Of a stretch of DNA of 64,000 nucleotides, positions 1-64,000 are shown in pieces. The notes under the pieces were generated by a model that worked only from the letters and a program-made list of their open reading frames with translations, was not told the DNA's origin and ran no database searches. This DNA is from Acholeplasmataceae bacterium (GTDB lineage Bacteria; Bacillota_I; Bacilli_A; Acholeplasmatales; Acholeplasmataceae), in assembly GCA_023230825.1 (NCBI GenBank), contig JALNWO010000001.1, positions 62,001 to 126,000 on the forward strand, given 5' to 3'. A program made the position numbers and the translations under genes. Every line of letters begins with the position of its first letter. Position 1 is the first letter of the stretch.

Positions 1-2
1 TT

Positions 3-128
3 CTCGATTACCGAACAGGTAATGGTGAGAAAGTGCTGCGAAATATTATTCGCACTCAAGATAATATGGAGTTCTCCATCCATAAAGGTCTTTGGAATTC
101 ATCCACTGTTTTCTTAAAGAAACTTTAA
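3..128 (+). CDS. C-terminal end of a protein cut by the window edge
   Basis: An open frame enters from the left edge and stops with TAA at 126-128, giving the last 41 residues of a protein, ending VFLKKL. The other two forward frames either stop early or use unlikely codons, and this frame has codon use like its neighbours. A hairpin followed by a T run lies just downstream, as expected at a gene end. Function cannot be judged from the fragment. Confidence 0.6.
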   Translation, partial: LDYRTGNGEKVLRNIIRTQDNMEFSIHKGLWNSSTVFLKKL

Positions 129-152
129 AACTTTCCCCTTAAAATAAGGCAA

Positions 153-203
153 GGCATTCTTTACCTAAGTTACAGCCTAAGTTACAAGGATGCCGTCTTT
201 TTC
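153..203 (+). terminator. intrinsic terminator
   Basis: A 9-bp stem (GGCATTCTT at 153-161 with AAGGATGCC at 186-194, one G-T pair) is followed by GTCTTTTT. The 24-base loop holds a direct repeat CCTAAGTTAC. Confidence 0.6.
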
Positions 204-239
204 ATTTATTAATCATTCTTATTTTATTCCTTAGTAATT

Positions 240-419
240 ATGAGCTTCTCTAATAGTGCAATGGCGCAAGCCTTTGAAAAATCCGGCATCGTTAAACTCA
301 AAGACGAAACGGCATACAACCTAAATGCTACTCTCTCCGCTACTCATGACGAAAAGAGAGCAGCTTTTAATAGTAAGCAGCAGTCTAAAACACACAACAA
401 AAAAGCAGTAACTAAATAA
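240..419 (+). CDS. small basic hypothetical protein (59 aa)
   Basis: A 59-residue ORF from ATG at 240 to TAA at 417-419. The C-terminal third is rich in Lys, Gln, Ser and Asn (tail THNKKAVTK), which suggests a flexible, basic tail. No clear ribosome binding site precedes the ATG, but codon use matches neighbours and the next gene follows 27 bases later behind a good site. I do not recognise the family. Confidence 0.5.
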   Translation: MSFSNSAMAQAFEKSGIVKLKDETAYNLNATLSATHDEKRAAFNSKQQSKTHNKKAVTK

Positions 420-446
420 TCTTCCTATATAGAGGAATTTTCACTC

Positions 447-740
447 ATGTCGCAAATCAAAGATATCGAAATTAGTATTTCTGGTGGTAACAATGCAGTT
501 CGTGAAGCAGTCGCTGACGAAGTCGGTCGTGCTTTGGATTTATCTGGATTCAGTAATATCTCGAATATTGATATCGATGCTTCAGAGCAATCAGATTCTC
601 TTTCTTTGTTAGAGAGGGCGACGAATCGATATCCTGATCTACTGGCTACATCGATCACTATCACTACGATCTCTGACCCGAGTGAAGTGGAGGAAGAAGT
701 AACTGAGGTTGAAGAAGAACCTGAGTTCGAGGAAGGTTAA
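447..740 (+). CDS. small acidic hypothetical protein (97 aa)
   Basis: A 97-residue protein with AGAGGA 9 bases before the ATG. The C-terminal 20 residues are almost all Glu, Val and Asp (ending EEEPEFEEG), giving a strongly acidic tail. The middle is rich in Ser, Asp and Ile. It probably shares a transcript with the 59-aa gene and is closed by a perfect UUCG-loop terminator. Codon use is more GC-rich than in structural genes, suggesting good expression. Function unknown; acidic phage proteins of this size sometimes bind basic host proteins, which is only a guess. Confidence 0.75.
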   Translation: MSQIKDIEISISGGNNAVREAVADEVGRALDLSGFSNISNIDIDASEQSDSLSLLERATNRYPDLLATSITITTISDPSEVEEEVTEVEEEPEFEEG

Positions 741-747
741 GATATAA

Positions 748-797
748 AATTAGGAGTTCTTCGGAACTCCTAATTATGCCTCTATTTTTTTTTTTAT
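748..797 (+). terminator. strong intrinsic terminator, UUCG tetraloop
   Basis: A 12-bp perfect stem (748-759 with 764-775) closes a TTCG tetraloop and is followed by ATGCC and a T-rich run to 796. It is one of the window's family of AT-bordered hairpins. Confidence 0.85.
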
Positions 798-817
798 TAT
801 AACAGAGTAGAATGTAA

Positions 818-855
818 TCTAGAATTAATCAATTACATATAACTAGTTTGAATAG
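818..855 (+). promoter_or_regulatory. conserved promoter-like motif, copy A
   Basis: Contains TCTAGA followed by CAATTACATATAACTAG and TTTGAATAG. The same core recurs upstream of seven other plus-strand genes, always in intergenic DNA and usually just after a terminator. It lies 80 bases before the start at 935. It does not have an ordinary sigma-70 -35/-10 layout, so a phage RNAP or activator site is likely. Confidence 0.65.
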
Positions 856-934
856 AAGTTTTATACTTCGTTGAGTATTTTAACTCAAAGGAAAAATCAT
901 CATTCCCTCTTATTTAATCATTAGGATATTTATC

Positions 935-1246
935 ATGAACAACATTCACATCATCGTATTCTGCACACTGGTACTTGTCTCCATTCCTTTCTACTTCACT
1001 AAAACTTCGTTCTCTTTGATGAAGTGGTTGACGGCAGAAGCTGCTGATAATCCCAAAAAGTATTTTATCAAACAAATACTTGTGATCTTTGTTTCAATTA
1101 CTGCAATGGTAATTGCTGCGATCTTCTCCCCCTATGCAACAATCCTTTATGTGATCTTGGGATCTATTATTGAATTCTTACCTGCACGTAAAGCTCAACA
1201 AGCTAAGATCCGTGATAGGGTGGTCGAAGATATTCTTCAGCAATAA
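935..1246 (+). CDS. small inner-membrane protein (103 aa)
   Basis: A 103-residue protein with AGGA 8 bases before the ATG. Hydrophobic segments at about residues 5-23, 47-66 and 68-83 and a basic C-terminus (PARKAQQAKIRDR) suggest two or three membrane spans with the tail in the cytoplasm. It stands alone between promoter motif A and a terminator, so it is probably transcribed as a single gene. The family is not recognised. Possible roles include membrane remodelling or superinfection exclusion, but nothing in the sequence decides this. Confidence 0.75.
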   Translation: MNNIHIIVFCTLVLVSIPFYFTKTSFSLMKWLTAEAADNPKKYFIKQILVIFVSITAMVIAAIFSPYATILYVILGSIIEFLPARKAQQAKIRDRVVEDILQQ

Positions 1247-1255
1247 GTAGATGAA

Positions 1256-1302
1256 GGAATTAGGATTTCATAAAAAAGGATTCTAATTCCTCTCTCTCTT
1301 TC
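1256..1302 (+). terminator. intrinsic terminator
   Basis: Stem GGAATTAGGAT (1256-1266) pairs with ATTCTAATTCC (1280-1290), then a pyrimidine-rich CTCTCTCTTTCT tract. Confidence 0.65.
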
Positions 1303-1319
1303 TATTAGTTATTTCTGTA

Positions 1320-1358
1320 TTCTAGATTATTTCAGAAACATATAACTAATTTGAATAG
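1320..1358 (+). promoter_or_regulatory. conserved promoter-like motif, copy B
   Basis: TTCTAGATTATTTCAG, then ACATATAACTAATTTGAATA. It is nearly identical to copies A and C and lies 39 bases before the start at 1398. Confidence 0.7.
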
Positions 1359-1397
1359 TAATACTAATACATCATTTCAAGTACAAAGGAATCTATC

Positions 1398-1601
1398 ATG
1401 AACACGAAAACGAAAAGCATCTTGACCGACCTCGCCATTGGTGGTGGTATTATTGCAGCGGGTTGTGCAGCAGTGAAAGTGGTAGGAGAAGATTCTACTT
1501 CAAGTTTTCTCAAGAAAGCTGTTGCTTACGCCATTTTCTCTGCGGGTGTGTATCGCGTAACATCCACCATTGTCGAAGCAGCAAATCCGTTCGATATCTA
1601 A
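1398..1601 (+). CDS. small membrane protein (67 aa)
   Basis: A 67-residue protein with AAGGA 7 bases before the ATG. A glycine-rich hydrophobic segment (about residues 12-29, with GGGIIAAGCAA) and a second at about residues 38-57 suggest a two-span hairpin in the membrane. It is monocistronic, between promoter motif B and a terminator. Its size and topology resemble holins, but the spanin cluster lies 7 kb away and there is no further evidence, so function is left open. Confidence 0.7.
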   Translation: MNTKTKSILTDLAIGGGIIAAGCAAVKVVGEDSTSSFLKKAVAYAIFSAGVYRVTSTIVEAANPFDI

Positions 1602-1606
1602 AACAC

Positions 1607-1665
1607 TAAAAGGAGTCCCTTAATCAGGACTCCTTTTACTACCTTTCTTTTTTTTTCTTTTTGTT
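1607..1665 (+). terminator. intrinsic terminator
   Basis: AAAAGGAGTCC (1608-1618) pairs with GGACTCCTTTT (1627-1637), with T-rich DNA after it. Confidence 0.75.
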
Positions 1666-1680
1666 GTAGTAAAAAGTAAG

Positions 1681-1715
1681 GCATAAATAGAGGACCAAAT
1701 AGATCCTCTATTTAT
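1681..1715 (-). terminator. hairpin of the GCATAAATA family, end of portal gene
   Basis: GCATAAATAGAGGA at 1681 and TCCTCTATTTAT at 1703-1714 form the stem. It lies between convergent genes and directly after the stop of the minus-strand portal gene. Confidence 0.6.
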
Positions 1716-1723
1716 AGTGCTAC

Positions 1724-4564
1724 TTAAAACCCTGAATCTGTTTCATTAGGTTGGTCTGGGATTTCTTCTATTTCTTCTATTTCTTCAATATCAGGAGGAC
1801 TTTCTACTTCACTGATATTCTCATCAATATCGAAATCAAACGAATCATCACTACTCGATGAAGAATCTTCATCGTCTTCTTCATAAGAGCTAGTATAATT
1901 AGTATCACCCATATCCAGTCTTTCTTTTGCTTTCTCTAACTTCTTCTTCATCCTCACATTATCAGCAACGTGTTTGACAAAGGCTGCTAGAGTGTTATGA
2001 GCAATAAGATCTTGTTCAGCAAAGAGAGAAGCAAATTCTGAATCATTAAATTTATCAGTAAAGAAACCAACAAGATCAGTCATAATACCTGCATCACTCA
2101 TTGCCTTACGCATTAAGAATGCTTTAACTGTATCTCTAGCTTTATCTGCAAATCCTTCAGCAATATCACCAAAGACTTCAGAATCAAACATCGCATCAGT
2201 AAAGTGGTATTCTACGACTTTATCTACTAATGTCTCTAAAGCTTCGATCTCATTAATCTGATTTTCAATACGTACGTTTTTAGGACGAGGTAATTCAAAG
2301 AGTAAGCTATCGATAAAATCTTTACTCACTAATTCGATAATCATTTTCTTAACATTAGGATTATCCTTAGCACTCTTCTCTAATTCCTTAGTTAACTCAA
2401 TAGCATTAAAGTTCTTAGCGATCGTATTAACAACAGACTCATAGACGTTTTGACTGTAGACACACATCTTTCTACAATGATCAGAGAGTTGAGGATTGAA
2501 TTTATCCTGATAGAGAATAACTCGTTTAGCGAAGAGAATATTATTACTAACAATAGTTGTAGCATGATCTGGTTGGTGAATATTATCAACTTGTTCAGGA
2601 GTTAAGCCAAATGACTTAGCGATATATTTCTCTAAATCCTCCATTAAATCAGCATCAGGTTTAACATAATTCATACCTTCTTGCCGCATCTGAATAGTGG
2701 TATCAGGTAATCCAGAATGTCCAGACCAAGCAAAACGAATACCTGCTTTAGCTAACCATTCAGTAATATCACTTGGGTTTTGAACTCCAATAGGCATCGA
2801 CTCTTGGCGAGTCGTAGCGATCATATTGTAAATCAGTTCTTGTGTTTTAACTGGATCAGGATCTCTTGGATCAAGCACTACATCAATAACAGTTTCACCA
2901 ATAGAATTCCTAATACTTGCTTTCACATTAGCCATCATGACAATAGCACGAATAGAAGAGAGTACTTTGATCTTATCTAGAATGGATCTACCTACTCCAG
3001 CATTATTGTAATCGAAAGCAAAATAAGTGAAGAGTTCTTTTGGAACCCAAAGCGCTTGAGTTAAGTTACCTGCTAAGTGTCTAATTAACATGATTCGATA
3101 AATCTCTTGGTTAGTAGAGATCTTTGCAATAGAACCATGAGTTAGATTACGTAATCGAGCTAAGAAGTCAGCTTCAACAACATCTACATAAGCGTTAGTT
3201 AATTCTTGCTGATGTAACGGATTACTACAGTCAAAGTTACCGTTATAGTTACTTTTTACTCGTTGTAATAAACTACTAGCAAAGTTTTGATTACTTGGAT
3301 TCATTTGGAAAGAACCTTGAAAGTCTTTCAATGAATCTTTAGTCAGAAAATTACCAGTAGAATCAAGTAGAATAAAAGCACCTACCTGTCTATTTTCTTG
3401 TCCTGGTACAAATACTGGAATAAAAGATTCAGCAGGTGCTTTTAATACAAGAGGCTCACCAATAGAGCGTCGGGTTAATTGGTCTTGGGTTCTAATGATA
3501 CGAATGGTGTCGTTAGTTTTATGTCGTGATTTATAGACCAGTGAACGAATCGAGCGATCACTCATATCAGTATGCTGGAAGTACTGATCAAACGACTCTG
3601 TTGAGAATTCTTTTTCTTCAACAGGAAGCGTCTCCATAGAAATTTCATTTTCTTCGAATGAAACTTTAAAAGAGCTATTAGTTTTATTACTTGCTTTTTT
3701 AATAACGTTATTAGAGAGTTCATCTCGTTTAGCAGAGATGATGCTTGGAATCTTTAAGATATTGAAGTTATCAATAACATTAATACCAAGAGATACTTCA
3801 CTCTCTTCATCTTTATCCGTTACAACTTTAATCTTAACTTGACTATGATCAGTAGATTTCAGATTCTCTGTCCGGATAAGATCCAAGTCCTCTAAGCTAA
3901 AACCCGTTTTAAAGTAATCAGGTTCAGGGTTATTTTTATAAGGATTGGCTAAAAGACCTAAGGGTTCTAAAGCCTTAGTAGTTTTATTAAATAAGCCGCC
4001 ACTATATAATGATTCTGATGAATAGTTAGATCGACCGTTGATTAATTCATCAATTGCATTCTCTGGTAAAACTAAGAGAGGATGACTTCCATCATGAATT
4101 AAAATATTCTCGATGATGGTATGTATCTGGTCTTTAATTCTATAGTCTTTATCGAAATAATCTCTAATCTTACTGATTAATTCAGTTTTTAAAGTAGGGT
4201 TAAATAGATCAAACTCAGAACTAATTACAATCTCTTTAGTGATAAGATCATGAGGCGAGATAATAGAGGAAATAAGCAGTTGTGCCATCATCTCTATATC
4301 GGGCATAGTAGCGAGGATATTCTCAGAATCCCTTTGATTACTTGCAATCTGCTTAGCTCTTTCTTGGAGATGGCGAATAGAAGGAGTGCCTACCTTCATC
4401 TCACCTTTATCTGTAAACTCAGGTCGTTTAGTCGACTCATGGAGTTTAGATAAAGCAGCAGCAGTAGGTGGATCAGAACGAATCATCGCCCTGACTGAGA
4501 TAGTATCGTCATTTGATCCTCTACCACCTATTACATTTTTACTAGGTTGACGAGTTGTTGCCAT
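1724..4564 (-). CDS. portal protein
   Basis: A 946-residue protein whose middle (about residues 500-720) has the layout of large-phage portal proteins: a segment with FAFDYNNAGVGRSILDKIK, then a helical stretch IRAIVMMANVKASIRNS, then EGMNYVKPDADLMEDLEKYI. The dodecameric portal sits at one capsid vertex, takes in DNA with terminase and joins the head to the tail. The last 70 residues are very acidic, with runs of Asp, Glu and Ser, and probably disordered. It is transcribed away from the structural gene at 4655. The call rests on recalled family pattern, not on a search; a different head-neck protein is the main alternative. Confidence 0.7.
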   Translation of the reverse strand: MATTRQPSKNVIGGRGSNDDTISVRAMIRSDPPTAAALSKLHESTKRPEFTDKGEMKVGTPSIRHLQERAKQIASNQRDSENILATMPDIEMMAQLLISSIISPHDLITKEIVISSEFDLFNPTLKTELISKIRDYFDKDYRIKDQIHTIIENILIHDGSHPLLVLPENAIDELINGRSNYSSESLYSGGLFNKTTKALEPLGLLANPYKNNPEPDYFKTGFSLEDLDLIRTENLKSTDHSQVKIKVVTDKDEESEVSLGINVIDNFNILKIPSIISAKRDELSNNVIKKASNKTNSSFKVSFEENEISMETLPVEEKEFSTESFDQYFQHTDMSDRSIRSLVYKSRHKTNDTIRIIRTQDQLTRRSIGEPLVLKAPAESFIPVFVPGQENRQVGAFILLDSTGNFLTKDSLKDFQGSFQMNPSNQNFASSLLQRVKSNYNGNFDCSNPLHQQELTNAYVDVVEADFLARLRNLTHGSIAKISTNQEIYRIMLIRHLAGNLTQALWVPKELFTYFAFDYNNAGVGRSILDKIKVLSSIRAIVMMANVKASIRNSIGETVIDVVLDPRDPDPVKTQELIYNMIATTRQESMPIGVQNPSDITEWLAKAGIRFAWSGHSGLPDTTIQMRQEGMNYVKPDADLMEDLEKYIAKSFGLTPEQVDNIHQPDHATTIVSNNILFAKRVILYQDKFNPQLSDHCRKMCVYSQNVYESVVNTIAKNFNAIELTKELEKSAKDNPNVKKMIIELVSKDFIDSLLFELPRPKNVRIENQINEIEALETLVDKVVEYHFTDAMFDSEVFGDIAEGFADKARDTVKAFLMRKAMSDAGIMTDLVGFFTDKFNDSEFASLFAEQDLIAHNTLAAFVKHVADNVRMKKKLEKAKERLDMGDTNYTSSYEEDDEDSSSSSDDSFDFDIDENISEVESPPDIEEIEEIEEIPDQPNETDSGF

Positions 4565-4654
4565 TTTATATTTAGCCTCAAATATTTTTAATAAGGGAAA
4601 AGCTTAAAGTGGATACTAATAACCATATCCCTGAAAAGAAGGTGTCCTACGACA

Positions 4655-6892
4655 ATGGAAACTAATAACCACTATGAAATATTCTCAGACAATTGTTTTA
4701 ATTTAGCAGAAACAATTGTAATGAAGTCAGAGTATTCAGCCAAAGCGCTAAATAATTATTTACAGTATAGTGCTCCAGGGACTTTCGATCCTAATGATCC
4801 TAAGACTTGGAAGTACTACCTTAATTTAGCAGGTGAATACTATCTTTCTGATGAAGTTATGATCATACAATCTGTCGATACTCAAGAGACAATTGTATTT
4901 AATAAAGAAAATTTACGACTACATAGAGCAACAGCTAGAGAGTATCGATATGGTACAAAGCTCTATAAAGAACTTTTAGCATTGTATCCTGAACAAGAGC
5001 AACTCATCTTAGGTATTCTTTATCCAATTGACATTGATAAGGCTATTGAAGCAGAGGATTGGACAATTCTTGGTTATGCTCCAGAATTCGTAGAGAGTAA
5101 CGAGTATAGTCTTATTTCTGATATAGAAGCATTCATTAAAAGATTTGTATCTCGCTGGCATATTAAAGGCTATCGTCTAATCGATGAGAACTATGAAGTC
5201 GCTTTCTTTGGACAAGTTGCTTTACTTTTACCTGCCCTTATTAATAAACTCCGTTTAGATAGAGCAAAGACTAATCAAGCCCATAGCTTTCATATCAGAC
5301 AGTACCTCGCCTCTAACTTAGGACTGGATCGTTATTTCGACGTAATGAATTTAGAACAGAGGTTATGGTTCTATAGGAATATTCGTTACATTAATAGAAA
5401 TGCTGGACATAGTACGACTTTTGAGACTCTAATTGAAAACATCATGTCTAAACGCCATCTAGCTCTCACAAGCTATACAATGGCTCATGATGTTGAGAAA
5501 GTCATTGAGGAACTCTCATCCAAACCTATCTTTAAACGAGAGCCTAAGAATAGGTATGTTAGTACTACTTTTTCTGAACCTATTGATTTAGAAACCCTAC
5601 TTGATAAAGAAGATAGATTAGCTAAAGATAACGTAATTGAAAAAGAAGACAATGCTGAAGATATTGACTTTACTTTCAGACATGCTCTTGCTAATATAGG
5701 TCAGACAAAAGTATTAGAATCAGCAATGTATGATTACTCTGATGCTACGCCTTTCCCATTTAGTGACATTTTAATGAACCACTGGCCTTACTTAGCTAAT
5801 TTAGGTATTTACCGAGCATTCGTTAGAATCACTAACCCTAGAACAGGAGATATTATCCCTCTCTCTGTTAAGGACGCGTATGTCTTAGCTCAGTATTTAT
5901 TACTTCACGCTTACGGTGTTACACTGGATGAAGTCCAGCCTGTTATCTGTAGAAAGGTTCAAGTAATTCCTTTTCCAAGTACGCAAGATATTCTCAAAAT
6001 GACTAGTGGGAAGTATTTTGATGAAGAGTTTGTTGAGGATTTAGTTCAATACAATCCTGAACTCACTGACATTATCTCTACAGATTCTTATTGGGAGAAA
6101 TGTCGAGATATCTTTACAGCACTCCGTTATCAAAGAAATAGAACTGCTTTTGAAGAGCATTTTGTCAAACGTGGTGAAGTACAAGGTATGAGTGCTAGGT
6201 TATATGGTGTCAAACTCACCTACTTAGAACCAGCAGGTACAAAATATTCAAATTGGTTTAATGAGAAAGGAATAGACATTGCTGACTTTCCTGAAGAACA
6301 GTTTGAATTAATTTATGTACGTATCGTAGAGCAAGCGCTTGGATTAGATGTTAGAACTACCCAGTCATTAAGTAACTTACAAAACTTAATGATTAATATG
6401 TTTAGTGAACTCTCTAGTTACAGTATTCAGTTCTTAAAAGAAATCAATGATAATCCTATTAAAATTATAGAATGGCCAGCGATTCGCTTAGGTGATATTA
6501 ATGCAGAAGCAGAATCTCAAGCCTACTATGTGGATATGGCATTAGATTTCTTTAATATGGAAGCTGATGGAAAGCAAAACGTTCATTATGACATTAGTGA
6601 AGGCTTTCGTTATACGAATGCTAAGATAGATGGTGAACATAATCTTAAGTATTGTTTAAGTAAACAATTCAATATTAGTCCCCAGAAAGATTTCTCTAGT
6701 ATGAATTATAATATTCATAGTCCTGGCTTTAGTATGCAATTACCAAGAAAGACATTATATCCAAACGGACAGTTTCCTTTACCAGGCATTGATACAACTT
6801 TTAATATTTTAACAGAAGAACAAAAGAGAAGTTTACCAGATATGTATCAAGATGATTGGTGGAATACTGTTGAGACACCGATGGTGGATTAA
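4655..6892 (+). CDS. virion structural protein, unknown role (745 aa)
   Basis: A 745-residue soluble protein starting divergently from the portal gene, with AAGGTG about 11 bases before the ATG. No signal peptide, membrane span or catalytic motif is seen. Sequence is rich in Tyr, Asn and Leu, typical of large-phage structural proteins. It is followed 50 bases later by another structural candidate and the unit ends at a terminator near 7821. Its place beside the portal suggests a head, neck or baseplate role, but I do not recognise the family. Confidence 0.65.
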   Translation: METNNHYEIFSDNCFNLAETIVMKSEYSAKALNNYLQYSAPGTFDPNDPKTWKYYLNLAGEYYLSDEVMIIQSVDTQETIVFNKENLRLHRATAREYRYGTKLYKELLALYPEQEQLILGILYPIDIDKAIEAEDWTILGYAPEFVESNEYSLISDIEAFIKRFVSRWHIKGYRLIDENYEVAFFGQVALLLPALINKLRLDRAKTNQAHSFHIRQYLASNLGLDRYFDVMNLEQRLWFYRNIRYINRNAGHSTTFETLIENIMSKRHLALTSYTMAHDVEKVIEELSSKPIFKREPKNRYVSTTFSEPIDLETLLDKEDRLAKDNVIEKEDNAEDIDFTFRHALANIGQTKVLESAMYDYSDATPFPFSDILMNHWPYLANLGIYRAFVRITNPRTGDIIPLSVKDAYVLAQYLLLHAYGVTLDEVQPVICRKVQVIPFPSTQDILKMTSGKYFDEEFVEDLVQYNPELTDIISTDSYWEKCRDIFTALRYQRNRTAFEEHFVKRGEVQGMSARLYGVKLTYLEPAGTKYSNWFNEKGIDIADFPEEQFELIYVRIVEQALGLDVRTTQSLSNLQNLMINMFSELSSYSIQFLKEINDNPIKIIEWPAIRLGDINAEAESQAYYVDMALDFFNMEADGKQNVHYDISEGFRYTNAKIDGEHNLKYCLSKQFNISPQKDFSSMNYNIHSPGFSMQLPRKTLYPNGQFPLPGIDTTFNILTEEQKRSLPDMYQDDWWNTVETPMVD

Positions 6893-6942
6893 AACTAACT
6901 ACATCTTCTGAAAAGAATTCTTTATAGGTATTTTGAAATAAC

Positions 6943-7800
6943 ATGGATAATATTACTCGAACTATTTATGGGTCTACTTTACAAACCTATATGTTTTTAG
7001 GTAAAACAGTTAGGTATGTGGATAACACGACCCTTAACGAACGATTCGATATTTTACGAGGTACACTACCGACAGCAGGACAAACCCCTAAGATGGGTTA
7101 CTTCTCTATTGGTAATGGCGGTCATAGAGCTATTATTGGTGAAAACGGGATTACAATTAATAACCCTGTTATTCACTTAGCTACTGATGCTGCTGCATTT
7201 AAACCCATGCCTTTTGTTCTAGTAGACCCTGCTGCGGATCTACCTCCTGCTGAATGCGCTAAGTACGCACTGCGTCGTCCTGAACAAATTAAAGGGAAAG
7301 CTTACATCGCCTATTACTTACGTCGTATTGAAAATATCAGTAACAACGTAGAGATGGAAATTAAGGTAGTGGATGGTGACACTGAAGTATCTTCTCCATT
7401 TGTTCCTACGGAAGATAACTTATATCCAGAACCACCTGATCTTACACCTGAGAACATTAACGTATTAGATGGTCAATATGCAGTGGCATCGAGTAAACTC
7501 TCATTATCTTTTACTCGTGCTGAAGTTGACCATCTTCGTAACGTTGCTAAAGTACTTTATGATAGTGAGCATTACGCTATCATTTCAGAAATTCAAATGG
7601 TTTGTGCTGTGGATTATCCTATCCAAGTCAGTCAGCCAGGTGGAAGTTCCTTTAGCTTCTTAGAAACAATTGGTGCTTTGGTTGCAGCTCACTTAAACGT
7701 ATACTATCAGATGGTTTACTTAAACAATAGCTTAGAGATTGCTGTTGATGCAGGTGCACAAGAACCTCTGTTTAAGACTGAGTTGTTAGTTACTCCGTAA
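6943..7800 (+). CDS. virion structural protein, unknown role (285 aa)
   Basis: A 285-residue protein with a motif MGYFSIGNGGHR at about residues 52-63, a pattern I associate with uncharacterised virion proteins of large phages. The rest looks beta-rich, with a Pro-rich stretch near 150-165. It is cotranscribed with the 745-aa gene (50-base gap) and followed by a strong terminator. It could be a neck or sheath-terminator type protein; that is inference from position only. Confidence 0.6.
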   Translation: MDNITRTIYGSTLQTYMFLGKTVRYVDNTTLNERFDILRGTLPTAGQTPKMGYFSIGNGGHRAIIGENGITINNPVIHLATDAAAFKPMPFVLVDPAADLPPAECAKYALRRPEQIKGKAYIAYYLRRIENISNNVEMEIKVVDGDTEVSSPFVPTEDNLYPEPPDLTPENINVLDGQYAVASSKLSLSFTRAEVDHLRNVAKVLYDSEHYAIISEIQMVCAVDYPIQVSQPGGSSFSFLETIGALVAAHLNVYYQMVYLNNSLEIAVDAGAQEPLFKTELLVTP

Positions 7801-7820
7801 GACTTAAGTAAATTGTTACC

Positions 7821-7857
7821 AGCTAGGGGTATTTAATTTTACCCCTAGCTTTTTAAT
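7821..7857 (+). terminator. intrinsic terminator
   Basis: AGCTAGGGGTA (7821-7831) pairs with TACCCCTAGCT (7840-7850), followed by TTTTAATT. It separates the structural pair from the RuvC-spanin unit. Confidence 0.8.
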
Positions 7858-7873
7858 TAGAATAAAAAAAGAA

Positions 7874-8479
7874 ATGTTAATTATTCCTCAACCAGATGAT
7901 CGTACTGCTTGTATTATTGGTATCGATCCAGGAACACGTTTTATGGGTTTAGGCGTAATATTCTTTAATGTTCTTAATTTAGAGATTATCCAATCAGGTA
8001 GTACGCTATTGAGAGGAGATGCTCTAATTGAGAATGAAGATCATATCGCTTTTCACGGTAGTCGATTTGCTAGGTTACATGGTATTGAGAATAGATTACA
8101 TAGCTTCTTCACAAGTCTTAATCCACTCTGTGTAGCTGCTGAGAGTAATTTCATGAATACTAACAGACCAACAGCTTATGGAGCTTTAGTAGAATCTGTT
8201 GCTTGTATTAGAAGCGCTTTATTTAGACACCGAGCATTAATGGAGCTAGATTTAATAGAACCTTCTCCAGTTAAAAATGCCGTAGGTTGTAAAGGTAACG
8301 CCGGTAAAGAAGACGTCAATGCTGGAGTTGAGCGACTAAATCCTATTTTAAAATACGTAGGTATAAGTGCAATTAAAGATTTAACAGAGCATGAGACTGA
8401 TGGACTAGCTATTGCTTATTGGCGCTATCTATTATTAGTTAATCACGCTCAAGCACTTAACCAATTTAAAGGCAGTTAA
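7874..8479 (+). CDS. RuvC-like Holliday junction resolvase
   Basis: A 201-residue RNase H-fold nuclease of the RuvC type, which cuts four-way DNA junctions made during recombination and replication before packaging. Visible motifs: GIDPGTRFMG with catalytic Asp18; AAESNF with Glu90; a PSPVKNAVGCKGNAGKEDV segment matching the RuvC KKAVTGNG-type motif; and HETDGLAIAY with His173 and Asp176. The His at the third metal position is as in Thermus RuvC rather than the Asp of E. coli. It opens a unit with the spanins; only 2 bases separate it from the next gene. The ribosome binding site is weak (AAAGAA). Confidence 0.88.
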   Translation: MLIIPQPDDRTACIIGIDPGTRFMGLGVIFFNVLNLEIIQSGSTLLRGDALIENEDHIAFHGSRFARLHGIENRLHSFFTSLNPLCVAAESNFMNTNRPTAYGALVESVACIRSALFRHRALMELDLIEPSPVKNAVGCKGNAGKEDVNAGVERLNPILKYVGISAIKDLTEHETDGLAIAYWRYLLLVNHAQALNQFKGS

Positions 8480-8481
8480 TT

Positions 8482-9015
8482 ATGTTCTTAAGTGGTTTGA
8501 AAATTCTTTCTATGTTAAGTAGTTTGAAAAGCTTAACAAGTAAGATTAAAATACCGAACAAGATACTTTTTTGGCTGGTATTAGTTATTCTCGTTATCGG
8601 TTCTCTTTTTGTTAGTCATTCTTACTATTACCAGAAAGGTAAACAACATCAAAAAGAAAAGATCGAAGAACAAATTAAAAAAGAAAATGAGATAACAAAA
8701 GAAGTTATTGAAACTATTAGTAAGCAAGCAGAGATTAGTGAGGAGCGTAGTGAGAAAGAACTCACTGATACTGTTGAAGAGATAGAAGAAGTTATTAAAG
8801 AAGAACTGCGATTACACCAACAAAAACAAGAAGAAATTAAAAAAGAGACAAAGATAAAAAAAGCTATTCAATCTAATAAAGAAATACCACTTCTTATAGA
8901 AGAAGTTAAAGAAAAGGATTTTCTTGATGATGAACAAGCTAAGATTTTAATCAAACGCGAGTGGATGATCTATTGCATAGATAAAAACACTTCTCTTTGT
9001 GAGAATTTTAAATGA
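8482..9015 (+). CDS. inner-membrane spanin (i-spanin, Rz-like)
   Basis: A 177-residue protein with one N-terminal membrane span (about residues 28-46, between basic residues), then a long Glu/Lys/Gln-rich coiled coil to about residue 135. This is the layout of an i-spanin, which stays in the inner membrane and reaches across the periplasm to the outer-membrane partner. The downstream lipoprotein gene starts within its stop codon region (4-base overlap), the usual spanin gene pair arrangement. Two cysteines near the C-terminus (residues about 165 and 173) could form disulphide links between subunits. Confidence 0.8.
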   Translation: MFLSGLKILSMLSSLKSLTSKIKIPNKILFWLVLVILVIGSLFVSHSYYYQKGKQHQKEKIEEQIKKENEITKEVIETISKQAEISEERSEKELTDTVEEIEEVIKEELRLHQQKQEEIKKETKIKKAIQSNKEIPLLIEEVKEKDFLDDEQAKILIKREWMIYCIDKNTSLCENFK

Positions 9016-9329
9016 AGAAATTTGTATTTATTTCTTTAGCATTTATTACACTAGCTATTACTGCTTGTACTCCGCCTATTAAAAAAGAGTATATGCTCCT
9101 ACCTGATAGGTATTTACTTGACTGCGAGCAAACACCTCCTTTCACTATCGAAGAGTATCTGTCATTAGAGACTTTTTCTCAGAGAGAGAAATTATTGTTC
9201 GATACAACAATCTCTTTAAGGAAAGATATGCTCATGTGTAATCAAAAAAATAAGAACGCACGTCAATACCAATTTGATTTGATTCAAAATCTAGAAGAAA
9301 AAGGTATTGGAGTATATAAAATTGAATAG
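9012..9329 (+). CDS. outer-membrane lipoprotein spanin (o-spanin, Rz1-like)
   Basis: A 105-residue protein with a lipoprotein signal: basic MKK, a hydrophobic stretch, then the lipobox AITAC with Cys19 as the lipidation site. After cleavage it would sit on the inner leaflet of the outer membrane and bind the i-spanin to fuse the two membranes at lysis. The ATG overlaps the end of the i-spanin gene by 4 bases, consistent with translational coupling. Two further Cys residues (about 38 and 77) are present. It indicates a Gram-negative host. Confidence 0.8.
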   Translation: MKKFVFISLAFITLAITACTPPIKKEYMLLPDRYLLDCEQTPPFTIEEYLSLETFSQREKLLFDTTISLRKDMLMCNQKNKNARQYQFDLIQNLEEKGIGVYKIE

Positions 9330-9337
9330 AGATTACT

Positions 9338-9772
9338 ATGATTATAGATGAGATTATTTCAAGAATAGATAGAGAGGCTCCGCTAAAAGACCAATTCTTT
9401 GATAATGAAATCGAACTCTTTTACCACGCTTACAATAAAGTAGCTATTCGGACAGGTAGGTTGCATCCTGTTAATGAGGATGACCGAGGAGCTACTTTAA
9501 TTGAGCTGACAGCTATTTTGTATCCACTAGATAAAAAAGCTGTTAATGTCATGTATTTAGAGGGAGTGAGGATTTCAGAAGGTCGATATACTTTTAAAGA
9601 AAGAATGATCCAACGATTCTTAAGTGTGTTTTATTTAATCATAGGTATCTTCGTCTGTACGTATATGTTTACAGTAGTAGTCAGAGGAAAAGATACAGAT
9701 ATGGATTTTACCACTTCTATACTTGAAACATTACTTAAACTATTTGATCTACTCATTGGAACAACTATTTAA
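9338..9772 (+). CDS. membrane protein next to spanins, possible holin or antiholin (144 aa)
   Basis: A 144-residue protein with a soluble N-terminal part (residues 1-90), one clear membrane span (about 94-114, YLIIGIFVCTYMFTVVV) and a hydrophobic or amphipathic C-terminal helix (about 124-144). It starts 8 bases after the o-spanin gene, so it is in the lysis operon. This makes a holin or antiholin role reasonable, but the large soluble domain is not typical of small holins and I see no family match. Confidence 0.55.
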   Translation: MIIDEIISRIDREAPLKDQFFDNEIELFYHAYNKVAIRTGRLHPVNEDDRGATLIELTAILYPLDKKAVNVMYLEGVRISEGRYTFKERMIQRFLSVFYLIIGIFVCTYMFTVVVRGKDTDMDFTTSILETLLKLFDLLIGTTI

Positions 9773-9789
9773 AAAAAAGAAATATCGAC

Positions 9790-10389
9790 ATGCGTACTAA
9801 AGTAAACAAAAAGAAAAAACTTTCACTATCACTTGAAACTATTAGTGAAGGTACTTCAGTAGAAAGAGAATTAGAGATATATGCTTTACTTGACGATCTA
9901 TCAGTACTAACACAAGCTGATGCTGTAGAACAACAGGAACAATTCTCTATTGTCCCAGTCATTGGTGAAGGTCATAAAGGTTCTACTAGGGTAAGAAAGA
10001 CCATTAATAAAGATGGTACAACTTTTATTCACACTACAAAAGTTAGGCAGACTGATGGTAGTAATCTAGAGACTGAAGAAGAAACTACTGAGGACATGTT
10101 TAATGCTTATAAAGCACTAGCTAATGACGGACTCATTAAAGATCGTTTTTTCTTTCCCGTTAAAGGCCATGACTTATTGTGGGAAGTCGATGTTTTTCCT
10201 CAAGATAATGGGGAATATGCTCAGTGGGTGAAAATTGATTTAGAGATTCCGGAAGGAGTTGTCTTAAAAGAACTTCCAGAACTTCCCTTTCCTTATAAAG
10301 AAAAGATTGTTAAAAGTAATGATCCTGAAGTTAAAAAGCGAATCGGTAAATTATATAAAGACTTTTTCTCTTTTAAGAAAGGTAATTAA
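9790..10389 (+). CDS. hypothetical protein (199 aa)
   Basis: A 199-residue soluble protein, last gene of the RuvC-spanin unit, 17 bases after the membrane protein. The N-terminus is basic (MRTKVNKKKK), the middle contains a Thr/Glu-rich stretch near 75-100 and the C-terminus is Lys-rich. No motif recognised. A terminator follows directly. Confidence 0.65.
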   Translation: MRTKVNKKKKLSLSLETISEGTSVERELEIYALLDDLSVLTQADAVEQQEQFSIVPVIGEGHKGSTRVRKTINKDGTTFIHTTKVRQTDGSNLETEEETTEDMFNAYKALANDGLIKDRFFFPVKGHDLLWEVDVFPQDNGEYAQWVKIDLEIPEGVVLKELPELPFPYKEKIVKSNDPEVKKRIGKLYKDFFSFKKGN

Positions 10390-10391
10390 AA

Positions 10392-10436
10392 GTAAATAGG
10401 AGGATTTATTTAGATCCTCCTATTTATGCCTTCTAT
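10392..10436 (+). terminator. intrinsic terminator, GCATAAATA family
   Basis: AAATAGGAGGAT and ATCCTCCTATTT form the stem, followed by ATGCC and a T-rich stretch. Closes the lysis unit. Confidence 0.75.
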
Positions 10437-10442
10437 ATTTAA

Positions 10443-10480
10443 TTCTAGATTATTTCAATTACATATAACTGTTATGAGTT
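10443..10480 (+). promoter_or_regulatory. conserved promoter-like motif, copy C
   Basis: TTCTAGATTATTTCAAT then TACATATAACTG. It matches copy B over the first 18 bases and lies about 30 bases before a 39-aa ORF. Confidence 0.65.
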
Positions 10481-10510
10481 GTTATAATAAGTATTTGAAG
10501 GAATGTTATA

Positions 10511-10630
10511 ATGAGCACTAAAGAACTAATGGTCTTAGGTTGTGTTACAGCAAGTATTCTTGCTATTGCTATGGTCGTTACAGAAACCTCCCGTATTACA
10601 CGAGCAGTTATTATTAAATCTAAAAACTGA
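10511..10630 (+). CDS. 39-aa single-span membrane peptide
   Basis: A 39-residue ORF (MSTKELMVLG at the start) with GAAGGAA about 7 bases before the ATG, one hydrophobic segment (about residues 7-23) and a basic tail RAVIIKSKN. It sits in a complete small unit: motif C upstream and a terminator right after the TGA at 10628-10630. That arrangement, repeated for other small genes here, supports it being real despite its length. Function unknown. Confidence 0.6.
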   Translation: MSTKELMVLGCVTASILAIAMVVTETSRITRAVIIKSKN

Positions 10631-10680
10631 GCATAAATAGGGAGTCCTTTTGGACTCCCGTCTATGCTGTCTTTTTTTTT
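10631..10680. terminator. bidirectional terminator between convergent genes
   Basis: GCATAAATAGGGAGTCC and GGACTCCCGTCTATGC pair around a TTTT loop, followed by a run of T to 10681. It directly abuts the stop of the minus-strand spike gene. Confidence 0.85.
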
Positions 10681-11771
10681 TACCAAGGAATGTTATCAAC
10701 AGACAAGGTTGTCAGATGTGTATGGCCTGTAACGTCTAATGTACCAGTTATCGATACATTGTTTAAGAAACGAGCTGATCCTTGTAACTCCATTTCTCCT
10801 GAACCACCATAACTACCTGATCTAGAATAAACACTACCCATAAATCCAATACCAGGAGCATCTAAAGAAATACCACTAGGACTCGTTACACTATTACCGC
10901 CATTAGAATGCACACGAGAAGAACCATTAGAACTAATATTGGTATTACCTTGAGTACTGACGCTTGTATTACCTTGGGTGCTAATTGAAGTATTGCCATC
11001 AATAGAGCTTGTGTCATTACCTTTTACAGTCAAGTCCTTATTCTTATCAACTAATCCAGTCATGTTACCCACAGCATGGTATTCAATATTAGGACCATTT
11101 AATCTAAAGAAAGTACCATCACCATTTCTTAATTCTAGTAACCGTTGTTTAGATTGAATAGTGAAATAGTTCTCATCATCATCAGTGATAGTAAAAGTAC
11201 TTTTATCAGTATCTAACTCAAGTGTCCATTCATGAGGCTCTCCATTAGCTTTACTGGTTTGGAGTAGGATATTCTTCATGTGGGTAGAGATTTGTAAAAA
11301 GTATACGTTTTTATTCTCTATACTCGCTTCTTTATTTAAAGAAGGTTCGCCACTAAAAGCATATATCACTGTTTCTAATCGACGTAACTTAATATGATTT
11401 TCTAATGTATCCCAGAAATAAGTATTAGTATCTCCAAGAACATAAATCATTACTTTCTCACCACGCCTAACGTTTGGTGCAGTGATTCTATTACTGTTAC
11501 CTAAAGACAGCCAAGTGGCTTTAATTGTTTTCGTTACATCAACAGTGGAAGTATACTCCTCACCATCTAATTGCGTTCCTTGAGCTTGTAGTGTTTGTAC
11601 GTTGTCAGTGATCTCACCATTTAAGAACTTAAGTACCTCACTTGGCTTAACTTCAATAGTTAATGAAAAGATATCATCATCTTCATCTTTATTGGCACCA
11701 ACCTCACCGATTGAAAAATCCTTTAACAAGGAGACGTTTATGCTATTTCCTAAATAGGGAGAGTCAGACAT
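10680..11771 (-). CDS. baseplate central spike protein (gpV / gp5 C-terminal type)
   Basis: A 363-residue protein with the layout of a membrane-puncturing spike. An OB-fold-like region with ITAPNVRRGEKVMIYVLGD sits near residues 95-115. The part from about 235 on is a series of short repeats such as NTSISTQG and NTSVSTQG, typical of a trimeric beta-helix. The end has TGHTHLTTLSVDN; the HTH (His-x-His) near the tip matches the metal-binding motif at the apex of phage spikes such as P2 gpV. It would sit under the tail tube and pierce the outer membrane. It is transcribed away from the Rad50-like gene. Confidence 0.75.
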   Translation of the reverse strand: MSDSPYLGNSINVSLLKDFSIGEVGANKDEDDDIFSLTIEVKPSEVLKFLNGEITDNVQTLQAQGTQLDGEEYTSTVDVTKTIKATWLSLGNSNRITAPNVRRGEKVMIYVLGDTNTYFWDTLENHIKLRRLETVIYAFSGEPSLNKEASIENKNVYFLQISTHMKNILLQTSKANGEPHEWTLELDTDKSTFTITDDDENYFTIQSKQRLLELRNGDGTFFRLNGPNIEYHAVGNMTGLVDKNKDLTVKGNDTSSIDGNTSISTQGNTSVSTQGNTNISSNGSSRVHSNGGNSVTSPSGISLDAPGIGFMGSVYSRSGSYGGSGEMELQGSARFLNNVSITGTLDVTGHTHLTTLSVDNIPW

Positions 11772-11797
11772 ATTTAAAAATAGACCTTCTTTAAAAT

Positions 11798-14335
11798 ATG
11801 AGTAAAAAGAACATAACTAGAGTAACCATCATGAGATTAATTAGTCTAGAATTAAAAGACTTTAAACCGTTAAGTGTAAATAGAAAAAGATTCTTTAAAA
11901 TAACCCCTAAGGAAGTTGTCCAAGTTATCTTAGGTACTAACGGTTCAGGTAAGACAAGTATTATTAAAGAGATCGTCCCAGCAGCAGCTAATCCACAACT
12001 CTTTCGTAAAGAAGGACATAAAGAAGCGATCTACTATCACAATAATAAGCACTATAAAATTAGATACGAAGCCAAAACAAATAAACATTTTCTTTTTGAA
12101 GAACAAGAAAGTGGTGAATACAAAAATTTAAATGAAGGAGGTACTTTACGTGTACAGGAAGAAACTGTATTAAGTATCTTTAAAGTAACGCCGTTTATAC
12201 GCAGTGTCTTAATTGGTGAAATGAATTTCTCTGATCTAGGTCCTCAAAAAAGACGGGAATTATTTACTATGATGAGTCCTGTACCTTTTGACTATGGGTT
12301 AGAATTCTTTGCTAAGGCGAAAGATCGTTTAAATGATACAACAGCTATTTTACGCCATAACAAACGTAAACTCATTGATGAAATAGCTAAGGTAATGAAT
12401 GATGAACAGTATGAGAAACTACAAAAAGAAAATAAAGAACTACATCATGAATTATCTATTCTTTTAAGAGAAAGAAATAATCAAATCCAACCCTTAGATA
12501 AACTAAAGAAAGAAGAAACAGATACTTTAGTAGAGATTAGTCGAATTACTGCTACTATCTTTTCGACAAACATCTTAGCTCCCCAAGATAAAAGCTATTC
12601 TTCAATCTCCGATCTACGTGAAGAGATGGTTAAAGAGCGAGAACTTCTCTCTTCATTAAACACACAGTTAAGTGAACGATCTGCTCAATTTGAAAAACTA
12701 TCTAAAGAAGTAGATATTGTTAATCAGAGTGGTGGTCAGGGTATTGAGGATATCAATGCTAAGATAGAAGAATTAGAAAAAGCTAAACAAGTTCTTATTA
12801 GTAAATTACGTAATAAAATTGAACCTCATCAGTACAAGTACATCAAGCAAGGTTTAGATAGCGAAAGTGAGAATTTGTTAAATGAAATCTTCTCTACTTT
12901 ACCTTTAAATGATGATTTACGTTTCTCTAATACAGAATTTAAAAAGTTAAAAGCTGAAGATGATCAATTGATTGAAAAGCTTCGTCAATTGTCTTTAGAT
13001 AGAGATAGACTTAACTTCGAACTCAATGAGTTAGATAAGCATAAAGCTAATGGGAGTATTTCTTGTCCTGAATGTAGACATAGTTGGATTATTGGTTATG
13101 ATCCTCATCAGTACAATAAGAAGAAAACGCAATTAGATGAGACTCTAACTGCTATAACCCAAATTGAAGAGAGAAGAAAAGAATTAGTAAAAGATCTCTC
13201 TGATATGCAGGAATTCTTTAACAAGTATAAAGACTATATCCATATTAGGAATAGGAATAATCACTTAAGTATTCTTTGGGAACAATTAGAGTTTGACAAT
13301 ACTGCTTTTAAATATCCTAGACATGTATTAAGTATCATTGATACATTTCAATCAGATTGTCGTATTGTGAATAACATTCTTGATATTGATGAGAAGTTAA
13401 ATAAAGAACTCACTCTTTTTGAAATGGTTAAGAAAATAGACCAGCAAAAAGTCTCTGAGAATAAAGCAGTCCTAACCCAACTAGAACTGGAAATTAATCA
13501 GATCACTTGGAATATTCGAACTAAAAAAGAATACTTAAATAAGCTGACAGTTTATTATAATAGCCTAGCTAGTCTGATTAATGACGTAAAGCCACGCCTA
13601 GAGTATCTTCAGAGGCATTTAGAGGACCTACAAGGCGATGTAATAGAATCAGTGAGACAAGATATCCTCTCAGATTTAATTCGCTCTCTACAGTCTAAAT
13701 TAGCTTTAAATGAAGACATTTTAAATAAGGTAGATTATCAACGAGGATTAGTAGAGCATCTTCAAAATGAAATTACTCAACTTGAAGTTGAAGAGATTGC
13801 ATTAAAGCGACTTATTGATGAAGTCAGTCCTACAAATGGTTTGATTGCGGAAGGTTTGATGCTTTATATTAATACCATCCTTGACCAAGTCAATCAGATT
13901 ATTGCTAAGGTATGGTCGTATTCATTTAAGATTCTCCCCTGTGAAGTTAAGACAGAAGGAGAAGTAGGTTTAACTTATCGATTCCCTATTGATATTGCAG
14001 ATGGTCTTAATGATATCAAAGATATCGTAGATGGGTCTAAAGCTCAAAAAGAAATTACTAACTTAGCCTTTAGAATTATTGCTATGAATTACTTAGGTTT
14101 TTCAGACGCTTTTCTTTTCTTAGATGAGTTCGGTGATGGGTTTGACCCCACCCACAAAGCGAGTGCTATTCATGCAGTCAATACAATCATTGAACAAATG
14201 AACTTTAGTCAAATCTTTATGGTATCTCACGTAGAAACAAGTTATGGTGCTTTAAAGAATAATGACGTTTGTTTATTAAATGATTTAAACATTCAAGTGC
14301 AAGGTGTTTATAATGAACACGTTGAAATGTATTAA
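11798..14335 (+). CDS. Rad50 / SbcC / T4 gp46-like recombination ATPase
   Basis: An 845-residue SMC-type ATPase. Walker A GTNGSGKT at residues 46-53, two long coiled-coil arms, a zinc hook CPEC at 423-426 in the middle, and a C-terminal ATPase part with FLFLDEFGDGFDP (Walker B Asp776, Glu777) and MVSHVE. With an Mre11/gp47 nuclease it would process DNA ends for recombination-dependent replication or degrade host DNA; that partner is not in this window. A second possible start is ATG 11831 (Met12), which would put the conserved beta strand at the N-terminus. The next gene follows 20 bases later. Confidence 0.9.
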   Translation: MSKKNITRVTIMRLISLELKDFKPLSVNRKRFFKITPKEVVQVILGTNGSGKTSIIKEIVPAAANPQLFRKEGHKEAIYYHNNKHYKIRYEAKTNKHFLFEEQESGEYKNLNEGGTLRVQEETVLSIFKVTPFIRSVLIGEMNFSDLGPQKRRELFTMMSPVPFDYGLEFFAKAKDRLNDTTAILRHNKRKLIDEIAKVMNDEQYEKLQKENKELHHELSILLRERNNQIQPLDKLKKEETDTLVEISRITATIFSTNILAPQDKSYSSISDLREEMVKERELLSSLNTQLSERSAQFEKLSKEVDIVNQSGGQGIEDINAKIEELEKAKQVLISKLRNKIEPHQYKYIKQGLDSESENLLNEIFSTLPLNDDLRFSNTEFKKLKAEDDQLIEKLRQLSLDRDRLNFELNELDKHKANGSISCPECRHSWIIGYDPHQYNKKKTQLDETLTAITQIEERRKELVKDLSDMQEFFNKYKDYIHIRNRNNHLSILWEQLEFDNTAFKYPRHVLSIIDTFQSDCRIVNNILDIDEKLNKELTLFEMVKKIDQQKVSENKAVLTQLELEINQITWNIRTKKEYLNKLTVYYNSLASLINDVKPRLEYLQRHLEDLQGDVIESVRQDILSDLIRSLQSKLALNEDILNKVDYQRGLVEHLQNEITQLEVEEIALKRLIDEVSPTNGLIAEGLMLYINTILDQVNQIIAKVWSYSFKILPCEVKTEGEVGLTYRFPIDIADGLNDIKDIVDGSKAQKEITNLAFRIIAMNYLGFSDAFLFLDEFGDGFDPTHKASAIHAVNTIIEQMNFSQIFMVSHVETSYGALKNNDVCLLNDLNIQVQGVYNEHVEMY

Positions 14336-14355
14336 ATAAAAAGGAAAGATATAAA

Positions 14356-15174
14356 ATGAGTAATCCTTATTTAGATAAAGTTTTTAGTGTCCCTGAAGCT
14401 ACTCCAGTAGTTACTGAAGCAGAGTTATCTACTAATGTTCATGAAGGTGTTCATCCTGAAGATGACTTTCTTAGTATTGATCAAGAGAAGGTAGACCGAT
14501 TCCTTCGTTATGCTGAAGCTGCTGCTAAACATTCTGCTGACACTATTACTCAAACTGCTACGTTAATTAGTGATCTAACTCAGTCGATCATTATTCTAAC
14601 TAAGTACGTGGATGGATTAGTTAAAGAGAATGCGAAACTAAAGGAAGAGCAAAAGTCTATTGCTTTACAAACAGCAAGTACTCAAGTACATAATGAAGCA
14701 AAGGAAGTAAAAGAAGAGTTTAAACCTGTTGAATTCCTTGGTAGTATTAATGAGCATCAAAACAAGATGCGGGAAAACTCTCCTTTGATTAAGTTGAATA
14801 AGTTAGTCTACAAATACTTCTCTAGTGAGTATATCAACGGCGGACAAGGAAAGATTAAACCTTATACCGATGGTTATCGAGCATTAATTTTTAATGATCT
14901 AAAGAAGCATCCTGTAGTAGAGGCTCGTGCTTTATTAGAAGTCATTAATGAGTTAATCTCACGAGAATTAGCTGATCACGGTATTATGTTCCTCTCTGAT
15001 GAACTGGCTATTAATAAAGCAGTTTTGATCTGGAACTCTAGTTACGCTGTTGTTGTTAGTAATATCACTCACACTCAATTAGGAATCACTCCAGTTGGAT
15101 TAAACGGTGAGCGCTTTACCTTTAACAGTCTAGAAGAGATTAACGGCTTTGAAGACCTCTTAGCTCGTTTCTAA
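14356..15174 (+). CDS. hypothetical protein cotranscribed with Rad50-like gene (272 aa)
   Basis: A 272-residue protein with AAAAAGGAAAG upstream of the ATG. A coiled-coil segment lies around residues 50-115 (with LIKE heptads, VDGLVKENAKLKEEQK) and a globular part from about 135 to the end. It follows the Rad50-like gene by 20 bases and ends at a terminator, so a role in DNA metabolism is possible by association. No motif of Mre11, UvsW or other known recombination partners is seen. Confidence 0.7.
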   Translation: MSNPYLDKVFSVPEATPVVTEAELSTNVHEGVHPEDDFLSIDQEKVDRFLRYAEAAAKHSADTITQTATLISDLTQSIIILTKYVDGLVKENAKLKEEQKSIALQTASTQVHNEAKEVKEEFKPVEFLGSINEHQNKMRENSPLIKLNKLVYKYFSSEYINGGQGKIKPYTDGYRALIFNDLKKHPVVEARALLEVINELISRELADHGIMFLSDELAINKAVLIWNSSYAVVVSNITHTQLGITPVGLNGERFTFNSLEEINGFEDLLARF

Positions 15175-15181
15175 TTATTAA

Positions 15182-15229
15182 GACTACACTATCTGGAATT
15201 CAATGTTCTAGGTAGTGTAGTTCTTTTTA
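15182..15229 (+). terminator. intrinsic terminator
   Basis: ACTACACTATC (15183-15193) pairs with GGTAGTGTAGT (15211-15221), followed by TCTTTTTATGCTG. The trailing ATGCTG is shared with the terminator family. Confidence 0.75.
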
Positions 15230-15241
15230 TGCTGTATTTTA

Positions 15242-15272
15242 AGAATTGTTAGTTATATATCACTAGTTAGTA
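15242..15272 (+). promoter_or_regulatory. conserved promoter-like motif, copy D (diverged)
   Basis: AGAATTGTTAGTTATATATCACTAG, with the ATATCACTAG core. It lies 43 bases before the start at 15315 and just after a terminator. Confidence 0.5.
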
Positions 15273-15314
15273 ACATCTACAAATATCCTCTCTACCATAA
15301 AAGGAAATACAATC

Positions 15315-16370
15315 ATGTCGGAAAATAAACTCACCTCACATCTAACTATTGTAGCTAAGATGCTTAACCTCGATAAAATCTTAACTGATGTTGTATATGC
15401 AGCAACTCACGATAATGATTTTTGTGATTACTTCAACGTAAGTGGTAAGACTGTTGTTATTCGTAATTACAAACAAGTGGATTTATATTCTGACACTTCA
15501 GAAAGAGTGTTAAATTCAACCACAGAGAAATTAAATGACTTTGTTGTTTGTGTGTACGACAGTAATGCAGATGATGTAGAAGCTATGTTCTCCTTGTCTA
15601 AAATCTTGGGTTCTCATCCAACTGCTATTAAAACCCCTGAAGACTTAGTTGTAATGAGTTGTAAGTTGGCTGGTGTTGTTTCTCAATATTTAGGGTTTGA
15701 GGGTGAGGATATTAGCCACTTGACTCAATATCTCAGTGATGAAACTGCTGGGCGGGGTAAGAAAGTAATTAATACTATTGGTATTAATTATAAGACCTTG
15801 TTGGAAGAAGTAGAGGATACTATAAATCTTTATTTAATTGTTAAAGATATCTTTAATAAGGCTGCTCCACTTAAACCAACTCATCTGAGTATTGTTGATT
15901 ATTTTAACGTTCACTCTAATTACACTAAACAAAACTTTGATGTCAGTACACGTATTGAGAGAATGTCAGGAAAACTTGTTCTTGTGTTAAAAGTTTTTGA
16001 TTTTAACGGACGTGTTGTTTTGTCATTAGAGTTAGGTGCTATTGAAACGTTAGCAGACCCTTCACTGAACATTAAAGATTTCGTTACTGAAATCCTTACA
16101 AAGTCATTCAGCGTTTTAACTAATATGACTGAATTGCTAAATATCGCAGGAAGTTCTAATCGATATAAAGCTGCTCCAAATGAAGATGAGTTGTATAAAG
16201 GCTATCCTGTTCCTCCAACGCATCCCGCCCACCCTTCAAACTACCCTTTCCATCCCTTCCCTCAACAACCAATTTGGATGCCTGATCGTACTGGCACTCC
16301 AATTAATCCGATGTATCCCTACAGCTCTTCTTCCATGTCAAATGAAGACGTAGATAAAAACGACCGTTAA
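15315..16370 (+). CDS. hypothetical protein with Pro/Tyr-rich tail (351 aa)
   Basis: A 351-residue protein with AAAGGAA 8 bases before the ATG. Residues 1-285 look like a mixed alpha/beta globular domain. The last 65 residues are low-complexity, rich in Pro, His, Ser and Tyr (PTHPAHPSNYPFHPFP region), and so probably disordered. It is a single-gene unit between promoter motif D and a terminator. Codon use is slightly richer in GT-ending codons than neighbouring structural genes. Function unknown. Confidence 0.7.
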   Translation: MSENKLTSHLTIVAKMLNLDKILTDVVYAATHDNDFCDYFNVSGKTVVIRNYKQVDLYSDTSERVLNSTTEKLNDFVVCVYDSNADDVEAMFSLSKILGSHPTAIKTPEDLVVMSCKLAGVVSQYLGFEGEDISHLTQYLSDETAGRGKKVINTIGINYKTLLEEVEDTINLYLIVKDIFNKAAPLKPTHLSIVDYFNVHSNYTKQNFDVSTRIERMSGKLVLVLKVFDFNGRVVLSLELGAIETLADPSLNIKDFVTEILTKSFSVLTNMTELLNIAGSSNRYKAAPNEDELYKGYPVPPTHPAHPSNYPFHPFPQQPIWMPDRTGTPINPMYPYSSSSMSNEDVDKNDR

Positions 16371-16377
16371 GTAAACA

Positions 16378-16430
16378 GCATAAATAGGGAGAGCAATTAG
16401 CTCTCCCAAATATGCCTTTCTTTTTTTCTT
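16378..16430. terminator. bidirectional terminator, GCATAAATA family
   Basis: GCATAAATAGGGAGAGC and GCTCTCCCAAATATGC form the stem between convergent genes. T-rich DNA follows on the plus strand up to the next stop. Confidence 0.8.
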
Positions 16431-17303
16431 TCAGACTTCAAAGATACCATCGTCTTTATCACGAGGATCATTAAATACTTCACCGTCTTCCGTTCTTTGA
16501 ATAGGACTCTCAGGCTTAGTGCTTATACGACACTCATCAATATCTTCAGGTGTAATCCCTACATCTAGATTACCAGCAATAGAAAATAACTTAACATCTA
16601 CCATAGTCGTAGGAATAATCCTACCTGCTACAAACTCTAACCATTTTAAAGGATGTTGTCCTTTAGCCATCATTTCTTGAATCTCTGGATCATCTTCAGC
16701 TTTATCTCTAAATAGAGCTGGAGTAAATGCAGTAGTATGAAACAATAATGTTTTCTTAAAGTTCTCAGCTTGAGCATTCATCCAATCAAAGAGATCATAC
16801 ATGAACATCCCTTTGAAAGTATTATGACAATAATCTGCTGTTAACTCTTCATTGCTTTTATGGATAAAGGTAATATCCATAGAATGATCAAAGTATTGTA
16901 GTAGACGAGCTTTATAAATAAACTCAAACTCTTTTCTTAGCTCATCACTAAAATCATAAGGATAGGTATTAATAACTAGTTGAGGAAAGCCTCTAAAAGG
17001 CTCAGCCATATGTTCATTGAATGAATCCTTTAAGATCGAAACAAGAAGAACCTCTACATTAGAGAGAAGAGATAGTTTTAATGTCTCAATATTTCTTAAA
17101 GCATATTTTTCTCTGAACATCTCATAAGTAACAGGACCAAACTCATCTCTACGTCGTAAATGATAAAGACCTGTTTTTAAATGAGTTTTAGTATACTCTT
17201 CAAAGACTTCTGGAAAGTGTTGTCTTAGCGTACCTAGTCGTGTATCAAGAATTTCATCTAAACTTAGATAATAGATCCGTCTAATTTCTTCAGTAGGTGT
17301 CAT
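16431..17303 (-). CDS. hypothetical protein, last gene of the minus-strand RNAP-beta-C unit (290 aa)
   Basis: A 290-residue soluble protein, mostly helical in the first 200 residues, with an acidic C-terminus (EVFNDPRDKDDGIFEV). Its start is 3 bases after the stop of the 199-aa gene. No motif recognised. It shares a unit with the beta C-terminal-like gene, so a link to transcription is possible but not shown. Confidence 0.65.
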   Translation of the reverse strand: MTPTEEIRRIYYLSLDEILDTRLGTLRQHFPEVFEEYTKTHLKTGLYHLRRRDEFGPVTYEMFREKYALRNIETLKLSLLSNVEVLLVSILKDSFNEHMAEPFRGFPQLVINTYPYDFSDELRKEFEFIYKARLLQYFDHSMDITFIHKSNEELTADYCHNTFKGMFMYDLFDWMNAQAENFKKTLLFHTTAFTPALFRDKAEDDPEIQEMMAKGQHPLKWLEFVAGRIIPTTMVDVKLFSIAGNLDVGITPEDIDECRISTKPESPIQRTEDGEVFNDPRDKDDGIFEV

Positions 17304-17306
17304 GTA

Positions 17307-17906
17307 TTAACTTAGTATTAGAATATCAATGGGATTAGGACGAGAAAGATGTAGTAGTGCTAATGTTAATAAGAAACCATTATTCTTAGTTATGAGTTTC
17401 TTTACCTCGACTTGATTAGGAATGCGAATAAGTATCTCACTAGGCAATTCCCATGAAGTAAGTTGTGAGGTCTTATTCTCTACTTCTAATCGATTAACTA
17501 ATAACTCCCTATCCAGTGTAATCAAACCATCTACTACACACGCACAAACCTCATCATATTCTCTTTGATTAGGTGCCCAACTTGATTTAAAAGTAATATG
17601 TAAATCAAACAGAAAATCTTGAACTGCTGGACTAGCTTTAAATACAGGTAAAAAAGAAGTAGTAAAGAACCTATCAGTAAAAATAGTATCGTAAGAAACC
17701 CTAAGCAAGAATTCGTATAGAAATTGAGCTAATGGACTTCTAGGACCATAAGTACTGCCTTCTGATCTATCAATCGTCGTGTATGCATTCCTAGCAATAG
17801 GGAGTTCTGTTACATGCATAGGAAGGATACGTTTAAAAATCTCTTGAATTAAAAGAAGAGGTCTTTTTAGATTAGGTGAATGATGTTCAAAGGTCCGTAT
17901 TTCCAT
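17307..17906 (-). CDS. hypothetical protein (199 aa)
   Basis: A 199-residue protein, leucine- and phenylalanine-rich, 19 bases downstream of the beta C-terminal-like gene. N-terminal Pro/Leu-rich part (LKRPLLLIQEIFKRILPMHV). Large phages often have a baseplate wedge gene of similar size here, such as T4 gp25, but I see no decisive motif. Function left open. Confidence 0.6.
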   Translation of the reverse strand: MEIRTFEHHSPNLKRPLLLIQEIFKRILPMHVTELPIARNAYTTIDRSEGSTYGPRSPLAQFLYEFLLRVSYDTIFTDRFFTTSFLPVFKASPAVQDFLFDLHITFKSSWAPNQREYDEVCACVVDGLITLDRELLVNRLEVENKTSQLTSWELPSEILIRIPNQVEVKKLITKNNGFLLTLALLHLSRPNPIDILILS

Positions 17907-17925
17907 TTGCTTTTTCTATATCAAA

Positions 17926-18591
17926 TTAAAGTGTGTTATTAAGATGCATACCGTAAAGATAAGAGCGTAATGTAGCAACAGATTCTGCTTCACTGCCTAT
18001 TTTCATTAATGCTTCAATAGAAGCACCACCAGTAGCATCAATGGATTTATTCATAGCTCTAAAGGCTAGAATATCACCGCCTCGAACTTTCATGAATTCT
18101 AATAAGCTCTTCTCTAAATCATAACCTAAGATGACTTGTGCCTCTACGTTAGAAAGCGTAGAGCCTTTAGATTCACCTGTAGCTTGACCAGTAATCTCAT
18201 CAATAGTGTTGCTATGCTTAGGTAAAGTTTTCTTATCATCTAGAATTTGAGCTTGTCTTCGAATAGGGAGTTGGAGAATGAGGTATTTCTTATTAGAAAG
18301 ATATTTTGGATTTTGTCCATCATCAATCCAGATACGTTCTCGTAATGCAATACCCCACTCTTCAGCGATATCTATTTTCTCATCCCTTGTAATCGTAGGT
18401 TCTTTACCGTTTTCTCTGAATACAACAAGGGATTCTTCGCCTGTAATTAATCTATTTACAAAAGCATCGATATCAGAATCACTCATTTGAGAAAAGGCAA
18501 CTCGATAATACTCGGCAGTATTACCGCCAGGATCAACACGCTCACAATCAGCTAAGACTTGTGTTTCAAAAGCTTTTCTATTTCCAGCCAT
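17926..18591 (-). CDS. RNA polymerase beta subunit, separate C-terminal segment
   Basis: A 221-residue protein whose second half aligns in order with the extreme C-terminus of bacterial RpoB. YLILQLPIRRQAQILDDKK matches the YMYMLKLNHLVDDKM region; ITGQATGESKG matches LVTQQPLGGKAQ; SNVEAQVILGYDLEKSLLEF matches the [20 protein letters not shown] region; and SIEALMKIG matches SFNVLLKEI. In RpoB this part contacts the beta' clamp and switch region. The intron-split beta gene at 38377-43138 ends before this segment, so this gene probably supplies it as a separate subunit. The first 90 residues have no clear match. Based on visual alignment only. Confidence 0.65.
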   Translation of the reverse strand: MAGNRKAFETQVLADCERVDPGGNTAEYYRVAFSQMSDSDIDAFVNRLITGEESLVVFRENGKEPTITRDEKIDIAEEWGIALRERIWIDDGQNPKYLSNKKYLILQLPIRRQAQILDDKKTLPKHSNTIDEITGQATGESKGSTLSNVEAQVILGYDLEKSLLEFMKVRGGDILAFRAMNKSIDATGGASIEALMKIGSEAESVATLRSYLYGMHLNNTL

Positions 18592-18619
18592 AACCTTTCT
18601 TCTATATTAGGTGTTAAGT

Positions 18620-18653
18620 AGACTTCTTACAAAATAACAGTTATAAGAAGTCT
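18620..18653 (-). terminator. hairpin between minus-strand genes
   Basis: AGACTTCTTA (18620-18629) pairs perfectly with TAAGAAGTCT (18644-18653). It lies after the SLOG gene and before the beta C-terminal gene in the minus direction. There is no clear U run, so it could be a weak terminator or an RNA processing site. Confidence 0.4.
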
Positions 18654-18681
18654 AAGTAAGATAAACATTCAAAAGATTGGT

Positions 18682-19149
18682 TCAAAGCTTAATATTAACG
18701 TTGTGAATAATTAACCCTCGTTCTTCAGCTCGTTTAATCATGTCCTTTGTTCCTGGAGATTGACCATCCCAGTAAGTAAGTAGATGACTAGCTTCATAAG
18801 ACATATCGTCATTTCTTAAAAAGCCTGCTCTCTTACCCAACTCATTCCACTTAGCTGTAAACTTATAACATTCAAAAGGCGTTAACTCACACCACTTAAT
18901 AATTAGATTATCAGCACCACTAGGAGCATCACCTGAAATAAAAGCAATATGTTTTCCCTTATGCTCTTTAACCAGGTAATCAGTTAAAGTCTTTCTAAAC
19001 CAACCTACATCAGAGAAGCCTCTCGTACCAGCAATAATGATACGAGAGTCATAATGTTTCTTTCTTAACTCACTGATGTTAGATGGATGAGAACTTACTT
19101 GTTCTCGATCAGTACTGGAATCACATCCAGTTTCAGCGATCCTAACCAT
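18682..19149 (-). CDS. SLOG-family (DUF2493 / YpsA-like) nucleotide-binding protein
   Basis: A 155-residue protein with the DUF2493 pattern: RIIIAGTRGFSD near residues 36-47 (first strand and nucleotide loop), FISGDAPSGADNLIIKWC near 70-87, then a KWNELGKRAGFLRNDDM stretch and LLTYWDGQSPGTKDMIKRAEERG near the end. The SLOG fold binds nucleotides or nucleotide-derived ligands; in phages such proteins are common and mostly uncharacterised. The predicted start overlaps the upstream gene by 55 bases, and no internal Met is available before the domain, so the overlap is probably real. Confidence 0.75.
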   Translation of the reverse strand: MVRIAETGCDSSTDREQVSSHPSNISELRKKHYDSRIIIAGTRGFSDVGWFRKTLTDYLVKEHKGKHIAFISGDAPSGADNLIIKWCELTPFECYKFTAKWNELGKRAGFLRNDDMSYEASHLLTYWDGQSPGTKDMIKRAEERGLIIHNVNIKL

Positions 19150-19427
19150 GTTTCATTCAACCCATCGTTATAAAGAAGACTACGAGTTCCGTACGTAGAG
19201 ATATCTTTTTCCAATTCAATCTTAACTAAACGACGACGAATGTCTCGGTTAATAGCTAAGCGAGCTTGGCTGTCTGTAATATCAGTATTGACTTCAATAC
19301 CATCTTCAGAAACACGAGCAATAGGAGGCAGTTCATTTTCCTTTAGATATTCGTTGACTGTCTGTACGAGTGGATGAGGAATAAATTCATCAATGACTTC
19401 TTTTTGATCTACTTCTTTATTTTCCAT
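19095..19427 (-). CDS. hypothetical protein (110 aa)
   Basis: A 110-residue protein with an N-terminal acidic part and a middle containing ARLAINRDIRRRLVKIELEKDI. Its start codon overlaps the stop of the 108-aa gene by one base, and its 3' end overlaps the SLOG gene by 55 bases in another frame. This tight packing suggests translational coupling. No family recognised. Confidence 0.6.
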   Translation of the reverse strand: MENKEVDQKEVIDEFIPHPLVQTVNEYLKENELPPIARVSEDGIEVNTDITDSQARLAINRDIRRRLVKIELEKDISTYGTRSLLYNDGLNETWLGSLKLDVIPVLIENK

Positions 19428-19753
19428 TATTCAAACCTTAAATTAACAAAAGTGAAATTATTACCGTACTTCTCTTTAAAGACAGACCATGTAAAAGTAC
19501 CTAAATCAGATTCTGCATGATCAGCTTCTATATTTACTATTAAGAAATGAAAGACATTATTAATGCGAATAAGATAATATCCTGTTTCATTAATAGTTCC
19601 TTCATTCCAAGCGTATTTATTAATATATACAAACTTAGGAGGAAGTGGATTATCGATGTTAGGAGCTTTTGCTTTGGTGTTATCTTCCACTGCTTTATAA
19701 GTAGCTTCAAATTTATCTAGACAAGCTCTATCATAACTGTGATTTAAATCCAT
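19427..19753 (-). CDS. hypothetical protein (108 aa)
   Basis: A 108-residue soluble protein, 9 bases after the RecA/DnaB-like gene in the same minus-strand unit. It contains aromatic-rich strands (YLIRINNVFHFLIVNI, FTWSVFKEKYG). No motif recognised. Confidence 0.6.
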   Translation of the reverse strand: MDLNHSYDRACLDKFEATYKAVEDNTKAKAPNIDNPLPPKFVYINKYAWNEGTINETGYYLIRINNVFHFLIVNIEADHAESDLGTFTWSVFKEKYGNNFTFVNLRFE

Positions 19754-19762
19754 ATTACTTCC

Positions 19763-21271
19763 TTATTTTGCTTTCTTATCTTTAAAAGCGTCATATCGAG
19801 GGACATCTTTAACAGCTTCAGGAACATCCTTATCTTCTAACCAAAAAGGAACGTAGCGTTTTAAACGCATGTCAAGCAAGTCTTTCGTAGATAATGGTTT
19901 ATCACCTTGCTCGTAGTGATCCATACAACTATAACCACGAGTATCTAATAGAACATCCCAATCGTAACCTAAAGCTTTAATATCATCGTAAAGTTCTTTA
20001 GGAGTGCAGTAGTACTCTGGAGCCATATTCCAGAAGTATTGCATCTGGCACATTTCTGATGTAATATTAACAGCTCTACGTAACTTGACATCAGAATCTA
20101 GTTTATTTCTAACTGTAGTTCGAGAAAGCTTGCAGTCTGGATAGAGTTCCAAGTAATAGTTTTGTAAGTTACCACCGATACCAAAACCTTTGCTATTTTT
20201 AATATAGTGGAATTCACTCAACGCAGGCTTAACTCCTTCTACCTGAGAAACAATAATAGAAAGACTAAATCCTGAAGAACCATACTTACCACGAAGTTGA
20301 GTTACTCTCACTTCGTTTAGATCTGTAGAACCTGTACGTTCATTATCAAATCGATCACTTGGATACTCAGGTCCTTTCGTTCCTCGGTTAGCAAGAATAC
20401 TTGCTCCATTAGCCCACCAACAGTTATGTGTCAAGAAGGTAAACTTCTCAGGCACACCTTTAATCTTTACGTTAGACTTTAAGTGTTGGAGTTTCTTAGG
20501 ATTAGGATTATATTGATCCATATTAAACTCAGCACCGATATGAGCAGTCATGATCAAGTAATGTGAGCTTGCCATGGTCAAAGAAGGTAGAGTCATTAAG
20601 AACCTAGTCTTTTGCATTCCTTGACGCATGAAGATCATATTAGCACCAGAATCACCAAGACTATTATCATCTTGCATTTTCTCTACGTCTTTCGTAGAGA
20701 ACTCAGTAAAAGAATCTAATAATGAAAAAGTAGGATATGGAATTTTAATAAAACCATTACGTTCACGATTAAGGTAAGGGGTGTTACCTGTCACCGTTGC
20801 TTTATTCTCTGCTTTATCAAAAAGGAATTCTCTAAGAATATCGAAGTATTCGTCACCTTCATGCATTGACTTATCAGTAAACATGAGACGATCTTGATCT
20901 ACAATACCTTCACCAACTGACATTCCCATTTCATCAGTTTCAATACCATATTCTTCCATGGCATTATGAAGCGAAATGACACGGTCTTCATCTACGTTTA
21001 ATTCGGTATCGTAGATATGTCCTTTAGCCAGTTTATTCCTAGCTGCCATTTTACCATACATGTAGTGAGCAATGGTAGATTTGAAGTTATTACCGTGACC
21101 TACAATACCAGTGATGTGTGCTAATCCACCCACTAGAATATTTTCATTATAGCGACCTTTTACATATCTGCCTGTTGGGATATCAAATAAGCAACCAATA
21201 GGCCATAAGGCTTTAGTAGGCATACTAGCAGTCAAGCCAGTAGTCTTTGAATCTTTGTTCTCTTTACTCAT
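19763..21271 (-). CDS. RecA/DnaB-like P-loop ATPase with a variant Walker A
   Basis: A 502-residue protein of the RecA/DnaB-like ATPase type, first gene of its minus-strand unit. The P-loop reads GIVGHGNNFKST (residues 55-66), with Lys64 kept but Phe63 where Gly is normal. A hydrophobic strand ending in FSLLDS (about 175-180) is a likely Walker B. Following text (GANMIFMRQGMQKTRFLMTLPSL) could be a helical core. The C-terminal 120 residues are of unknown fold. Candidate roles are recombinase (UvsX-like), replicative helicase or a terminase-independent DNA motor; sequence alone does not decide. Confidence 0.6.
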   Translation of the reverse strand: MSKENKDSKTTGLTASMPTKALWPIGCLFDIPTGRYVKGRYNENILVGGLAHITGIVGHGNNFKSTIAHYMYGKMAARNKLAKGHIYDTELNVDEDRVISLHNAMEEYGIETDEMGMSVGEGIVDQDRLMFTDKSMHEGDEYFDILREFLFDKAENKATVTGNTPYLNRERNGFIKIPYPTFSLLDSFTEFSTKDVEKMQDDNSLGDSGANMIFMRQGMQKTRFLMTLPSLTMASSHYLIMTAHIGAEFNMDQYNPNPKKLQHLKSNVKIKGVPEKFTFLTHNCWWANGASILANRGTKGPEYPSDRFDNERTGSTDLNEVRVTQLRGKYGSSGFSLSIIVSQVEGVKPALSEFHYIKNSKGFGIGGNLQNYYLELYPDCKLSRTTVRNKLDSDVKLRRAVNITSEMCQMQYFWNMAPEYYCTPKELYDDIKALGYDWDVLLDTRGYSCMDHYEQGDKPLSTKDLLDMRLKRYVPFWLEDKDVPEAVKDVPRYDAFKDKKAK

Positions 21272-21374
21272 TAAGATTATAACCTCATTTTATGATTATC
21301 ATCGTGAATGTTCTATCGTTCCAAATGATCTCAGGATAGAGTTATTTTTTACATTAAAAAGGAATTACAATAAC

Positions 21375-22193
21375 ATGGTTTCTTCAGCACAGAGAACTTT
21401 AGCTGAATTGAGCTTATTAAGCACTGATGCTCAAGCAGACATGCAATCCTTATTTACCACCTTCATCCCTCGTTTAGGCGATGAATTACGTAAGGGTTGG
21501 CAGACCTTATTAAGCTATACACCTAAAGAAAAGATTATTAGTAATGCTGATCGATTTATCGAATTGGTTGGTAAAGAAAACTATTTAGATATCTCATCTT
21601 TCCATATTGCTTGTCCTGAAGGATTAGCTGTTGATTACTTAACCTATACTGATGTTTTAGCTAAAGCTGTAGAGTATGCTTTAGAGACACAAAAGACAAG
21701 TGTTAAGAATTTAAAAACACACTTATCTAAAATGCTTAACAATAGTGTCATTTCTTATTCTCCTTCTGGGTTAGAGAAAGCAATTACAGACCGAGTTAAG
21801 ATTAGAGAGAATATCGTTAAAGAGATTAAAGGTTCTTTATCTAATCAGACTTATCGTAAGATGGCTTATGGTAATGCTATTAACCGTAATAGTGATTGGG
21901 TCCAAGTATTTAAGAATATCGATAAGATTCAACTCTTAGATTCTGAAGAGCGTAAATCATTAGCTAAAGATTTGAGTGACGTACAAGAACTACTGGATGC
22001 AGTTATTGCTAAAGTAGAGAGTCCAGAGAATAAAAACGTTAATAAACAAGCTGTAAAGTATACTTCTGATTTAGTATATGCTGTAGCAGAAGAAGTTAAG
22101 TTTGTAGCTCAGACTTACTATCTAACTGAATCCTTAGTGAATCGTTTATCTGATGGTGTAGATAACACCATTAAAGTATTTGCTAAAAAGTAA
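21375..22193 (+). CDS. helical hypothetical protein (272 aa)
   Basis: The frame is open from 21255, but that would overlap the divergent ATPase gene start. ATG 21375 has AAAAAGGA about 11 bases upstream and begins MVSSAQRTLAEL, so it is the better start (272 residues). The protein is nearly all alpha-helical by composition with many Lys/Glu/Leu, as in scaffold, internal head or tail assembly proteins. No catalytic motif is seen. It is a single-gene unit closed by a terminator at 22205. Confidence 0.65.
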   Translation: MVSSAQRTLAELSLLSTDAQADMQSLFTTFIPRLGDELRKGWQTLLSYTPKEKIISNADRFIELVGKENYLDISSFHIACPEGLAVDYLTYTDVLAKAVEYALETQKTSVKNLKTHLSKMLNNSVISYSPSGLEKAITDRVKIRENIVKEIKGSLSNQTYRKMAYGNAINRNSDWVQVFKNIDKIQLLDSEERKSLAKDLSDVQELLDAVIAKVESPENKNVNKQAVKYTSDLVYAVAEEVKFVAQTYYLTESLVNRLSDGVDNTIKVFAKK

Positions 22194-22204
22194 TACCAAA
22201 GTAC

Positions 22205-22250
22205 AGCATAAATAAGGAGACTAAAAAGTCTCCTATTTATGCTCTTTAAT
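22205..22250. terminator. bidirectional terminator, GCATAAATA family
   Basis: AGCATAAATAAGGAGACT and AGTCTCCTATTTATGCT pair around AAAA. It lies between the convergent helical-protein gene and the glycine-rich gene. Confidence 0.8.
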
Positions 22251-22254
22251 GGAA

Positions 22255-23130
22255 TTAGAAATCTTGAGTATTGGTTTCGGGATAAGCTCTATTAGGACCC
22301 CAAATAATTCTTACACCACCATTTTTCTGAACATGTGTGGTGGCTGTTCTTGAAAAACCGCCCATGCCATGAATACTTGTTCCATTAATAACTGAACCTG
22401 ATGACGTTATAATATTACTAGTGACAACACCATCAGGTCCTTTTCCTCTGATTCCTACACCACCACCACCTGCGCCACTACCACCCTGTCCAGCTCTTGC
22501 TGGGAGATTACCAGAGCCACCAGTTTGGTTAATATTACCACTTCCACCTCTTTCAGAATACCCACCACCACCTCCGCCTTTTAGTACTGCGGAGCTAGCT
22601 TGAGGGCTATTTTGAGAACCTCCTGCACCACCATTTCCACCACCAAAATCTATCCCAGTGGTTCCAGATATATTATAAATCGCATACGTTCCTCCCGCCA
22701 CTTGTGTAGATGATCCTGATGAGTTACTTCTCCCGCCTTGACCACCATTAGCTACCATAAAGGCCGGGAGAGCTACATCACCATTATCATCATCATTGTT
22801 TATTATAGCGATACTGGAATGCCCTCCTGCTCCTCCATGTCCGTTTGTAGCGCCCTGATAACCAGCTCCTCCAACAACGACTTCAACTTTTCTACTGGTA
22901 GGAACGTCAACTTTAGCAACCCAACAAAGCGCGCCACCACCACCAGACCCAACAGAACCAGTAGTCCGAGTACCACCTCCACCTCCACCTCCACCTACTG
23001 CTACAGCAGAGAAGGAGGTAATTCCTTCAGGAAATTCAAAAATATAAGTGCCGGGTTCAATGAATTCTACTTGACCGCTTAAACCATCGTCGAGAGGAGG
23101 GAGTAATCCTACCAATAAATCTTTACTCAT
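22255..23130 (-). CDS. glycine-rich tail tip protein with MSKDLLV tag
   Basis: A 291-residue protein with an N-terminal MSKDLLVG, a short beta segment (TYIFEFPEGITSFSAVAVG) and then dense glycine runs with Ser and Asn to about residue 265. It ends in GGVRIIWGPNRAYP. The paralogue at 56466 has the same tag, Gly runs and GGVRIIWGEGRSYP end. Glycine-rich sandwich domains of this type occur at receptor-binding tips of phage fibres (for example T4-like gp38 adhesins). It is 24 kb from the main fibre locus, suggesting a moved or duplicated cassette. Confidence 0.75.
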   Translation of the reverse strand: MSKDLLVGLLPPLDDGLSGQVEFIEPGTYIFEFPEGITSFSAVAVGGGGGGGGTRTTGSVGSGGGGALCWVAKVDVPTSRKVEVVVGGAGYQGATNGHGGAGGHSSIAIINNDDDNGDVALPAFMVANGGQGGRSNSSGSSTQVAGGTYAIYNISGTTGIDFGGGNGGAGGSQNSPQASSAVLKGGGGGGYSERGGSGNINQTGGSGNLPARAGQGGSGAGGGGVGIRGKGPDGVVTSNIITSSGSVINGTSIHGMGGFSRTATTHVQKNGGVRIIWGPNRAYPETNTQDF

Positions 23131-23161
23131 AACTTTTAATATCTATAAAATATTTCAATAA

Positions 23162-23668
23162 TTAAGCAATAAAGTCATCAGCACTTAACTTCTCTACACC
23201 AATATGAGTATTACCAGGAACAGTTTCTACTTTAGGGATATCATCACCTAATTCCTTAGCATTACCTTTATTTTCTTCAGCTCCACTAGGATTAAAACCA
23301 GGTAACTTATCATTAGAAGGCAGTCCCATTAACATATTACCGATCTGTTCAGCAAAGCCTTTAAACGCAGCAGAGTTCTCACCCTCTTTCTCCATCTTCA
23401 TTAGGTCAAGTTCTTGCTTGCTAAAGTCATTAATCAATCCAGCTAAGGATTGATATGACATCGCGCGAGACATGTCTAAATTCTGCATTCCTTTATTAAT
23501 TAGCATCTTTCTTAAATTCTGAGAAAGTTCTAATCGTTCAGTAGGACTAAACTCTGGGGACAGTAAAGTAGAGAAATCTAATTCAGGCACAGGTTCTTTT
23601 TGCTTACCAGGTTTTCCTTCATCAATTTTAACCATTGAATCAGCAACTGGATTACCTGTAGTATTCAT
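23162..23668 (-). CDS. hypothetical protein (168 aa)
   Basis: A 168-residue helical protein with AGGAG upstream of the ATG. Pro-rich near residues 20-35 (EGKPGKQKEPVPEL) and then a helical core with SPTERLELSQNLRKMLINKG. It is 31 bases upstream of the glycine-rich tail gene in the same unit, so it may be a chaperone or attachment partner, but nothing specific shows this. Confidence 0.6.
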   Translation of the reverse strand: MNTTGNPVADSMVKIDEGKPGKQKEPVPELDFSTLLSPEFSPTERLELSQNLRKMLINKGMQNLDMSRAMSYQSLAGLINDFSKQELDLMKMEKEGENSAAFKGFAEQIGNMLMGLPSNDKLPGFNPSGAEENKGNAKELGDDIPKVETVPGNTHIGVEKLSADDFIA

Positions 23669-23702
23669 TTATGCACTCCTTTTATTGTTTGTATGTATAT
23701 TT

Positions 23703-23732
23703 AAATATTTCAATCACATATCACCTTAGTGT
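23703..23732 (+). promoter_or_regulatory. conserved promoter-like motif, copy E
   Basis: AAATATTTCAATCACATATCACC, matching ATTTCAAT-N-ACATATMAC. It lies 124 bases before the start at 23856, in the divergent intergenic region. Confidence 0.55.
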
Positions 23733-23855
23733 CAGTAATCAATACTCATTGAGGTAATTGCTAATGAAATAAGCTAACAACTAAAAATATTGTCTTCGTA
23801 TAAGGATTTCTAAGCATATGATACTTCACTTAAAGGAGCTTTATATAGGACCGTT

Positions 23856-24356
23856 ATGTTTAACTGGCTAAGGTCAAAGATAAAAACGAAGCGTAAGAAA
23901 ATCATTATTGATGAAGTTCATGATAAAGAAATAGATGTTTATACAAAAACACTTGTTCTCTTTGAGCTTCTTGGTAAAGAACACTTCCGTATTTTCTATA
24001 CTCAACACTTTCTGTTTGATCTATACTTACCTAATGCAAAGGAGTTAGTTAAACTACTTAGGGAGTTAAATAGAACTGTTGAAAATAAACGCCCTATTAA
24101 CGAAAACCGTTTATCATTTCCTCTAAATAATTTTGATAATGATAGTTTCTTTTATCAAGATGAAAGTTACTTAAATAAATTTAACTATTTAGAGGCTATC
24201 AAAAAAGAAGTTATTAAACTTATAACAAATGTACAAACCTATCAGAGTTCTGATGAAGATCTCATTCTCCCCACTAAGGAGTATTATGAAAGGAACTTGT
24301 ATTCCGTTATTTCTGATTTACAGTCCTTTGCTGAACTGATTATCAGAAGAGTGTGA
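23856..24356 (+). CDS. hypothetical protein (166 aa)
   Basis: A 166-residue protein, very rich in Lys, Glu, Phe, Leu and Asn, probably helical; N-terminus basic (WLRSKIKTKRKKIIID). AGGA lies 5 bases before the ATG. It heads a three-gene unit behind promoter motif E. No motif recognised. Confidence 0.65.
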   Translation: MFNWLRSKIKTKRKKIIIDEVHDKEIDVYTKTLVLFELLGKEHFRIFYTQHFLFDLYLPNAKELVKLLRELNRTVENKRPINENRLSFPLNNFDNDSFFYQDESYLNKFNYLEAIKKEVIKLITNVQTYQSSDEDLILPTKEYYERNLYSVISDLQSFAELIIRRV

Positions 24357-24389
24357 TGACTTCAACATTTCATGGATTAACTTACGTCT

Positions 24390-24812
24390 ATGCAGAAGCG
24401 AAGCAAAAATACGCAACTCAATAGGCTACTTACCTCTAAAGATAAAAATGCTTATTCAGTAACAGGCATGAAAGGTGTCTTAGCACACATCTTTCGTAAG
24501 TATCTGTCGAGATTAAAAGTTGATGAACCTAACTGGTCATTAAAGATTAATCAATACATTAAGAAATACGAACATGAAGGTATTTCTAAACGACAAAGGT
24601 CGAGTATTGGTAATAACCTCACAAAAGCCTTATCCGCAAGAGAGATGTCTTGGATTACATTTCTAAGAGGTCTTAACTTTCTAGGCGCTATTAAAATTGA
24701 ATTTACAGTAAAAGCAACTTTTCACAATAATCGAGTTATCGAAGAACATGTGGAGTTTACTTATGACGAAACAGAAGTGAAATTTGACTTTGAAGAACAG
24801 GAAAGGAAATAA
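24390..24812 (+). CDS. hypothetical protein (140 aa)
   Basis: A 140-residue basic protein with a helical N-terminal half and a beta-rich C-terminus (EFTVKATFHNNRVIEEHVEF). The start has no clear ribosome binding site. A 22-codon ORF in another frame (24356-24424) overlaps the upstream stop and runs across this start, which may couple translation. Met27 (24468) is a possible alternative start. The core MKGVLAHIFRKYLSRLKVD resembles small conserved proteins of large phages whose function I do not know. Confidence 0.6.
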   Translation: MQKRSKNTQLNRLLTSKDKNAYSVTGMKGVLAHIFRKYLSRLKVDEPNWSLKINQYIKKYEHEGISKRQRSSIGNNLTKALSAREMSWITFLRGLNFLGAIKIEFTVKATFHNNRVIEEHVEFTYDETEVKFDFEEQERK

Positions 24813-24814
24813 AA

Positions 24815-25408
24815 ATGAGTATCTTAAAGGTATTTAAAAAGCAAGACAGGTCAACGCTACCCGTAGCAGTATCTAAGAAAATTAACTTTAACCTACCTAC
24901 TGTTAATGTACACAAGTTAGGAGATGATGGTGAGGATCATATTAATATCCATCCCATCTATGCAGAAACAGAATTAGGTAAAATGCTCTCTATGCATGAC
25001 TATACTCCATTTACTCATCCTGTTCTTGGAACTTTCTCTACTTTGATTGGATATTGGTTTTATATCAAGACAAAAGGAATGAGTGATGATTTCAGACTGG
25101 GTCGAGACGGAAAAGCTTTTCGTAAGAAAGCCGGTGAGATGCAACAGTTTCGTTTAGAGAACTTTCAAGAATATATCTTGGACGGTTACTATGAAATGAT
25201 TTCTCAAAATGAAAATGTAAAAGAATTATTTCTAGCATCTACTCTCCCCTTTACACAATATTGGATTTCTAGTAAAGTACGAGCTGTTCCTCCTGGTCTA
25301 GAATTTATTAATTCTGGATTACATTCTCTTAGAGAAAACATGAAGTTAGGCATTGAACCTGATCGACCTGATTTTGTTCGAGACTTCAAAGAGCTAATTC
25401 GATATTAA
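24815..25408 (+). CDS. hypothetical protein, possible NADAR-like fold (197 aa)
   Basis: A 197-residue protein starting 2 bases after the previous stop. Residues about 52-92 (LGKMLSMHDYTPFTHPVLGTF then GYWFYIKTK and GKAFRKKAGE) recall the opening of NADAR/YbiA-type proteins, which remove ADP-ribose or cleave N-glycosidic bonds and have a phage link to NAD-based defence. The match is loose and catalytic residues cannot be confirmed by eye. If wrong, it is simply an uncharacterised accessory gene. Confidence 0.55.
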   Translation: MSILKVFKKQDRSTLPVAVSKKINFNLPTVNVHKLGDDGEDHINIHPIYAETELGKMLSMHDYTPFTHPVLGTFSTLIGYWFYIKTKGMSDDFRLGRDGKAFRKKAGEMQQFRLENFQEYILDGYYEMISQNENVKELFLASTLPFTQYWISSKVRAVPPGLEFINSGLHSLRENMKLGIEPDRPDFVRDFKELIRY

Positions 25409-25416
25409 AGAATATA

Positions 25417-25465
25417 TTTAGGGAGGGTTATTTACCCTCCCTATTTATGCTCTTATTTTTTATAA
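25417..25465 (+). terminator. intrinsic terminator
   Basis: TTTAGGGAGGGT and ACCCTCCCTATTTATGC form the stem around TATTT, followed by TCTTATTTTTT. Confidence 0.75.
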
Positions 25466-25468
25466 AAA

Positions 25469-25512
25469 TTGAATTTCGTAACATGGTAGTTATACATAAC
25501 TAGTTTGAATTA
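25469..25512 (+). promoter_or_regulatory. conserved promoter-like motif, copy F
   Basis: GAATTTCGTAACATGG, then TTATACATAACTAG and TTTGAATTA. The last part matches copies A and B. It is 31 bases before the start at 25543. Confidence 0.6.
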
Positions 25513-25542
25513 TGTTTTTATTTATCTGAAGGAATATCTAAC

Positions 25543-26085
25543 ATGAAAGTACTGCGTAATCATTTTAACAATAACCCAACTGTTGTTATTCATGGACGTA
25601 TTATCAACGGTTGTAGGAACTTTACATTAGAAGAAGCACCTAATATCTTAAAGTACTATAAAGTACCAGATGACATTTGGCAAGAGGTCTTAGATGTTTA
25701 CTCTCCTACGTCCACTGACGAAGAAATCGAATCTTTCATCAATGATGAGAATTTCTATATCCGTAAGTTAGTAGCTATCTATGGCAATGATAAACATAGA
25801 GATGCTCTCATTAACGATAAAAGTATGGATGTTAGAAATTCAGTAGCTATCTACGGTAACGATTCACATCGAGACATTCTAGTCAAAGATAAAATTTCGT
25901 TTATACGTGAGGCAGTGGCTCGGCACGGCAATAGCAGTCAACACGATATCTTAGTCAAGGATGAAGATTGGGTTGTTAGGGTTAACGTAGCTAGGTTTGG
26001 CAGCAATTCTCACCGAGAACTTCTTAAAAACGATACTGACTTACATGTTAGAAATATAGCAATCTTTAAATTAAGAAAGAAATAA
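25543..26085 (+). CDS. HEAT-like / leucine-rich-variant repeat protein (180 aa)
   Basis: A 180-residue protein, single-gene unit behind promoter motif F, with GAAGGAA upstream of the ATG. Residues about 67-180 are four and a half copies of a 24-residue repeat: each has a VR(N/E)xVAxxGN stretch followed by HRDxLxxD. Such short HEAT or LRV-type repeats form a curved solenoid used to bind protein or DNA. The N-terminal 65 residues are a separate domain. The setting suggests a host-takeover factor; the target is unknown. Confidence 0.75.
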   Translation: MKVLRNHFNNNPTVVIHGRIINGCRNFTLEEAPNILKYYKVPDDIWQEVLDVYSPTSTDEEIESFINDENFYIRKLVAIYGNDKHRDALINDKSMDVRNSVAIYGNDSHRDILVKDKISFIREAVARHGNSSQHDILVKDEDWVVRVNVARFGSNSHRELLKNDTDLHVRNIAIFKLRKK

Positions 26086-26103
26086 AAGAAAAGCATTCAT
26101 TCT

Positions 26104-26156
26104 AGAAGAGATCCTTTAATTAGGGTCTCCTCTACCTCTCTTTCTTTTTTTCTTTG
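26104..26156 (+). terminator. intrinsic terminator
   Basis: AGAAGAGATCC pairs with GGGTCTCCTCT, followed by a long pyrimidine run with TTTTTT. Confidence 0.7.
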
Positions 26157-26218
26157 TTACAAGTAAGATTCAGCCTTTAACGGCGTGATAGTATAGTAAT
26201 GATTTATAGAGATTTGAC

Positions 26219-27274
26219 ATGGATCTTAATACCGTTAATAACCGAGTAGCTAATAGTGTCTACTTGAGTAAGCCTACAGATAAAGTCGCTGTAGCAGATA
26301 TTTATAAAGATAAAAAACAAGGCGTTATCAATAGCATCCGTGACATAGGTAAAGAATATGGTTTTAATGAATCCCTCACTGCTTTACTTAGAGGAAGTCA
26401 AGATGTTATCCGTCTCTTTCCTGTAGTGAAGTCAGGATTAGAAGGTTTATCTAAAGAGAATATTCTAAATCGAGTAATGACTAGTACTAATCTACTTCGT
26501 GGTGTGGGTGCTAATCAGTTACCAGAGGGTTGGAATAATACAGTAGATAACTTCTATAAAAACTACGGTGACTATGTTGTTCAAATAGGTAATGTAAGTA
26601 GGGTTGTTAATGGGACTAATTTTGATAACTTACAATCAGTAGGTAATTTAGTTAATCGATTAGCAGGCGAAAGCACATTACTATTTGAAGATAATGATGG
26701 ATTAGCCTCCTTATCAGCTTCCATTATTAAAGAAGCTACTCAATACGGAATTCCTAATAGTTTTGATAAAGTGTTACAAACTGTTCAAAACTCTGACATT
26801 ATGCTAAAGACAGCTAATAGCTGCATTCCTGTAGCTATTGAATATAGTGATATTGGAATGTTAAGATCAATTAGTAGAACATTAGGTCAGGGTAATCTAC
26901 TTAACAATATTCCATCTGTATTAAGTACCTTCTCTCGTCAATACGGTAGTTTCTTTGGTGAGACTTTCCTAGATACTAAGAACCTTCTTAATTCTCTATT
27001 AGAAACTTTCGATGAAGTCGATGAAGGGTGGAGAACGTATGAACGTTCTGGTACTTCTACTGAGATTGATGATGTTTATGTCATGACTACAGCTTCGGCT
27101 GATATGAAGAACCTAATTAGTGGTGTGAAGACTTCTTATGAGTGGGATGATCAAAAACTACAGATAGGTACTTCCTTTAGTAGGGTAAGTGTGGATGAAG
27201 AGATCAAACGCCAATTACCTAGAAAAGCGGATATTAATTACTATAACGAAGTCAGTCCGTATTTAGATATTTAA
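26219..27274 (+). CDS. virion structural protein, tail region (351 aa)
   Basis: A 351-residue soluble protein, mostly helical, in a two-gene unit with the 670-aa protein (19-base gap). The unit converges on the tape-measure gene. No motif recognised; the composition (Asn, Ser, Leu, Val) and position suggest a tail or baseplate component. Confidence 0.6.
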   Translation: MDLNTVNNRVANSVYLSKPTDKVAVADIYKDKKQGVINSIRDIGKEYGFNESLTALLRGSQDVIRLFPVVKSGLEGLSKENILNRVMTSTNLLRGVGANQLPEGWNNTVDNFYKNYGDYVVQIGNVSRVVNGTNFDNLQSVGNLVNRLAGESTLLFEDNDGLASLSASIIKEATQYGIPNSFDKVLQTVQNSDIMLKTANSCIPVAIEYSDIGMLRSISRTLGQGNLLNNIPSVLSTFSRQYGSFFGETFLDTKNLLNSLLETFDEVDEGWRTYERSGTSTEIDDVYVMTTASADMKNLISGVKTSYEWDDQKLQIGTSFSRVSVDEEIKRQLPRKADINYYNEVSPYLDI

Positions 27275-27293
27275 AAAAAGGAATAAATAGACA

Positions 27294-29306
27294 ATGGCTT
27301 CATATTTAGAAAAAAGATTTGAAGAACAACGTAATTATGTTTTAGGTATTGATAACAGGAGTTGGTTACGTGATTCTTTACTAGCCAGAGGAGCTTTATC
27401 AAAATTAGATGAAGATTCCCCTATCTACTATTCTACTGCTGATACCAAATATACTGATACGACATTAGGTGGTAACTTTGCTATTAACCCTCCTCCTCAA
27501 TGGACGCGTAGTGCTGATATTAAAAGAAGAGGGAGAAGTAAGTATGGTCACGGTATGGGAAGAGCTTATAGTGAAAGAATTGATGACTACAGTCAGCTTG
27601 TCCATATGCGTTTAGGTGTAGCGTCTTTTAACTCACTATCTACTTTCGTTGGAAACTTCTATAACCATAACTTAGGCACTTTATCTAGAACAGGTCGTGG
27701 TCCTGGCGTTATGTTCATGGCAGGTAAAGCAGTAGGTTTCGTTGTCGCTATTGCTGCTTGGAAGATTCAAGCCCTTATGTTAATTGGACAAGGCGTCGCA
27801 TTCTTCTTGGAAAAAGGTTCTACTCGGTTTTATAAGTTAAAACCTACTATGCCTATTTACTGGAATACAGTGCAAACCATTGTTAACCAATTAGCAGTTA
27901 ACTTAGGCGTATCTCCTAGAGCTATTCAAAATGCCCCAGTAGGTAATGCAATCTTACAAGGGTATCAGTTTACTGAAGGTGATGCTAATCGACTCAGAGA
28001 GGCTTTTCCTGGCTTATTTACTAGAATGGGTTCTATTGATGTTTGGGCATTAGCTAATAGATCTCAACGTATGTATATTAACCAAATCTCTAAAGCAGAT
28101 AATTTATACGGTAAATATGAAGGCGGGATTAAAGATAGTTTAGAAAATGATATTAGAGAACTCTATCAAGGTGAAGTGACTGATCCTGGTAGACGCGCTT
28201 ATGTTGATTATCTAGATAGTTGGTTAAATACCGCAGCAGGAACTCCAGAAGGTGTTGTTACTGATGAACAAGGTCAGATTGTTAGTGCGGGTATTGAGAC
28301 GATAAACTCCTTAGAAAGAGGAGATGTTCCTAGACTCGTCGACTACTATGAAGCTGAACTTTATGATGGTAGTGCTTTTATTACCTTTAGAGTTAACTAT
28401 ACGGGTTCAGTCTCTGATTCTGTTTCTAACCAATCAGGAGAATCCGATATCGGTAATACTCTAAATGGCTTAGTAAGTAAAGCTAAAGAAGCTACCTTTG
28501 CATTTGCTGGAGGTAACATCGCTCCTGGTGTAGGTGAAGTTATTAAAATGGCTGGCAACTTTGTATCAGGTGCTCTAGATAGTTTTGGATTGACTGGTGT
28601 AGTTAACGCAGCAGTAGGCGGGGCTTTTGTTGATATTCCTAGTCAATGGAAGAGTTCTTCTGCTTCATTTAACAAATCCACTTACACAATCGATTTAGTC
28701 TCTCCTTATAACCATCCAATGGCTAAACTGATGTTTCAGTATATTCCAATGGCTATGTTAATGGCAGCAGCTTTCCCAAGATCAACAGGTACGCAATCGT
28801 ATTACGCTCCACCTATGTTAGAGTTCTATGACCAAGGTCGTGCACAAACTCGATTAGGTATGATTAGTGATCTTAGTTTTGAGAGAGGTTTCACTAACTT
28901 AGGTTTTAACCATAGTAACCGAGCTATGGGAATTAGGGCTACGTTTAGTATTGCTGATATGTCTAATATTGTTCATGTACCTATTTCTGTTAATAATGGT
29001 TTATTAGAATTGATTACTGGTACAGTATTAGGTGGTGGTAGAGGTGCTGTTACAGGCATTATGAAAAACATCGGTAATCAGATGTTCGATGATGAAAGTC
29101 CTTTTAACGACTATTTAGGCGTCATAGCGGGCTTAAGCGTAGCTGACCAGGTCTTCACCTTACGTAAAGCTAAACTACGTGCTACAAGAGCTTTAATGAA
29201 CTGGGAACGATGGACTTCTCCAGCTCGCTTAGCTCATATTACAGGTGACTGGATTCCTTCTAGACTTCTTTCAATGCTTTATCCAGTTAACCATAAACTG
29301 GGATAA
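27294..29306 (+). CDS. virion structural protein with hydrophobic patches (670 aa)
   Basis: A 670-residue protein with AAAAAAGGAAT upstream. Hydrophobic stretches near residues 145-175 (GVMFMAGKAVGFVVAIAAW) and 480-500 (FQYIPMAMLMAAAF) might be membrane-active or buried segments; the C-terminal half is beta-rich. Proteins like this are found beside tape-measure genes in large myoviruses. It converges with the 2224-aa gene and the shared terminator at 29318. Confidence 0.6.
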   Translation: MASYLEKRFEEQRNYVLGIDNRSWLRDSLLARGALSKLDEDSPIYYSTADTKYTDTTLGGNFAINPPPQWTRSADIKRRGRSKYGHGMGRAYSERIDDYSQLVHMRLGVASFNSLSTFVGNFYNHNLGTLSRTGRGPGVMFMAGKAVGFVVAIAAWKIQALMLIGQGVAFFLEKGSTRFYKLKPTMPIYWNTVQTIVNQLAVNLGVSPRAIQNAPVGNAILQGYQFTEGDANRLREAFPGLFTRMGSIDVWALANRSQRMYINQISKADNLYGKYEGGIKDSLENDIRELYQGEVTDPGRRAYVDYLDSWLNTAAGTPEGVVTDEQGQIVSAGIETINSLERGDVPRLVDYYEAELYDGSAFITFRVNYTGSVSDSVSNQSGESDIGNTLNGLVSKAKEATFAFAGGNIAPGVGEVIKMAGNFVSGALDSFGLTGVVNAAVGGAFVDIPSQWKSSSASFNKSTYTIDLVSPYNHPMAKLMFQYIPMAMLMAAAFPRSTGTQSYYAPPMLEFYDQGRAQTRLGMISDLSFERGFTNLGFNHSNRAMGIRATFSIADMSNIVHVPISVNNGLLELITGTVLGGGRGAVTGIMKNIGNQMFDDESPFNDYLGVIAGLSVADQVFTLRKAKLRATRALMNWERWTSPARLAHITGDWIPSRLLSMLYPVNHKLG

Positions 29307-29317
29307 TAGTAATCACA

Positions 29318-29356
29318 GCATAAAAAGGGAGAGCTAATTGCTCTCCCCTTTATGCC
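29318..29356. terminator. bidirectional terminator, GCATAAATA family
   Basis: AGCATAAAAAGGGAGAGC and GCTCTCCCCTTTATGC form the stem between two convergent late genes. Confidence 0.75.
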
Positions 29357-29359
29357 CTA

Positions 29360-32300
29360 TTAAATATTTCTACGTGTATTTACAATTGGAGTAGGCCAGT
29401 TATCTTTATTTCGTTGCCGATTAAAGTAAGCAGCTTCCTCTGGAGTAGTAGGTTTATTTAAACCACTGACCTTACTAAATAGTTCAGTCATACTGTCTTT
29501 ACTTAGTGCATGACTAATCTTAGAGATGTCTTTACTCATTGACTGTAGTACAGTGAGTTGCTCTTGAGCAATGTCTCTTGATTTTGTCATAGCTTCTAAA
29601 TGAAGATCTTTATCAGTTTGTTGCTTAGCAGCAGCTTGCTGATACATTGTCTCAGGCATGAGACCAGTGATGCTTTGATTCCCTAAAGCAGTGGGCATAC
29701 CAGTGCGCTTATCCTCAGAAGGATAAATACCAACACGCCCTTTGTTTTCCTCTACTGCTTTTTCAGCTGTAGTGGTGAGATTTCCACCTGTTACACTAAA
29801 ACGTACTTTATTATCCCCAATTTTTGACATCAGAGTGTTAAAAGCAGTTAGTGAGTTTCTGATAGTTACATCACCAGCTTGTTTATTAATAAGCTGACCA
29901 ATGATAATTTCATTGTTTCTACTCACTGTTTGGTCAGCGTTAGAACCATTACCAGAGCTTAATACACCTACTTTATTATTTCCTGACCAAATCTCATAAA
30001 CAGAACCTTGAGATTTATTAACACTAGGAATAAGTTCGTATGTACCTGGCTTAAAGTTATCACTGAGTTCAATAGTAGAGAAAACTTCACCATTGGACAA
30101 TTGTAATTTACCTACCATTACTTTTTCTTTAGTTGTAGTGCGTGTTAAAGATAAGGTAAGGGTAGTTTTTGTAGAGATATTATTCTCTCCAACAGAAGTA
30201 CGAGGATCATGACCTTGTATTCGATTAGAAGTAATACCTGTACCACCTAGAGGATTATCTGAAGGTGTTGATACGTTAACATTAGCTCCAACTTCAGAAC
30301 GATACTCACTTGGATCACGACCACCATCTTCTTTAGGTATAATAGAGCCGCCTAAAGGAAGTGTGGAAGATCTACTTACAGTTTCAGGTGCTACTGTCGG
30401 TACATTAGATTCACTGATTGAAGTATTAATCCCTTCACTAGAACCTGTAGCAGGTAGAATTACACCACTGTGTGTATCTGGTGGTGGAAAGTGTCCTGTC
30501 TCAGTACCAGCTTTAATCCCTAAATGGCGTTTACGTACAGAACGAATACGACTCTGGAAATAATTAATGATATCAGCAAAAGTTCTTGGTCTGCGTGTTT
30601 CCTTATCATAGAAAACCCATTTATTAGCATTAGCTGCTTTAGGTAAGAGTTGAGCTGCTACAGCACCAGGGTTATTACCCATGGCTTTTAAAAAGCTAGT
30701 AGCTCCACCTGGACCTAAGAAGTGCGCTAAATAAAGATCTAACATACTAATTTTCCTATTAGGGAAATTATTCGTTAGTGTCTTATGGTTTTCTTTCATG
30801 TACTCAGCAGTCATTAAAGAGTTAGCAATGGGATCTAAACGACTTACACCTGGTTGGAGTCCATACTTACCTCCATAGCGTTTAATCATTGCTTCCCACG
30901 TACTTTTAATAAACTGTCCTAAACCCATTGCAGAAGAAGTACCTGGCCTAGCTTGGTTCCTAAAATCAGATTCTAATCCAATATAGGTAGCTAGATCCGT
31001 AGCACTGACTCCAGCAGCTTTTGCTACACCATCAATCATGTCCTTATAATGCAAATAGCTGTTATCTCCTGTCGGTAAAGGGATACCTTCGTACTTAGTA
31101 TCAGTTCCTTTACCTAAAGAAACTTCACCTAAGTCAGTTGGTAATGCACCTCGATCTTCACCGGGTAGACCAAAACCACTCACTTGACCATGAATACCGT
31201 AGACTTGAGGTTCACTTTTTGTCCTGTACATCGAACCATGATCTGCACCACTTGCATGTGCTTCTGTTCGATTAATAGGACTGCCTAAACCTCGTACATT
31301 TGATTGTTCTTGTGGTATAAAGGTAGATAGCGCAGCTTTAGTAGAAGAACTCGTAGTATTTAGTGCCTGTTCTTGGTTAAGCTTAGTATCACTTGCTTCT
31401 TTCTCAATAGCTTTGATATTTATTTCAACAGTCTTGCTATCTGTGTTGAGTTCAATATCATCCCAAGGAGAATCAGTAATAGACCAAACACTAACTTTTA
31501 TTCCGTCTACAGTTGTCATGACAGAGCTAACGATTCTAGCAAATTCTAATCTATCACTAGCACCCATCATGTCTAACTGATATTGTACTAGGTTAGATTT
31601 TGTTTTTTGCTGAATAATAGAAGCAGCAGTCGTATAAACAGGTAAGAAACGTAAACTAAACCAACGGTTAAATAAAGCAGCTCTTTCGCTAGATGGACTA
31701 CTAATACCAAAGTGAGGAAGGAAGGTTTCATGCACACTACTTAAATCACCTTCCCAGATAACAGTTTCATTATCTTGAACTCTTAATCCTTCAGTACAGT
31801 ATGATTCTAACTCCCTTAAGATCTTTACTTTACTTAATGTAAATTCAGATAAGCCGTAAGTTTTAAAACGTACAGCATCAACTGCTTTAATATAACTAGG
31901 TACGCGGTTATTAATTAGTTCTACTTTAGAAGCATAACTACTTGTAATAGTTTTACCTGCTTCTTTAACAGATTGTCCGTGTAGTAATTTAGGATCAGCT
32001 TCTTTACTTTCTTCTCCTTCTTTCTTAGGTTGTTCCGTAGCTTTATCCTCAGGATTTGCACTTTGCTCTTTAAGAAGTTCTGCACGTTTCTTATTACCGA
32101 TCTTAGTACTTAGTTTCTTATCGACTTCATTCCAAATAGAATCAACTTCCACAGGACCCATAACTAAAGGTTTCTCTGAGAAAGGGTTAGAATCTACTTC
32201 ATAAGGTCCATTTTTGAAACGAGTAGCTTGATGGTATCTAATCTTATCTTCTGGTTTTAACTTGTCTACTTTTTGTAAATCAGTATTACCAGCGATACGA

Positions 32301-35300
32301 CTAATGATTCCAATATGGATTAAGAAAATAGGAATAAACCTTAACCTTAGCCATTCATCAACGCGAGCATATTCTTCTTCATCATCAATCTCTATTTTTA
32401 AAGCATTAAGAATTTCTCTAGGATCAATCGTGCTTCTTAAACTCGGAATTCCTTCTGGACTAAAGTTTAAATGACTTGTTAATTTATCTTCCAATGCAAA
32501 AATGCGTTCAAAAGCAGAGTCATCTGAACTAAAGCCGTATTGAGCAATTCGATAAGAAGAAACTTCACCAGGTTTTGGCCTAGTTACGTATTTGTAAATA
32601 CTGTAAGCTGCATGTGCTGTTCCTGCTATAGCTAAACCTTTAAGAATGATAGGAGAAGCGATAATGCCAGCAGTAGCACCTAACCCAATACCTAAAGTAC
32701 GTAGAGCAAGACCAAATGCAGGTTTAACTAACCGCATTGCTGCATTATCAACCACTCTACCGACAACACGAGCATTCTTAATTAATCCAACACCTTTCTT
32801 AGCAGCCCATTTACCACCAGCAAAACCTTTACGTAAGCTCTGACCAGAGAATAGTCGCTTGATAAATCCACCAGCTTTTTTAATTGGTTTAATTTTATTA
32901 AGTGTAGCACCTATATTCTTAGTAGCATTCGCTACATTTTTAGCACCAGCTCGTATTGAAGTAGCAGCTTTCTTACCTGTAGCAAGCCCGCCTCTAAAAC
33001 CACCAGGACCTTTAGCAACCTTAGCAGCTCCTCTACCAAAGATCTTACCAAGACCTTTACCTATCGCCTTACCGCCTAATAGACTACCTAAGAGAGAACC
33101 TACAGATCCTAAAGAACTTATTCCTAGCTTACCTAAAATAGCCTTTAGCGCTTTACCTTTTAATCCACCAAATAGATTCCCGAATAAATCATTAAAGATA
33201 TTACTTTGTTCACCCTTTTCTTCACTCTGAGTATCTACTTCATCCGAGACCTCACTAGTAGCTCTACTCATTAAATCTTCGTATGAGCCTTTACGTGGTC
33301 CTTTTTCTCTTTGCTCTCTATCCTTATCGATTTTAAGCATCTCTTTTAATACATCAAGAGTTTGACTTAATTTATCAGTAAGAGAAAGATTCATGGTATC
33401 GATACTGTCAGTGACAGGACTTTCTTCATCCTCTTTAGTCTTCTTACTAAACCAGTTATAGTTACTAGCAAAATCTAACGCTTTATTCTTTAAAGTTTCT
33501 ACGTGGTTTTTAATTGGTCCAAAACCTACACCAACGCCAGAAAGACCCAAAGTAAACCGGCTCTTTTTAATAGCGTTAGTGATTCGAGTAATTCTACTCT
33601 CACCGTCTATTTCTCCTTTCTTGAATCGCTTAAAAGGATTGAGATTATTAAAGACACCTAAACGAGGTGAAGTACTGTCATCATCTTTACTAATGACTTC
33701 TTCTGCATCTTTAACAAATGCTTTAATTTGATCAATGACTTTCTTACCTTCTTCTGTAAGAGGATCTAAATTCGTGACATTGTCTAAGATTTCTTTAAAA
33801 TCAATACCAGATAGTCTACCTTCTATATCAGTCTGAGCTTTCTGATATAAATCTTTAACTTTCTGAACAACATCTTCTTTTTCTAAAAGACGTTTAGCAG
33901 CTTCAGCTTCTGTAATGACATATTCTTTAACTTGTCGTGCTTTTGATCTAGCCTTTACTTTAGCGTCTTGTAAGTTTTTAAAGAATTTACTCTCAGTGAG
34001 TTTTTCTCTACCTTCTCTAACCCGACCTTTTATACTGTATTTATCATCTAAGTTATCAAAGAGTTCCTTAGCGTCTTTAAAGTAATCAGGTTTCTTTACT
34101 TCAGGTAGTTCATCATCATAATCACCATCTACATAAAACTCAATTAAGCGCTTAGGATCAATTCTGCCTTCTTTAATAATACCTGCTTCTTCTAAATAAC
34201 TACTTAAACCAGATTCTACATAGTTCTGAATAACACGATGATTAGAAGAAATAGTACTACCTAAATCTCTAAAACGGTTAGAGAATTCTACTTCACGTTC
34301 TTTAAACTCATCATCCTTATAATACTCTTTAAATAAATCACTAACTGTCTTAGCATCCTCTTCACCTAAATCAGCAAAGAACTCAGCACTACTAAAGTTT
34401 TCTCTAGAAGGTAGGATTTCTCTATAGTTATCACTTAAGAACTTAATAGCTAATCTACGTCTTAACTCAGGATCGAGATTCTCTCCTCCGATTTCATCAA
34501 TTAGATTATAAGCATCGCTCTTTACCCACTTACCACCATCCTTATTGATAATGTCACGAACAATGGATTGTCCGATACTAGAGCTATCTGTAAAACTATT
34601 AGAAGTATAATCGTAAGCTACTAATCCTGCTCTTTCATTACCTGTTCTTAAGATGTGAATTTCACGATGAATCCTAGAGAGTAAACCCGGTATAATCTCA
34701 GTTAAAGATTTAGAGTCCTGTCGTTTCCATACAGCTGGTTTATTAATACTACTGATATTATCTACTGCTATATCTGTACGGGATTTATCGCTTTGAATTA
34801 ATCCACCTAAAATACGAGCAGCAGGTGAAAGTAGTCGATCTTTCTTACCGTATTCTTCTAACCAAGGTTTGTAGTTTCTAGTAATGAAGTTTAACTGCCC
34901 ACCTAATCGCCGAAGTCTTGGTCTTTCATTGAGCTTTTCTTGGATACGCCCACCAAAAGCATGAGCTAAGATAGTTGGTAAGAAACCACCTATCATCTCA
35001 CCAGCCATGCGCTGATTAGACATCCCTCCCAGACCACTCATACCAGACATCATTGATGCACTCGATGCCATCATATCAGCACCGAACAACATAGACTGAA
35101 TACCAGTAGAGACTTCTTTAATAGCCTGACGGCTATTACGCATCATGTTCTCACGCATCTGTTGGAAATCATCAGCACGATTACCAAAGAAACGGTTAAA
35201 GCTTGTTCGCGTAACTCCTTGAGCAAAACGAGCACGAGTATCTTCATGCTGCTCTACTTTTAGTAAGTCAGGCTTTTTAACTTCTTTAATTAATTCAGAT

Positions 35301-36034
35301 AAAGCACTAGCTTGAAGAACTTGAGCTTCTCGCAAAACTTCTAAAGTTTTACCTTGAATAAAGTATTGCTTTAATTGTAATTCTAAACTCTTTCTTTGGA
35401 AGTTAATCTGTAGCTTATCATTATAAGCATTTAAACGACTAACACCTGTAGCAATTTTCTCTAGTTGATTATGAGTGCGAATTTGATGACGGCCTTCTAC
35501 AGCCATTTTTACTGCTTCTCGTGCCTCAGTTCTTACTTCAGCATTTTCATCAGCTTCGACTTGTTCACCAAAGATCTCTTTTAATGTATTACTAATTTGC
35601 TCTTCAAAGACTTGAGTCTCAGTAAGAGAACGTTCTGTTTTCTCTCTATCTCTAGCCCAAGCATCTACTCGACCTTTTACTCCTTTAGGAATATAGTCAC
35701 CAGCTAGATTACTCAAGCTCTCAACAGTACGTTTAACAGGAGAGATGACTTTACTATACTCTTGAACTCCTTCATCGTATAGTTGTTTTACACCCTCTCC
35801 TAACTCCATTAAATCACCGACAGCCTGACCATACCCCACAGGTAAAGTCTTACTAGCGACTGTTCTAGCGGTACTAGAAGAGAGCATAGAACTACCTGCT
35901 CCTGACAGTATGCCCTTCGCAAAGTCTTTAACCTTATCAAATCTAGTCTTAGGCTTGTCGTTAAATAAATCCCCAAACCCATCGTCAAAATTATCGAAAG
36001 GGTCTGTGATAAAATCTTCAGTTTTCTTAACCAT
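29360..36034 (-). CDS. tape-measure-like giant protein with lytic transglycosylase (SLT) domain
   Basis: A 2224-residue protein. The frame is open from 36070, but ATG 36034 (MVKKTED) has GGAG upstream and begins a charged N-terminus, so I chose it. Long coiled-coil and helical regions fill residues 60-1000. A Gly/Ala/Lys-rich basic stretch lies near 960-1110, with hydrophobic spans about 1105-1150. An SLT domain sits at about 1665-1830: ATYIGLESDF with catalytic Glu1688, then SSAMGLGQFIKSTW and AHFLGPGGATSF. It would set tail length, travel into the host and cut peptidoglycan during DNA entry. It is divergent from the RNAP beta' gene. Confidence 0.8.
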   Translation of the reverse strand: MVKKTEDFITDPFDNFDDGFGDLFNDKPKTRFDKVKDFAKGILSGAGSSMLSSSTARTVASKTLPVGYGQAVGDLMELGEGVKQLYDEGVQEYSKVISPVKRTVESLSNLAGDYIPKGVKGRVDAWARDREKTERSLTETQVFEEQISNTLKEIFGEQVEADENAEVRTEAREAVKMAVEGRHQIRTHNQLEKIATGVSRLNAYNDKLQINFQRKSLELQLKQYFIQGKTLEVLREAQVLQASALSELIKEVKKPDLLKVEQHEDTRARFAQGVTRTSFNRFFGNRADDFQQMRENMMRNSRQAIKEVSTGIQSMLFGADMMASSASMMSGMSGLGGMSNQRMAGEMIGGFLPTILAHAFGGRIQEKLNERPRLRRLGGQLNFITRNYKPWLEEYGKKDRLLSPAARILGGLIQSDKSRTDIAVDNISSINKPAVWKRQDSKSLTEIIPGLLSRIHREIHILRTGNERAGLVAYDYTSNSFTDSSSIGQSIVRDIINKDGGKWVKSDAYNLIDEIGGENLDPELRRRLAIKFLSDNYREILPSRENFSSAEFFADLGEEDAKTVSDLFKEYYKDDEFKEREVEFSNRFRDLGSTISSNHRVIQNYVESGLSSYLEEAGIIKEGRIDPKRLIEFYVDGDYDDELPEVKKPDYFKDAKELFDNLDDKYSIKGRVREGREKLTESKFFKNLQDAKVKARSKARQVKEYVITEAEAAKRLLEKEDVVQKVKDLYQKAQTDIEGRLSGIDFKEILDNVTNLDPLTEEGKKVIDQIKAFVKDAEEVISKDDDSTSPRLGVFNNLNPFKRFKKGEIDGESRITRITNAIKKSRFTLGLSGVGVGFGPIKNHVETLKNKALDFASNYNWFSKKTKEDEESPVTDSIDTMNLSLTDKLSQTLDVLKEMLKIDKDREQREKGPRKGSYEDLMSRATSEVSDEVDTQSEEKGEQSNIFNDLFGNLFGGLKGKALKAILGKLGISSLGSVGSLLGSLLGGKAIGKGLGKIFGRGAAKVAKGPGGFRGGLATGKKAATSIRAGAKNVANATKNIGATLNKIKPIKKAGGFIKRLFSGQSLRKGFAGGKWAAKKGVGLIKNARVVGRVVDNAAMRLVKPAFGLALRTLGIGLGATAGIIASPIILKGLAIAGTAHAAYSIYKYVTRPKPGEVSSYRIAQYGFSSDDSAFERIFALEDKLTSHLNFSPEGIPSLRSTIDPREILNALKIEIDDEEEYARVDEWLRLRFIPIFLIHIGIISRIAGNTDLQKVDKLKPEDKIRYHQATRFKNGPYEVDSNPFSEKPLVMGPVEVDSIWNEVDKKLSTKIGNKKRAELLKEQSANPEDKATEQPKKEGEESKEADPKLLHGQSVKEAGKTITSSYASKVELINNRVPSYIKAVDAVRFKTYGLSEFTLSKVKILRELESYCTEGLRVQDNETVIWEGDLSSVHETFLPHFGISSPSSERAALFNRWFSLRFLPVYTTAASIIQQKTKSNLVQYQLDMMGASDRLEFARIVSSVMTTVDGIKVSVWSITDSPWDDIELNTDSKTVEINIKAIEKEASDTKLNQEQALNTTSSSTKAALSTFIPQEQSNVRGLGSPINRTEAHASGADHGSMYRTKSEPQVYGIHGQVSGFGLPGEDRGALPTDLGEVSLGKGTDTKYEGIPLPTGDNSYLHYKDMIDGVAKAAGVSATDLATYIGLESDFRNQARPGTSSAMGLGQFIKSTWEAMIKRYGGKYGLQPGVSRLDPIANSLMTAEYMKENHKTLTNNFPNRKISMLDLYLAHFLGPGGATSFLKAMGNNPGAVAAQLLPKAANANKWVFYDKETRRPRTFADIINYFQSRIRSVRKRHLGIKAGTETGHFPPPDTHSGVILPATGSSEGINTSISESNVPTVAPETVSRSSTLPLGGSIIPKEDGGRDPSEYRSEVGANVNVSTPSDNPLGGTGITSNRIQGHDPRTSVGENNISTKTTLTLSLTRTTTKEKVMVGKLQLSNGEVFSTIELSDNFKPGTYELIPSVNKSQGSVYEIWSGNNKVGVLSSGNGSNADQTVSRNNEIIIGQLINKQAGDVTIRNSLTAFNTLMSKIGDNKVRFSVTGGNLTTTAEKAVEENKGRVGIYPSEDKRTGMPTALGNQSITGLMPETMYQQAAAKQQTDKDLHLEAMTKSRDIAQEQLTVLQSMSKDISKISHALSKDSMTELFSKVSGLNKPTTPEEAAYFNRQRNKDNWPTPIVNTRRNI

Positions 36035-36106
36035 GTAAGAAAGCTCCGTTATTTTAATATTCAATAGCACTCTATATATGAGTGTTTCTCAATTAGAGGT
36101 CATAAC

Positions 36107-37573
36107 ATGTCTGTGTCTAATCTAGACAAAGCATTTAATATTAGTATTCTCTATCTAACACCATTGAATCTAAGAGGCTTAGGATTAATCGATACACTGG
36201 ATACTTACGATGTAAATGGTGAGTTCAGTGATCGTGGTCTTTACTCTATTGATTACTTTGGTCCAGTAGGAGATCTACGACGTTCTCGTCGACTTGCATA
36301 TATTGATATCAAGATGGAGGTTATTCATCCTCTTATCTATAAATCCTTAGTAAAACTAAAAGGCTTTTACGAAGATATTATCCTAGGTAAGAAATATGCT
36401 ATTTGGAATAAACTCACTAAAGACTTCGAACCAGCAGATGCATTAACTGGTCAAACTGGTTTTAATTTCTTTCTTAATCACTGGATGGATATTGATCTCG
36501 TTAGAAATAAGAGTACAGCTAGAAACGAGAGAGTTACTTTTATTGAGAATAATAAAAGTAAAGCACTTACTAATAAAATCCTAGTTATTCCAGCAGGTAT
36601 TAGGGACATGACAGTAGGTGCAGATGGTAGACCAGTTAGTGATGAGATCAATAATATCTACCGTCGATTAATTGGGGTATCAAACACTATTACTGAAGCA
36701 GCTATTGAACACAACCCAGAACTCTTTGATAATTCTCGATTACGATTACAATTAGTCTTTAATGAGTTATATGAGTATATTACCCAATTACTTAAAGGAA
36801 AAAAGAAACTCATTACAGGGAAGCTAACCTCACGTAGAATCCATAATGGGACTTCAAACGTTATTAGTGCTTATATCCCTACAGTAAAGCGCTTAGGTGA
36901 GCCAGGATCTATCTCAGTTAATAATACCATTGTAGGATTACAACAATTCTTAGTCTCTATTGGTCAAACAGCTAAGTATTATATTAAGAATGGTCCATTA
37001 AAAGAAGTATTCATCTCTCCTGACCTACCAGCTCGACTCATTAACAAAAAGACACTAGAGCAAGAAGAAGTCGATATCTCTATTGAAGCTTATGATTACT
37101 GGATGTCAAATGAAGGTCTTGATAGAGTACTCAGTGAATTTGCTAATGGTAATATCAGACACCAGCCTGTTGAGATTGAAGATCATTATGTCGCTTTGAT
37201 TTATAAAGGACCTGATAATACTTTTAAAATCTTCTACGATATTAGAGAATTACCTGCTAACTTCTCTAAGAAGTATGTTAGTCCTATTACGCTATTAGAA
37301 CTCCTATACCTCTCTGTTTATGAGACTTCAGCACAATACCCAGCCTTCACTACTCGCTATCCCGTATCAGGAGATGGCTCAATCTATCCTTCTTTCTCTT
37401 ATGTTAAAACAACAGTGAAGTCTGAGAAGAGATATCCTCTAAATGAAGTATGGCAAAAAGACGATACTCTACCTATTGCTTTTGAGTTCCCTTTACTTAA
37501 TTCGAGTTTCTACGATACTCTGACTCCACACACTTCGAGGCTTGCTGGTCTCGGCGCTGATTATGATGGTGAT
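36107..37573 (+). CDS. RNA polymerase beta' subunit N-terminal half, exon 1
   Basis: 489 codons of an RpoC-type N-terminal half. In order: FSDRGLYSIDYFGPVGDL matches the RpoC GLFCARIFGPVKD region; LTNKILVIPAGIRDM matches the VLPVLPPDLRP segment; LTGKLTSRRIHNGTSNVISA matches the [20 protein letters not shown] region; and the exon ends in GADYDGD (residues 483-489), equal to the catalytic NADFDGD with Asp485, Asp487 and Asp489 binding Mg. The continuous frame runs to a stop at 37603, but residues after 37573 do not match RpoC. The intron starts exactly after Asp489. Exon 2 restores the RpoC alignment. The start has AGAGG before ATG. Confidence 0.82.
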
Positions 37574-38206
37574 AACGCCTTAGCCCTTATTTATAAGGGA
37601 TAATTCAAGAAAAGTGTATAACACCTTATCCTAGTAGTATGAAAGTCGTTAAAAACTTTTATAACTTATATAGATAATGTCGAAGCTTTTACTAATAAAA
37701 ATACTCAAAGTAATTTTATTAACCATATACATTTTTCATTATTATTCCTTATTTATATTACGTCACCTATTAGTAGAAATACTAATACAATAAACCTCTT
37801 TAATTGACGGGAAAAGACTGTTAAAGTCTATCTACCAAGCTATGCATTGGAAACAACATAGTGGCTGAACTAATCACTCAGGTAAGGTAATAAAGATAGA
37901 ACTGGTTTAATCCGCAGCGAAGCTCCTAGAGATACTTTCTATAAGTATACGGAGTGCGTTCAACGACTAATGAAAGGCGTGTGTTAATTATAACACTAAA
38001 CCGAGTAAAGTAGCGCCTAGTGGTAGGGTGTGTAGATTGAGAATGGGTCTACACAGTAAAACCCTTTAAAGCGAAATGGGAGGCACCTGACTGCTATTGT
38101 TAGAATAGTAAAAGGTGAAGATATAGTCTGAGCGTCTAGGGAAAGCCTAGAGTAGTAGTTATCTTAACTACGGGTATAGATTAACGAGCTATACTGAACA
38201 TAACTG
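37574..38206 (+). ncRNA. group I self-splicing intron in RNAP beta' gene (633 nt)
   Basis: Conserved group I core elements appear in order: P (AATTGACGGGAA, from 37802), Q (AATCCGCAGC, about 37909), R (GTTCAACGACTA, about 37959) and S (AAGATATAGTC, about 38119). R GACTA pairs with S TAGTC as P7. The guide sequence GTCACC at 37762-37767 pairs with exon bases GGTGAT (37568-37573), giving the required U-G pair at the 5' splice site. The intron ends with G38206, and splicing joins codon GAT to AGA, restoring the beta' reading frame. No ORF of useful length lies inside, so there is no homing endonuclease; the P1 loop is unusually long (188 bases). Confidence 0.88.
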
Positions 38207-38368
38207 AGAATGTCATTTAATGCTTTATATACCGATGAAGCAAAAGAAGAAATACGGAAATTCTTAACTGAACCTAGAGCATATTTAAATACTAATGGTG
38301 AATTAAGAATGAGTGCTTCTTTCCCCACTATTGATTTAGTACTCTATAACCTAACTTCTAGGAAGTAG
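38207..38368 (+). CDS. RNA polymerase beta' subunit N-terminal half, exon 2
   Basis: 53 codons plus stop. After splicing, the protein reads GADYDGD-RMSFNALYTDEAKEEIRK, which lines up with RpoC [25 protein letters not shown] without a gap. AYLNTNGELRMSASFPTIDLVLYNL then matches the [25 protein letters not shown] region. The protein stops soon after (total 542 residues), as in giant phages that encode beta' as two polypeptides. The C-terminal half (bridge helix, trigger loop) is not in this window. The beta gene starts 8 bases downstream. Confidence 0.82.
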   Translation, partial: RMSFNALYTDEAKEEIRKFLTEPRAYLNTNGELRMSASFPTIDLVLYNLTSRK

Positions 38369-38376
38369 AAAAAGAA

Positions 38377-41300
38377 ATGTTAATTTACGATACTTATTAT
38401 AAACGCAGAGCTTCTTTTCGATTAGGTCAGATTGCTTCTCCTAGGAAAAATCCTTTAGAGACGATGGAAATGCCTAAAGGTTCCGTTTACCATTACTTAG
38501 GTGAAAGTGCTACACAAGTAGGTCCACCTGAAGATCTCTACATCTATCGAGCAGTTAGTGATCCTATTCAAATGAATGTGGTCTCTAGTTATAGTACTGA
38601 TTTTGAATGGAGAGGTAATCCTACTGTATTAGGTAGGAATATTCAATCTGATATTGCTAAGTACTTACGACTGCATCGACGCTATCGTCGTTTCCCTGAA
38701 GTCAGTAAGATCAAAGGTACACCTCATATTCAGTTACTTATTAACTACGCTAACATTAATAAGAGTTATCGATATATCCAAAATCGATACTCTAGTTATA
38801 ATGCTTGGTATAATAAGTTTGCTAGTGTATTAAGTAATGTTAATGAAGTAGCTACTAAGACTAATAGACAACAGTTCTTAATCTTTAGTTTACCTGAATT
38901 TATTCCTAGTGCTTCGCATCTACTCATAGCAGAAGGTCAAGCTGTTATTACAGGTAACTTATTAAATAGCTTTAGCTCTAATGAAAGTAGAGTTATTTTA
39001 GAGTTGTGGAAGTGGTTAAGTGAAGCTAGAACTAATTCATTGTTTAATCTGATTAGTCCTCAGAACTACGATAAAGTCAACATCATCTTCCAGGACATGG
39101 GAGTATGGGTGGGTTATCGGTTAGATTCATTAAATAACTTTAGACTCCCTAGTAAGGAAGAATTAAAAGCTTATGAAGATGATCCTACTGGTAAAGTTGA
39201 GCCTAATACTAAAGGTATTCTACCTGACTTATTAAAACGTACTTTCTTACGTGGATTAACTACTGTTACTAAGTTTAGGAATGGGGAGTTAATTGAAGAA
39301 GAAGAAGAACAAGATGTACTTGATGATGAGTTAGATGAAGAAGAAGATATTCAAGTACTCGATAAGGATGCTTCAGGTAATGCCGTTGTCTCTAGTCTGA
39401 AAAACATTAAAAAGAGTTTAGATGAAGCTGAAGCTTCTCGTGCTGAAAAAGAAGTCTTATCTCGTATTCAATCTATCGAACGAGAGTTAGAAAAAAGAAA
39501 TGAGGCGAGTGACTTTATCAGTACTATCGATGGTATTGATTTAGAAGAGTTTAGTAATCTCATTGATGAGGATCTTAGTGCTTTAGATAAAATCAATGAG
39601 AGATTGGTTTTAAATAAAGAAGTGGTGGGTCATTCTACGGTAGGTACTGGTTTAGGTGAACTAACTGAAAGAAATAAGAACCTACCTAATACCTTTGAAG
39701 ATGGGTTAATGCGTATTGCTACAGACTATGCTGAAGCTGGTTTGTTATCTGCTACGGATTACCAACGCTTTGTTAGGCATAGTGAAGCTTATAAGTCAAT
39801 TAAGATGCCTAATGGACAGACATTAGAAGAGTATATTCAGATCGATAAGAAAGACTTAGAGATCGATTATAATAAACCCGTTCCTTCTGTTGATACTGTT
39901 AATGATCCTAGCTTGATTGGTTCTACAATGGTAGAGTTTAACCGTAAGTATAATACGGAGCTTCTCTATAAAGACATTGCTAGGATGGTTCTAAATATGC
40001 AGTTCGGTGGCGTAGCTGTCACTAACATGAATATCTACAAGCAAGAAACTGTCTTAGGTAGTAATTACGTTTATGAAGTTAGGTTAGTTCCCGTAGATGG
40101 AGAGCCTGGTACGGTTCGCTTTACGATTCCAGAAGTATCTAAAGACGGTACATTTAGAATCAATGGTGTGAAGTATCGGTTTAGAACTCAGCAAGCGGCT
40201 CAATTACCTATTAAGAAAACAGCTCCGTATCAAGTAGCATTAACAAGTTACTACGGGAAGCTCTTTATTAATCGAACACAAAGAAAGGTTAATGATTACG
40301 GTAGTTGGATTACTCGCTACATTAAAATGGAAGCATTAGAAGGGACAACAGATAAGATTCGTGATGTAGAGACCTTTCCTACTTTCAAAGCTAATGTTAA
40401 GCGTCCTAGAATCTTTACTATCTTAGCTCAGACTTTTAAACAGTTCTCTGTTAAAGTAGATGCATTATCAGAAAGACTTTCTTTTGTTTTAGATGAAGAC
40501 ATCTTAAAAGAGAAAGACCCTACTACTTATAATGCTCTTGTAGATGAAGGGTTTATTCCTTGTGGTATTGTAGGTAATGATTTCTTAGTTGTTAATATTA
40601 ACAATGAATTCTTTATCAATCGAAAAGAAGGTAAAGAGGACATTGGTACTATTGAAACTATTTTAGACTTAGATATTCGAAAAGCACCTATCGAATATAT
40701 TGAAGCAGGCATTAGTGGTAAAGACATCCCTGTTGGTTTCATGTTAGGTTTAGAGATGGGTTTAGAGCAACTCATTGTCTTACTTCAACCTAGGATTCGA
40801 CGTGTTCCTAAAGGTCAGTCTGTTAAACTTGAAGATGATGAGTATCGTTTAATTTTTGAAGATGAAACATTAGTCTTTAATAAAAACGATAAGACGGCTA
40901 CTTTACTCTTAGCTGGCTTTACTAAGTTTCACCGTAGCCTACGCCTTTATACAGTTAATGATTTCAATAGTGTTGCTGCTTATATTAACGTATTAGAAGA
41001 ACATGGGATGACTTCCCGTATTGCTGCAAGTATTGATACGCTTAATAAACTCTTTATTGACCCTATCATTAGAGAGTTATTAGTAGATATGAATGAACCT
41101 ACTCATTTTAGAGGCTTGCTACTGCGTTGTGCTGAGCTATTGGTGGATGATTATGTCCCTGATGTAAAAGACCGTGTACGGGGCTATGAGAGGTTTGCAG
41201 GGGCTGTTTATAGTGAGCTAATCAAAGCTTATCGTGCTCATCAGTTTAAACCTTCTCGTTTTAAGCAACCTATTGATATGGCTCCCTTTACTGTATTCAA

Positions 41301-41634
41301 TAACATCAGTACTGATCCAGCTAAACTCTTAGTTCACGATATCAATCCAGTAGAAGACGCTAAGCAAATTGATGCTTTGTCTTATACAGGTTCAGGTGGT
41401 CGTAGTAGTCGTTCTATGACTAAAGAGACGCGTCTTTATACTGATAAGGATCAAGGTCTAGTTTCTGAATCTACGGTTGATTCTGCTAAAGTAGCTATTA
41501 ATAACTACAGTTCAGCAAAGCCTAAGTTAACTAGTGTACGTGGTACTTATGAGCAATTCAATTTAGAAGAAGATGGTGTAGGTAGCTTAATTAGTACTGC
41601 TGCCTCATTATCTCCTTACGTGCTGTACGATGAT
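38377..41634 (+). CDS. RNA polymerase beta subunit, exon 1
   Basis: 1086 codons of an RpoB-like subunit. GTFRINGVKYRFRTQQAAQLP matches the RpoB FIINGTERVIVSQL region; TGSGGRSSRSMTKETRLYTDKDQGLVS followed by ESTVDSAKVAI matches GPGGLTRERAGFEVRDVH and ETPEGPNIGLI; the exon ends in SLSPYVLYDD, equal to SLIPFLEHDD. An acidic insertion with long Glu/Asp runs at about residues 306-335 has no RpoB counterpart. The frame continues only three bases to TAA at 41635-41637; the intron starts at 41635. With exon 2 the protein is 1463 residues. Start: ATG just 8 bases after the beta' stop, with a weak AAAAAGAA site. Confidence 0.82.
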
Positions 41635-42004
41635 TAACAATTAAATAATATTTGTATATTGTTTAACTAGTCCACTTAGTTAGTAATAACTAATGTGAAT
41701 GCTTCTTAATTGCTGGGAAAGGCTTAGAGCTAAAGTAACCACTGCGAGACGAAAGTCAAAGCCAAGGTTTGAAAATACTTTAGATTGCTCAATCAGCAGC
41801 GGAGATTCTACGTCTTATTATTTATAGTAAGATATGAATAGCGTTCAACGATCAATCCCTTATCAGGATGTAGGTCACAAGTGTGATCCAAACAGAAGCC
41901 TTCCTAATCACTAGGAAGAAGATATGATCTAGACATCTAGGGAAAGCCTAGAGCTGCAAGTAAAGTTGCGGGTTAGTCCTAACGAGACTAATTGAATACA
42001 ATCG
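41635..42004 (+). ncRNA. group I self-splicing intron in RNAP beta gene (370 nt)
   Basis: Core elements in order: P (TTAATTGCTGGGAA, about 41706), Q (AATCAGCAGC, about 41791), R (GTTCAACGATCA, about 41842), S (AAGATATGATC, about 41919). P7 is GATCA with TGATC; relative to the beta' intron both strands changed together, which supports the fold. The P4 partners GCTG and CAGC also changed together. Proposed guide GTAAT (41683-41687) pairs with the exon end ATGAT with one G-A mismatch and the U-G pair, extended by TAAC/GTTA. The intron ends at G42004; splicing joins GAT to GGA in frame. A block TCTAGGGAAAGCCTAGAG is shared with the other intron. No ORF inside. Confidence 0.85.
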
Positions 42005-43138
42005 GGAAAAAGGGTCTCCTTTATCGGGGTCCAGCACGGTCATGGAATTGCATGTACAGGGTATACTGCTCCTGTAGTTAGGACAGGTAAAGAAGCTAGC
42101 TTAGCTCAACAAACTAGTGAAGTGTTTGCTAAAGCTGCTGAACAAGACGGTGAAGTTATCTCTGTTAAACCAGAAGGTATTATTGTTCGCTACGCAGATG
42201 GTAGTGAAGAAGGCTATCCTTGTGGGAAAGTCTTTGGTAATAGTGCTTCATTATCTTTTCCTTTTAACATTGTAAGTAATGTTAGTAAAGGAGAGGTATT
42301 TAAAGCAGGAGATATTCTCACGTATAATACGGAGTTCTTCACTAAAGATACATTAGCTAGAAATACTGTTGTCTGGAAGAATGCTGTGCAAGTAAACGTA
42401 GCTTTAGTTGAAGTACCTTCTACTTATGAAGATGCTTCAGCCATTACTCAACGCTTAGCTAGTAAACTTACTTCTAAGATCTCAGAACCTATTAACATCA
42501 CTGTTCGGTTTAACCAAGCTATTCATGACTTAGTTAAAGTAGGTGATAAAGTTAAAGCTGATGACCATCTTTGTGTTATTGAAGATGAAGTTACAGCAGG
42601 TAGTGATCTTTTCGATCAGGACTCCTTAGATAACTTACGCATTCTGCGCTCTCAAACACCTCGTGCTAAAGTCGATGGTGTTGTAGATAAGATCGAGGTC
42701 TTCTATAATGGCGAGCTTGAGGAGATGTCAGAATCATTAGCTGAAGTAGCGATGGCTGCTGATAAACGTTTAGCTAAAGAGTTATCTTCAGTAGGTAAGA
42801 AGCCCATGACAGGTTCTACCTTAGGAGAGAGCTATCGTATTGAGGGTAATGTTTTACAGTTAGATGAACTTGTTATTCGTGTTCATGTTACTGAAGACAA
42901 AGGGATGGGTAATGGTGATAAAGCCGTATTTGCTAACCAGTTAAAAACTATTATCTCTGAAGTATTACCTGATCCTGTTCAAACAGAATCTGGCGTAGAG
43001 GTAGATGCTTTATTTGGTATTAAGTCAGTCGGTAACCGTATCGTTAACTCACCTTACGATATTGGTATTGATGCTAGACTCATGACTAAAGCAACTGAGC
43101 GAGCTATTGCTGCTTATACCACTCCTATTAAAGGTTGA
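42005..43138 (+). CDS. RNA polymerase beta subunit, exon 2
   Basis: 377 codons plus stop. Spliced sequence YDD-GKRVSFIGVQHGHGIA matches RpoB HDD-ANRALMGANMQRQAVP. TAPVVRTGKEASLAQQTSEVF then matches PLVGTGMERAVAVDSG; VPSTYEDASAI matches GYNFEDSILV with the Glu-Asp pair kept; and VTEDKGMGNGDKAVFANQL matches GDKMAGRHGNKGVISKI. It ends at LFGIKSVGNRIVNSP, the NPLGVPSRMNIGQ region, so the usual final ~200 residues of beta are missing (see 17926-18591). An internal GTG at 42122 would drop conserved residues, so translation from it is unlikely. A terminator follows. Confidence 0.82.
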   Translation, partial: GKRVSFIGVQHGHGIACTGYTAPVVRTGKEASLAQQTSEVFAKAAEQDGEVISVKPEGIIVRYADGSEEGYPCGKVFGNSASLSFPFNIVSNVSKGEVFKAGDILTYNTEFFTKDTLARNTVVWKNAVQVNVALVEVPSTYEDASAITQRLASKLTSKISEPINITVRFNQAIHDLVKVGDKVKADDHLCVIEDEVTAGSDLFDQDSLDNLRILRSQTPRAKVDGVVDKIEVFYNGELEEMSESLAEVAMAADKRLAKELSSVGKKPMTGSTLGESYRIEGNVLQLDELVIRVHVTEDKGMGNGDKAVFANQLKTIISEVLPDPVQTESGVEVDALFGIKSVGNRIVNSPYDIGIDARLMTKATERAIAAYTTPIKG

Positions 43139-43151
43139 TATTAATTATAGT

Positions 43152-43195
43152 AGAAAGAGGTTCCTTTTATCAGGAGTCTCTTTCTTTTTTTTTTA
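43152..43195 (+). terminator. intrinsic terminator after RNAP beta
   Basis: AGAAAGAGGTTCC pairs with GGAGTCTCTTTCT around TTTTATCA, followed by a run of T. Confidence 0.8.
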
Positions 43196-43279
43196 AGCCT
43201 TTAGAGGGTTTAGGTTAAATAAGTCTTTTAAACCTATGAGATAATATAAACAGTCCCTTAGCTTAAGGATATTTTTAAA

Positions 43280-43492
43280 ATGAAGAAAGTAGATAGAGAA
43301 CACACCACTCTCCAAACATTATCAACAGCTGTTGAATTTGGATTAGGTGTAGCTCAAGAAGTTTTAACAGGTAGTGACTTAGGTTCTTTCTTAAGTAAGA
43401 ATGGTCGCACTAACCTAGCCCAACAAATGTTAACTGATATTCAAACTAAATTTAATAAAGAATTAGGAGCTGCTCAATATGCTAAGCGATAA
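43280..43492 (+). CDS. hypothetical protein (70 aa)
   Basis: A 70-residue helical protein with AAGGA upstream; basic N-terminus and a Gln/Ala-rich C-terminus. Its 3' end overlaps the 490-aa gene by 14 bases, indicating coupled translation. Together with the following structural genes it heads a unit ending at 46529. Function unknown. Confidence 0.6.
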   Translation: MKKVDREHTTLQTLSTAVEFGLGVAQEVLTGSDLGSFLSKNGRTNLAQQMLTDIQTKFNKELGAAQYAKR

Positions 43493-44951
43493 AATTGTTA
43501 AAGCTAGTATTCCACTTACAGCTCTTTGGACTGAAAATGATTTAGTAGCCACTGCATACGAAGGCTCTCCATTAGCTTTACTAATTCATCATCAATTAGA
43601 AAAGAATATTCAAAGTAATGTTTTTTATGCTTCAAATAAAGACTTTGGTAATTCTGATTTAGAAACTCGTTTAACGACTATTGCTAATAATCTAGCTAAC
43701 ATCGGTTCTCTCAATGGTGTTGAGTCTGTAACGGGTATTGATACTAACCAAGTCTTAGATACGCATATTAGTGCTGCTGCTGGTAAGATTAAACAACATA
43801 TCAGTATTATTAAAAACGTCGTTAAACCTGCTGTTATGGATTTAATTGAACGTATTAATGCTGCTTTAAAATCCGTTACTAATGAATCGATCTTAGATGT
43901 AGAGATTATTCAGTTTGAAGTCCCTAAGAGTTTTTCTAATAACTTCTTTGTAGCACCTCTTGGTAAGTACCAAGATAAGGATAATGCAATTCCTTATAAG
44001 TTAGTTGGTTTACCTAATTTAGACTGGACTACTTTAGTTGAGAAATTAGCGATTGGTGATTCTGAAGTTGATGACGAAAACTTAAGCTTTATTCTGTCTG
44101 CTGGTAAAGAAAACATCCAGCAACTATTTGATTCTGTTTTTGGTAATGGACAATCTCCAGTTAAAACTAATAAGAATATTGGTGATTTCTTAAAAGATAG
44201 TAAGTTTAACACCCAATACAACTTAGCGATGTATCTGTGGGCTAATAACTTTTTTGATAATCCAGTAGAAGGCACTAATGCTACCTTAATTGATTACAAT
44301 AATCAATTAGCAGCTATTCGTGAAATGGCAGGTGCTAATTTACAGCGATTAGTACAAGTACATCAAAGTAACTTAGAAAGTAAAGTCTTAGTTAAAAGCT
44401 TTGGTGATGGTTATGTTGAAGTCTATTCCAACGTATATGAAGACTTTTTAGAAAATGGTGGAGTGCCAGAAGCATTACTGGGTCTGATCTACTCTGATAG
44501 CAAGTCTTATACGTACGATAATATCATTGCTCGTACTGCTGAATTAGAGCGTATTTGGAATACTCAAGTCGGTAGTCTTAAGCTCAATGAAAAAGCTCGT
44601 CGGGCTAACTTTATTTATCGTATTGCTCTAGCTTCGTTTCATGAACAGATGTTAGAGGAGCAAGACGGACAAGCAGGACTGGATAATAACATCCTCTCTA
44701 TTTTAGAGAAAGCACGTAATATTCTAGACGCTCTTCGTCCTGAAGAACTCAATAATATCACTGAAGTCTCTTTACTGTTAGAGTGTAGAGCGCGTTTTCC
44801 TAACACGGCTTCTGAGCAATTCTTACGAGATATTGTTGATGTAGTGGCTGATTGTCCTGATACTGATGTAGAAGAAGCTGCTGCTGTAGCTACTCTGCGT
44901 TATATTACGACTTGGATCTCAAACCAACTCTCAGTTAAATACGCACGTTAA
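43479..44951 (+). CDS. virion structural protein (490 aa)
   Basis: A 490-residue soluble helical protein. It contains LDWTTLVEKLAIGDSE near residue 185 and a long helical C-terminal half. It precedes another structural candidate and the prohead protease by tens of bases, so it is probably a head protein, scaffold component or internal head protein processed by that protease. No recognised family. Confidence 0.6.
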   Translation: MLSDKIVKASIPLTALWTENDLVATAYEGSPLALLIHHQLEKNIQSNVFYASNKDFGNSDLETRLTTIANNLANIGSLNGVESVTGIDTNQVLDTHISAAAGKIKQHISIIKNVVKPAVMDLIERINAALKSVTNESILDVEIIQFEVPKSFSNNFFVAPLGKYQDKDNAIPYKLVGLPNLDWTTLVEKLAIGDSEVDDENLSFILSAGKENIQQLFDSVFGNGQSPVKTNKNIGDFLKDSKFNTQYNLAMYLWANNFFDNPVEGTNATLIDYNNQLAAIREMAGANLQRLVQVHQSNLESKVLVKSFGDGYVEVYSNVYEDFLENGGVPEALLGLIYSDSKSYTYDNIIARTAELERIWNTQVGSLKLNEKARRANFIYRIALASFHEQMLEEQDGQAGLDNNILSILEKARNILDALRPEELNNITEVSLLLECRARFPNTASEQFLRDIVDVVADCPDTDVEEAAAVATLRYITTWISNQLSVKYAR

Positions 44952-44965
44952 TAAAAAAGCTAATT

Positions 44966-45688
44966 ATGGATATTTCTACTTTAAAAAGAGATCCAGCATT
45001 AGTAACCAGTAAACTCATCAGTAGTGGCGATCAATACTTAGCCAAAGAAAGAATTAAGATCATGATTCCTGCTTTCTATGAAGCAAAGCAATTAATGACT
45101 TATGGTACAGAAACGTACTTTCTTGGTTTTTATTGTATCATCACTGCTGATGGTCATTATGCTATTGACATTGCTCCGACTATGATTCAAACTGAACCTA
45201 GTCAAATCACCCGTGTAGATATTGATGATATGGAATATATTGTCATGATCTATGATAAAGGTGATGCAGTTATTGCTAATGATAACGTTGTAAAAAACGA
45301 AGCTATTGGTTACGCTGTCTTTAACGAGATTCTCTCTAAAGGGTTATTCCCTTGGTGGATGACTTATGAAGATGCTGCTAAAGTATTTTCTAAAATGCGA
45401 GAATTCACAGGCTCTTCTGTAGGCGATAACCGAGTACTTTATGAAGTTATTATCTCTACATTAGCGCGAGATCCTGATAATAAATCATTACAATATCGAC
45501 AAGGCTTTAGTAATAAAGCAGAACTAATTTCTAGACCTCCTTCTTGGGCACCGTTACGAAGCGTTCAGTACTCAGCTACTAACACCGTAGCTAAAATATC
45601 AGGTAGTTATTTTGAGGAAGGTGTTATTAGTGCTATTAATGACCCTACTGATCGAATCGAGCGTGGTGAGAAAATCCTAAGACTTTAA
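44966..45688 (+). CDS. virion structural protein (240 aa)
   Basis: A 240-residue protein with a beta-rich first half (TYFLGFYCIITADGHYAIDIAP) and a helical second half ending in a Lys/Arg-rich tail. 14 bases after the previous gene and 19 before the protease. This pattern is common in head-assembly operons of large phages, but I do not recognise the family. Confidence 0.55.
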   Translation: MDISTLKRDPALVTSKLISSGDQYLAKERIKIMIPAFYEAKQLMTYGTETYFLGFYCIITADGHYAIDIAPTMIQTEPSQITRVDIDDMEYIVMIYDKGDAVIANDNVVKNEAIGYAVFNEILSKGLFPWWMTYEDAAKVFSKMREFTGSSVGDNRVLYEVIISTLARDPDNKSLQYRQGFSNKAELISRPPSWAPLRSVQYSATNTVAKISGSYFEEGVISAINDPTDRIERGEKILRL

Positions 45689-45707
45689 CTAAGAGAAAAA
45701 AATAAAC

Positions 45708-46523
45708 ATGCTTAATTCGATTGTGTTTGAATGCACAGCTATGAGAGGGCTAAATAAGAAAGGCATTATTCCAGCAATGGATGAGTACGGCTATAGAAAA
45801 GTCGTACTCGGTGCTTTAAATGTATTTAGTCGTAAAGGTGAATACTACGCTTTAGAAGGTGCTGAAGATCTATTTAAGAATAGTTCTATCTTCATGAGGA
45901 AAGTAGAAGGCGAAGCATTACGAGGAGAGTTAGGTCATCCTATTCCTACTCCTGGTATGTCTGAGGAACAATTCTCTATTCGTATTCGTCAGGTCATTGA
46001 ACCTCGTATCTGTTTACATATTCGTCGTGTCTGGTTAGATCACACTAATGTAAAAGACGATATGGGTAGGACTGTCATTGCTATTATGGGTGAAGTCGCT
46101 CCTAGTGGTGAATTGGGTCATATCCTAGAGAAAGCGTTTAATAATCCTTATGAGAACGTGGCTTTCTCTATTCGTTGTTTCTCTGATGTAGACCGCTCCT
46201 TTGGCGGAGCTGTTACTCGTAAGATGCGAGAGATTGTGACTTGGGATTATGTATCTGAACCTGGAATTAAAGTAGCAGATAAATATTACAGTCCTTCTCT
46301 AGAAAATAACGATATTATCCTACCTAAAAAGCAAGAGATTTTAAGAGCTGATACAGTAGATAACCTGATCAATCGAAAATACTCTAGAAGTTTCTTAAGG
46401 AAAGTAAGTGAAAATAAAGATCTTACTTATTCTGAAGAATCTGTATTTTTAACAACTGATGAGTTATTTACTAGCTTAGGTTGGAATAATGTAGAGAAAC
46501 CACCCGCTTTCCATAATTGGTAA
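45708..46523 (+). CDS. prohead protease (T4 gp21-like)
   Basis: A 271-residue serine protease of the phage capsid-maturation type, which removes scaffold and trims head proteins after prohead assembly. EGEALRGELGHPIPTPGM (about residues 68-85) holds the likely catalytic His in GELGHP. ENVAFSIRCFSD (about 146-157) holds the likely nucleophile Ser. GEVAPSGELGHILEKAF lies between. The C-terminal 80 residues are more variable, perhaps the part released on activation. It ends the unit with two structural genes upstream. Confidence 0.75.
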   Translation: MLNSIVFECTAMRGLNKKGIIPAMDEYGYRKVVLGALNVFSRKGEYYALEGAEDLFKNSSIFMRKVEGEALRGELGHPIPTPGMSEEQFSIRIRQVIEPRICLHIRRVWLDHTNVKDDMGRTVIAIMGEVAPSGELGHILEKAFNNPYENVAFSIRCFSDVDRSFGGAVTRKMREIVTWDYVSEPGIKVADKYYSPSLENNDIILPKKQEILRADTVDNLINRKYSRSFLRKVSENKDLTYSEESVFLTTDELFTSLGWNNVEKPPAFHNW

Positions 46524-46528
46524 TTTAA

Positions 46529-46580
46529 CAGCATAAATGGGAGTCTTAAATGACTCCTATTTATGACGTCTTTTTTTTAT
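46529..46580 (+). terminator. intrinsic terminator, GCATAAATA family
   Basis: AGCATAAATGGGAGTC pairs with GACTCCTATTTATG, followed by ACGTCTTTTTTTT. The 112 bases up to the next minus-strand stop hold no gene I can see. Confidence 0.75.
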
Positions 46581-46692
46581 ATCTTAACTAGAATTAACGC
46601 TTAAGTAAAAAGGATGGTCTTTTCCCTTACGATGCTTTAGATGTATGGTGTCGTAATAGAGAGTCTTATTGACTTCCTAATACATTGGTTTT

Positions 46693-47373
46693 CTAATCAA
46701 CGCGTTCAAAAACTGGTCTCCAACATCGGTATAATGTATAAGCACCACCACTATTAATGACATTAGTAGCACTTGCTTTGTCATAAGGTCTAATATCCGT
46801 AATACTTGGGGTGCTCCAGCCATAACCTATAATAAAAGCTTGATTCTCGTTATTAGCGTTTACTTCTCTACACCAAAAAGATTGCTCTCTAGCATTTACA
46901 CTATTGGCTGCTAGATTAGCGTATTTTGGTCCTGTATAAGTATACCCCCAACCATTATATACGGAAGCTGATAAAATTGGTAAAAATAATCTGCAAAATT
47001 CACTATGGTTAGGTTCTAACTTCATTGCATTTACATAACTAGGTAGGCTATGGGTTTCATCACTTACTCTAATAGCCCTGCAAATATATTTTACACCAGC
47101 TATCTCTATCTCTACTCCATGGATGAGACCTCTGCTATTTAACGCGTTCCAAGTTACAGATTGATAAACGTTAGAACTGGGTATATATAATTGCTTATCA
47201 TCTAAAGTAAAAGATAACCAACTACTACTATTTAAACTAGTTCCACCACTTAAACCAAAATGATTGACTAAGCTAGCGTTAGTCATTAAACCACCAACTT
47301 GACCATGATACATGTAAGGGACTTTTATCCTATCCCCTCCATCTACTGTTTTTATTAATAGTTCTTTACTCAT
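46693..47373 (-). CDS. tail fibre tip protein with MSKELLI tag
   Basis: A 226-residue protein starting MSKELLI. The open frame begins 4 codons earlier at 47385, but ATG 47373 restores the tag shared with other tip proteins. The body (LSFTLDDKQLYIPSSNVYQSVTWNAL then RAIRVSDE) matches part of the C-terminal domain of the 528-aa protein at 54866 (KVTLNNKELYVAKKNVRRNVTLSQLN then RIRLLTASE); both end in WRPV(F/L)E. The domain is probably a receptor-binding or carbohydrate-binding unit. Upstream gene ends at a terminator 22 bases away. Confidence 0.7.
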   Translation of the reverse strand: MSKELLIKTVDGGDRIKVPYMYHGQVGGLMTNASLVNHFGLSGGTSLNSSSWLSFTLDDKQLYIPSSNVYQSVTWNALNSRGLIHGVEIEIAGVKYICRAIRVSDETHSLPSYVNAMKLEPNHSEFCRLFLPILSASVYNGWGYTYTGPKYANLAANSVNAREQSFWCREVNANNENQAFIIGYGWSTPSITDIRPYDKASATNVINSGGAYTLYRCWRPVFERVD

Positions 47374-47394
47374 GTTAAATATCACTTATATAAA

Positions 47395-47436
47395 TAAAAT
47401 AGGAGATCTTCTTAAGGATCTCCTATTTATGCTGTC
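47395..47436 (-). terminator. intrinsic terminator after kelch-like gene
   Basis: AAATAGGAGATC and GATCTCCTATTTATGC form a stem. On the minus strand it carries the AGCATAAATA border and follows the kelch-like gene. Confidence 0.65.
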
Positions 47437-47442
47437 TTTCCA

Positions 47443-48318
47443 TTACCACGTAGCTAAATCAATACCTTCTGGCGGTGTATACTCAAACCATTTATTTTGA
47501 TAGGCGATTGGAGATGATGTACTGCCGCCATATGTGTATATTTTATTATTATAGTGAAATAATAATGGAGAACTTAGTGGTTTACCATTAAGGTGAGGAT
47601 GTACTGCATCATTTCTTAATGTTATATCTGTGAAAGTTAAAGTAGTTAAATCTAATTTAGTGAAGTTACTATCAAACAAATATAAGTTCTTACCGACTTG
47701 AACGTAACCGCAATTATTTTGATTAATCGCATTAGTAAAATTAATAGCCGTAAAAGTTTCAGTTAGATGATTAAATAGATAACCTTCCCTAGTAGAAGCA
47801 GAGGCTCCCGTTCCTAAGAGATAAAAATCATTACCTAACCTAGCATTTACAGAAGGTTGAAAAAAATAAGGCCATTCTGTTAATGTAGTAAAGGTAAGAC
47901 TAAACGTATCTAGATTTAACTTAGCTATTCTTTTTAATGCGCTGTTAAAGAGATATAAAATATTTCCAAATTGCACACCAGGAACATAAGAAAAGTCTCC
48001 TAAACCAACTATTTGTCTGGTTGTCAGTTGTGCTGTATTTAAATCGATTTCATAGTAAGTATTAGGGGTATAGACTCTGGGGTATGTTAATGTTGAATCG
48101 TCATCTGTTATTAGCCTAGAACCACTGAGTGCTTTACCTGTTCCTTCAGGGTCGTTAAAGAAACTCCAGTTATTTGATGGGATGTGATAAATTGATACGT
48201 ATCTAGGGGGATCTATGCCATAACCCCTATACCCTCCTCGCATCACTAAATATTCACCTTTACTCCATGAGAGTGTTATAGAAGTACCTGTACATATTGA
48301 GTCAGGACTGCTTTGCAT
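47443..48318 (-). CDS. kelch-like beta-propeller tail protein, N-terminus out of frame
   Basis: 291 residues in the open frame from ATG 48318. Repeats of about 45-50 residues of the kind YxxDLNTxxLTxxxIxxLGxF and KxxYTYGG give a propeller-like, galactose-oxidase or kelch type fold. It ends WFEYTPPEGIDLATW. Such domains often bind sugars or proteins on the cell surface. Upstream, ATG 48386 encodes MSREFLITTS, the tag of other tip proteins, but it is out of frame by one base. A run of six G (48337-48342 on the other strand as C) lies between. Adding one G would give MSREFLI...MEGGWRQATEMQ, fused to the body. Confidence 0.65.
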   Translation of the reverse strand: MQSSPDSICTGTSITLSWSKGEYLVMRGGYRGYGIDPPRYVSIYHIPSNNWSFFNDPEGTGKALSGSRLITDDDSTLTYPRVYTPNTYYEIDLNTAQLTTRQIVGLGDFSYVPGVQFGNILYLFNSALKRIAKLNLDTFSLTFTTLTEWPYFFQPSVNARLGNDFYLLGTGASASTREGYLFNHLTETFTAINFTNAINQNNCGYVQVGKNLYLFDSNFTKLDLTTLTFTDITLRNDAVHPHLNGKPLSSPLLFHYNNKIYTYGGSTSSPIAYQNKWFEYTPPEGIDLATW

Positions 48319-48386
48319 CTCAGTAGCTTGACGCCACCCCCCTCCATCTTGTTAGATGAGGTGGTTATTAAGAATTCTCTACTCAT
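48319..48386 (-). pseudogene. out-of-frame N-terminal tag of the kelch-like gene
   Basis: ATG 48386 starts MSREFLITTSSNKMEGGGV and then runs past the ATG of the main frame in another frame. The MS(K/R)(D/E)(L/F)LI tag matches tip proteins at 46693, 56466 and 22255. A poly-G tract of 6 bases at 48337-48342 is the likely site of a one-base change. It could be phase variation, programmed slippage, decay or a sequencing error. Confidence 0.55.
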
Positions 48387-48395
48387 GTTATTTCA

Positions 48396-49649
48396 TTACC
48401 AAATAGTTGTTGTAGATATCTTAGCTAAATAAGCAGATGCTGATCTAAAAGGCCAATACGGAAAAGCTCCAGTTCTAGCATCATCAATATTATCTAATTC
48501 ATCTTCATTAGTTGTTCTGTATAGATAATGATCGTCTCTATTTTCTTGTACACTTAATGACCATAATCCACCAAACTCTGTCTTACTCCAATAATTACCA
48601 ATAACTCCTCTAGCCATGAATAAAGGATAATCAGGTTTTATTCCACTACCATAAGAAAGAAGTCCCTTACCATTTCTAAAGACAAAGACTTTTTCCTTAA
48701 TAACATCTTTAGCCTTTAATAACACAATAAAGGATTGAGACATAGTTAAGTACTTTGTAATAACTTCATCTGAATAGAGTTCTTCTTTACTTACAAAGTA
48801 AGGATTAATAGGAGATTGACTTAAACCTAATTGAGTCAAATCTAAGAAACGTCTTGAATCTAAATAACGATCAAGAAAGTTAAATGAAGAGAAGTCAACA
48901 TTAAGTAAGTTTACACCTGTTCTAATAAATAGTCCATCTTGGTAGGTATGTAGATAACCACCAATAACTAATAGAACTGTACAATCTTCACATTCGCTAT
49001 CTATCTTAATACCAAACCCATCTTTCATAGGTCTGTTATCAGAGAGTTTAAAGAGTTTATCTTCAGTAATAGGCTCGAAGTGTAGTTCACCTAAATTCTC
49101 AAAACTAATCAATCCAACATGATTAACTTGTGCAATATCTAAAGACTTTACACAATCTCTAACATAAGCACCATTCACATCATAGTCTGTCGCATGGATA
49201 TAACCATTGATACTAACTAAGATATGTTTATAGAAATGTTCGAAGTCTGTATCTTCTCTAGTTAACTTAATACCTGTTTTACCATCTTTACCTTGATCAT
49301 CAATACTAGATGAACCATCTGTCAACCATACCTTATACCCAGCTCTAAAAGCATCTTGGTATTTTACAAAGTGTTGCTTTAATTCTGGGATGATGTGTTG
49401 TGTAGGTAAGGTGTTATTACCATTAAGTACTAACATCTCAGCTACAGTTTGTTCTGTACCACTTAACTCTGTGCGTATTTCTTCAGCGTCCAGAGATAGT
49501 GTCTCTGGTAAGATAGGATGCTGTAGAACAAACACAACTTCTCTATATTGGTTAAATAGATCAATACAACGAATATTACTACTATCAATCTCTTCCCATT
49601 GACTAAAGGGTTCTTTACTTTTTACGAAAGTAGTTATTAAAGTATACAT
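48396..49649 (-). CDS. virion protein of fibre locus (417 aa)
   Basis: A 417-residue protein. ATG 49649 (MYTLITTF) has AGGGAAGAGA about 8 bases upstream on the minus strand; the longer frame from 49673 would place this site inside the gene. It has no recognised motif; it holds a FVFRNGKGLLSYGSG segment and a C-terminal WPFRSASAYLAK. A loose resemblance to the 436-aa protein at 58876 (FRNGKLYL, WPWRSLA) suggests distant paralogues. It is divergent from the first long fibre gene, so it may be a baseplate or fibre adaptor. Confidence 0.6.
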   Translation of the reverse strand: MYTLITTFVKSKEPFSQWEEIDSSNIRCIDLFNQYREVVFVLQHPILPETLSLDAEEIRTELSGTEQTVAEMLVLNGNNTLPTQHIIPELKQHFVKYQDAFRAGYKVWLTDGSSSIDDQGKDGKTGIKLTREDTDFEHFYKHILVSINGYIHATDYDVNGAYVRDCVKSLDIAQVNHVGLISFENLGELHFEPITEDKLFKLSDNRPMKDGFGIKIDSECEDCTVLLVIGGYLHTYQDGLFIRTGVNLLNVDFSSFNFLDRYLDSRRFLDLTQLGLSQSPINPYFVSKEELYSDEVITKYLTMSQSFIVLLKAKDVIKEKVFVFRNGKGLLSYGSGIKPDYPLFMARGVIGNYWSKTEFGGLWSLSVQENRDDHYLYRTTNEDELDNIDDARTGAFPYWPFRSASAYLAKISTTTIW

Positions 49650-49789
49650 ATTTAGAATCTCTTCCCTAATCACTAGTATTAGTACTCAATGGATTACGAT
49701 TAAGAAGATAATAGGGCAAACTTAATGATATAGTCCTGAACGACATATTTTTTTATTTAAAATAAATAACTGCCTCGGAGTTTTTCCTC

Positions 49790-52543
49790 ATGGCTACAAG
49801 TCCTATCGTACCAACCTATCCCTTTGATCCAACAGGGACTGCTGTTAGTAATAGAGTTACTAATGAGCAACATCCCTTAACGGCATCGAATTATAGGGAT
49901 TACCAATTAATTATTCCGAGATATGCTCCGTTCTATGAGACGGGACTTGTCTTGCGTTATCGAGATTTAAGTGGTAATATTCGTCCATTAACATTTGGTA
50001 TCGATTACTATTTAGGTCACCAGTTTCAATCCGCTAGTCGTAGTGTTGGTAAGAGTTTATATGGTTCTATCTATATTCTAGATAAAACGCTCACTGGTAT
50101 CATTATTATTGATAACTACCAAACTATCGGCGGTATGTGGAATATTGACGAGAATAAGATCGCTGAGATTTTAGCTGATCGAACTCATAATCCACTAATC
50201 ACAACTTGGGAGCAAGTCAACGACTTACCTGTTTATTTCCCGCCTATCGACCATCCATGGAATATCTATGACATGGTGGGTATGAGCGATGTTAAAGAAG
50301 CGTTAGATAGCATTCAAGATGCTATTCGTGCTAGTGGTGAAGGTAGTATTGATGACCACATCAATAACCATAACAACCCTCACAACGTAACTAAAGCTCA
50401 AGTCGGTCTAGGTAATGTTAATAACTATAACATCGCAACAGATGCTCAGACCGTAACAGGTACAGCTACTAATTTATACGTCGTTCCTTCTGGTGTTAGA
50501 GCGGCTATTACACAACTCGCTATTACGCCATTAACGACTCACACTAATAACTTATCAAATCCCCACAATGTGACTAAGGGACAAGTGGGACTTGGTAATG
50601 TTAATAACTTTGCTACCGCCACTATTACCGAAACCACTATTGGTTCTAGTTCTAGTTTATATACCACACCTGCTGGTGTACGAGGTGCAATTGATGAACT
50701 CGTTGCTATTCCGTTAGCTGATCATATTAACGATCAATCTAACCCTCACCAGGTCAATAAAGCCCAAGTGGGTCTGGGTAATGTGAATAACTACGGTACT
50801 GCAAACAATAGTCAGACAATTGATGGTGTAGCAACCGATCTTTACGTAACACCTGCTGGATTGAAAGCTGCGCTCGTAGCAGCAGGAACAGGTGGTGGTG
50901 GTGGTGAGATTTCTGATCACGTTGCTGATATGAATAACCCCCACCAAGTCACTAAGACGCAAGTGGGTTTAGGTAACGTAGATAACTATAGTACTGCTAC
51001 TGTCCAAGAAACTGTTTTAGGTGCTGCAAATAACTTATTTGTCACACCTGAGGGAGCTTCTGCACTTATTGAGAATTTAGTTGGTACTTCATTGACCAAC
51101 CACGTTAGTGCTATTAATAATCCTCACCAAGTCACTAAAGGACAAGTAGGCTTAGGTAATGTAAGTAACTTTGGTACTGCTTCAGTGGCAGAAACACTTG
51201 AAGGGACTTCAGAGAATTTATTTACTACGCCTTTAGGAGTATTTACTTTAGTTAAGAATTTAGCTGAAGATCCTCTTAATGCTCACGTAGCTAATACTAA
51301 TAATCCTCACAGTGTGACTAAGACGCAAGTAGGATTAGGCAGTGTTAACAACTATGGTACAGCTACCCCTGCTGAAGCTAGTACAGGTACAGCAAATAAC
51401 TTATATGTAACACCTGAAGGATTAACTAGCGCTATTAATACTAGAGCTGTTACTCCCTTAAATAATCACCTTAGTGACACTAATAACCCCCACAGTGTAA
51501 CAGCTGCTCAGATTGGTGCTTACGATCAAGGACAGGTTAATACACTTCTTCAATCTAAGTTAAATACTACTGCAACTGCTGCTGACAGTAGTAAGTTAGA
51601 AGGTAAGACTTTAGCTGAAATCTTTACTGATGTCGCTGCTATGACTGTCGATAACAGTAATAAATTAGAAGGTAAAACACTTACTGAAATCAAGGCTGAG
51701 ATTGGATCTGGAGAAGCTGACGATACAACCCGTTTTGATGGTTATACAGTTACAGAATATGCTGATTACATCATTAAACAGAATAAGACACCAGTTTATG
51801 ATACTATCTTAGCTCCTGTAGGTAATGCTTCTACACCTGTTGAATACTATATTCCTTTGGATGTAGGTTTCATTGATCCAGTTTCCTCTACTAATGTGCG
51901 AGCTGCTCTATATCGTTTTGATTTATTTAGCACTAAAGCAGAAGAGAAATTGGTAACGAGTTACTATATTTATCAAAAAGGCTCTGTTATTCGCTGGTAT
52001 GGTAATAATGGTAGTGATATTGTTAAAGGTGTTTATTATGCTTTTAGTAGTGATGCTGAAATCATTGATGAAACCACTTTTAATAAAGTATATCTGTACC
52101 TGCACTTAGAATATACAGGGTTAGCTGATAGATCTATTCGTGTTACTCGTTTAGCTGGTGAGAACAGTGGTAAGATTGATCGTGATACATATCCCATCGT
52201 ACCTACCTTACCATCTGGTGCTTTTGCAGCAAGTGAAGATCCTGATATTATTCAGAGCTTTATTGGTCCTCAGGGAGTTGCTGGTGAAGATGGTGAGCAA
52301 GGCGTTCCTGGTGTAGGCGTAGAAAGAGAATTAGTCACAGGCACACTTAATCCTTCAGATTTTATTGAGATAACTGAATTTGATTGGGACAGTGTTATTC
52401 AAGCTATGGTATCTACAGTTGCTGATCCTGATGATTATTTTGATGCTATTTCTAAACTCACTATTATTAGACGCTCAACTAACATTACTGTTACTAACGT
52501 TTCAACCGAAACTCTGAACTACCGAATTACAGGTATTAAATAA
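49790..52543 (+). CDS. long tail fibre protein 1 with seven NPH-VTK-QVGLGNV repeats
   Basis: A 917-residue fibre. The N-terminal region (about 1-180) resembles that of the next gene and carries a conserved PFYETGLVLRYRDLSGNIR-type attachment domain. Seven repeats of about 48 residues follow (residues ~190-580), each with NPHxVTKxQVGLGNVxN, then T-A and an NLYVTP-type strand. This is a common phage fibre shaft repeat. A short collagen-like stretch GPQGVAGEDGEQGVPG lies near 825-845. There is no S74-type chaperone. It would fold as a trimer at the baseplate. Confidence 0.85.
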   Translation: MATSPIVPTYPFDPTGTAVSNRVTNEQHPLTASNYRDYQLIIPRYAPFYETGLVLRYRDLSGNIRPLTFGIDYYLGHQFQSASRSVGKSLYGSIYILDKTLTGIIIIDNYQTIGGMWNIDENKIAEILADRTHNPLITTWEQVNDLPVYFPPIDHPWNIYDMVGMSDVKEALDSIQDAIRASGEGSIDDHINNHNNPHNVTKAQVGLGNVNNYNIATDAQTVTGTATNLYVVPSGVRAAITQLAITPLTTHTNNLSNPHNVTKGQVGLGNVNNFATATITETTIGSSSSLYTTPAGVRGAIDELVAIPLADHINDQSNPHQVNKAQVGLGNVNNYGTANNSQTIDGVATDLYVTPAGLKAALVAAGTGGGGGEISDHVADMNNPHQVTKTQVGLGNVDNYSTATVQETVLGAANNLFVTPEGASALIENLVGTSLTNHVSAINNPHQVTKGQVGLGNVSNFGTASVAETLEGTSENLFTTPLGVFTLVKNLAEDPLNAHVANTNNPHSVTKTQVGLGSVNNYGTATPAEASTGTANNLYVTPEGLTSAINTRAVTPLNNHLSDTNNPHSVTAAQIGAYDQGQVNTLLQSKLNTTATAADSSKLEGKTLAEIFTDVAAMTVDNSNKLEGKTLTEIKAEIGSGEADDTTRFDGYTVTEYADYIIKQNKTPVYDTILAPVGNASTPVEYYIPLDVGFIDPVSSTNVRAALYRFDLFSTKAEEKLVTSYYIYQKGSVIRWYGNNGSDIVKGVYYAFSSDAEIIDETTFNKVYLYLHLEYTGLADRSIRVTRLAGENSGKIDRDTYPIVPTLPSGAFAASEDPDIIQSFIGPQGVAGEDGEQGVPGVGVERELVTGTLNPSDFIEITEFDWDSVIQAMVSTVADPDDYFDAISKLTIIRRSTNITVTNVSTETLNYRITGIK

Positions 52544-52557
52544 AGGTATAATAAACA

Positions 52558-54774
52558 ATGTCTAATCCGATTATCGTAAGGTATGATTTAGATAGGACTG
52601 GTATCAGTCCAGATAACAGAGTGGTCGGTGAAATCCATGAATTATCTAATCGACGTATTCGACCCATTTCACCACACTGTGGTCCTTTCTTCTTAGATAA
52701 CCTTCTTGTTAGAGATAGTTTGACTCAACAAGAGTTAGTAATGGGAGTGGACTGGGAGCCTTCAGAACTCTACACGGTGGCTTCCTTAGATTTAGCTAAA
52801 GAGATCTATGCTCTAATCTTAATTACTAATCCTGATGTATCTAACTCTGTAGAGATTGATTATCAAGTAGTGGGTGGTGAGTATAGCTTTAACACGTATG
52901 CTATTGTAAAGATGATCGAGGATCTAGAACTCGATAATCGTCCTGTAGATTGGCCTAACATTATTGGTAAGCCAGATGAATTCACACCAGCACCTCACTT
53001 ACATGACGTAGGTGATACTTTTGGTTGGGAATATACAGTACAAGCGCTTTACAATATCCGTGACGCTATTCTGATGGGTGATAGGGCTTCTCATGATCAA
53101 ATTTTAGATTATATTGATAGTCAAATCACCTCTTTTGATGATTTGGTTAGTAATCACATTAATAACACCAATAACCCTCACAGTGTAACTAAAGCTCAAG
53201 TAGGGTTAGGTAATGTGAGTAACTTTAGTACTGCTACACCCGCCCAAACATCAACAGGTACAGCTACTAACCTATTTGTCACGCCTGAGGGTGTAACTTT
53301 AGCTATTACTAATAGAGCAGTTACACCTTTAAACACTCACATTAGTAATACTAGCAATCCGCATAACGTAACCAAAGCACAAGTAGGATTAGGTAGTGTT
53401 AATAATTACAGTACAGCCACACCAGCAGAAACCAATACAGGTACAGCAAGTAACCTGTATGTAACACCTGCTGGTGTACTTAATGCTATTAACACTAGGG
53501 CGGTTACGCCGCTTAATGCCTTTATCGCACGAAGGGACAACCCTCATGTTGTGACGAAGCCTCAAGTAGGGTTAGGTAACGTAGATAACTTTGCTACAGC
53601 AAACAATAGTCAGGCAGTGGCAGGTACAGCTACTAACTTATTCATTACTCCAGCGAGTTTGAAGGCAACGATTGATAGTAGAGTTCCAGCTGGTATGGTG
53701 GATCACGTCACTAATATCAATAACCCTCACCAAGTGACAAAAGCACAAGTGGGATTAGGATTAGTTGATAACTATGGCACAGCTTCATCTAGTCAAGCTG
53801 TGACTGGGACAGCTACTAACCTCTTTGTAACTCCAGCAGGTCTACGCGCCGCAATTGATAATCGTGTGCCTTCTGGTTTTGCTACTCACCTTACTAATAC
53901 TAATAATCCACATAGTGTAACAAAAGCACAAGTGGGTCTTGGTAATGTGAATAACTACGGCACGGCTACACCAGCAGAGGCTAACACAGGAACAGCAAGT
54001 AACCTGTATGTAACACCTGCTGGTCTGTTAAATGCTATTAATACTAGAGCAGTTACACCATTAACAACTCACACGAGTAATACCAGTAACCCTCACAACG
54101 TAACTGCTGCTCAGGTAGGCGCTTATACTAAATCAGAGATCGATACCATGGTCTCTAATTTAAGTAATTCTTACCTGCCTTTAGCAGGTGGTTCCATGAC
54201 TGGCAGGATTACTAACACACCTAATGCTGCAACTCGTGTTCAGATGGATTCCAGTCCAACAACATTAGGAGCCATCCTTTTCGATGCTGGCACAACAGCT
54301 ACAGGAGATGCTGAGGTTGCTGGTTTCTCTTTCCGAGCTGGTACTAACATTGTTAAGATGGGTCTTAATAATACGGGTGTTTTTGGTTGGGGTGGTGGTA
54401 CAAGATCGCCTTGGTCTTTCTATTCGTTAAACAACGGTGATGTTGTCGCATCAGGTGATGTTACAGCTTACTCTGATCCTCGTTTAAAAGAAAATGTGAA
54501 ACCTATTCTTAATGCTCTAGATATTAATAGAAAATTAAGTGGAAAGTATTTCATATGGAAAGACTTACCTCATGTAAGAAATAAAGCTGGTACGAGTGAT
54601 CTAGGTGTTATGGCTGATGAAGTAGAGGCTGTTCTTCCTGAAGCAGTTAAAGAGTCTGTTGAGTATGATGGTCAGACTTATAAGACTGTAGCCTATGGAA
54701 AAATTGTTCCAGTACTTATTGAAGCCGTTAAGGAATTAGAGTTAAAAGTATTGCGTTTGGAATCAATGTTATAA
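52558..54774 (+). CDS. long tail fibre protein 2 with S74 intramolecular chaperone
   Basis: A 738-residue fibre paralogous to the preceding gene, 14 bases downstream. N-terminal domain (about 1-190) with PHLHDVGDTFGWEYTVQALYNIRDAI, six shaft repeats of NPHxVTKxQVGLGNV type (about 205-520), then a tip domain (LAGGSMTGRI, YSLNNGDVVASG). The C-terminal 100 residues, SDPRLKENVKPI to GVMADEVEAVLPEAVK, are a Peptidase_S74/endosialidase-type chaperone that folds the trimer and cuts itself off. The Ser in SDPRLKEN is the expected cleavage site. Confidence 0.88.
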   Translation: MSNPIIVRYDLDRTGISPDNRVVGEIHELSNRRIRPISPHCGPFFLDNLLVRDSLTQQELVMGVDWEPSELYTVASLDLAKEIYALILITNPDVSNSVEIDYQVVGGEYSFNTYAIVKMIEDLELDNRPVDWPNIIGKPDEFTPAPHLHDVGDTFGWEYTVQALYNIRDAILMGDRASHDQILDYIDSQITSFDDLVSNHINNTNNPHSVTKAQVGLGNVSNFSTATPAQTSTGTATNLFVTPEGVTLAITNRAVTPLNTHISNTSNPHNVTKAQVGLGSVNNYSTATPAETNTGTASNLYVTPAGVLNAINTRAVTPLNAFIARRDNPHVVTKPQVGLGNVDNFATANNSQAVAGTATNLFITPASLKATIDSRVPAGMVDHVTNINNPHQVTKAQVGLGLVDNYGTASSSQAVTGTATNLFVTPAGLRAAIDNRVPSGFATHLTNTNNPHSVTKAQVGLGNVNNYGTATPAEANTGTASNLYVTPAGLLNAINTRAVTPLTTHTSNTSNPHNVTAAQVGAYTKSEIDTMVSNLSNSYLPLAGGSMTGRITNTPNAATRVQMDSSPTTLGAILFDAGTTATGDAEVAGFSFRAGTNIVKMGLNNTGVFGWGGGTRSPWSFYSLNNGDVVASGDVTAYSDPRLKENVKPILNALDINRKLSGKYFIWKDLPHVRNKAGTSDLGVMADEVEAVLPEAVKESVEYDGQTYKTVAYGKIVPVLIEAVKELELKVLRLESML

Positions 54775-54800
54775 TACATTTTTAAGTATGTACTTTATCT

Positions 54801-54841
54801 AAATTAGGGACTTTTTACAAGTCCCTAATTTATACTGTTTT
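54801..54841 (+). terminator. intrinsic terminator between fibre genes
   Basis: AAATTAGGGACT pairs with AGTCCCTAATTT around TTTTACA. The genes before and after may be separately regulated. Confidence 0.7.
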
Positions 54842-54865
54842 AAATGTAAATAAAGGAAAATATAA

Positions 54866-56452
54866 ATGAGTTTGCCTGATTGGACTGATGATCCCTTAAC
54901 TCCTCTTTCAATTGGAGACATCAGGGACGAATGGGGCGCAACATTTGGGAACCCTAGACTTAGTTGGTTTTATGCAAACGGTCCTTATGTTGATGCTAAT
55001 GCTAAAGGATATCCATTTGGTGTAGAGACAAATATCCCTACCTCTGGGCGTATTAGTATTAGTAATTTCTACGGTAGTGCAGCTGATGTAGCTATTTGTA
55101 ATAGAACAGGTAAATGGGCTACTTATATTGCACGAAATACCAACTCTGGTGGTTTAGGTAGACTTAACCCTATCAACTATGTTTGGAGAGGTTTAAGATT
55201 TCCTATTTTCCCTTTCTTGACAGATTATCCTGCTCCCTTTACATCTACTGAAAATCTAATCTTTAAAACACCTGACGTTACCCAAGGTCAATTAGCGTTA
55301 TACGGTTTAGAAGATGCTAACGTTGTTTGTATTGGTCCTGATGATTATCTTTATATCAACTTCTATAGCTTTACTGACCACATTGTAAGACCTGGTATCT
55401 CCATTCTTAACCCTGTTACAGGTCAGTTCACTGCCTATCATGGACAGAACTATATTGAGAACATGGATGGTACTGGTGGCTTAGGCGGAGAGATGGTAGT
55501 CTACGCAGGTAAAGATCTCCCAGCTAGTGGTGTATTCTTTCCTGGTTATACTTACGACGGCTCTCCTCACTATTGGGTGAGGATGGAGGTGAGATTAAGA
55601 CGTAGGAATGACACATTTGCTTGGGGTAATTCAGCTGGATTAATGTATCGTGGCGAGCATAATGAGAACAATGTTATCTCTTACTCTGGTATCTCATCTT
55701 TAGTTGGCTTTAACTCTGGTACACTAATTAATAATAAAGATAGCGGTTGGTTAAAAGTAACGTTAAATAATAAAGAGTTATATGTAGCTAAGAAAAACGT
55801 TAGACGAAATGTTACACTATCTCAATTAAACGCAGCTAACCTCGTTACAGGCAATAGAACAGTTACTGTCAGAGGAGTTAATTATCGTATTCGATTACTA
55901 ACTGCTTCTGAATGGGTTTCTTTATTCCCACCTTTATCGAGAGAGACACTATTAGGTTATTCCGGTGTTAAGTTAGCACAGTTTGAGCAAAGTGAGTTTG
56001 TAAGACATACTGAATTAGCTCAAGTAATTAGTAAAGGTGGGTATGCTCCTGAATGGCCATTTAACTCTACTCGTACCTTTGATTTCATTCGAAATTATCA
56101 GAGTTGGGGTGGTCATGGTGGTGGGTATCTCAGACCAGGTCATATTCAAAACTTTGTTCCTGGTACAGGTACTATGTATAGTTCCCGCTTATTATGGAAC
56201 TACGGCTATCCTTTAGCCAGTCTTCTTCAGGATGGTACGGCTCGTGGGGCTGATGGTGCTCAATGGAAGTGGACTATTAGTGAATCTGAATACTGGGCAG
56301 AATTTGAAGAAGGTGCTATTCAACATGGTATTCAGTATACTGCTGGTGCTGTAACCATTCCTCCTTCATCACCAAGTCCTATTGGTAGTGGTACATTTAC
56401 TTCTTCTAGGAACTATGAATTGGGTTGGCGGCCTGTGTTAGAAGAAATTTAA
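54866..56452 (+). CDS. tail fibre protein with collar-type N-terminus and receptor-binding tip
   Basis: A 528-residue protein with AAAGGA 8 bases before the ATG. The N-terminus (LSIGDIRDEWGATFGNPRLS to SGRISISNFYGS) is the phage fibre anchor found in many tail proteins with a final FYG motif. Residues 280-528 resemble the 46693 gene (KVTLNNKELYV, RIRLLTASEW, RPVLEE end). Tryptophan- and tyrosine-rich sequence suggests sugar binding. It is followed 13 bases later by the glycine-rich MSKDLLI gene. Confidence 0.75.
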   Translation: MSLPDWTDDPLTPLSIGDIRDEWGATFGNPRLSWFYANGPYVDANAKGYPFGVETNIPTSGRISISNFYGSAADVAICNRTGKWATYIARNTNSGGLGRLNPINYVWRGLRFPIFPFLTDYPAPFTSTENLIFKTPDVTQGQLALYGLEDANVVCIGPDDYLYINFYSFTDHIVRPGISILNPVTGQFTAYHGQNYIENMDGTGGLGGEMVVYAGKDLPASGVFFPGYTYDGSPHYWVRMEVRLRRRNDTFAWGNSAGLMYRGEHNENNVISYSGISSLVGFNSGTLINNKDSGWLKVTLNNKELYVAKKNVRRNVTLSQLNAANLVTGNRTVTVRGVNYRIRLLTASEWVSLFPPLSRETLLGYSGVKLAQFEQSEFVRHTELAQVISKGGYAPEWPFNSTRTFDFIRNYQSWGGHGGGYLRPGHIQNFVPGTGTMYSSRLLWNYGYPLASLLQDGTARGADGAQWKWTISESEYWAEFEEGAIQHGIQYTAGAVTIPPSSPSPIGSGTFTSSRNYELGWRPVLEEI

Positions 56453-56465
56453 AACGAGATAGAAA

Positions 56466-57305
56466 ATGAGTAAAGATTTATTGATAGGAGTAGGTGGAGG
56501 GGAGGGGGTAGCACCTCCTGGACAGGTTCTTTGGGGAGTAAATATTGTCAACTCTTACTACGGTCCTAATGGTTTATTCCCCTTTGTTGTTCCTCAAGGC
56601 GTTTATTCTATTTGTGCTGTCACAGTGGGTAGGGGTGGTTATGGACCGGGACATACGAGTGGCAGGACTGCCGCCGGAGGTGGTGGAGGATTATCCTATC
56701 GTAATGATATTCCAGTGACTCCTGGCGAAACATTGACTATTGACTTCAATGCCGAACATGTAGGTATTCGTAGAGATGCTGAATGGTTATGCTATGCTCA
56801 ATGCAGTGCTGCTAGTAGAACGGGCGGTTTAGGTGGTAAAAGCCTCTCTGTTATACATACTGGTGGTGGAAATGGTGGTCTCGGCGCGAATAATACAGGC
56901 AGTACAGTCCAGCGTTTAGGAGGTGGTGGAGCTGGGGGGTATACTAGTAACGGCGGAAATGGTGGTGGACATAACACTACTCAGACCACTAGTTTTGATG
57001 GTGGTAGTGGAGGTAACTATAATGCTTCATTCAACACATGTTCTGGTGGATTTGGTGTAACCTTACTGGGATCACGCGTACCTGGATCTAATGGAGTTCC
57101 TGTAGGCTCTCCTTACCCTCCTAATGTGAATAATACTTCCACTGCACTACGTAACGCTCCTCCTAGAGGTGGTGGTAGATATGGTGGTGGTGCTGCTGTT
57201 ATTTATAATACTACCTCTGGTAATGTGAATGGTCAGTCTTCTGGTGGTGTAAGAATTATTTGGGGTGAAGGTAGGTCTTACCCTTATAATGCTTTAGATG
57301 TATAA
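56466..57305 (+). CDS. glycine-rich tail tip protein with MSKDLLI tag
   Basis: A 279-residue protein starting MSKDLLIGVGGGEG. Dense Gly with Asn, Ser and Thr through residues 60-260, and GGVRIIWGEGRSYP at the end; both ends match the 22255 paralogue. A Cys-rich stretch (LCYAQCSAASRTGG near 98-110) is unlike the paralogue. It is likely a fibre tip adhesin with a polyglycine-II-like core, as in T4-type gp38. A terminator follows. Confidence 0.75.
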   Translation: MSKDLLIGVGGGEGVAPPGQVLWGVNIVNSYYGPNGLFPFVVPQGVYSICAVTVGRGGYGPGHTSGRTAAGGGGGLSYRNDIPVTPGETLTIDFNAEHVGIRRDAEWLCYAQCSAASRTGGLGGKSLSVIHTGGGNGGLGANNTGSTVQRLGGGGAGGYTSNGGNGGGHNTTQTTSFDGGSGGNYNASFNTCSGGFGVTLLGSRVPGSNGVPVGSPYPPNVNNTSTALRNAPPRGGGRYGGGAAVIYNTTSGNVNGQSSGGVRIIWGEGRSYPYNALDV

Positions 57306-57346
57306 GGCATAAATGGGAGGTTAGAAAACCTCCCATTTATGCTGTA
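57306..57346. terminator. bidirectional terminator, GCATAAATA family
   Basis: GCATAAATGGGAGGTT pairs with AACCTCCCATTTATGC around AGAA. It separates plus-strand fibre genes from the minus-strand kelch-like gene. Confidence 0.8.
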
Positions 57347-57415
57347 CTAAAGAGAATACTAACTAAAACAAAGGAATAAGAGATGTTGATTTCCTTGAGT
57401 GTATCCTTCATTTTT

Positions 57416-58207
57416 TTATTCTTCAGGTGTGTATTCCCAAATCCTAGCTTCTGGTACATCACCTATTACTATGAAACTATAGAAGTATATCTTTCCGTTT
57501 AATACACAAGGAAAGCAACTAGTAGACGATAACCACATATTAAAAGGATCAGGAACAGGTATTTCAGTTACTTTATTTGTAACATCATTATACTTATAGA
57601 AAGAAGCACCAATAGTACTATTACCAGCTATGAAATAAATATCATCACCTAACGAACATCCTCTTCCCCATACACCACCGCCAGCATCATTAAACTCCCA
57701 TTCCTCATCTAGCTCAATATACTCAATTGTTTCATCTAATAAATTATACTTAGATATTAATTTAATTCTATCAGGCTTAGTTAAATCTACGCGGGGTAAA
57801 ATACTATATATGTAATTTTTATGCAGAACTCTTAATACAGGGTTTCTGGGCATAATTATATTTTTATATACTTTAGTATTAGTGCTTAGATTAACTACAT
57901 CCATAACTTGATCACTTATCGCGTATAAATGATTATCAAACACAAAACCATTCCAACTGGGTAAGGTAAATGGATTTGTTAATGCTAAAGATGAAATATG
58001 ATCTGAAGCATAAGGTTTGATTTTAAGCATTCCTACGTTAGCTGTAGTCCCACCAATATAACCACCTAATGAATAAATAAACTCACCATCAGTAACAACT
58101 CCATACCTATTTCTAGTAAGTAATTGAGTTATTGACCAAGCTATCCTCAGATAAATTCTTCTTGATATTGGATCGATGATGAAGTATTTAACACTACCAC
58201 TCTTCAA
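57416..58207 (-). CDS. kelch-like propeller tail protein, second copy, start disrupted
   Basis: 263 residues from a TTG codon at 58207; the frame has no good ATG. Repeats with LGGYIGGT, IYFYS and KMLK-type strands, and an IWEYTPEE end, resemble the 47443 kelch-like protein (WFEYTPPEG). Upstream ATG 58241 begins MSKEILISSHEIEEW and hits a stop after 15 codons, in a frame offset by one base. As with the other kelch-like gene, the tag and the body are out of frame. Without the tag the protein may be made poorly or not at all. Confidence 0.6.
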   Translation of the reverse strand: MKSGSVKYFIIDPISRRIYLRIAWSITQLLTRNRYGVVTDGEFIYSLGGYIGGTTANVGMLKIKPYASDHISSLALTNPFTLPSWNGFVFDNHLYAISDQVMDVVNLSTNTKVYKNIIMPRNPVLRVLHKNYIYSILPRVDLTKPDRIKLISKYNLLDETIEYIELDEEWEFNDAGGGVWGRGCSLGDDIYFIAGNSTIGASFYKYNDVTNKVTEIPVPDPFNMWLSSTSCFPCVLNGKIYFYSFIVIGDVPEARIWEYTPEE

Positions 58208-58241
58208 TCTCGTGAGAACTTATTAATATTTCTTTAGACAT
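58197..58241 (-). pseudogene. out-of-frame MSKEILI tag ORF before second kelch-like gene
   Basis: ATG 58241 begins MSKEILISSHEIEEW and stops at TAG, whereas the kelch-like frame starts at TTG 58207. The offset is one base. The tag matches other tip proteins. No long homopolymer is present, so decay or ribosome shifting are both possible. Confidence 0.5.
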
Positions 58242-58246
58242 AATTA

Positions 58247-58855
58247 TTACAGATTCTCCTGTATGTATTCTTGCAGGACAGTTAACTGTTCTCGCAGAGA
58301 ATTATTCTCATTAACTAATTGATTTACATCAGCAGTTAATGTAGTGTTAGAAGTAATCAAGTTTTGTCTGGCTTGTTCTAAAGACTCATGTTCTTGTTGT
58401 GGTACTAACTTAGTCTCACTTAACTTAATTACCTTCACCTCAGGCTCTAAACCAATGTTATCTTTAACTAAATCTTCGATCTTACTAATAAGACTGTCTA
58501 ACGGAATTTCATCAGCTATAGCTCCTAACTTTACTGCTAAAGCAATAACATTATACGGAACACCACCTACTAAAGGACAATTCTTAATATAAGAAGTAGG
58601 GACAACAATTTGCTGTCCGCTATCGGATCGTAATGTAACTAGTCTAACATTATTCTGAGCATCAGTTTCATAAACAGTCTTATCTAGATCTACTGGGTAA
58701 TAGACTTCTGTATAGGGGTCTTTCCCCCAGCTCTGCATTTCACTAAAACTGCGAAGTGCTGTACACTCATAGACAACGTTAGCAACGATTTGGGTATCAA
58801 AAGGAGCTTCTAGTTCATAAATACCTTTAGCTCCAACTACTGGAATAACACTCAT
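58247..58855 (-). CDS. virion protein with C-terminal coiled coil (202 aa)
   Basis: A 202-residue protein; residues 1-110 look beta-rich (KGIYELEAPFDTQIVANVVYECTAL) and 150-200 form a coiled coil with NQLVNENNSLREQLTVLQ heptads. Its start lies 20 bases after the 436-aa gene and its stop 5 bases before the tag ATG of the kelch-like ORF, so all three are probably one transcript. It may be a fibre adaptor or chaperone. Confidence 0.65.
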   Translation of the reverse strand: MSVIPVVGAKGIYELEAPFDTQIVANVVYECTALRSFSEMQSWGKDPYTEVYYPVDLDKTVYETDAQNNVRLVTLRSDSGQQIVVPTSYIKNCPLVGGVPYNVIALAVKLGAIADEIPLDSLISKIEDLVKDNIGLEPEVKVIKLSETKLVPQQEHESLEQARQNLITSNTTLTADVNQLVNENNSLREQLTVLQEYIQENL

Positions 58856-58875
58856 TACTTATCCTTAGAGTTTTC

Positions 58876-60186
58876 TTAACTCATGCTCTTCTTACAAAGA
58901 ACTAAGTGATTAATATTTTCAATAGAAGTAGTTAAGTAGAGCTTACCATTCCTAAAGACTTTTAAGATACCATTAGGTGGAATATCAAAATCTTGGAAAT
59001 CTTCAGCTAAGTAGATCATTTGTTGCATAACTGTAAACCAATCCCGAGTACGTTTTGTCATTCGGTTAAAATCAGTATCTGTTGATGAAACAGCAATCCA
59101 ATCAGGATAGACCTCGTTGATTCGGTATTGTGCGTCTCTATTCTCATTACTACCAATAGACACAACAGCTAAACTCCTCCAAGGCCAACCAGTTACCATC
59201 GAGTAGTTGTTAATATGTGCTACAGGATAACCTACAGTATTTGCTTGAATGATAGTAGGAACTTCTCTATAATCTAACACTGAGCTATAAATACCTTTAA
59301 CCGCTTGCTGATCTGGTACTGCTAATTTATTCCAAACAGGCACGTATACAAATTCAGTGCGTTTGAAAATATCAGGTAAGATTTCAGCCCACTCTTCACG
59401 CGTGTGGTTGGAATTACTTAAGATATGGTCTTGAATAGCGTCTTTAATAGAATCAATGTTATTACCAGCAATACCATAAATAAGAATACCCCAATCACTT
59501 GGAATAATGCGAGAAGAGTTATTAGGGTCGTGATAATTAAAAGAATCAACTCGAAGATACGTTTCTGGATAACCTTCTTTAGCTGCTTGGATCTTTGCAG
59601 CAGTATCAGTCATTGTAATAGCTTCTAAAAGCGCTTGTACCTCAGCACCAGGTCTAAAGAAGATATCTAAAGGATATTGACCACTTGCTTCAATAGGTGG
59701 GACTACAGTGATAGTGTAATTAGGATATTGTACTCTGAAAGCAGAGTCTGAGAACCAGATAGTAATATTTGCATTAGTTACTTTCATTGTCCAGCTAACG
59801 AACTCTGGAACATAATAAGTCCCATCAGTACGAATAGCACCCGCTGAGAAACTCTCTGCTGTAGCACTAAAAGCAGTAATTAACTCATTTAGGATTTCAA
59901 CATGATCGACTTGTACACCAGGATTATTAATCGTATAGTCGTAAACAAATTTACTTACCGCTAAGATGTGGTCTCGAACAGCAATAGGCATCTCAGTATC
60001 AACACCCTCATCTTGACATTCAAATGAGATGATGGTAATGTTCGGAGCCTGTTGTTTATTACTATAAACTCCTTTATCTTTAGCGTAAGTAAGGGAGAGA
60101 GTATGAATCTCTCCTACCTCATTAACAGCATGGGAATTATTATCAAATAACCCTGCGTGAGGTGCGAATCCTTTAATAACAAACAT
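58876..60186 (-). CDS. virion protein of fibre locus (436 aa)
   Basis: A 436-residue protein with no recognised motif; mostly beta-rich with several aromatic residues. It has FRNGKLYLTTSIENIN near the C-terminus. It is the first gene of the minus-strand unit. A loose similarity to the 417-aa protein at 48396 suggests a shared adaptor fold at both ends of the fibre locus. Confidence 0.6.
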   Translation of the reverse strand: MFVIKGFAPHAGLFDNNSHAVNEVGEIHTLSLTYAKDKGVYSNKQQAPNITIISFECQDEGVDTEMPIAVRDHILAVSKFVYDYTINNPGVQVDHVEILNELITAFSATAESFSAGAIRTDGTYYVPEFVSWTMKVTNANITIWFSDSAFRVQYPNYTITVVPPIEASGQYPLDIFFRPGAEVQALLEAITMTDTAAKIQAAKEGYPETYLRVDSFNYHDPNNSSRIIPSDWGILIYGIAGNNIDSIKDAIQDHILSNSNHTREEWAEILPDIFKRTEFVYVPVWNKLAVPDQQAVKGIYSSVLDYREVPTIIQANTVGYPVAHINNYSMVTGWPWRSLAVVSIGSNENRDAQYRINEVYPDWIAVSSTDTDFNRMTKRTRDWFTVMQQMIYLAEDFQDFDIPPNGILKVFRNGKLYLTTSIENINHLVLCKKSMS

Positions 60187-60258
60187 AAATACTCCAGCGT
60201 ATTTTTTAATCTAGAAATTAAAATTCTATTTTTTCTATTAGAAATCATAGGATTGACT

Positions 60259-60369
60259 ATGACTAAGGTAATAACAAAAGATGTTTCATTTAATAAGAAA
60301 AATATTCCCTTTCATAAAAGAAATGATTATTGGCAGGGGTTCTGTTTGGCAGTCTTTCCAGTACGATAA
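60259..60369 (+). CDS. short ORF, possible true N-terminus of the membrane protein (frameshift)
   Basis: 36 codons from ATG 60259 with GGATT upstream: MTKVITKDVSFNKKNIP, then KRNDYWQGFCL and a stop. The frame at 60281 overlaps it and carries the membrane span. A +1 change near 60335-60345 would give KRNDYW joined to GSVWQSFQYDKRRFFFF, a more natural protein. It is reported separately because the data do not decide. Confidence 0.4.
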   Translation: MTKVITKDVSFNKKNIPFHKRNDYWQGFCLAVFPVR

Positions 60370-60592
60370 AAGAAGGTTCTTTTTCTTCGTCATTGTCTCT
60401 CTATCTATTTTCATAGCAGTTAATACAACAGGCTATTATTTAGAGGATGCGAGGAGACGCATTTTTAGTAAGTTAAATAACGTACCTTACATTTCTTTAA
60501 AAGATGATTTAAGAAAGACAGAAAAAGAAATTGAAAGGCTAAAATCTATTATCACTTACTATGAATCTAGATATGGTTTATACGAAGACTAA
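60281..60592 (+). CDS. single-span membrane protein with coiled coil (103 aa)
   Basis: 103 residues with one membrane span (about 30-50, RRFFFFVIVSLSIFIAVNTTGYY), then a helical Lys/Glu-rich C-terminal part with RKTEKEIERLKSIITYYES. The ATG has no good ribosome binding site, and another start at 60259 in a different frame does. Possible role in membrane anchoring. The following RNase H gene starts 57 bases later. Confidence 0.5.
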   Translation: MFHLIRKIFPFIKEMIIGRGSVWQSFQYDKRRFFFFVIVSLSIFIAVNTTGYYLEDARRRIFSKLNNVPYISLKDDLRKTEKEIERLKSIITYYESRYGLYED

Positions 60593-60649
60593 ATTGAAAT
60601 TAATGCATTTGCTCTTCTATATGAGTATCGATATGAAAAGGAAAAGGAA

Positions 60650-62158
60650 GTGGAAGCGACGGTTGAGCAAACTAAACTACCTTATGATTTAGCTATCTGG
60701 ACTGACGGAGGATGTCGTCCTAACCCAGGCCATGGTGGTGTAGGAATTCATGGTTATTTTTACAAACAGAAAGAATCCAAGACAGGTAATGGTCATCCTA
60801 CCCATATTCTAACTAATGAAGGGTATATTCTTAAAGCTGACTACAAACAAATTGAGAAGAGTAAATTTCGTTCAATTGCTGAAATTGAAGTAGTCTCTTA
60901 TATTGATGTCGTTGCAGCAAATCCTAACAGCTCGAATAATCGAGCAGAGTTACTAGCTTTAACTATCGGATTAGAAAAAGCTGTTCAGTATGGTGTGTTG
61001 AGTCTAACATGTTATCTTGATTCTCAATACACGATTGATAGATACAACAGCATCGAAAAAGGTAAAGCTAATAACTGGACATCTAACGGTGAGAAGGTTA
61101 AGAACTGGGACCTTTTAGAAAGACTCTACCAAGCTCACATTAAAGCTAAAGAGGCAGAATTCAAAGTCTCCATTAAAAAAGTGGCGGGTCATTCAGGTGA
61201 ACCGGGTAATGAAGCTGCTGATCAACTAGCCTCTATTGGCGTGGCTTTAACTGCAAATGGAGAAGCTGCTTTTGAATGTGTAATATCAGACGCTAAAGGA
61301 TATTGGAAATCTGATGTAGAACGTCATCCATTCCTGCAATCTCAGTGCTGTTATTTCCATACGAATCCTAATGATATTAAATCAGGAACTTATCTTCTTG
61401 GTAGTCATGGTAAAAAGAGTGAACTTCTTGGCACTAGAATGACTGAAGGTAGTTATGCTATTGTTCAGATCGATGAGGGTGTTGATGTACTAGAATCAGT
61501 AAGAGATACAGCTGTTAACAAATCAGACTACTTTGGTAGACATTGTTTAATGTTTGCTAACTTAGATAAGATCTTCAATCCTAATGTCTTTAGTTTAATC
61601 ACGACTTATAAAGATCGTGTTATGCTTCAAAAACCAAAAGAGCAAGATCTTTATCTCTTATCAACAAGATCAGATAGAATGTTTGTTGAAGCACTAGAAC
61701 CACCTCGACTAGCATGGCGAGCTATGGATGCGCTTAATTATCTAAACAGCATCTATCAGGATGTTGAGAGGAAATCTGGTAAAGTCGTCGTTACTGATAT
61801 CACTCATTACTTCTACGAATCTATCGAAAAAGCAGGTAAAGGAAAAAATAGTGAACCTATTCTTCTTACTCAATTAAAGAAAGAGTTCGTAGTAGGATAT
61901 AGAAATTTAGATGTTGATGCTCATTGTAAATATGAAGATAATGAGTATAAATTAACAACACGCCTAATCTTAGGTGTAGATATGCCTAATAGGAACTCTC
62001 TAAAGCGCTTAGAGGGCCTTAATCCTACTATTGAGCTAGTTACCTGGCCTGAGTCAGAAACTAGCTTCAGATACGCTGTAATCATTCGAGTCGACGGTGC
62101 TAGAGGTATTTGGGCGGGTTATTATTCTAATTTCTTATTTGTTCCTAAAAAGAAATAA
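60650..62158 (+). CDS. RNase HI-like protein with an unknown C-terminal domain
   Basis: A 502-residue protein. GTG at 60650 has AAAAGGA 7 bases upstream. Residues 12-200 are an RNase HI domain: WTDGGCRPNPGHGG (Asp19), NNRAELLAL (Glu100), CYLDSQYTID (Asp124), AGHSGEPGNEAAD (His181, Asp191); all four catalytic carboxylates are present. It would remove RNA from RNA-DNA hybrids, such as replication primers. A 40-residue insertion precedes the Glu100 helix. Residues about 205-502 have no recognised match and contain ITHYFYESIEKAGKG. Ordinary phage RNase H is 150-200 residues, so this is a large fusion. Confidence 0.85.
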   Translation: MEATVEQTKLPYDLAIWTDGGCRPNPGHGGVGIHGYFYKQKESKTGNGHPTHILTNEGYILKADYKQIEKSKFRSIAEIEVVSYIDVVAANPNSSNNRAELLALTIGLEKAVQYGVLSLTCYLDSQYTIDRYNSIEKGKANNWTSNGEKVKNWDLLERLYQAHIKAKEAEFKVSIKKVAGHSGEPGNEAADQLASIGVALTANGEAAFECVISDAKGYWKSDVERHPFLQSQCCYFHTNPNDIKSGTYLLGSHGKKSELLGTRMTEGSYAIVQIDEGVDVLESVRDTAVNKSDYFGRHCLMFANLDKIFNPNVFSLITTYKDRVMLQKPKEQDLYLLSTRSDRMFVEALEPPRLAWRAMDALNYLNSIYQDVERKSGKVVVTDITHYFYESIEKAGKGKNSEPILLTQLKKEFVVGYRNLDVDAHCKYEDNEYKLTTRLILGVDMPNRNSLKRLEGLNPTIELVTWPESETSFRYAVIIRVDGARGIWAGYYSNFLFVPKKK

Positions 62159-62256
62159 ATGCTTCTTTATAGAAAGGGTTGGTTAATGTTATGGTCACAT
62201 GTAACAACTAAGTAGACTTTTTATTTTTTATTAACTCTTTCCAGTGTTCTTTCACT

Positions 62257-62685
62257 ATGAAAAAAAGCAATTTCTTAAAAGTCTGCCTGGGTAACGTGAT
62301 TAAGTTCTTTGCTGGTATCATGTTACCTAATCGCATGAAGAGAATTGTCTTCGTTTCATCCCTAGCTTGTCAGATGAGTCCTGAGAAGAAGTTAAGTCCT
62401 GAAACCATTAATAAACTCAATCTACTTATGGATCTCGTAGAAGATAGTAAGAGTTTAGAGTTGGGTTCGGACTTCTCTAATGCTATTTGGAAAAATCGTC
62501 AATGTCTTACTGTCTGTCAAAAAGTTGCTCAAGAAGAAGTCAGTGATGATCAGTCCGTTTCTTCTATAGTAGCTTCAATTAAGGAGTCAACAGCACATTG
62601 GTTGAAATACGGAGACGAGAAGTTAATGGAACGGGATATTCAATTCCTAGTAGAAAACAAAGAAGTAATTGCTGGTCGCTTTTAA
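62257..62685 (+). CDS. hypothetical protein (142 aa)
   Basis: A 142-residue protein with a basic, hydrophobic start (KKSNFLKVCLGNVIKFFAG), then mostly helical. It might be membrane-associated at the N-terminus. It is closed by a terminator. No motif recognised. The 98 bases before it hold a T-rich stretch but no clear promoter motif. Confidence 0.6.
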   Translation: MKKSNFLKVCLGNVIKFFAGIMLPNRMKRIVFVSSLACQMSPEKKLSPETINKLNLLMDLVEDSKSLELGSDFSNAIWKNRQCLTVCQKVAQEEVSDDQSVSSIVASIKESTAHWLKYGDEKLMERDIQFLVENKEVIAGRF

Positions 62686-62689
62686 AAAC

Positions 62690-62731
62690 GCATAAACTAG
62701 GGACTCCTTTTACAGAGTCCCTAGTTTTGCC
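62690..62731 (+). terminator. intrinsic terminator, GCATAAA family
   Basis: CATAAACTAGGGACTC pairs with GAGTCCCTAGTTTTG around CTTTTACA. Confidence 0.75.
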
Positions 62732-62748
62732 TTAAGTGTTAAACAACG

Positions 62749-62778
62749 TTATTTCGATGACATATCACTAAATGGATA
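62749..62778 (+). promoter_or_regulatory. conserved promoter-like motif, copy G
   Basis: TTATTTCGATGACATATCACTA then AATGGATAG. It lies 150 bases before the start at 62928, and the space between holds no visible gene. Confidence 0.55.
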
Positions 62779-62927
62779 GAGCTAACTTCTCTTTCATTCA
62801 GCTCAACAAGAGAGTTAAGTAGTATAAAAAAATATTCACTTACTTCTTCTTGTGTAAGAGCTAAGCTTGCAAGCTTATTTTTAATTAGTGGTAAAAAATA
62901 AAGTATTTCTTAATAAGGAAAATTTAC

Positions 62928-63383
62928 ATGTCGTCGATCAAACCTGAAACCTTAGAACTCTCGAAAATCATTGATGAAGCTTCTACTATCTCTAAAGATG
63001 GTGCTGTTGAATACAATAGCGATCTGTATGAGAATCTACTCAAAGCCCGAGGTGTTGAACTCAAAGACGCTAAAGTGGTTAACTCTGCAAACGTTGAGAT
63101 TGCAGTTGCTCTGGCTCACAGTGGTGGTAGCAAAGCTATTCCAGTTCTAGCAGGTAACAAAGACTTAGAGCGGGTTACAGGTAAACTAAATCAAGGTAAT
63201 GCTGAGATTTGGTTTGATACCCGTCGTGAAGTTACGACTCGCAATCCTAAGACGGGTGAAACGGGTGTTTCTTATGGTGCGACCTCCATGGGTGTTAACC
63301 TGAAAGGTCTGAAAGGTGGACAAGCTGCTGCTGTTAAAGCAGAACTCAAAGAGCTGGCTGCTAAGAAGCTCGGTAAGAAGTAA
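62928..63383 (+). CDS. abundant-type hypothetical protein (151 aa)
   Basis: A 151-residue protein with AAGGA 8 bases before the ATG. Codons are more GC-rich than in neighbours (many CTG, AAA, GGT), a mark of strong expression. The C-terminus is basic and Ala/Lys-rich (AAAVKAELKELAAKKLGKK), which could contact nucleic acid. It has its own motif G and terminator. Function unknown; a DNA-binding or major internal protein is one possibility. Confidence 0.65.
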   Translation: MSSIKPETLELSKIIDEASTISKDGAVEYNSDLYENLLKARGVELKDAKVVNSANVEIAVALAHSGGSKAIPVLAGNKDLERVTGKLNQGNAEIWFDTRREVTTRNPKTGETGVSYGATSMGVNLKGLKGGQAAAVKAELKELAAKKLGKK

Positions 63384-63414
63384 TTCTTATTACTGAAGTA
63401 AAGTAAATGTAAAG

Positions 63415-63460
63415 GAGGGAGAGCATTTGCTCTCCTTCTTATGCTGGTTATTTTTCTTTT
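63415..63460 (+). terminator. intrinsic terminator
   Basis: GGAGAGC pairs with GCTCTCC around ATTT, followed by TTCTTATGCTGG and a T-rich run. Confidence 0.75.
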
Positions 63461-63486
63461 GTTATTCTAGATAAAGGATTTAAGAC

Positions 63487-63744
63487 ATGCGTAATATATT
63501 TAATACTCTAGCAGTAATACTCTTTATAATTGCTATTATTTCAGCTGTTATAATTAATCTCACCACTCCCTCTTATAGCGTAAATCAAATTACACGAGCT
63601 GTAGGATATTGTGCTAATCAAGGTCTAAGTTATCAACTAACTTCCACTTTCATTTTTCCAGGGAAGAAAACCATTACTTCAATCAATTGTATTGAACCTA
63701 ATTCAATCACTCCTGTACCAGAGCACGTACTTGGAAAAAAATAA
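63487..63744 (+). CDS. small membrane or secreted protein (85 aa)
   Basis: An 85-residue protein with AAAGGA 8 bases before ATG. One N-terminal hydrophobic segment (about residues 6-26, LAVILFIIAIISAVIINL) is a span or uncleaved signal; the rest contains two Cys (39 and 65) that might pair in the periplasm. Alone between two terminators. Function unknown. Confidence 0.65.
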   Translation: MRNIFNTLAVILFIIAIISAVIINLTTPSYSVNQITRAVGYCANQGLSYQLTSTFIFPGKKTITSINCIEPNSITPVPEHVLGKK

Positions 63745-63768
63745 ATGCAGTCAATAAGTAAAATCTAT

Positions 63769-63808
63769 AGCCCGAGTATTAACTCGGGCTAATATGCTAT
63801 ATTTTTTC
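63769..63808 (+). terminator. intrinsic terminator
   Basis: AGCCCGAG pairs with CTCGGGCT around TATTAA, followed by AATATGCTATATTTTTT. Confidence 0.8.
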
Positions 63809-63830
63809 AATAACACATCATCTTTATATA
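63801..63830 (+). promoter_or_regulatory. conserved promoter-like motif, copy H (weak)
   Basis: ATTTTTTCAATAACACATCATC, similar to the ATTTCAAT-N-ACATATCAC core. It lies 110 bases before the last ORF. Confidence 0.4.
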
Positions 63831-63939
63831 GTTAACATTTATTGGCATAAAAAGTACTTTGAAAGTACTCTATAATAATTATCTCTTAAATATAACATAT
63901 CTTCTTTATTCAATAGGTAGTCTTTTATGGTGAGTGGTT

Positions 63940-64000
63940 ATGGGTATTTCTGATATTTTCCTAAATGACGAATTATGTTTTAAAGATAATGAAGATATGG
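63940..64000 (+). CDS. start of a gene cut by the right edge
   Basis: ATG 63940 starts MGISDIFLNDELCF with GGTGAG 6-7 bases upstream. 20 codons are open to the end of the window. Consistent with the unit after motif H. Function cannot be judged. Confidence 0.5.
   Translation, partial: MGISDIFLNDELCFKDNEDM

What the first reader, a model, noticed from the sequence alone, without database searches (positions are those of the whole stretch)
37568..38209. Group I intron inserted immediately after the third catalytic aspartate codon of RNAP beta'
The exon ends in GAT for Asp489 of GADYDGD, and the intron begins at the next base. Splicing to AGA at 38207 restores the RpoC alignment with no gap. 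The guide GTCACC at 37762 pairs with the last six exon bases with the U-G pair. The intron places the ribozyme at the most conserved DNA of the gene, which protects it from loss and makes functional RNAP depend on splicing. Bacillus jumbo phage AR9 is known to have introns in RNAP genes (established); the position in the active-site codon here is seen directly.
Basis: partly seen in the sequence, partly recalled or inferred. Interest (0 to 1): 0.85.

Follow-up and report, generated by a model that had tools for sequence, protein, structure and literature searches.

The report
Intron in phage polymerase's active-site motif
A giant phage's RNA polymerase gene is interrupted by a probably self-splicing intron right after a codon for one of the enzyme's catalytic amino acids, and related phages carry similar introns after each of the three catalytic codons, so this short stretch of DNA is a recurrent landing site.

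Summary
A group I intron without an open reading frame of note (37574-38206, 633 nt) follows the third aspartate codon of DxDGD in a phiKZ-like virion RNA polymerase (RNAP) beta' gene (RF00028, 60.8 bits). It has a 6-bp guide pairing, U at -1 and a terminal G, and skipping it continues the conserved frame.
The interpretation needs widening. Of 121 scorable sequence clusters of this gene, 29 are interrupted inside the 15-nt motif; none was seen interrupted upstream. The 34 introns sit +0, +1, +2, +6, +9 or +12 nt from the first aspartate codon. Five loci have two introns around a 6-, 9- or 12-nt exon. phiKZ gp180 has such an intron, holding HNH gene gp179. Vibrio phage VP4B shares the window's site; its relative pTD1 is uninterrupted.
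The first aspartate codon is GAT in 19 of 19 site-A loci but 9 of 92 intact clusters, so the required U falls on a silent base. Introns at one site are not one lineage.
The intron itself is a new member of a known kind. The multi-site hot spot with microexons was not found in ten paper searches. No RNA was examined; splicing is inferred.

The parts
36107..37573 (+). beta' exon 1 of the phage virion RNA polymerase (489 codons), ending GADYDGD
   Evidence: PHROG 2986 RNA polymerase beta subunit, E 7.5e-168; tblastn to 290 phage records
37568..37573 (+). 5' strand of P1, last six exon bases GGUGAU; U at -1
   Evidence: pairs with 37762-37767
37574..38206 (+). group I intron, 633 nt, no open reading frame of note, last base G
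   Evidence: RF00028 60.8 bits; boundaries
37574..37761 (+). P1 loop, 188 nt; in phiKZ the endonuclease gene lies in the corresponding stretch; no remnant recognised here
   Evidence: six-frame reading; tblastn of 9 intron ORFs of relatives, no hit to this intron at E 1 or to the window at E 0.1
37762..37767 (+). internal guide sequence GUCACC
37958..37969 (+). GUUCAACGACUA, holding the P7 5' strand (GACUA)
38118..38129 (+). AAGAUAUAGUCU, holding the P7 3' strand (UAGUC)
38207..38368 (+). beta' exon 2 (53 codons and stop), RMSFNALYTDEA...LTSRK
   Evidence: tblastn with intact relatives; frame and stop
38377..41634 (+). beta subunit exon 1, ending ...SPYVLYDD
   Evidence: tblastn to 290 phage records
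41635..42004 (+). second group I intron, 370 nt, after the two aspartates of beta: the insertion point described for PhiPA3
   Evidence: RF00028 65.6 bits; exon 2 GKRVSF against AKRVNF of FLC9; PhiPA3 site from PMC11620839 passages
42005..43138 (+). beta exon 2 (378 codons with stop)
   Evidence: translation

Best explanation
The insert is a self-splicing group I intron in the beta' gene of the virion RNA polymerase of a phiKZ-like giant phage. It sits after the third aspartate codon of DxDGD. Its guide GUCACC pairs with GGUGAU at the exon end. A guanosine cofactor cuts after that U, exon 1 attacks after the terminal G, and the joined message reads DGD-RMSF. It is one of many related introns that have entered this 15-nt stretch repeatedly, mostly directly after an aspartate codon, where the U.G pair needed at the splice site falls on the silent third base. 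In most of them a GUC able to pair with GAU, as an anticodon would, lies at a fixed place upstream of the core. The insertion pattern is shown from sequence. Splicing, the guide assignment in the relatives, and movement by homing endonucleases (the window copy has none) are inferred.
For: Covariance-model match 60.8 bits. Frame continues with no gap. Guide as the longest candidate and in the free fold. P7 pairs 5 of 5 in 34 of 35 introns, in four versions (the script took the best placement). All 34 motif introns have U at -1 and end in G; where the boundary could slide, that rule chose it. Empty alleles: pTD1 is uninterrupted, and its DNA match to VP4B resumes at VP4B 6047, the junction set earlier; pTD1 has GAC where VP4B has GAT. 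L137 against L151, 92-94% identical: a 1299-nt insert, and GAC against GAT. GAT at the first aspartate in 19 of 19 site-A loci against 9 of 92 intact clusters (Fisher 6e-15), with no significant shift at the other two aspartates; GAT at the third aspartate in 7 of 7 site-C loci against 38 of 92 (p 0.003). Hot spot: 29 of 121 scorable clusters, none seen interrupted upstream.
Against: No RNA evidence for the window or for any relative. The window intron carries no endonuclease gene and no recognisable remnant, so its own mobility is not supported. Nine of the 34 introns miss the RF00028 gathering score: seven score 28-50 bits, one of them (L214) found but not at E 0.01; two (L091_C, L094_C) have no match at E 0.01. 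A GUC at the fixed distance was found in 26 of 32 introns, and in 17 of those 26 it pairs only three bases with the exon; several of these introns have longer guide candidates elsewhere (VP4B 6, L247 7, L040_A 9 pairs). The window is among the six misses because that script placed its core wrongly; its GUC lies 40 nt upstream of the core. P10 is weak or absent in the window by eye. The codon test is not corrected for relatedness of the phages.
Confidence: 0.93

Rival explanations
1. A dead group I intron: the core remains but no longer splices, and the phage makes a truncated beta' ending NALALIYKG, with exon 2 unused or encoded elsewhere.
For: No endonuclease gene; jumbo-phage RNAP genes are naturally split (PMC7598289 passages).
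Against: P1, P7, the U at -1 and the terminal G are intact; exon 2 is still in frame and conserved; the truncated product would lack the 45 or more residues that follow the motif in the 194 loci scored as intact.
Confidence: 0.04
2. Trans-acting mobility: the intron is kept mobile by an endonuclease encoded elsewhere in the phage, as a minimised form of the HNH-bearing introns.
For: Copies without an endonuclease gene are common; OMKO1 keeps both ends of a deleted phiKZ-type gene, and L073 and L091 keep the end of an L094-type gene at the window's site.
Against: No relative of the nine intron ORFs was detected in the 64-kb window; no whole genome is held, so the rest of the phage is unseen.
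Confidence: 0.2
3. One ancient insertion at each site, inherited vertically and often lost, rather than repeated insertion.
For: Some same-site introns are sisters: L073_C with L094_C, LucasX with L081 and L148. One clade of window_C, L073_C and L094_C alone is not rejected (p 0.27).
Against: The AU test rejects one clade for the seven site-C introns (p 0.005) and for 18 site-A introns (p 0.0002). L091_C groups with L172_A (100/100) and L040_C with L040_A (96/91), both well supported; window_C with the site-A intron L063_A at 93/98, just short of the program's mark.
Confidence: 0.08

Closest known systems
PhiPA3 gp210 intron in the virion RNAP beta gene (Birkholz 2024, PMC11620839; passages seen)
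   Same: Putative group I intron in a phiKZ-like virion RNAP gene, directly after conserved aspartates; the window's second intron occupies that beta site
   Different: beta, not beta'; encodes an HNH nicking endonuclease shown to act on phiKZ; the window's beta' intron has no endonuclease
phiKZ gp180/gp179 (found here in NC_004629)
   Same: Group I intron in DxDGD of the same gene, with RF00028 at 92 bits
   Different: After the first aspartate, 12 nt upstream; carries gp179, which matches Pfam HNH_3 at E 7e-9. The original phiKZ papers could not be read, so prior recognition is open
Vibrio phage VP4B beta' (NC_042136)
   Same: Intron at the identical nucleotide of the motif, no annotated gene inside it, and an intron-free relative (pTD1)
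   Different: Intron sequences are not close: VP4B_C is not among the best five matches of window_C
Twort orf142 introns 2 and 3 (PMC10136302 passages)
   Same: Two group I introns around a very short exon
   Different: 23-nt exon with reported exon skipping; the relatives here have 6-, 9- and 12-nt exons that hold catalytic codons, and no RNA data

Membership tests
Group I intron | Conserved catalytic core (P3-P8, P4-P6, P7) by covariance model | tested here: met
   RF00028 60.8 bits, full model 1-253
Group I intron | P7 pairing (guanosine site) | tested here: met
   GACUA/UAGUC, 5 of 5; varies together across relatives
Group I intron | P1 guide with U.G at the 5' splice site | tested here: met
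   GGUGAU x GUCACC
Group I intron | Terminal G of the intron | tested here: met
   G at 38206
Group I intron | Removal restores the host gene's frame | tested here: met
Group I intron | Self-splicing activity | not testable with these tools
   needs RNA work
Mobile (homing) group I intron | Encodes a homing endonuclease | tested here: not met
   no ORF of note; no remnant recognised
Mobile (homing) group I intron | Empty allele in a close relative | tested here: inconclusive
   no close DNA relative of the window found; met for VP4B/pTD1 at the same site
PhiPA3-type virion RNAP beta intron | Inserted after the two aspartates of beta | tested here: met
   window intron 2 at 41635-42004; this is not the beta' intron of the finding

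The most novel reading that the evidence does not exclude
The catalytic motif of phage multisubunit RNA polymerase beta' is a multi-site landing strip for one pool of group I introns. The guide GUC reads an aspartate codon as an anticodon would, the obligatory U sits on the wobble base, and introns move between the aspartate codons (and between beta' and beta) within and between genomes. Where two land together they leave coding microexons of 6, 9 or 12 nt that hold catalytic residues. If such an exon were skipped, as reported for Twort's 23-nt exon, the result would be an in-frame polymerase lacking one or more of its metal-binding aspartates.
Probability: 0.5. Interest if true: 0.78.

Novelty: new member of a known kind. 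Interest (0 to 1): 0.62.

Why it matters
It turns a single intron into a testable rule for where group I introns settle: after codons whose third base can silently become U, in the DNA that a polymerase can least afford to change. It supplies natural pairs with and without the intron at a catalytic codon (VP4B/pTD1, L151/L137). It also shows that phiKZ, whose uninterrupted beta gene is the target in the PhiPA3 competition work, has its own HNH-bearing intron in the beta' gene of the same polymerase, while PhiPA3 is uninterrupted there. That predicts a reciprocal contest and conflicts with a printed statement that of the two only PhiPA3 has an intron in an RNAP gene (PMC11878797, passage).

Tried and rejected
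Whole-genome context: no genome is held for the window. Megablast of window 34000-46000 against phages: no match. Exon-2 protein alignment: two calls failed on my coordinates; exon 2 was then located by tblastn in scripts. The PDB sequence search of exon 1 gave nothing. An intein and a frameshift were considered and dropped: the insert has stops in all six frames. A descent of site-C introns from one insertion was rejected for the seven (p 0.005) and for the five C-only ones (p 0.02), but not for window_C with L073_C and L094_C alone (p 0.27). Rows set aside before counts: L118/L225 and L093 (contig ends); L163 (ADVDGD, uninterrupted, missed by the pattern; counted as scorable and not interrupted, but not among the 92 intact clusters of the codon test); L004 and L008 in the codon test (phiKZ-like counted once) and in the tree; L162_A from the tree (too long). 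L151_A was not among the introns searched for endonuclease ORFs.

Limits: four viral-contig scans were made; the first gave one locus. Scans with A2 and A3 were seeded partly (A2) or mostly (A3) with intron-bearing genes and kept 80 of 187 and 80 of 125 relatives, so 29 of 121 is not a natural frequency. The A1 scan, which kept 80 of 198 and whose seed also included four intron-bearing genes of seven, gave 13 of 80 loci, 11 of 70 clusters. The frame upstream was checked on one member per cluster. The tree is weakly resolved: 9 of 38 inner branches are well supported and the bootstrap had not settled.

Full report
WHAT IS THERE. The beta' reading frame 36107-37603 runs to GADYDGD (Asp489, GAT 37571-37573) and then stops after nine intron codons. 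Exon 2 starts at 38207 (AGA) and gives RMSFNALYTDEAKEEIRKFL...LTSRK, with stop TAG at 38366-38368. Between them lies a 633-nt intron with no open reading frame of note. RF00028 matches 37745-38152 over the full model at 60.8 bits, E 6e-13. The only other Rfam hit in 64 kb at gathering scores is a second group I intron at 41648-41953 in the adjacent beta gene. The guide GTCACC at 37762 pairs six bases with GGTGAT; the next best candidate in the 120 nt upstream of the core has two pairs, and P1 appears in the unconstrained fold (z -4.2, 20 shuffles). The exact intron is 37574-38206.

WHICH GENE. Exon 1 is PHROG 2986, RNA polymerase beta subunit (E 7.5e-168). It finds 290 phage records, best Burkholderia phage FLC9 at 45%, and the adjacent beta gene finds 290 records. 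The arrangement (large minus-strand structural gene, beta', beta) is that of phiKZ gp181-180-178. The beta intron, 41635-42004, lies after SPYVLYDD and before GKRVSF; FLC9 reads DKDDAKRVNF uninterrupted. [quoted passage not shown]

HOW OFTEN. Four viral-contig scans plus phage records gave 247 loci and the window. They fall into 123 clusters at 95% identity, 121 of them scorable. Of these, 29 are interrupted inside the motif. In one member per cluster, the frame upstream is open for at least 430 codons in 121 of 123; the other two are contigs that begin or end inside the gene. The scans favour relatives of intron-bearing seeds; the A1 scan alone gave 13 of 80 loci, 11 of 70 clusters.

WHERE. 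Thirty-four introns in 29 loci were placed. Directly after the first aspartate (+0): 21, including phiKZ, OMKO1, Wadjak 2 and LucasX. +1: L057 and L214. +2: L024. After the second aspartate (+6): L053 and L064. After the glycine (+9): L172. After the third aspartate (+12): window, VP4B, L073, L091, L094, L040 and L186. Five loci hold two introns around a coding microexon: TTCGAT (6 nt; L053, L064), TTTGACGGT (9 nt; L172), TTCGACGGAGAT (L040) and TTCGACGGCGAT (L186) (12 nt). L186 also appears to have an 11-nt exon between two beta introns, by eye. Of the 34, RF00028 reaches its gathering score in 25 and scores 28-50 bits in seven; L091_C and L094_C have no match at E 0.01. P7 is fully paired in 34 of 35 introns (these plus the window's beta intron; the exception is L247_A), in four versions.

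NATURAL CONTROLS. pTD1 is uninterrupted...GGCGAC|CAATTAAAC. Its alignment with VP4B (83% and 80% identity) resumes at VP4B 6047, the junction set by the terminal-G rule before pTD1 was fetched; VP4B has GAT where pTD1 has GAC. L151 carries a 1299-nt insert relative to L137 (94% and 93% identity), again GAT against GAC. Across loci, the first aspartate codon is GAT in 19 of 19 site-A loci (phiKZ-like counted once) and in 9 of 92 intact clusters (6e-15). In the 14 loci with a single site-A intron, GAT at the second (6 of 14 against 33 of 92) and third (9 of 14 against 38 of 92) aspartates does not differ significantly from intact genes. At site C the third aspartate is GAT in 7 of 7 against 38 of 92 (p 0.003). 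These tests take the loci as independent, which some are not.

WHY THERE. In 31 of 34 introns the splice site falls after a complete codon, so the needed U is a third base, silent in the aspartate and glycine codons concerned. A GUC, which can pair with GAU with U.G at the cut, lies 30-45 nt upstream of the core in 26 of 32 introns whose core was placed, against 16% of random 18-nt stretches. Against this, 17 of the 26 pair only three bases with the exon, and some introns have longer candidates elsewhere, so the guide is not settled for the relatives. In L057 and L024, whose first aspartate is GAC, GUC still faces GAC but the guide starts one or two bases earlier and the splice site sits one or two bases later, on the U's of the next codon. 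This is inference from pattern, but it would account for the positions together.

HISTORY. In a tree of 41 intron cores (350 columns; 31 of the 34 motif introns and ten beta introns) site-C introns do not form a group: one clade is rejected at p 0.005, and for 18 site-A introns at p 0.0002. L040_A pairs with L040_C in the same gene (96/91) and L091_C with L172_A (100/100); window_C pairs with the site-A intron L063_A (93/98, just short of the mark). Nine of 38 inner branches are well supported. Introns have therefore probably moved between sites. Large ORFs sit in the introns of phiKZ, Wadjak 2, L094, L172, L024, L051, L063, L092 and L162. Of seven tested, five match Pfam HNH_3 above its cut-off (phiKZ, L172, L024, L063, L092), L094 matches NUMOD1 and an I-HmuI NUMOD-like domain, and L162 has only sub-threshold matches. 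L051 was not tested; the Wadjak 2 gene is annotated HNH. Remnants sit in OMKO1, L073, L091 and L040. None was seen in the window intron or elsewhere in the window.

BEYOND THIS GENE. The three RF00028 introns of phiKZ all lie in RNAP genes: gp180 (with gp179), gp55 (with gp56, annotated HNH; exon 2 begins ADFDGD) and gp71/gp73 (with gp72 between them). VP4B and LucasX have a second intron at or just before the motif of another RNAP beta' gene, which I take for the non-virion one from its place beside the nuclear shell gene in VP4B. The annotated phiKZ gp180 ends LGAD-stop, yet a paper states that Gp180 contains DFDGD (PMC10612078 passages). That is true only of a spliced product.

LITERATURE. 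Ten full-text searches (listings) and passages of ten papers showed me no description of introns at DxDGD of a phage RNAP or of 6-12-nt exons between group I introns. Short exons of 23 nt (Twort) and 34 nt (Coxiella) are described (PMC10136302). One paper calls phiKZ179 the counterpart of the PhiPA3 endonuclease (PMC12571901). Original phiKZ, 201phi2-1 and AR9 papers were not read; I recall that phiKZ gp71-73 is written as one subunit because it is spliced, so part of this may already be known. The 201phi2-1 record itself notes a beta gene interrupted by a mobile element.

VERDICT. A genuine group I intron in the most conserved codons of a phage RNAP, ordinary in kind. It is part of a recurrent and tightly constrained insertion hot spot that is worth reporting. 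Splicing remains to be shown.

Noticed in passing
41635-42004: Second group I intron, in the beta gene after the double aspartate, the PhiPA3 site.
   Followed up: yes
L007 5031-8126 (phiKZ gp180/gp179): phiKZ itself has an HNH-bearing group I intron (92 bits) in the virion beta' gene, in conflict with a printed statement that of phiKZ and PhiPA3 only PhiPA3 has an intron in an RNAP gene (PMC11878797).
   Followed up: yes
L249 3169-4540 and L250 2960-4120 (phiKZ gp55-gp56 and gp71-gp73): The other two RF00028 hits of phiKZ lie in further RNAP genes: directly before ADFDGD in gp55, and between FHGG and KGV in gp71/gp73 (which I recall as the conserved HGNKG region of beta). The second range is approximate.
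   Followed up: partly
L251 4015-4400 (VP4B) and L252 3952-4362 (LucasX): Introns within (VP4B, after the glycine codon) or just before (LucasX) the DxDGD codons of a second RNAP beta' gene.
   Followed up: partly
L186 6938-7751 and 11542-12219: A metagenomic phage with four introns in its virion RNAP genes: a 12-nt exon in beta' and, by eye, an 11-nt exon in beta.
   Followed up: partly
L008 6501-6981 (OMKO1): Both ends of a phiKZ gp179-like gene remain around a deletion (the 3' end at E 1e-8, the 5' end only weakly, E 0.15): endonuclease loss with the intron kept.
   Followed up: yes
11798-14335: 845-aa protein with a weak SMC_N match (E 2.9e-7, below Pfam's cut-off).
   Followed up: no
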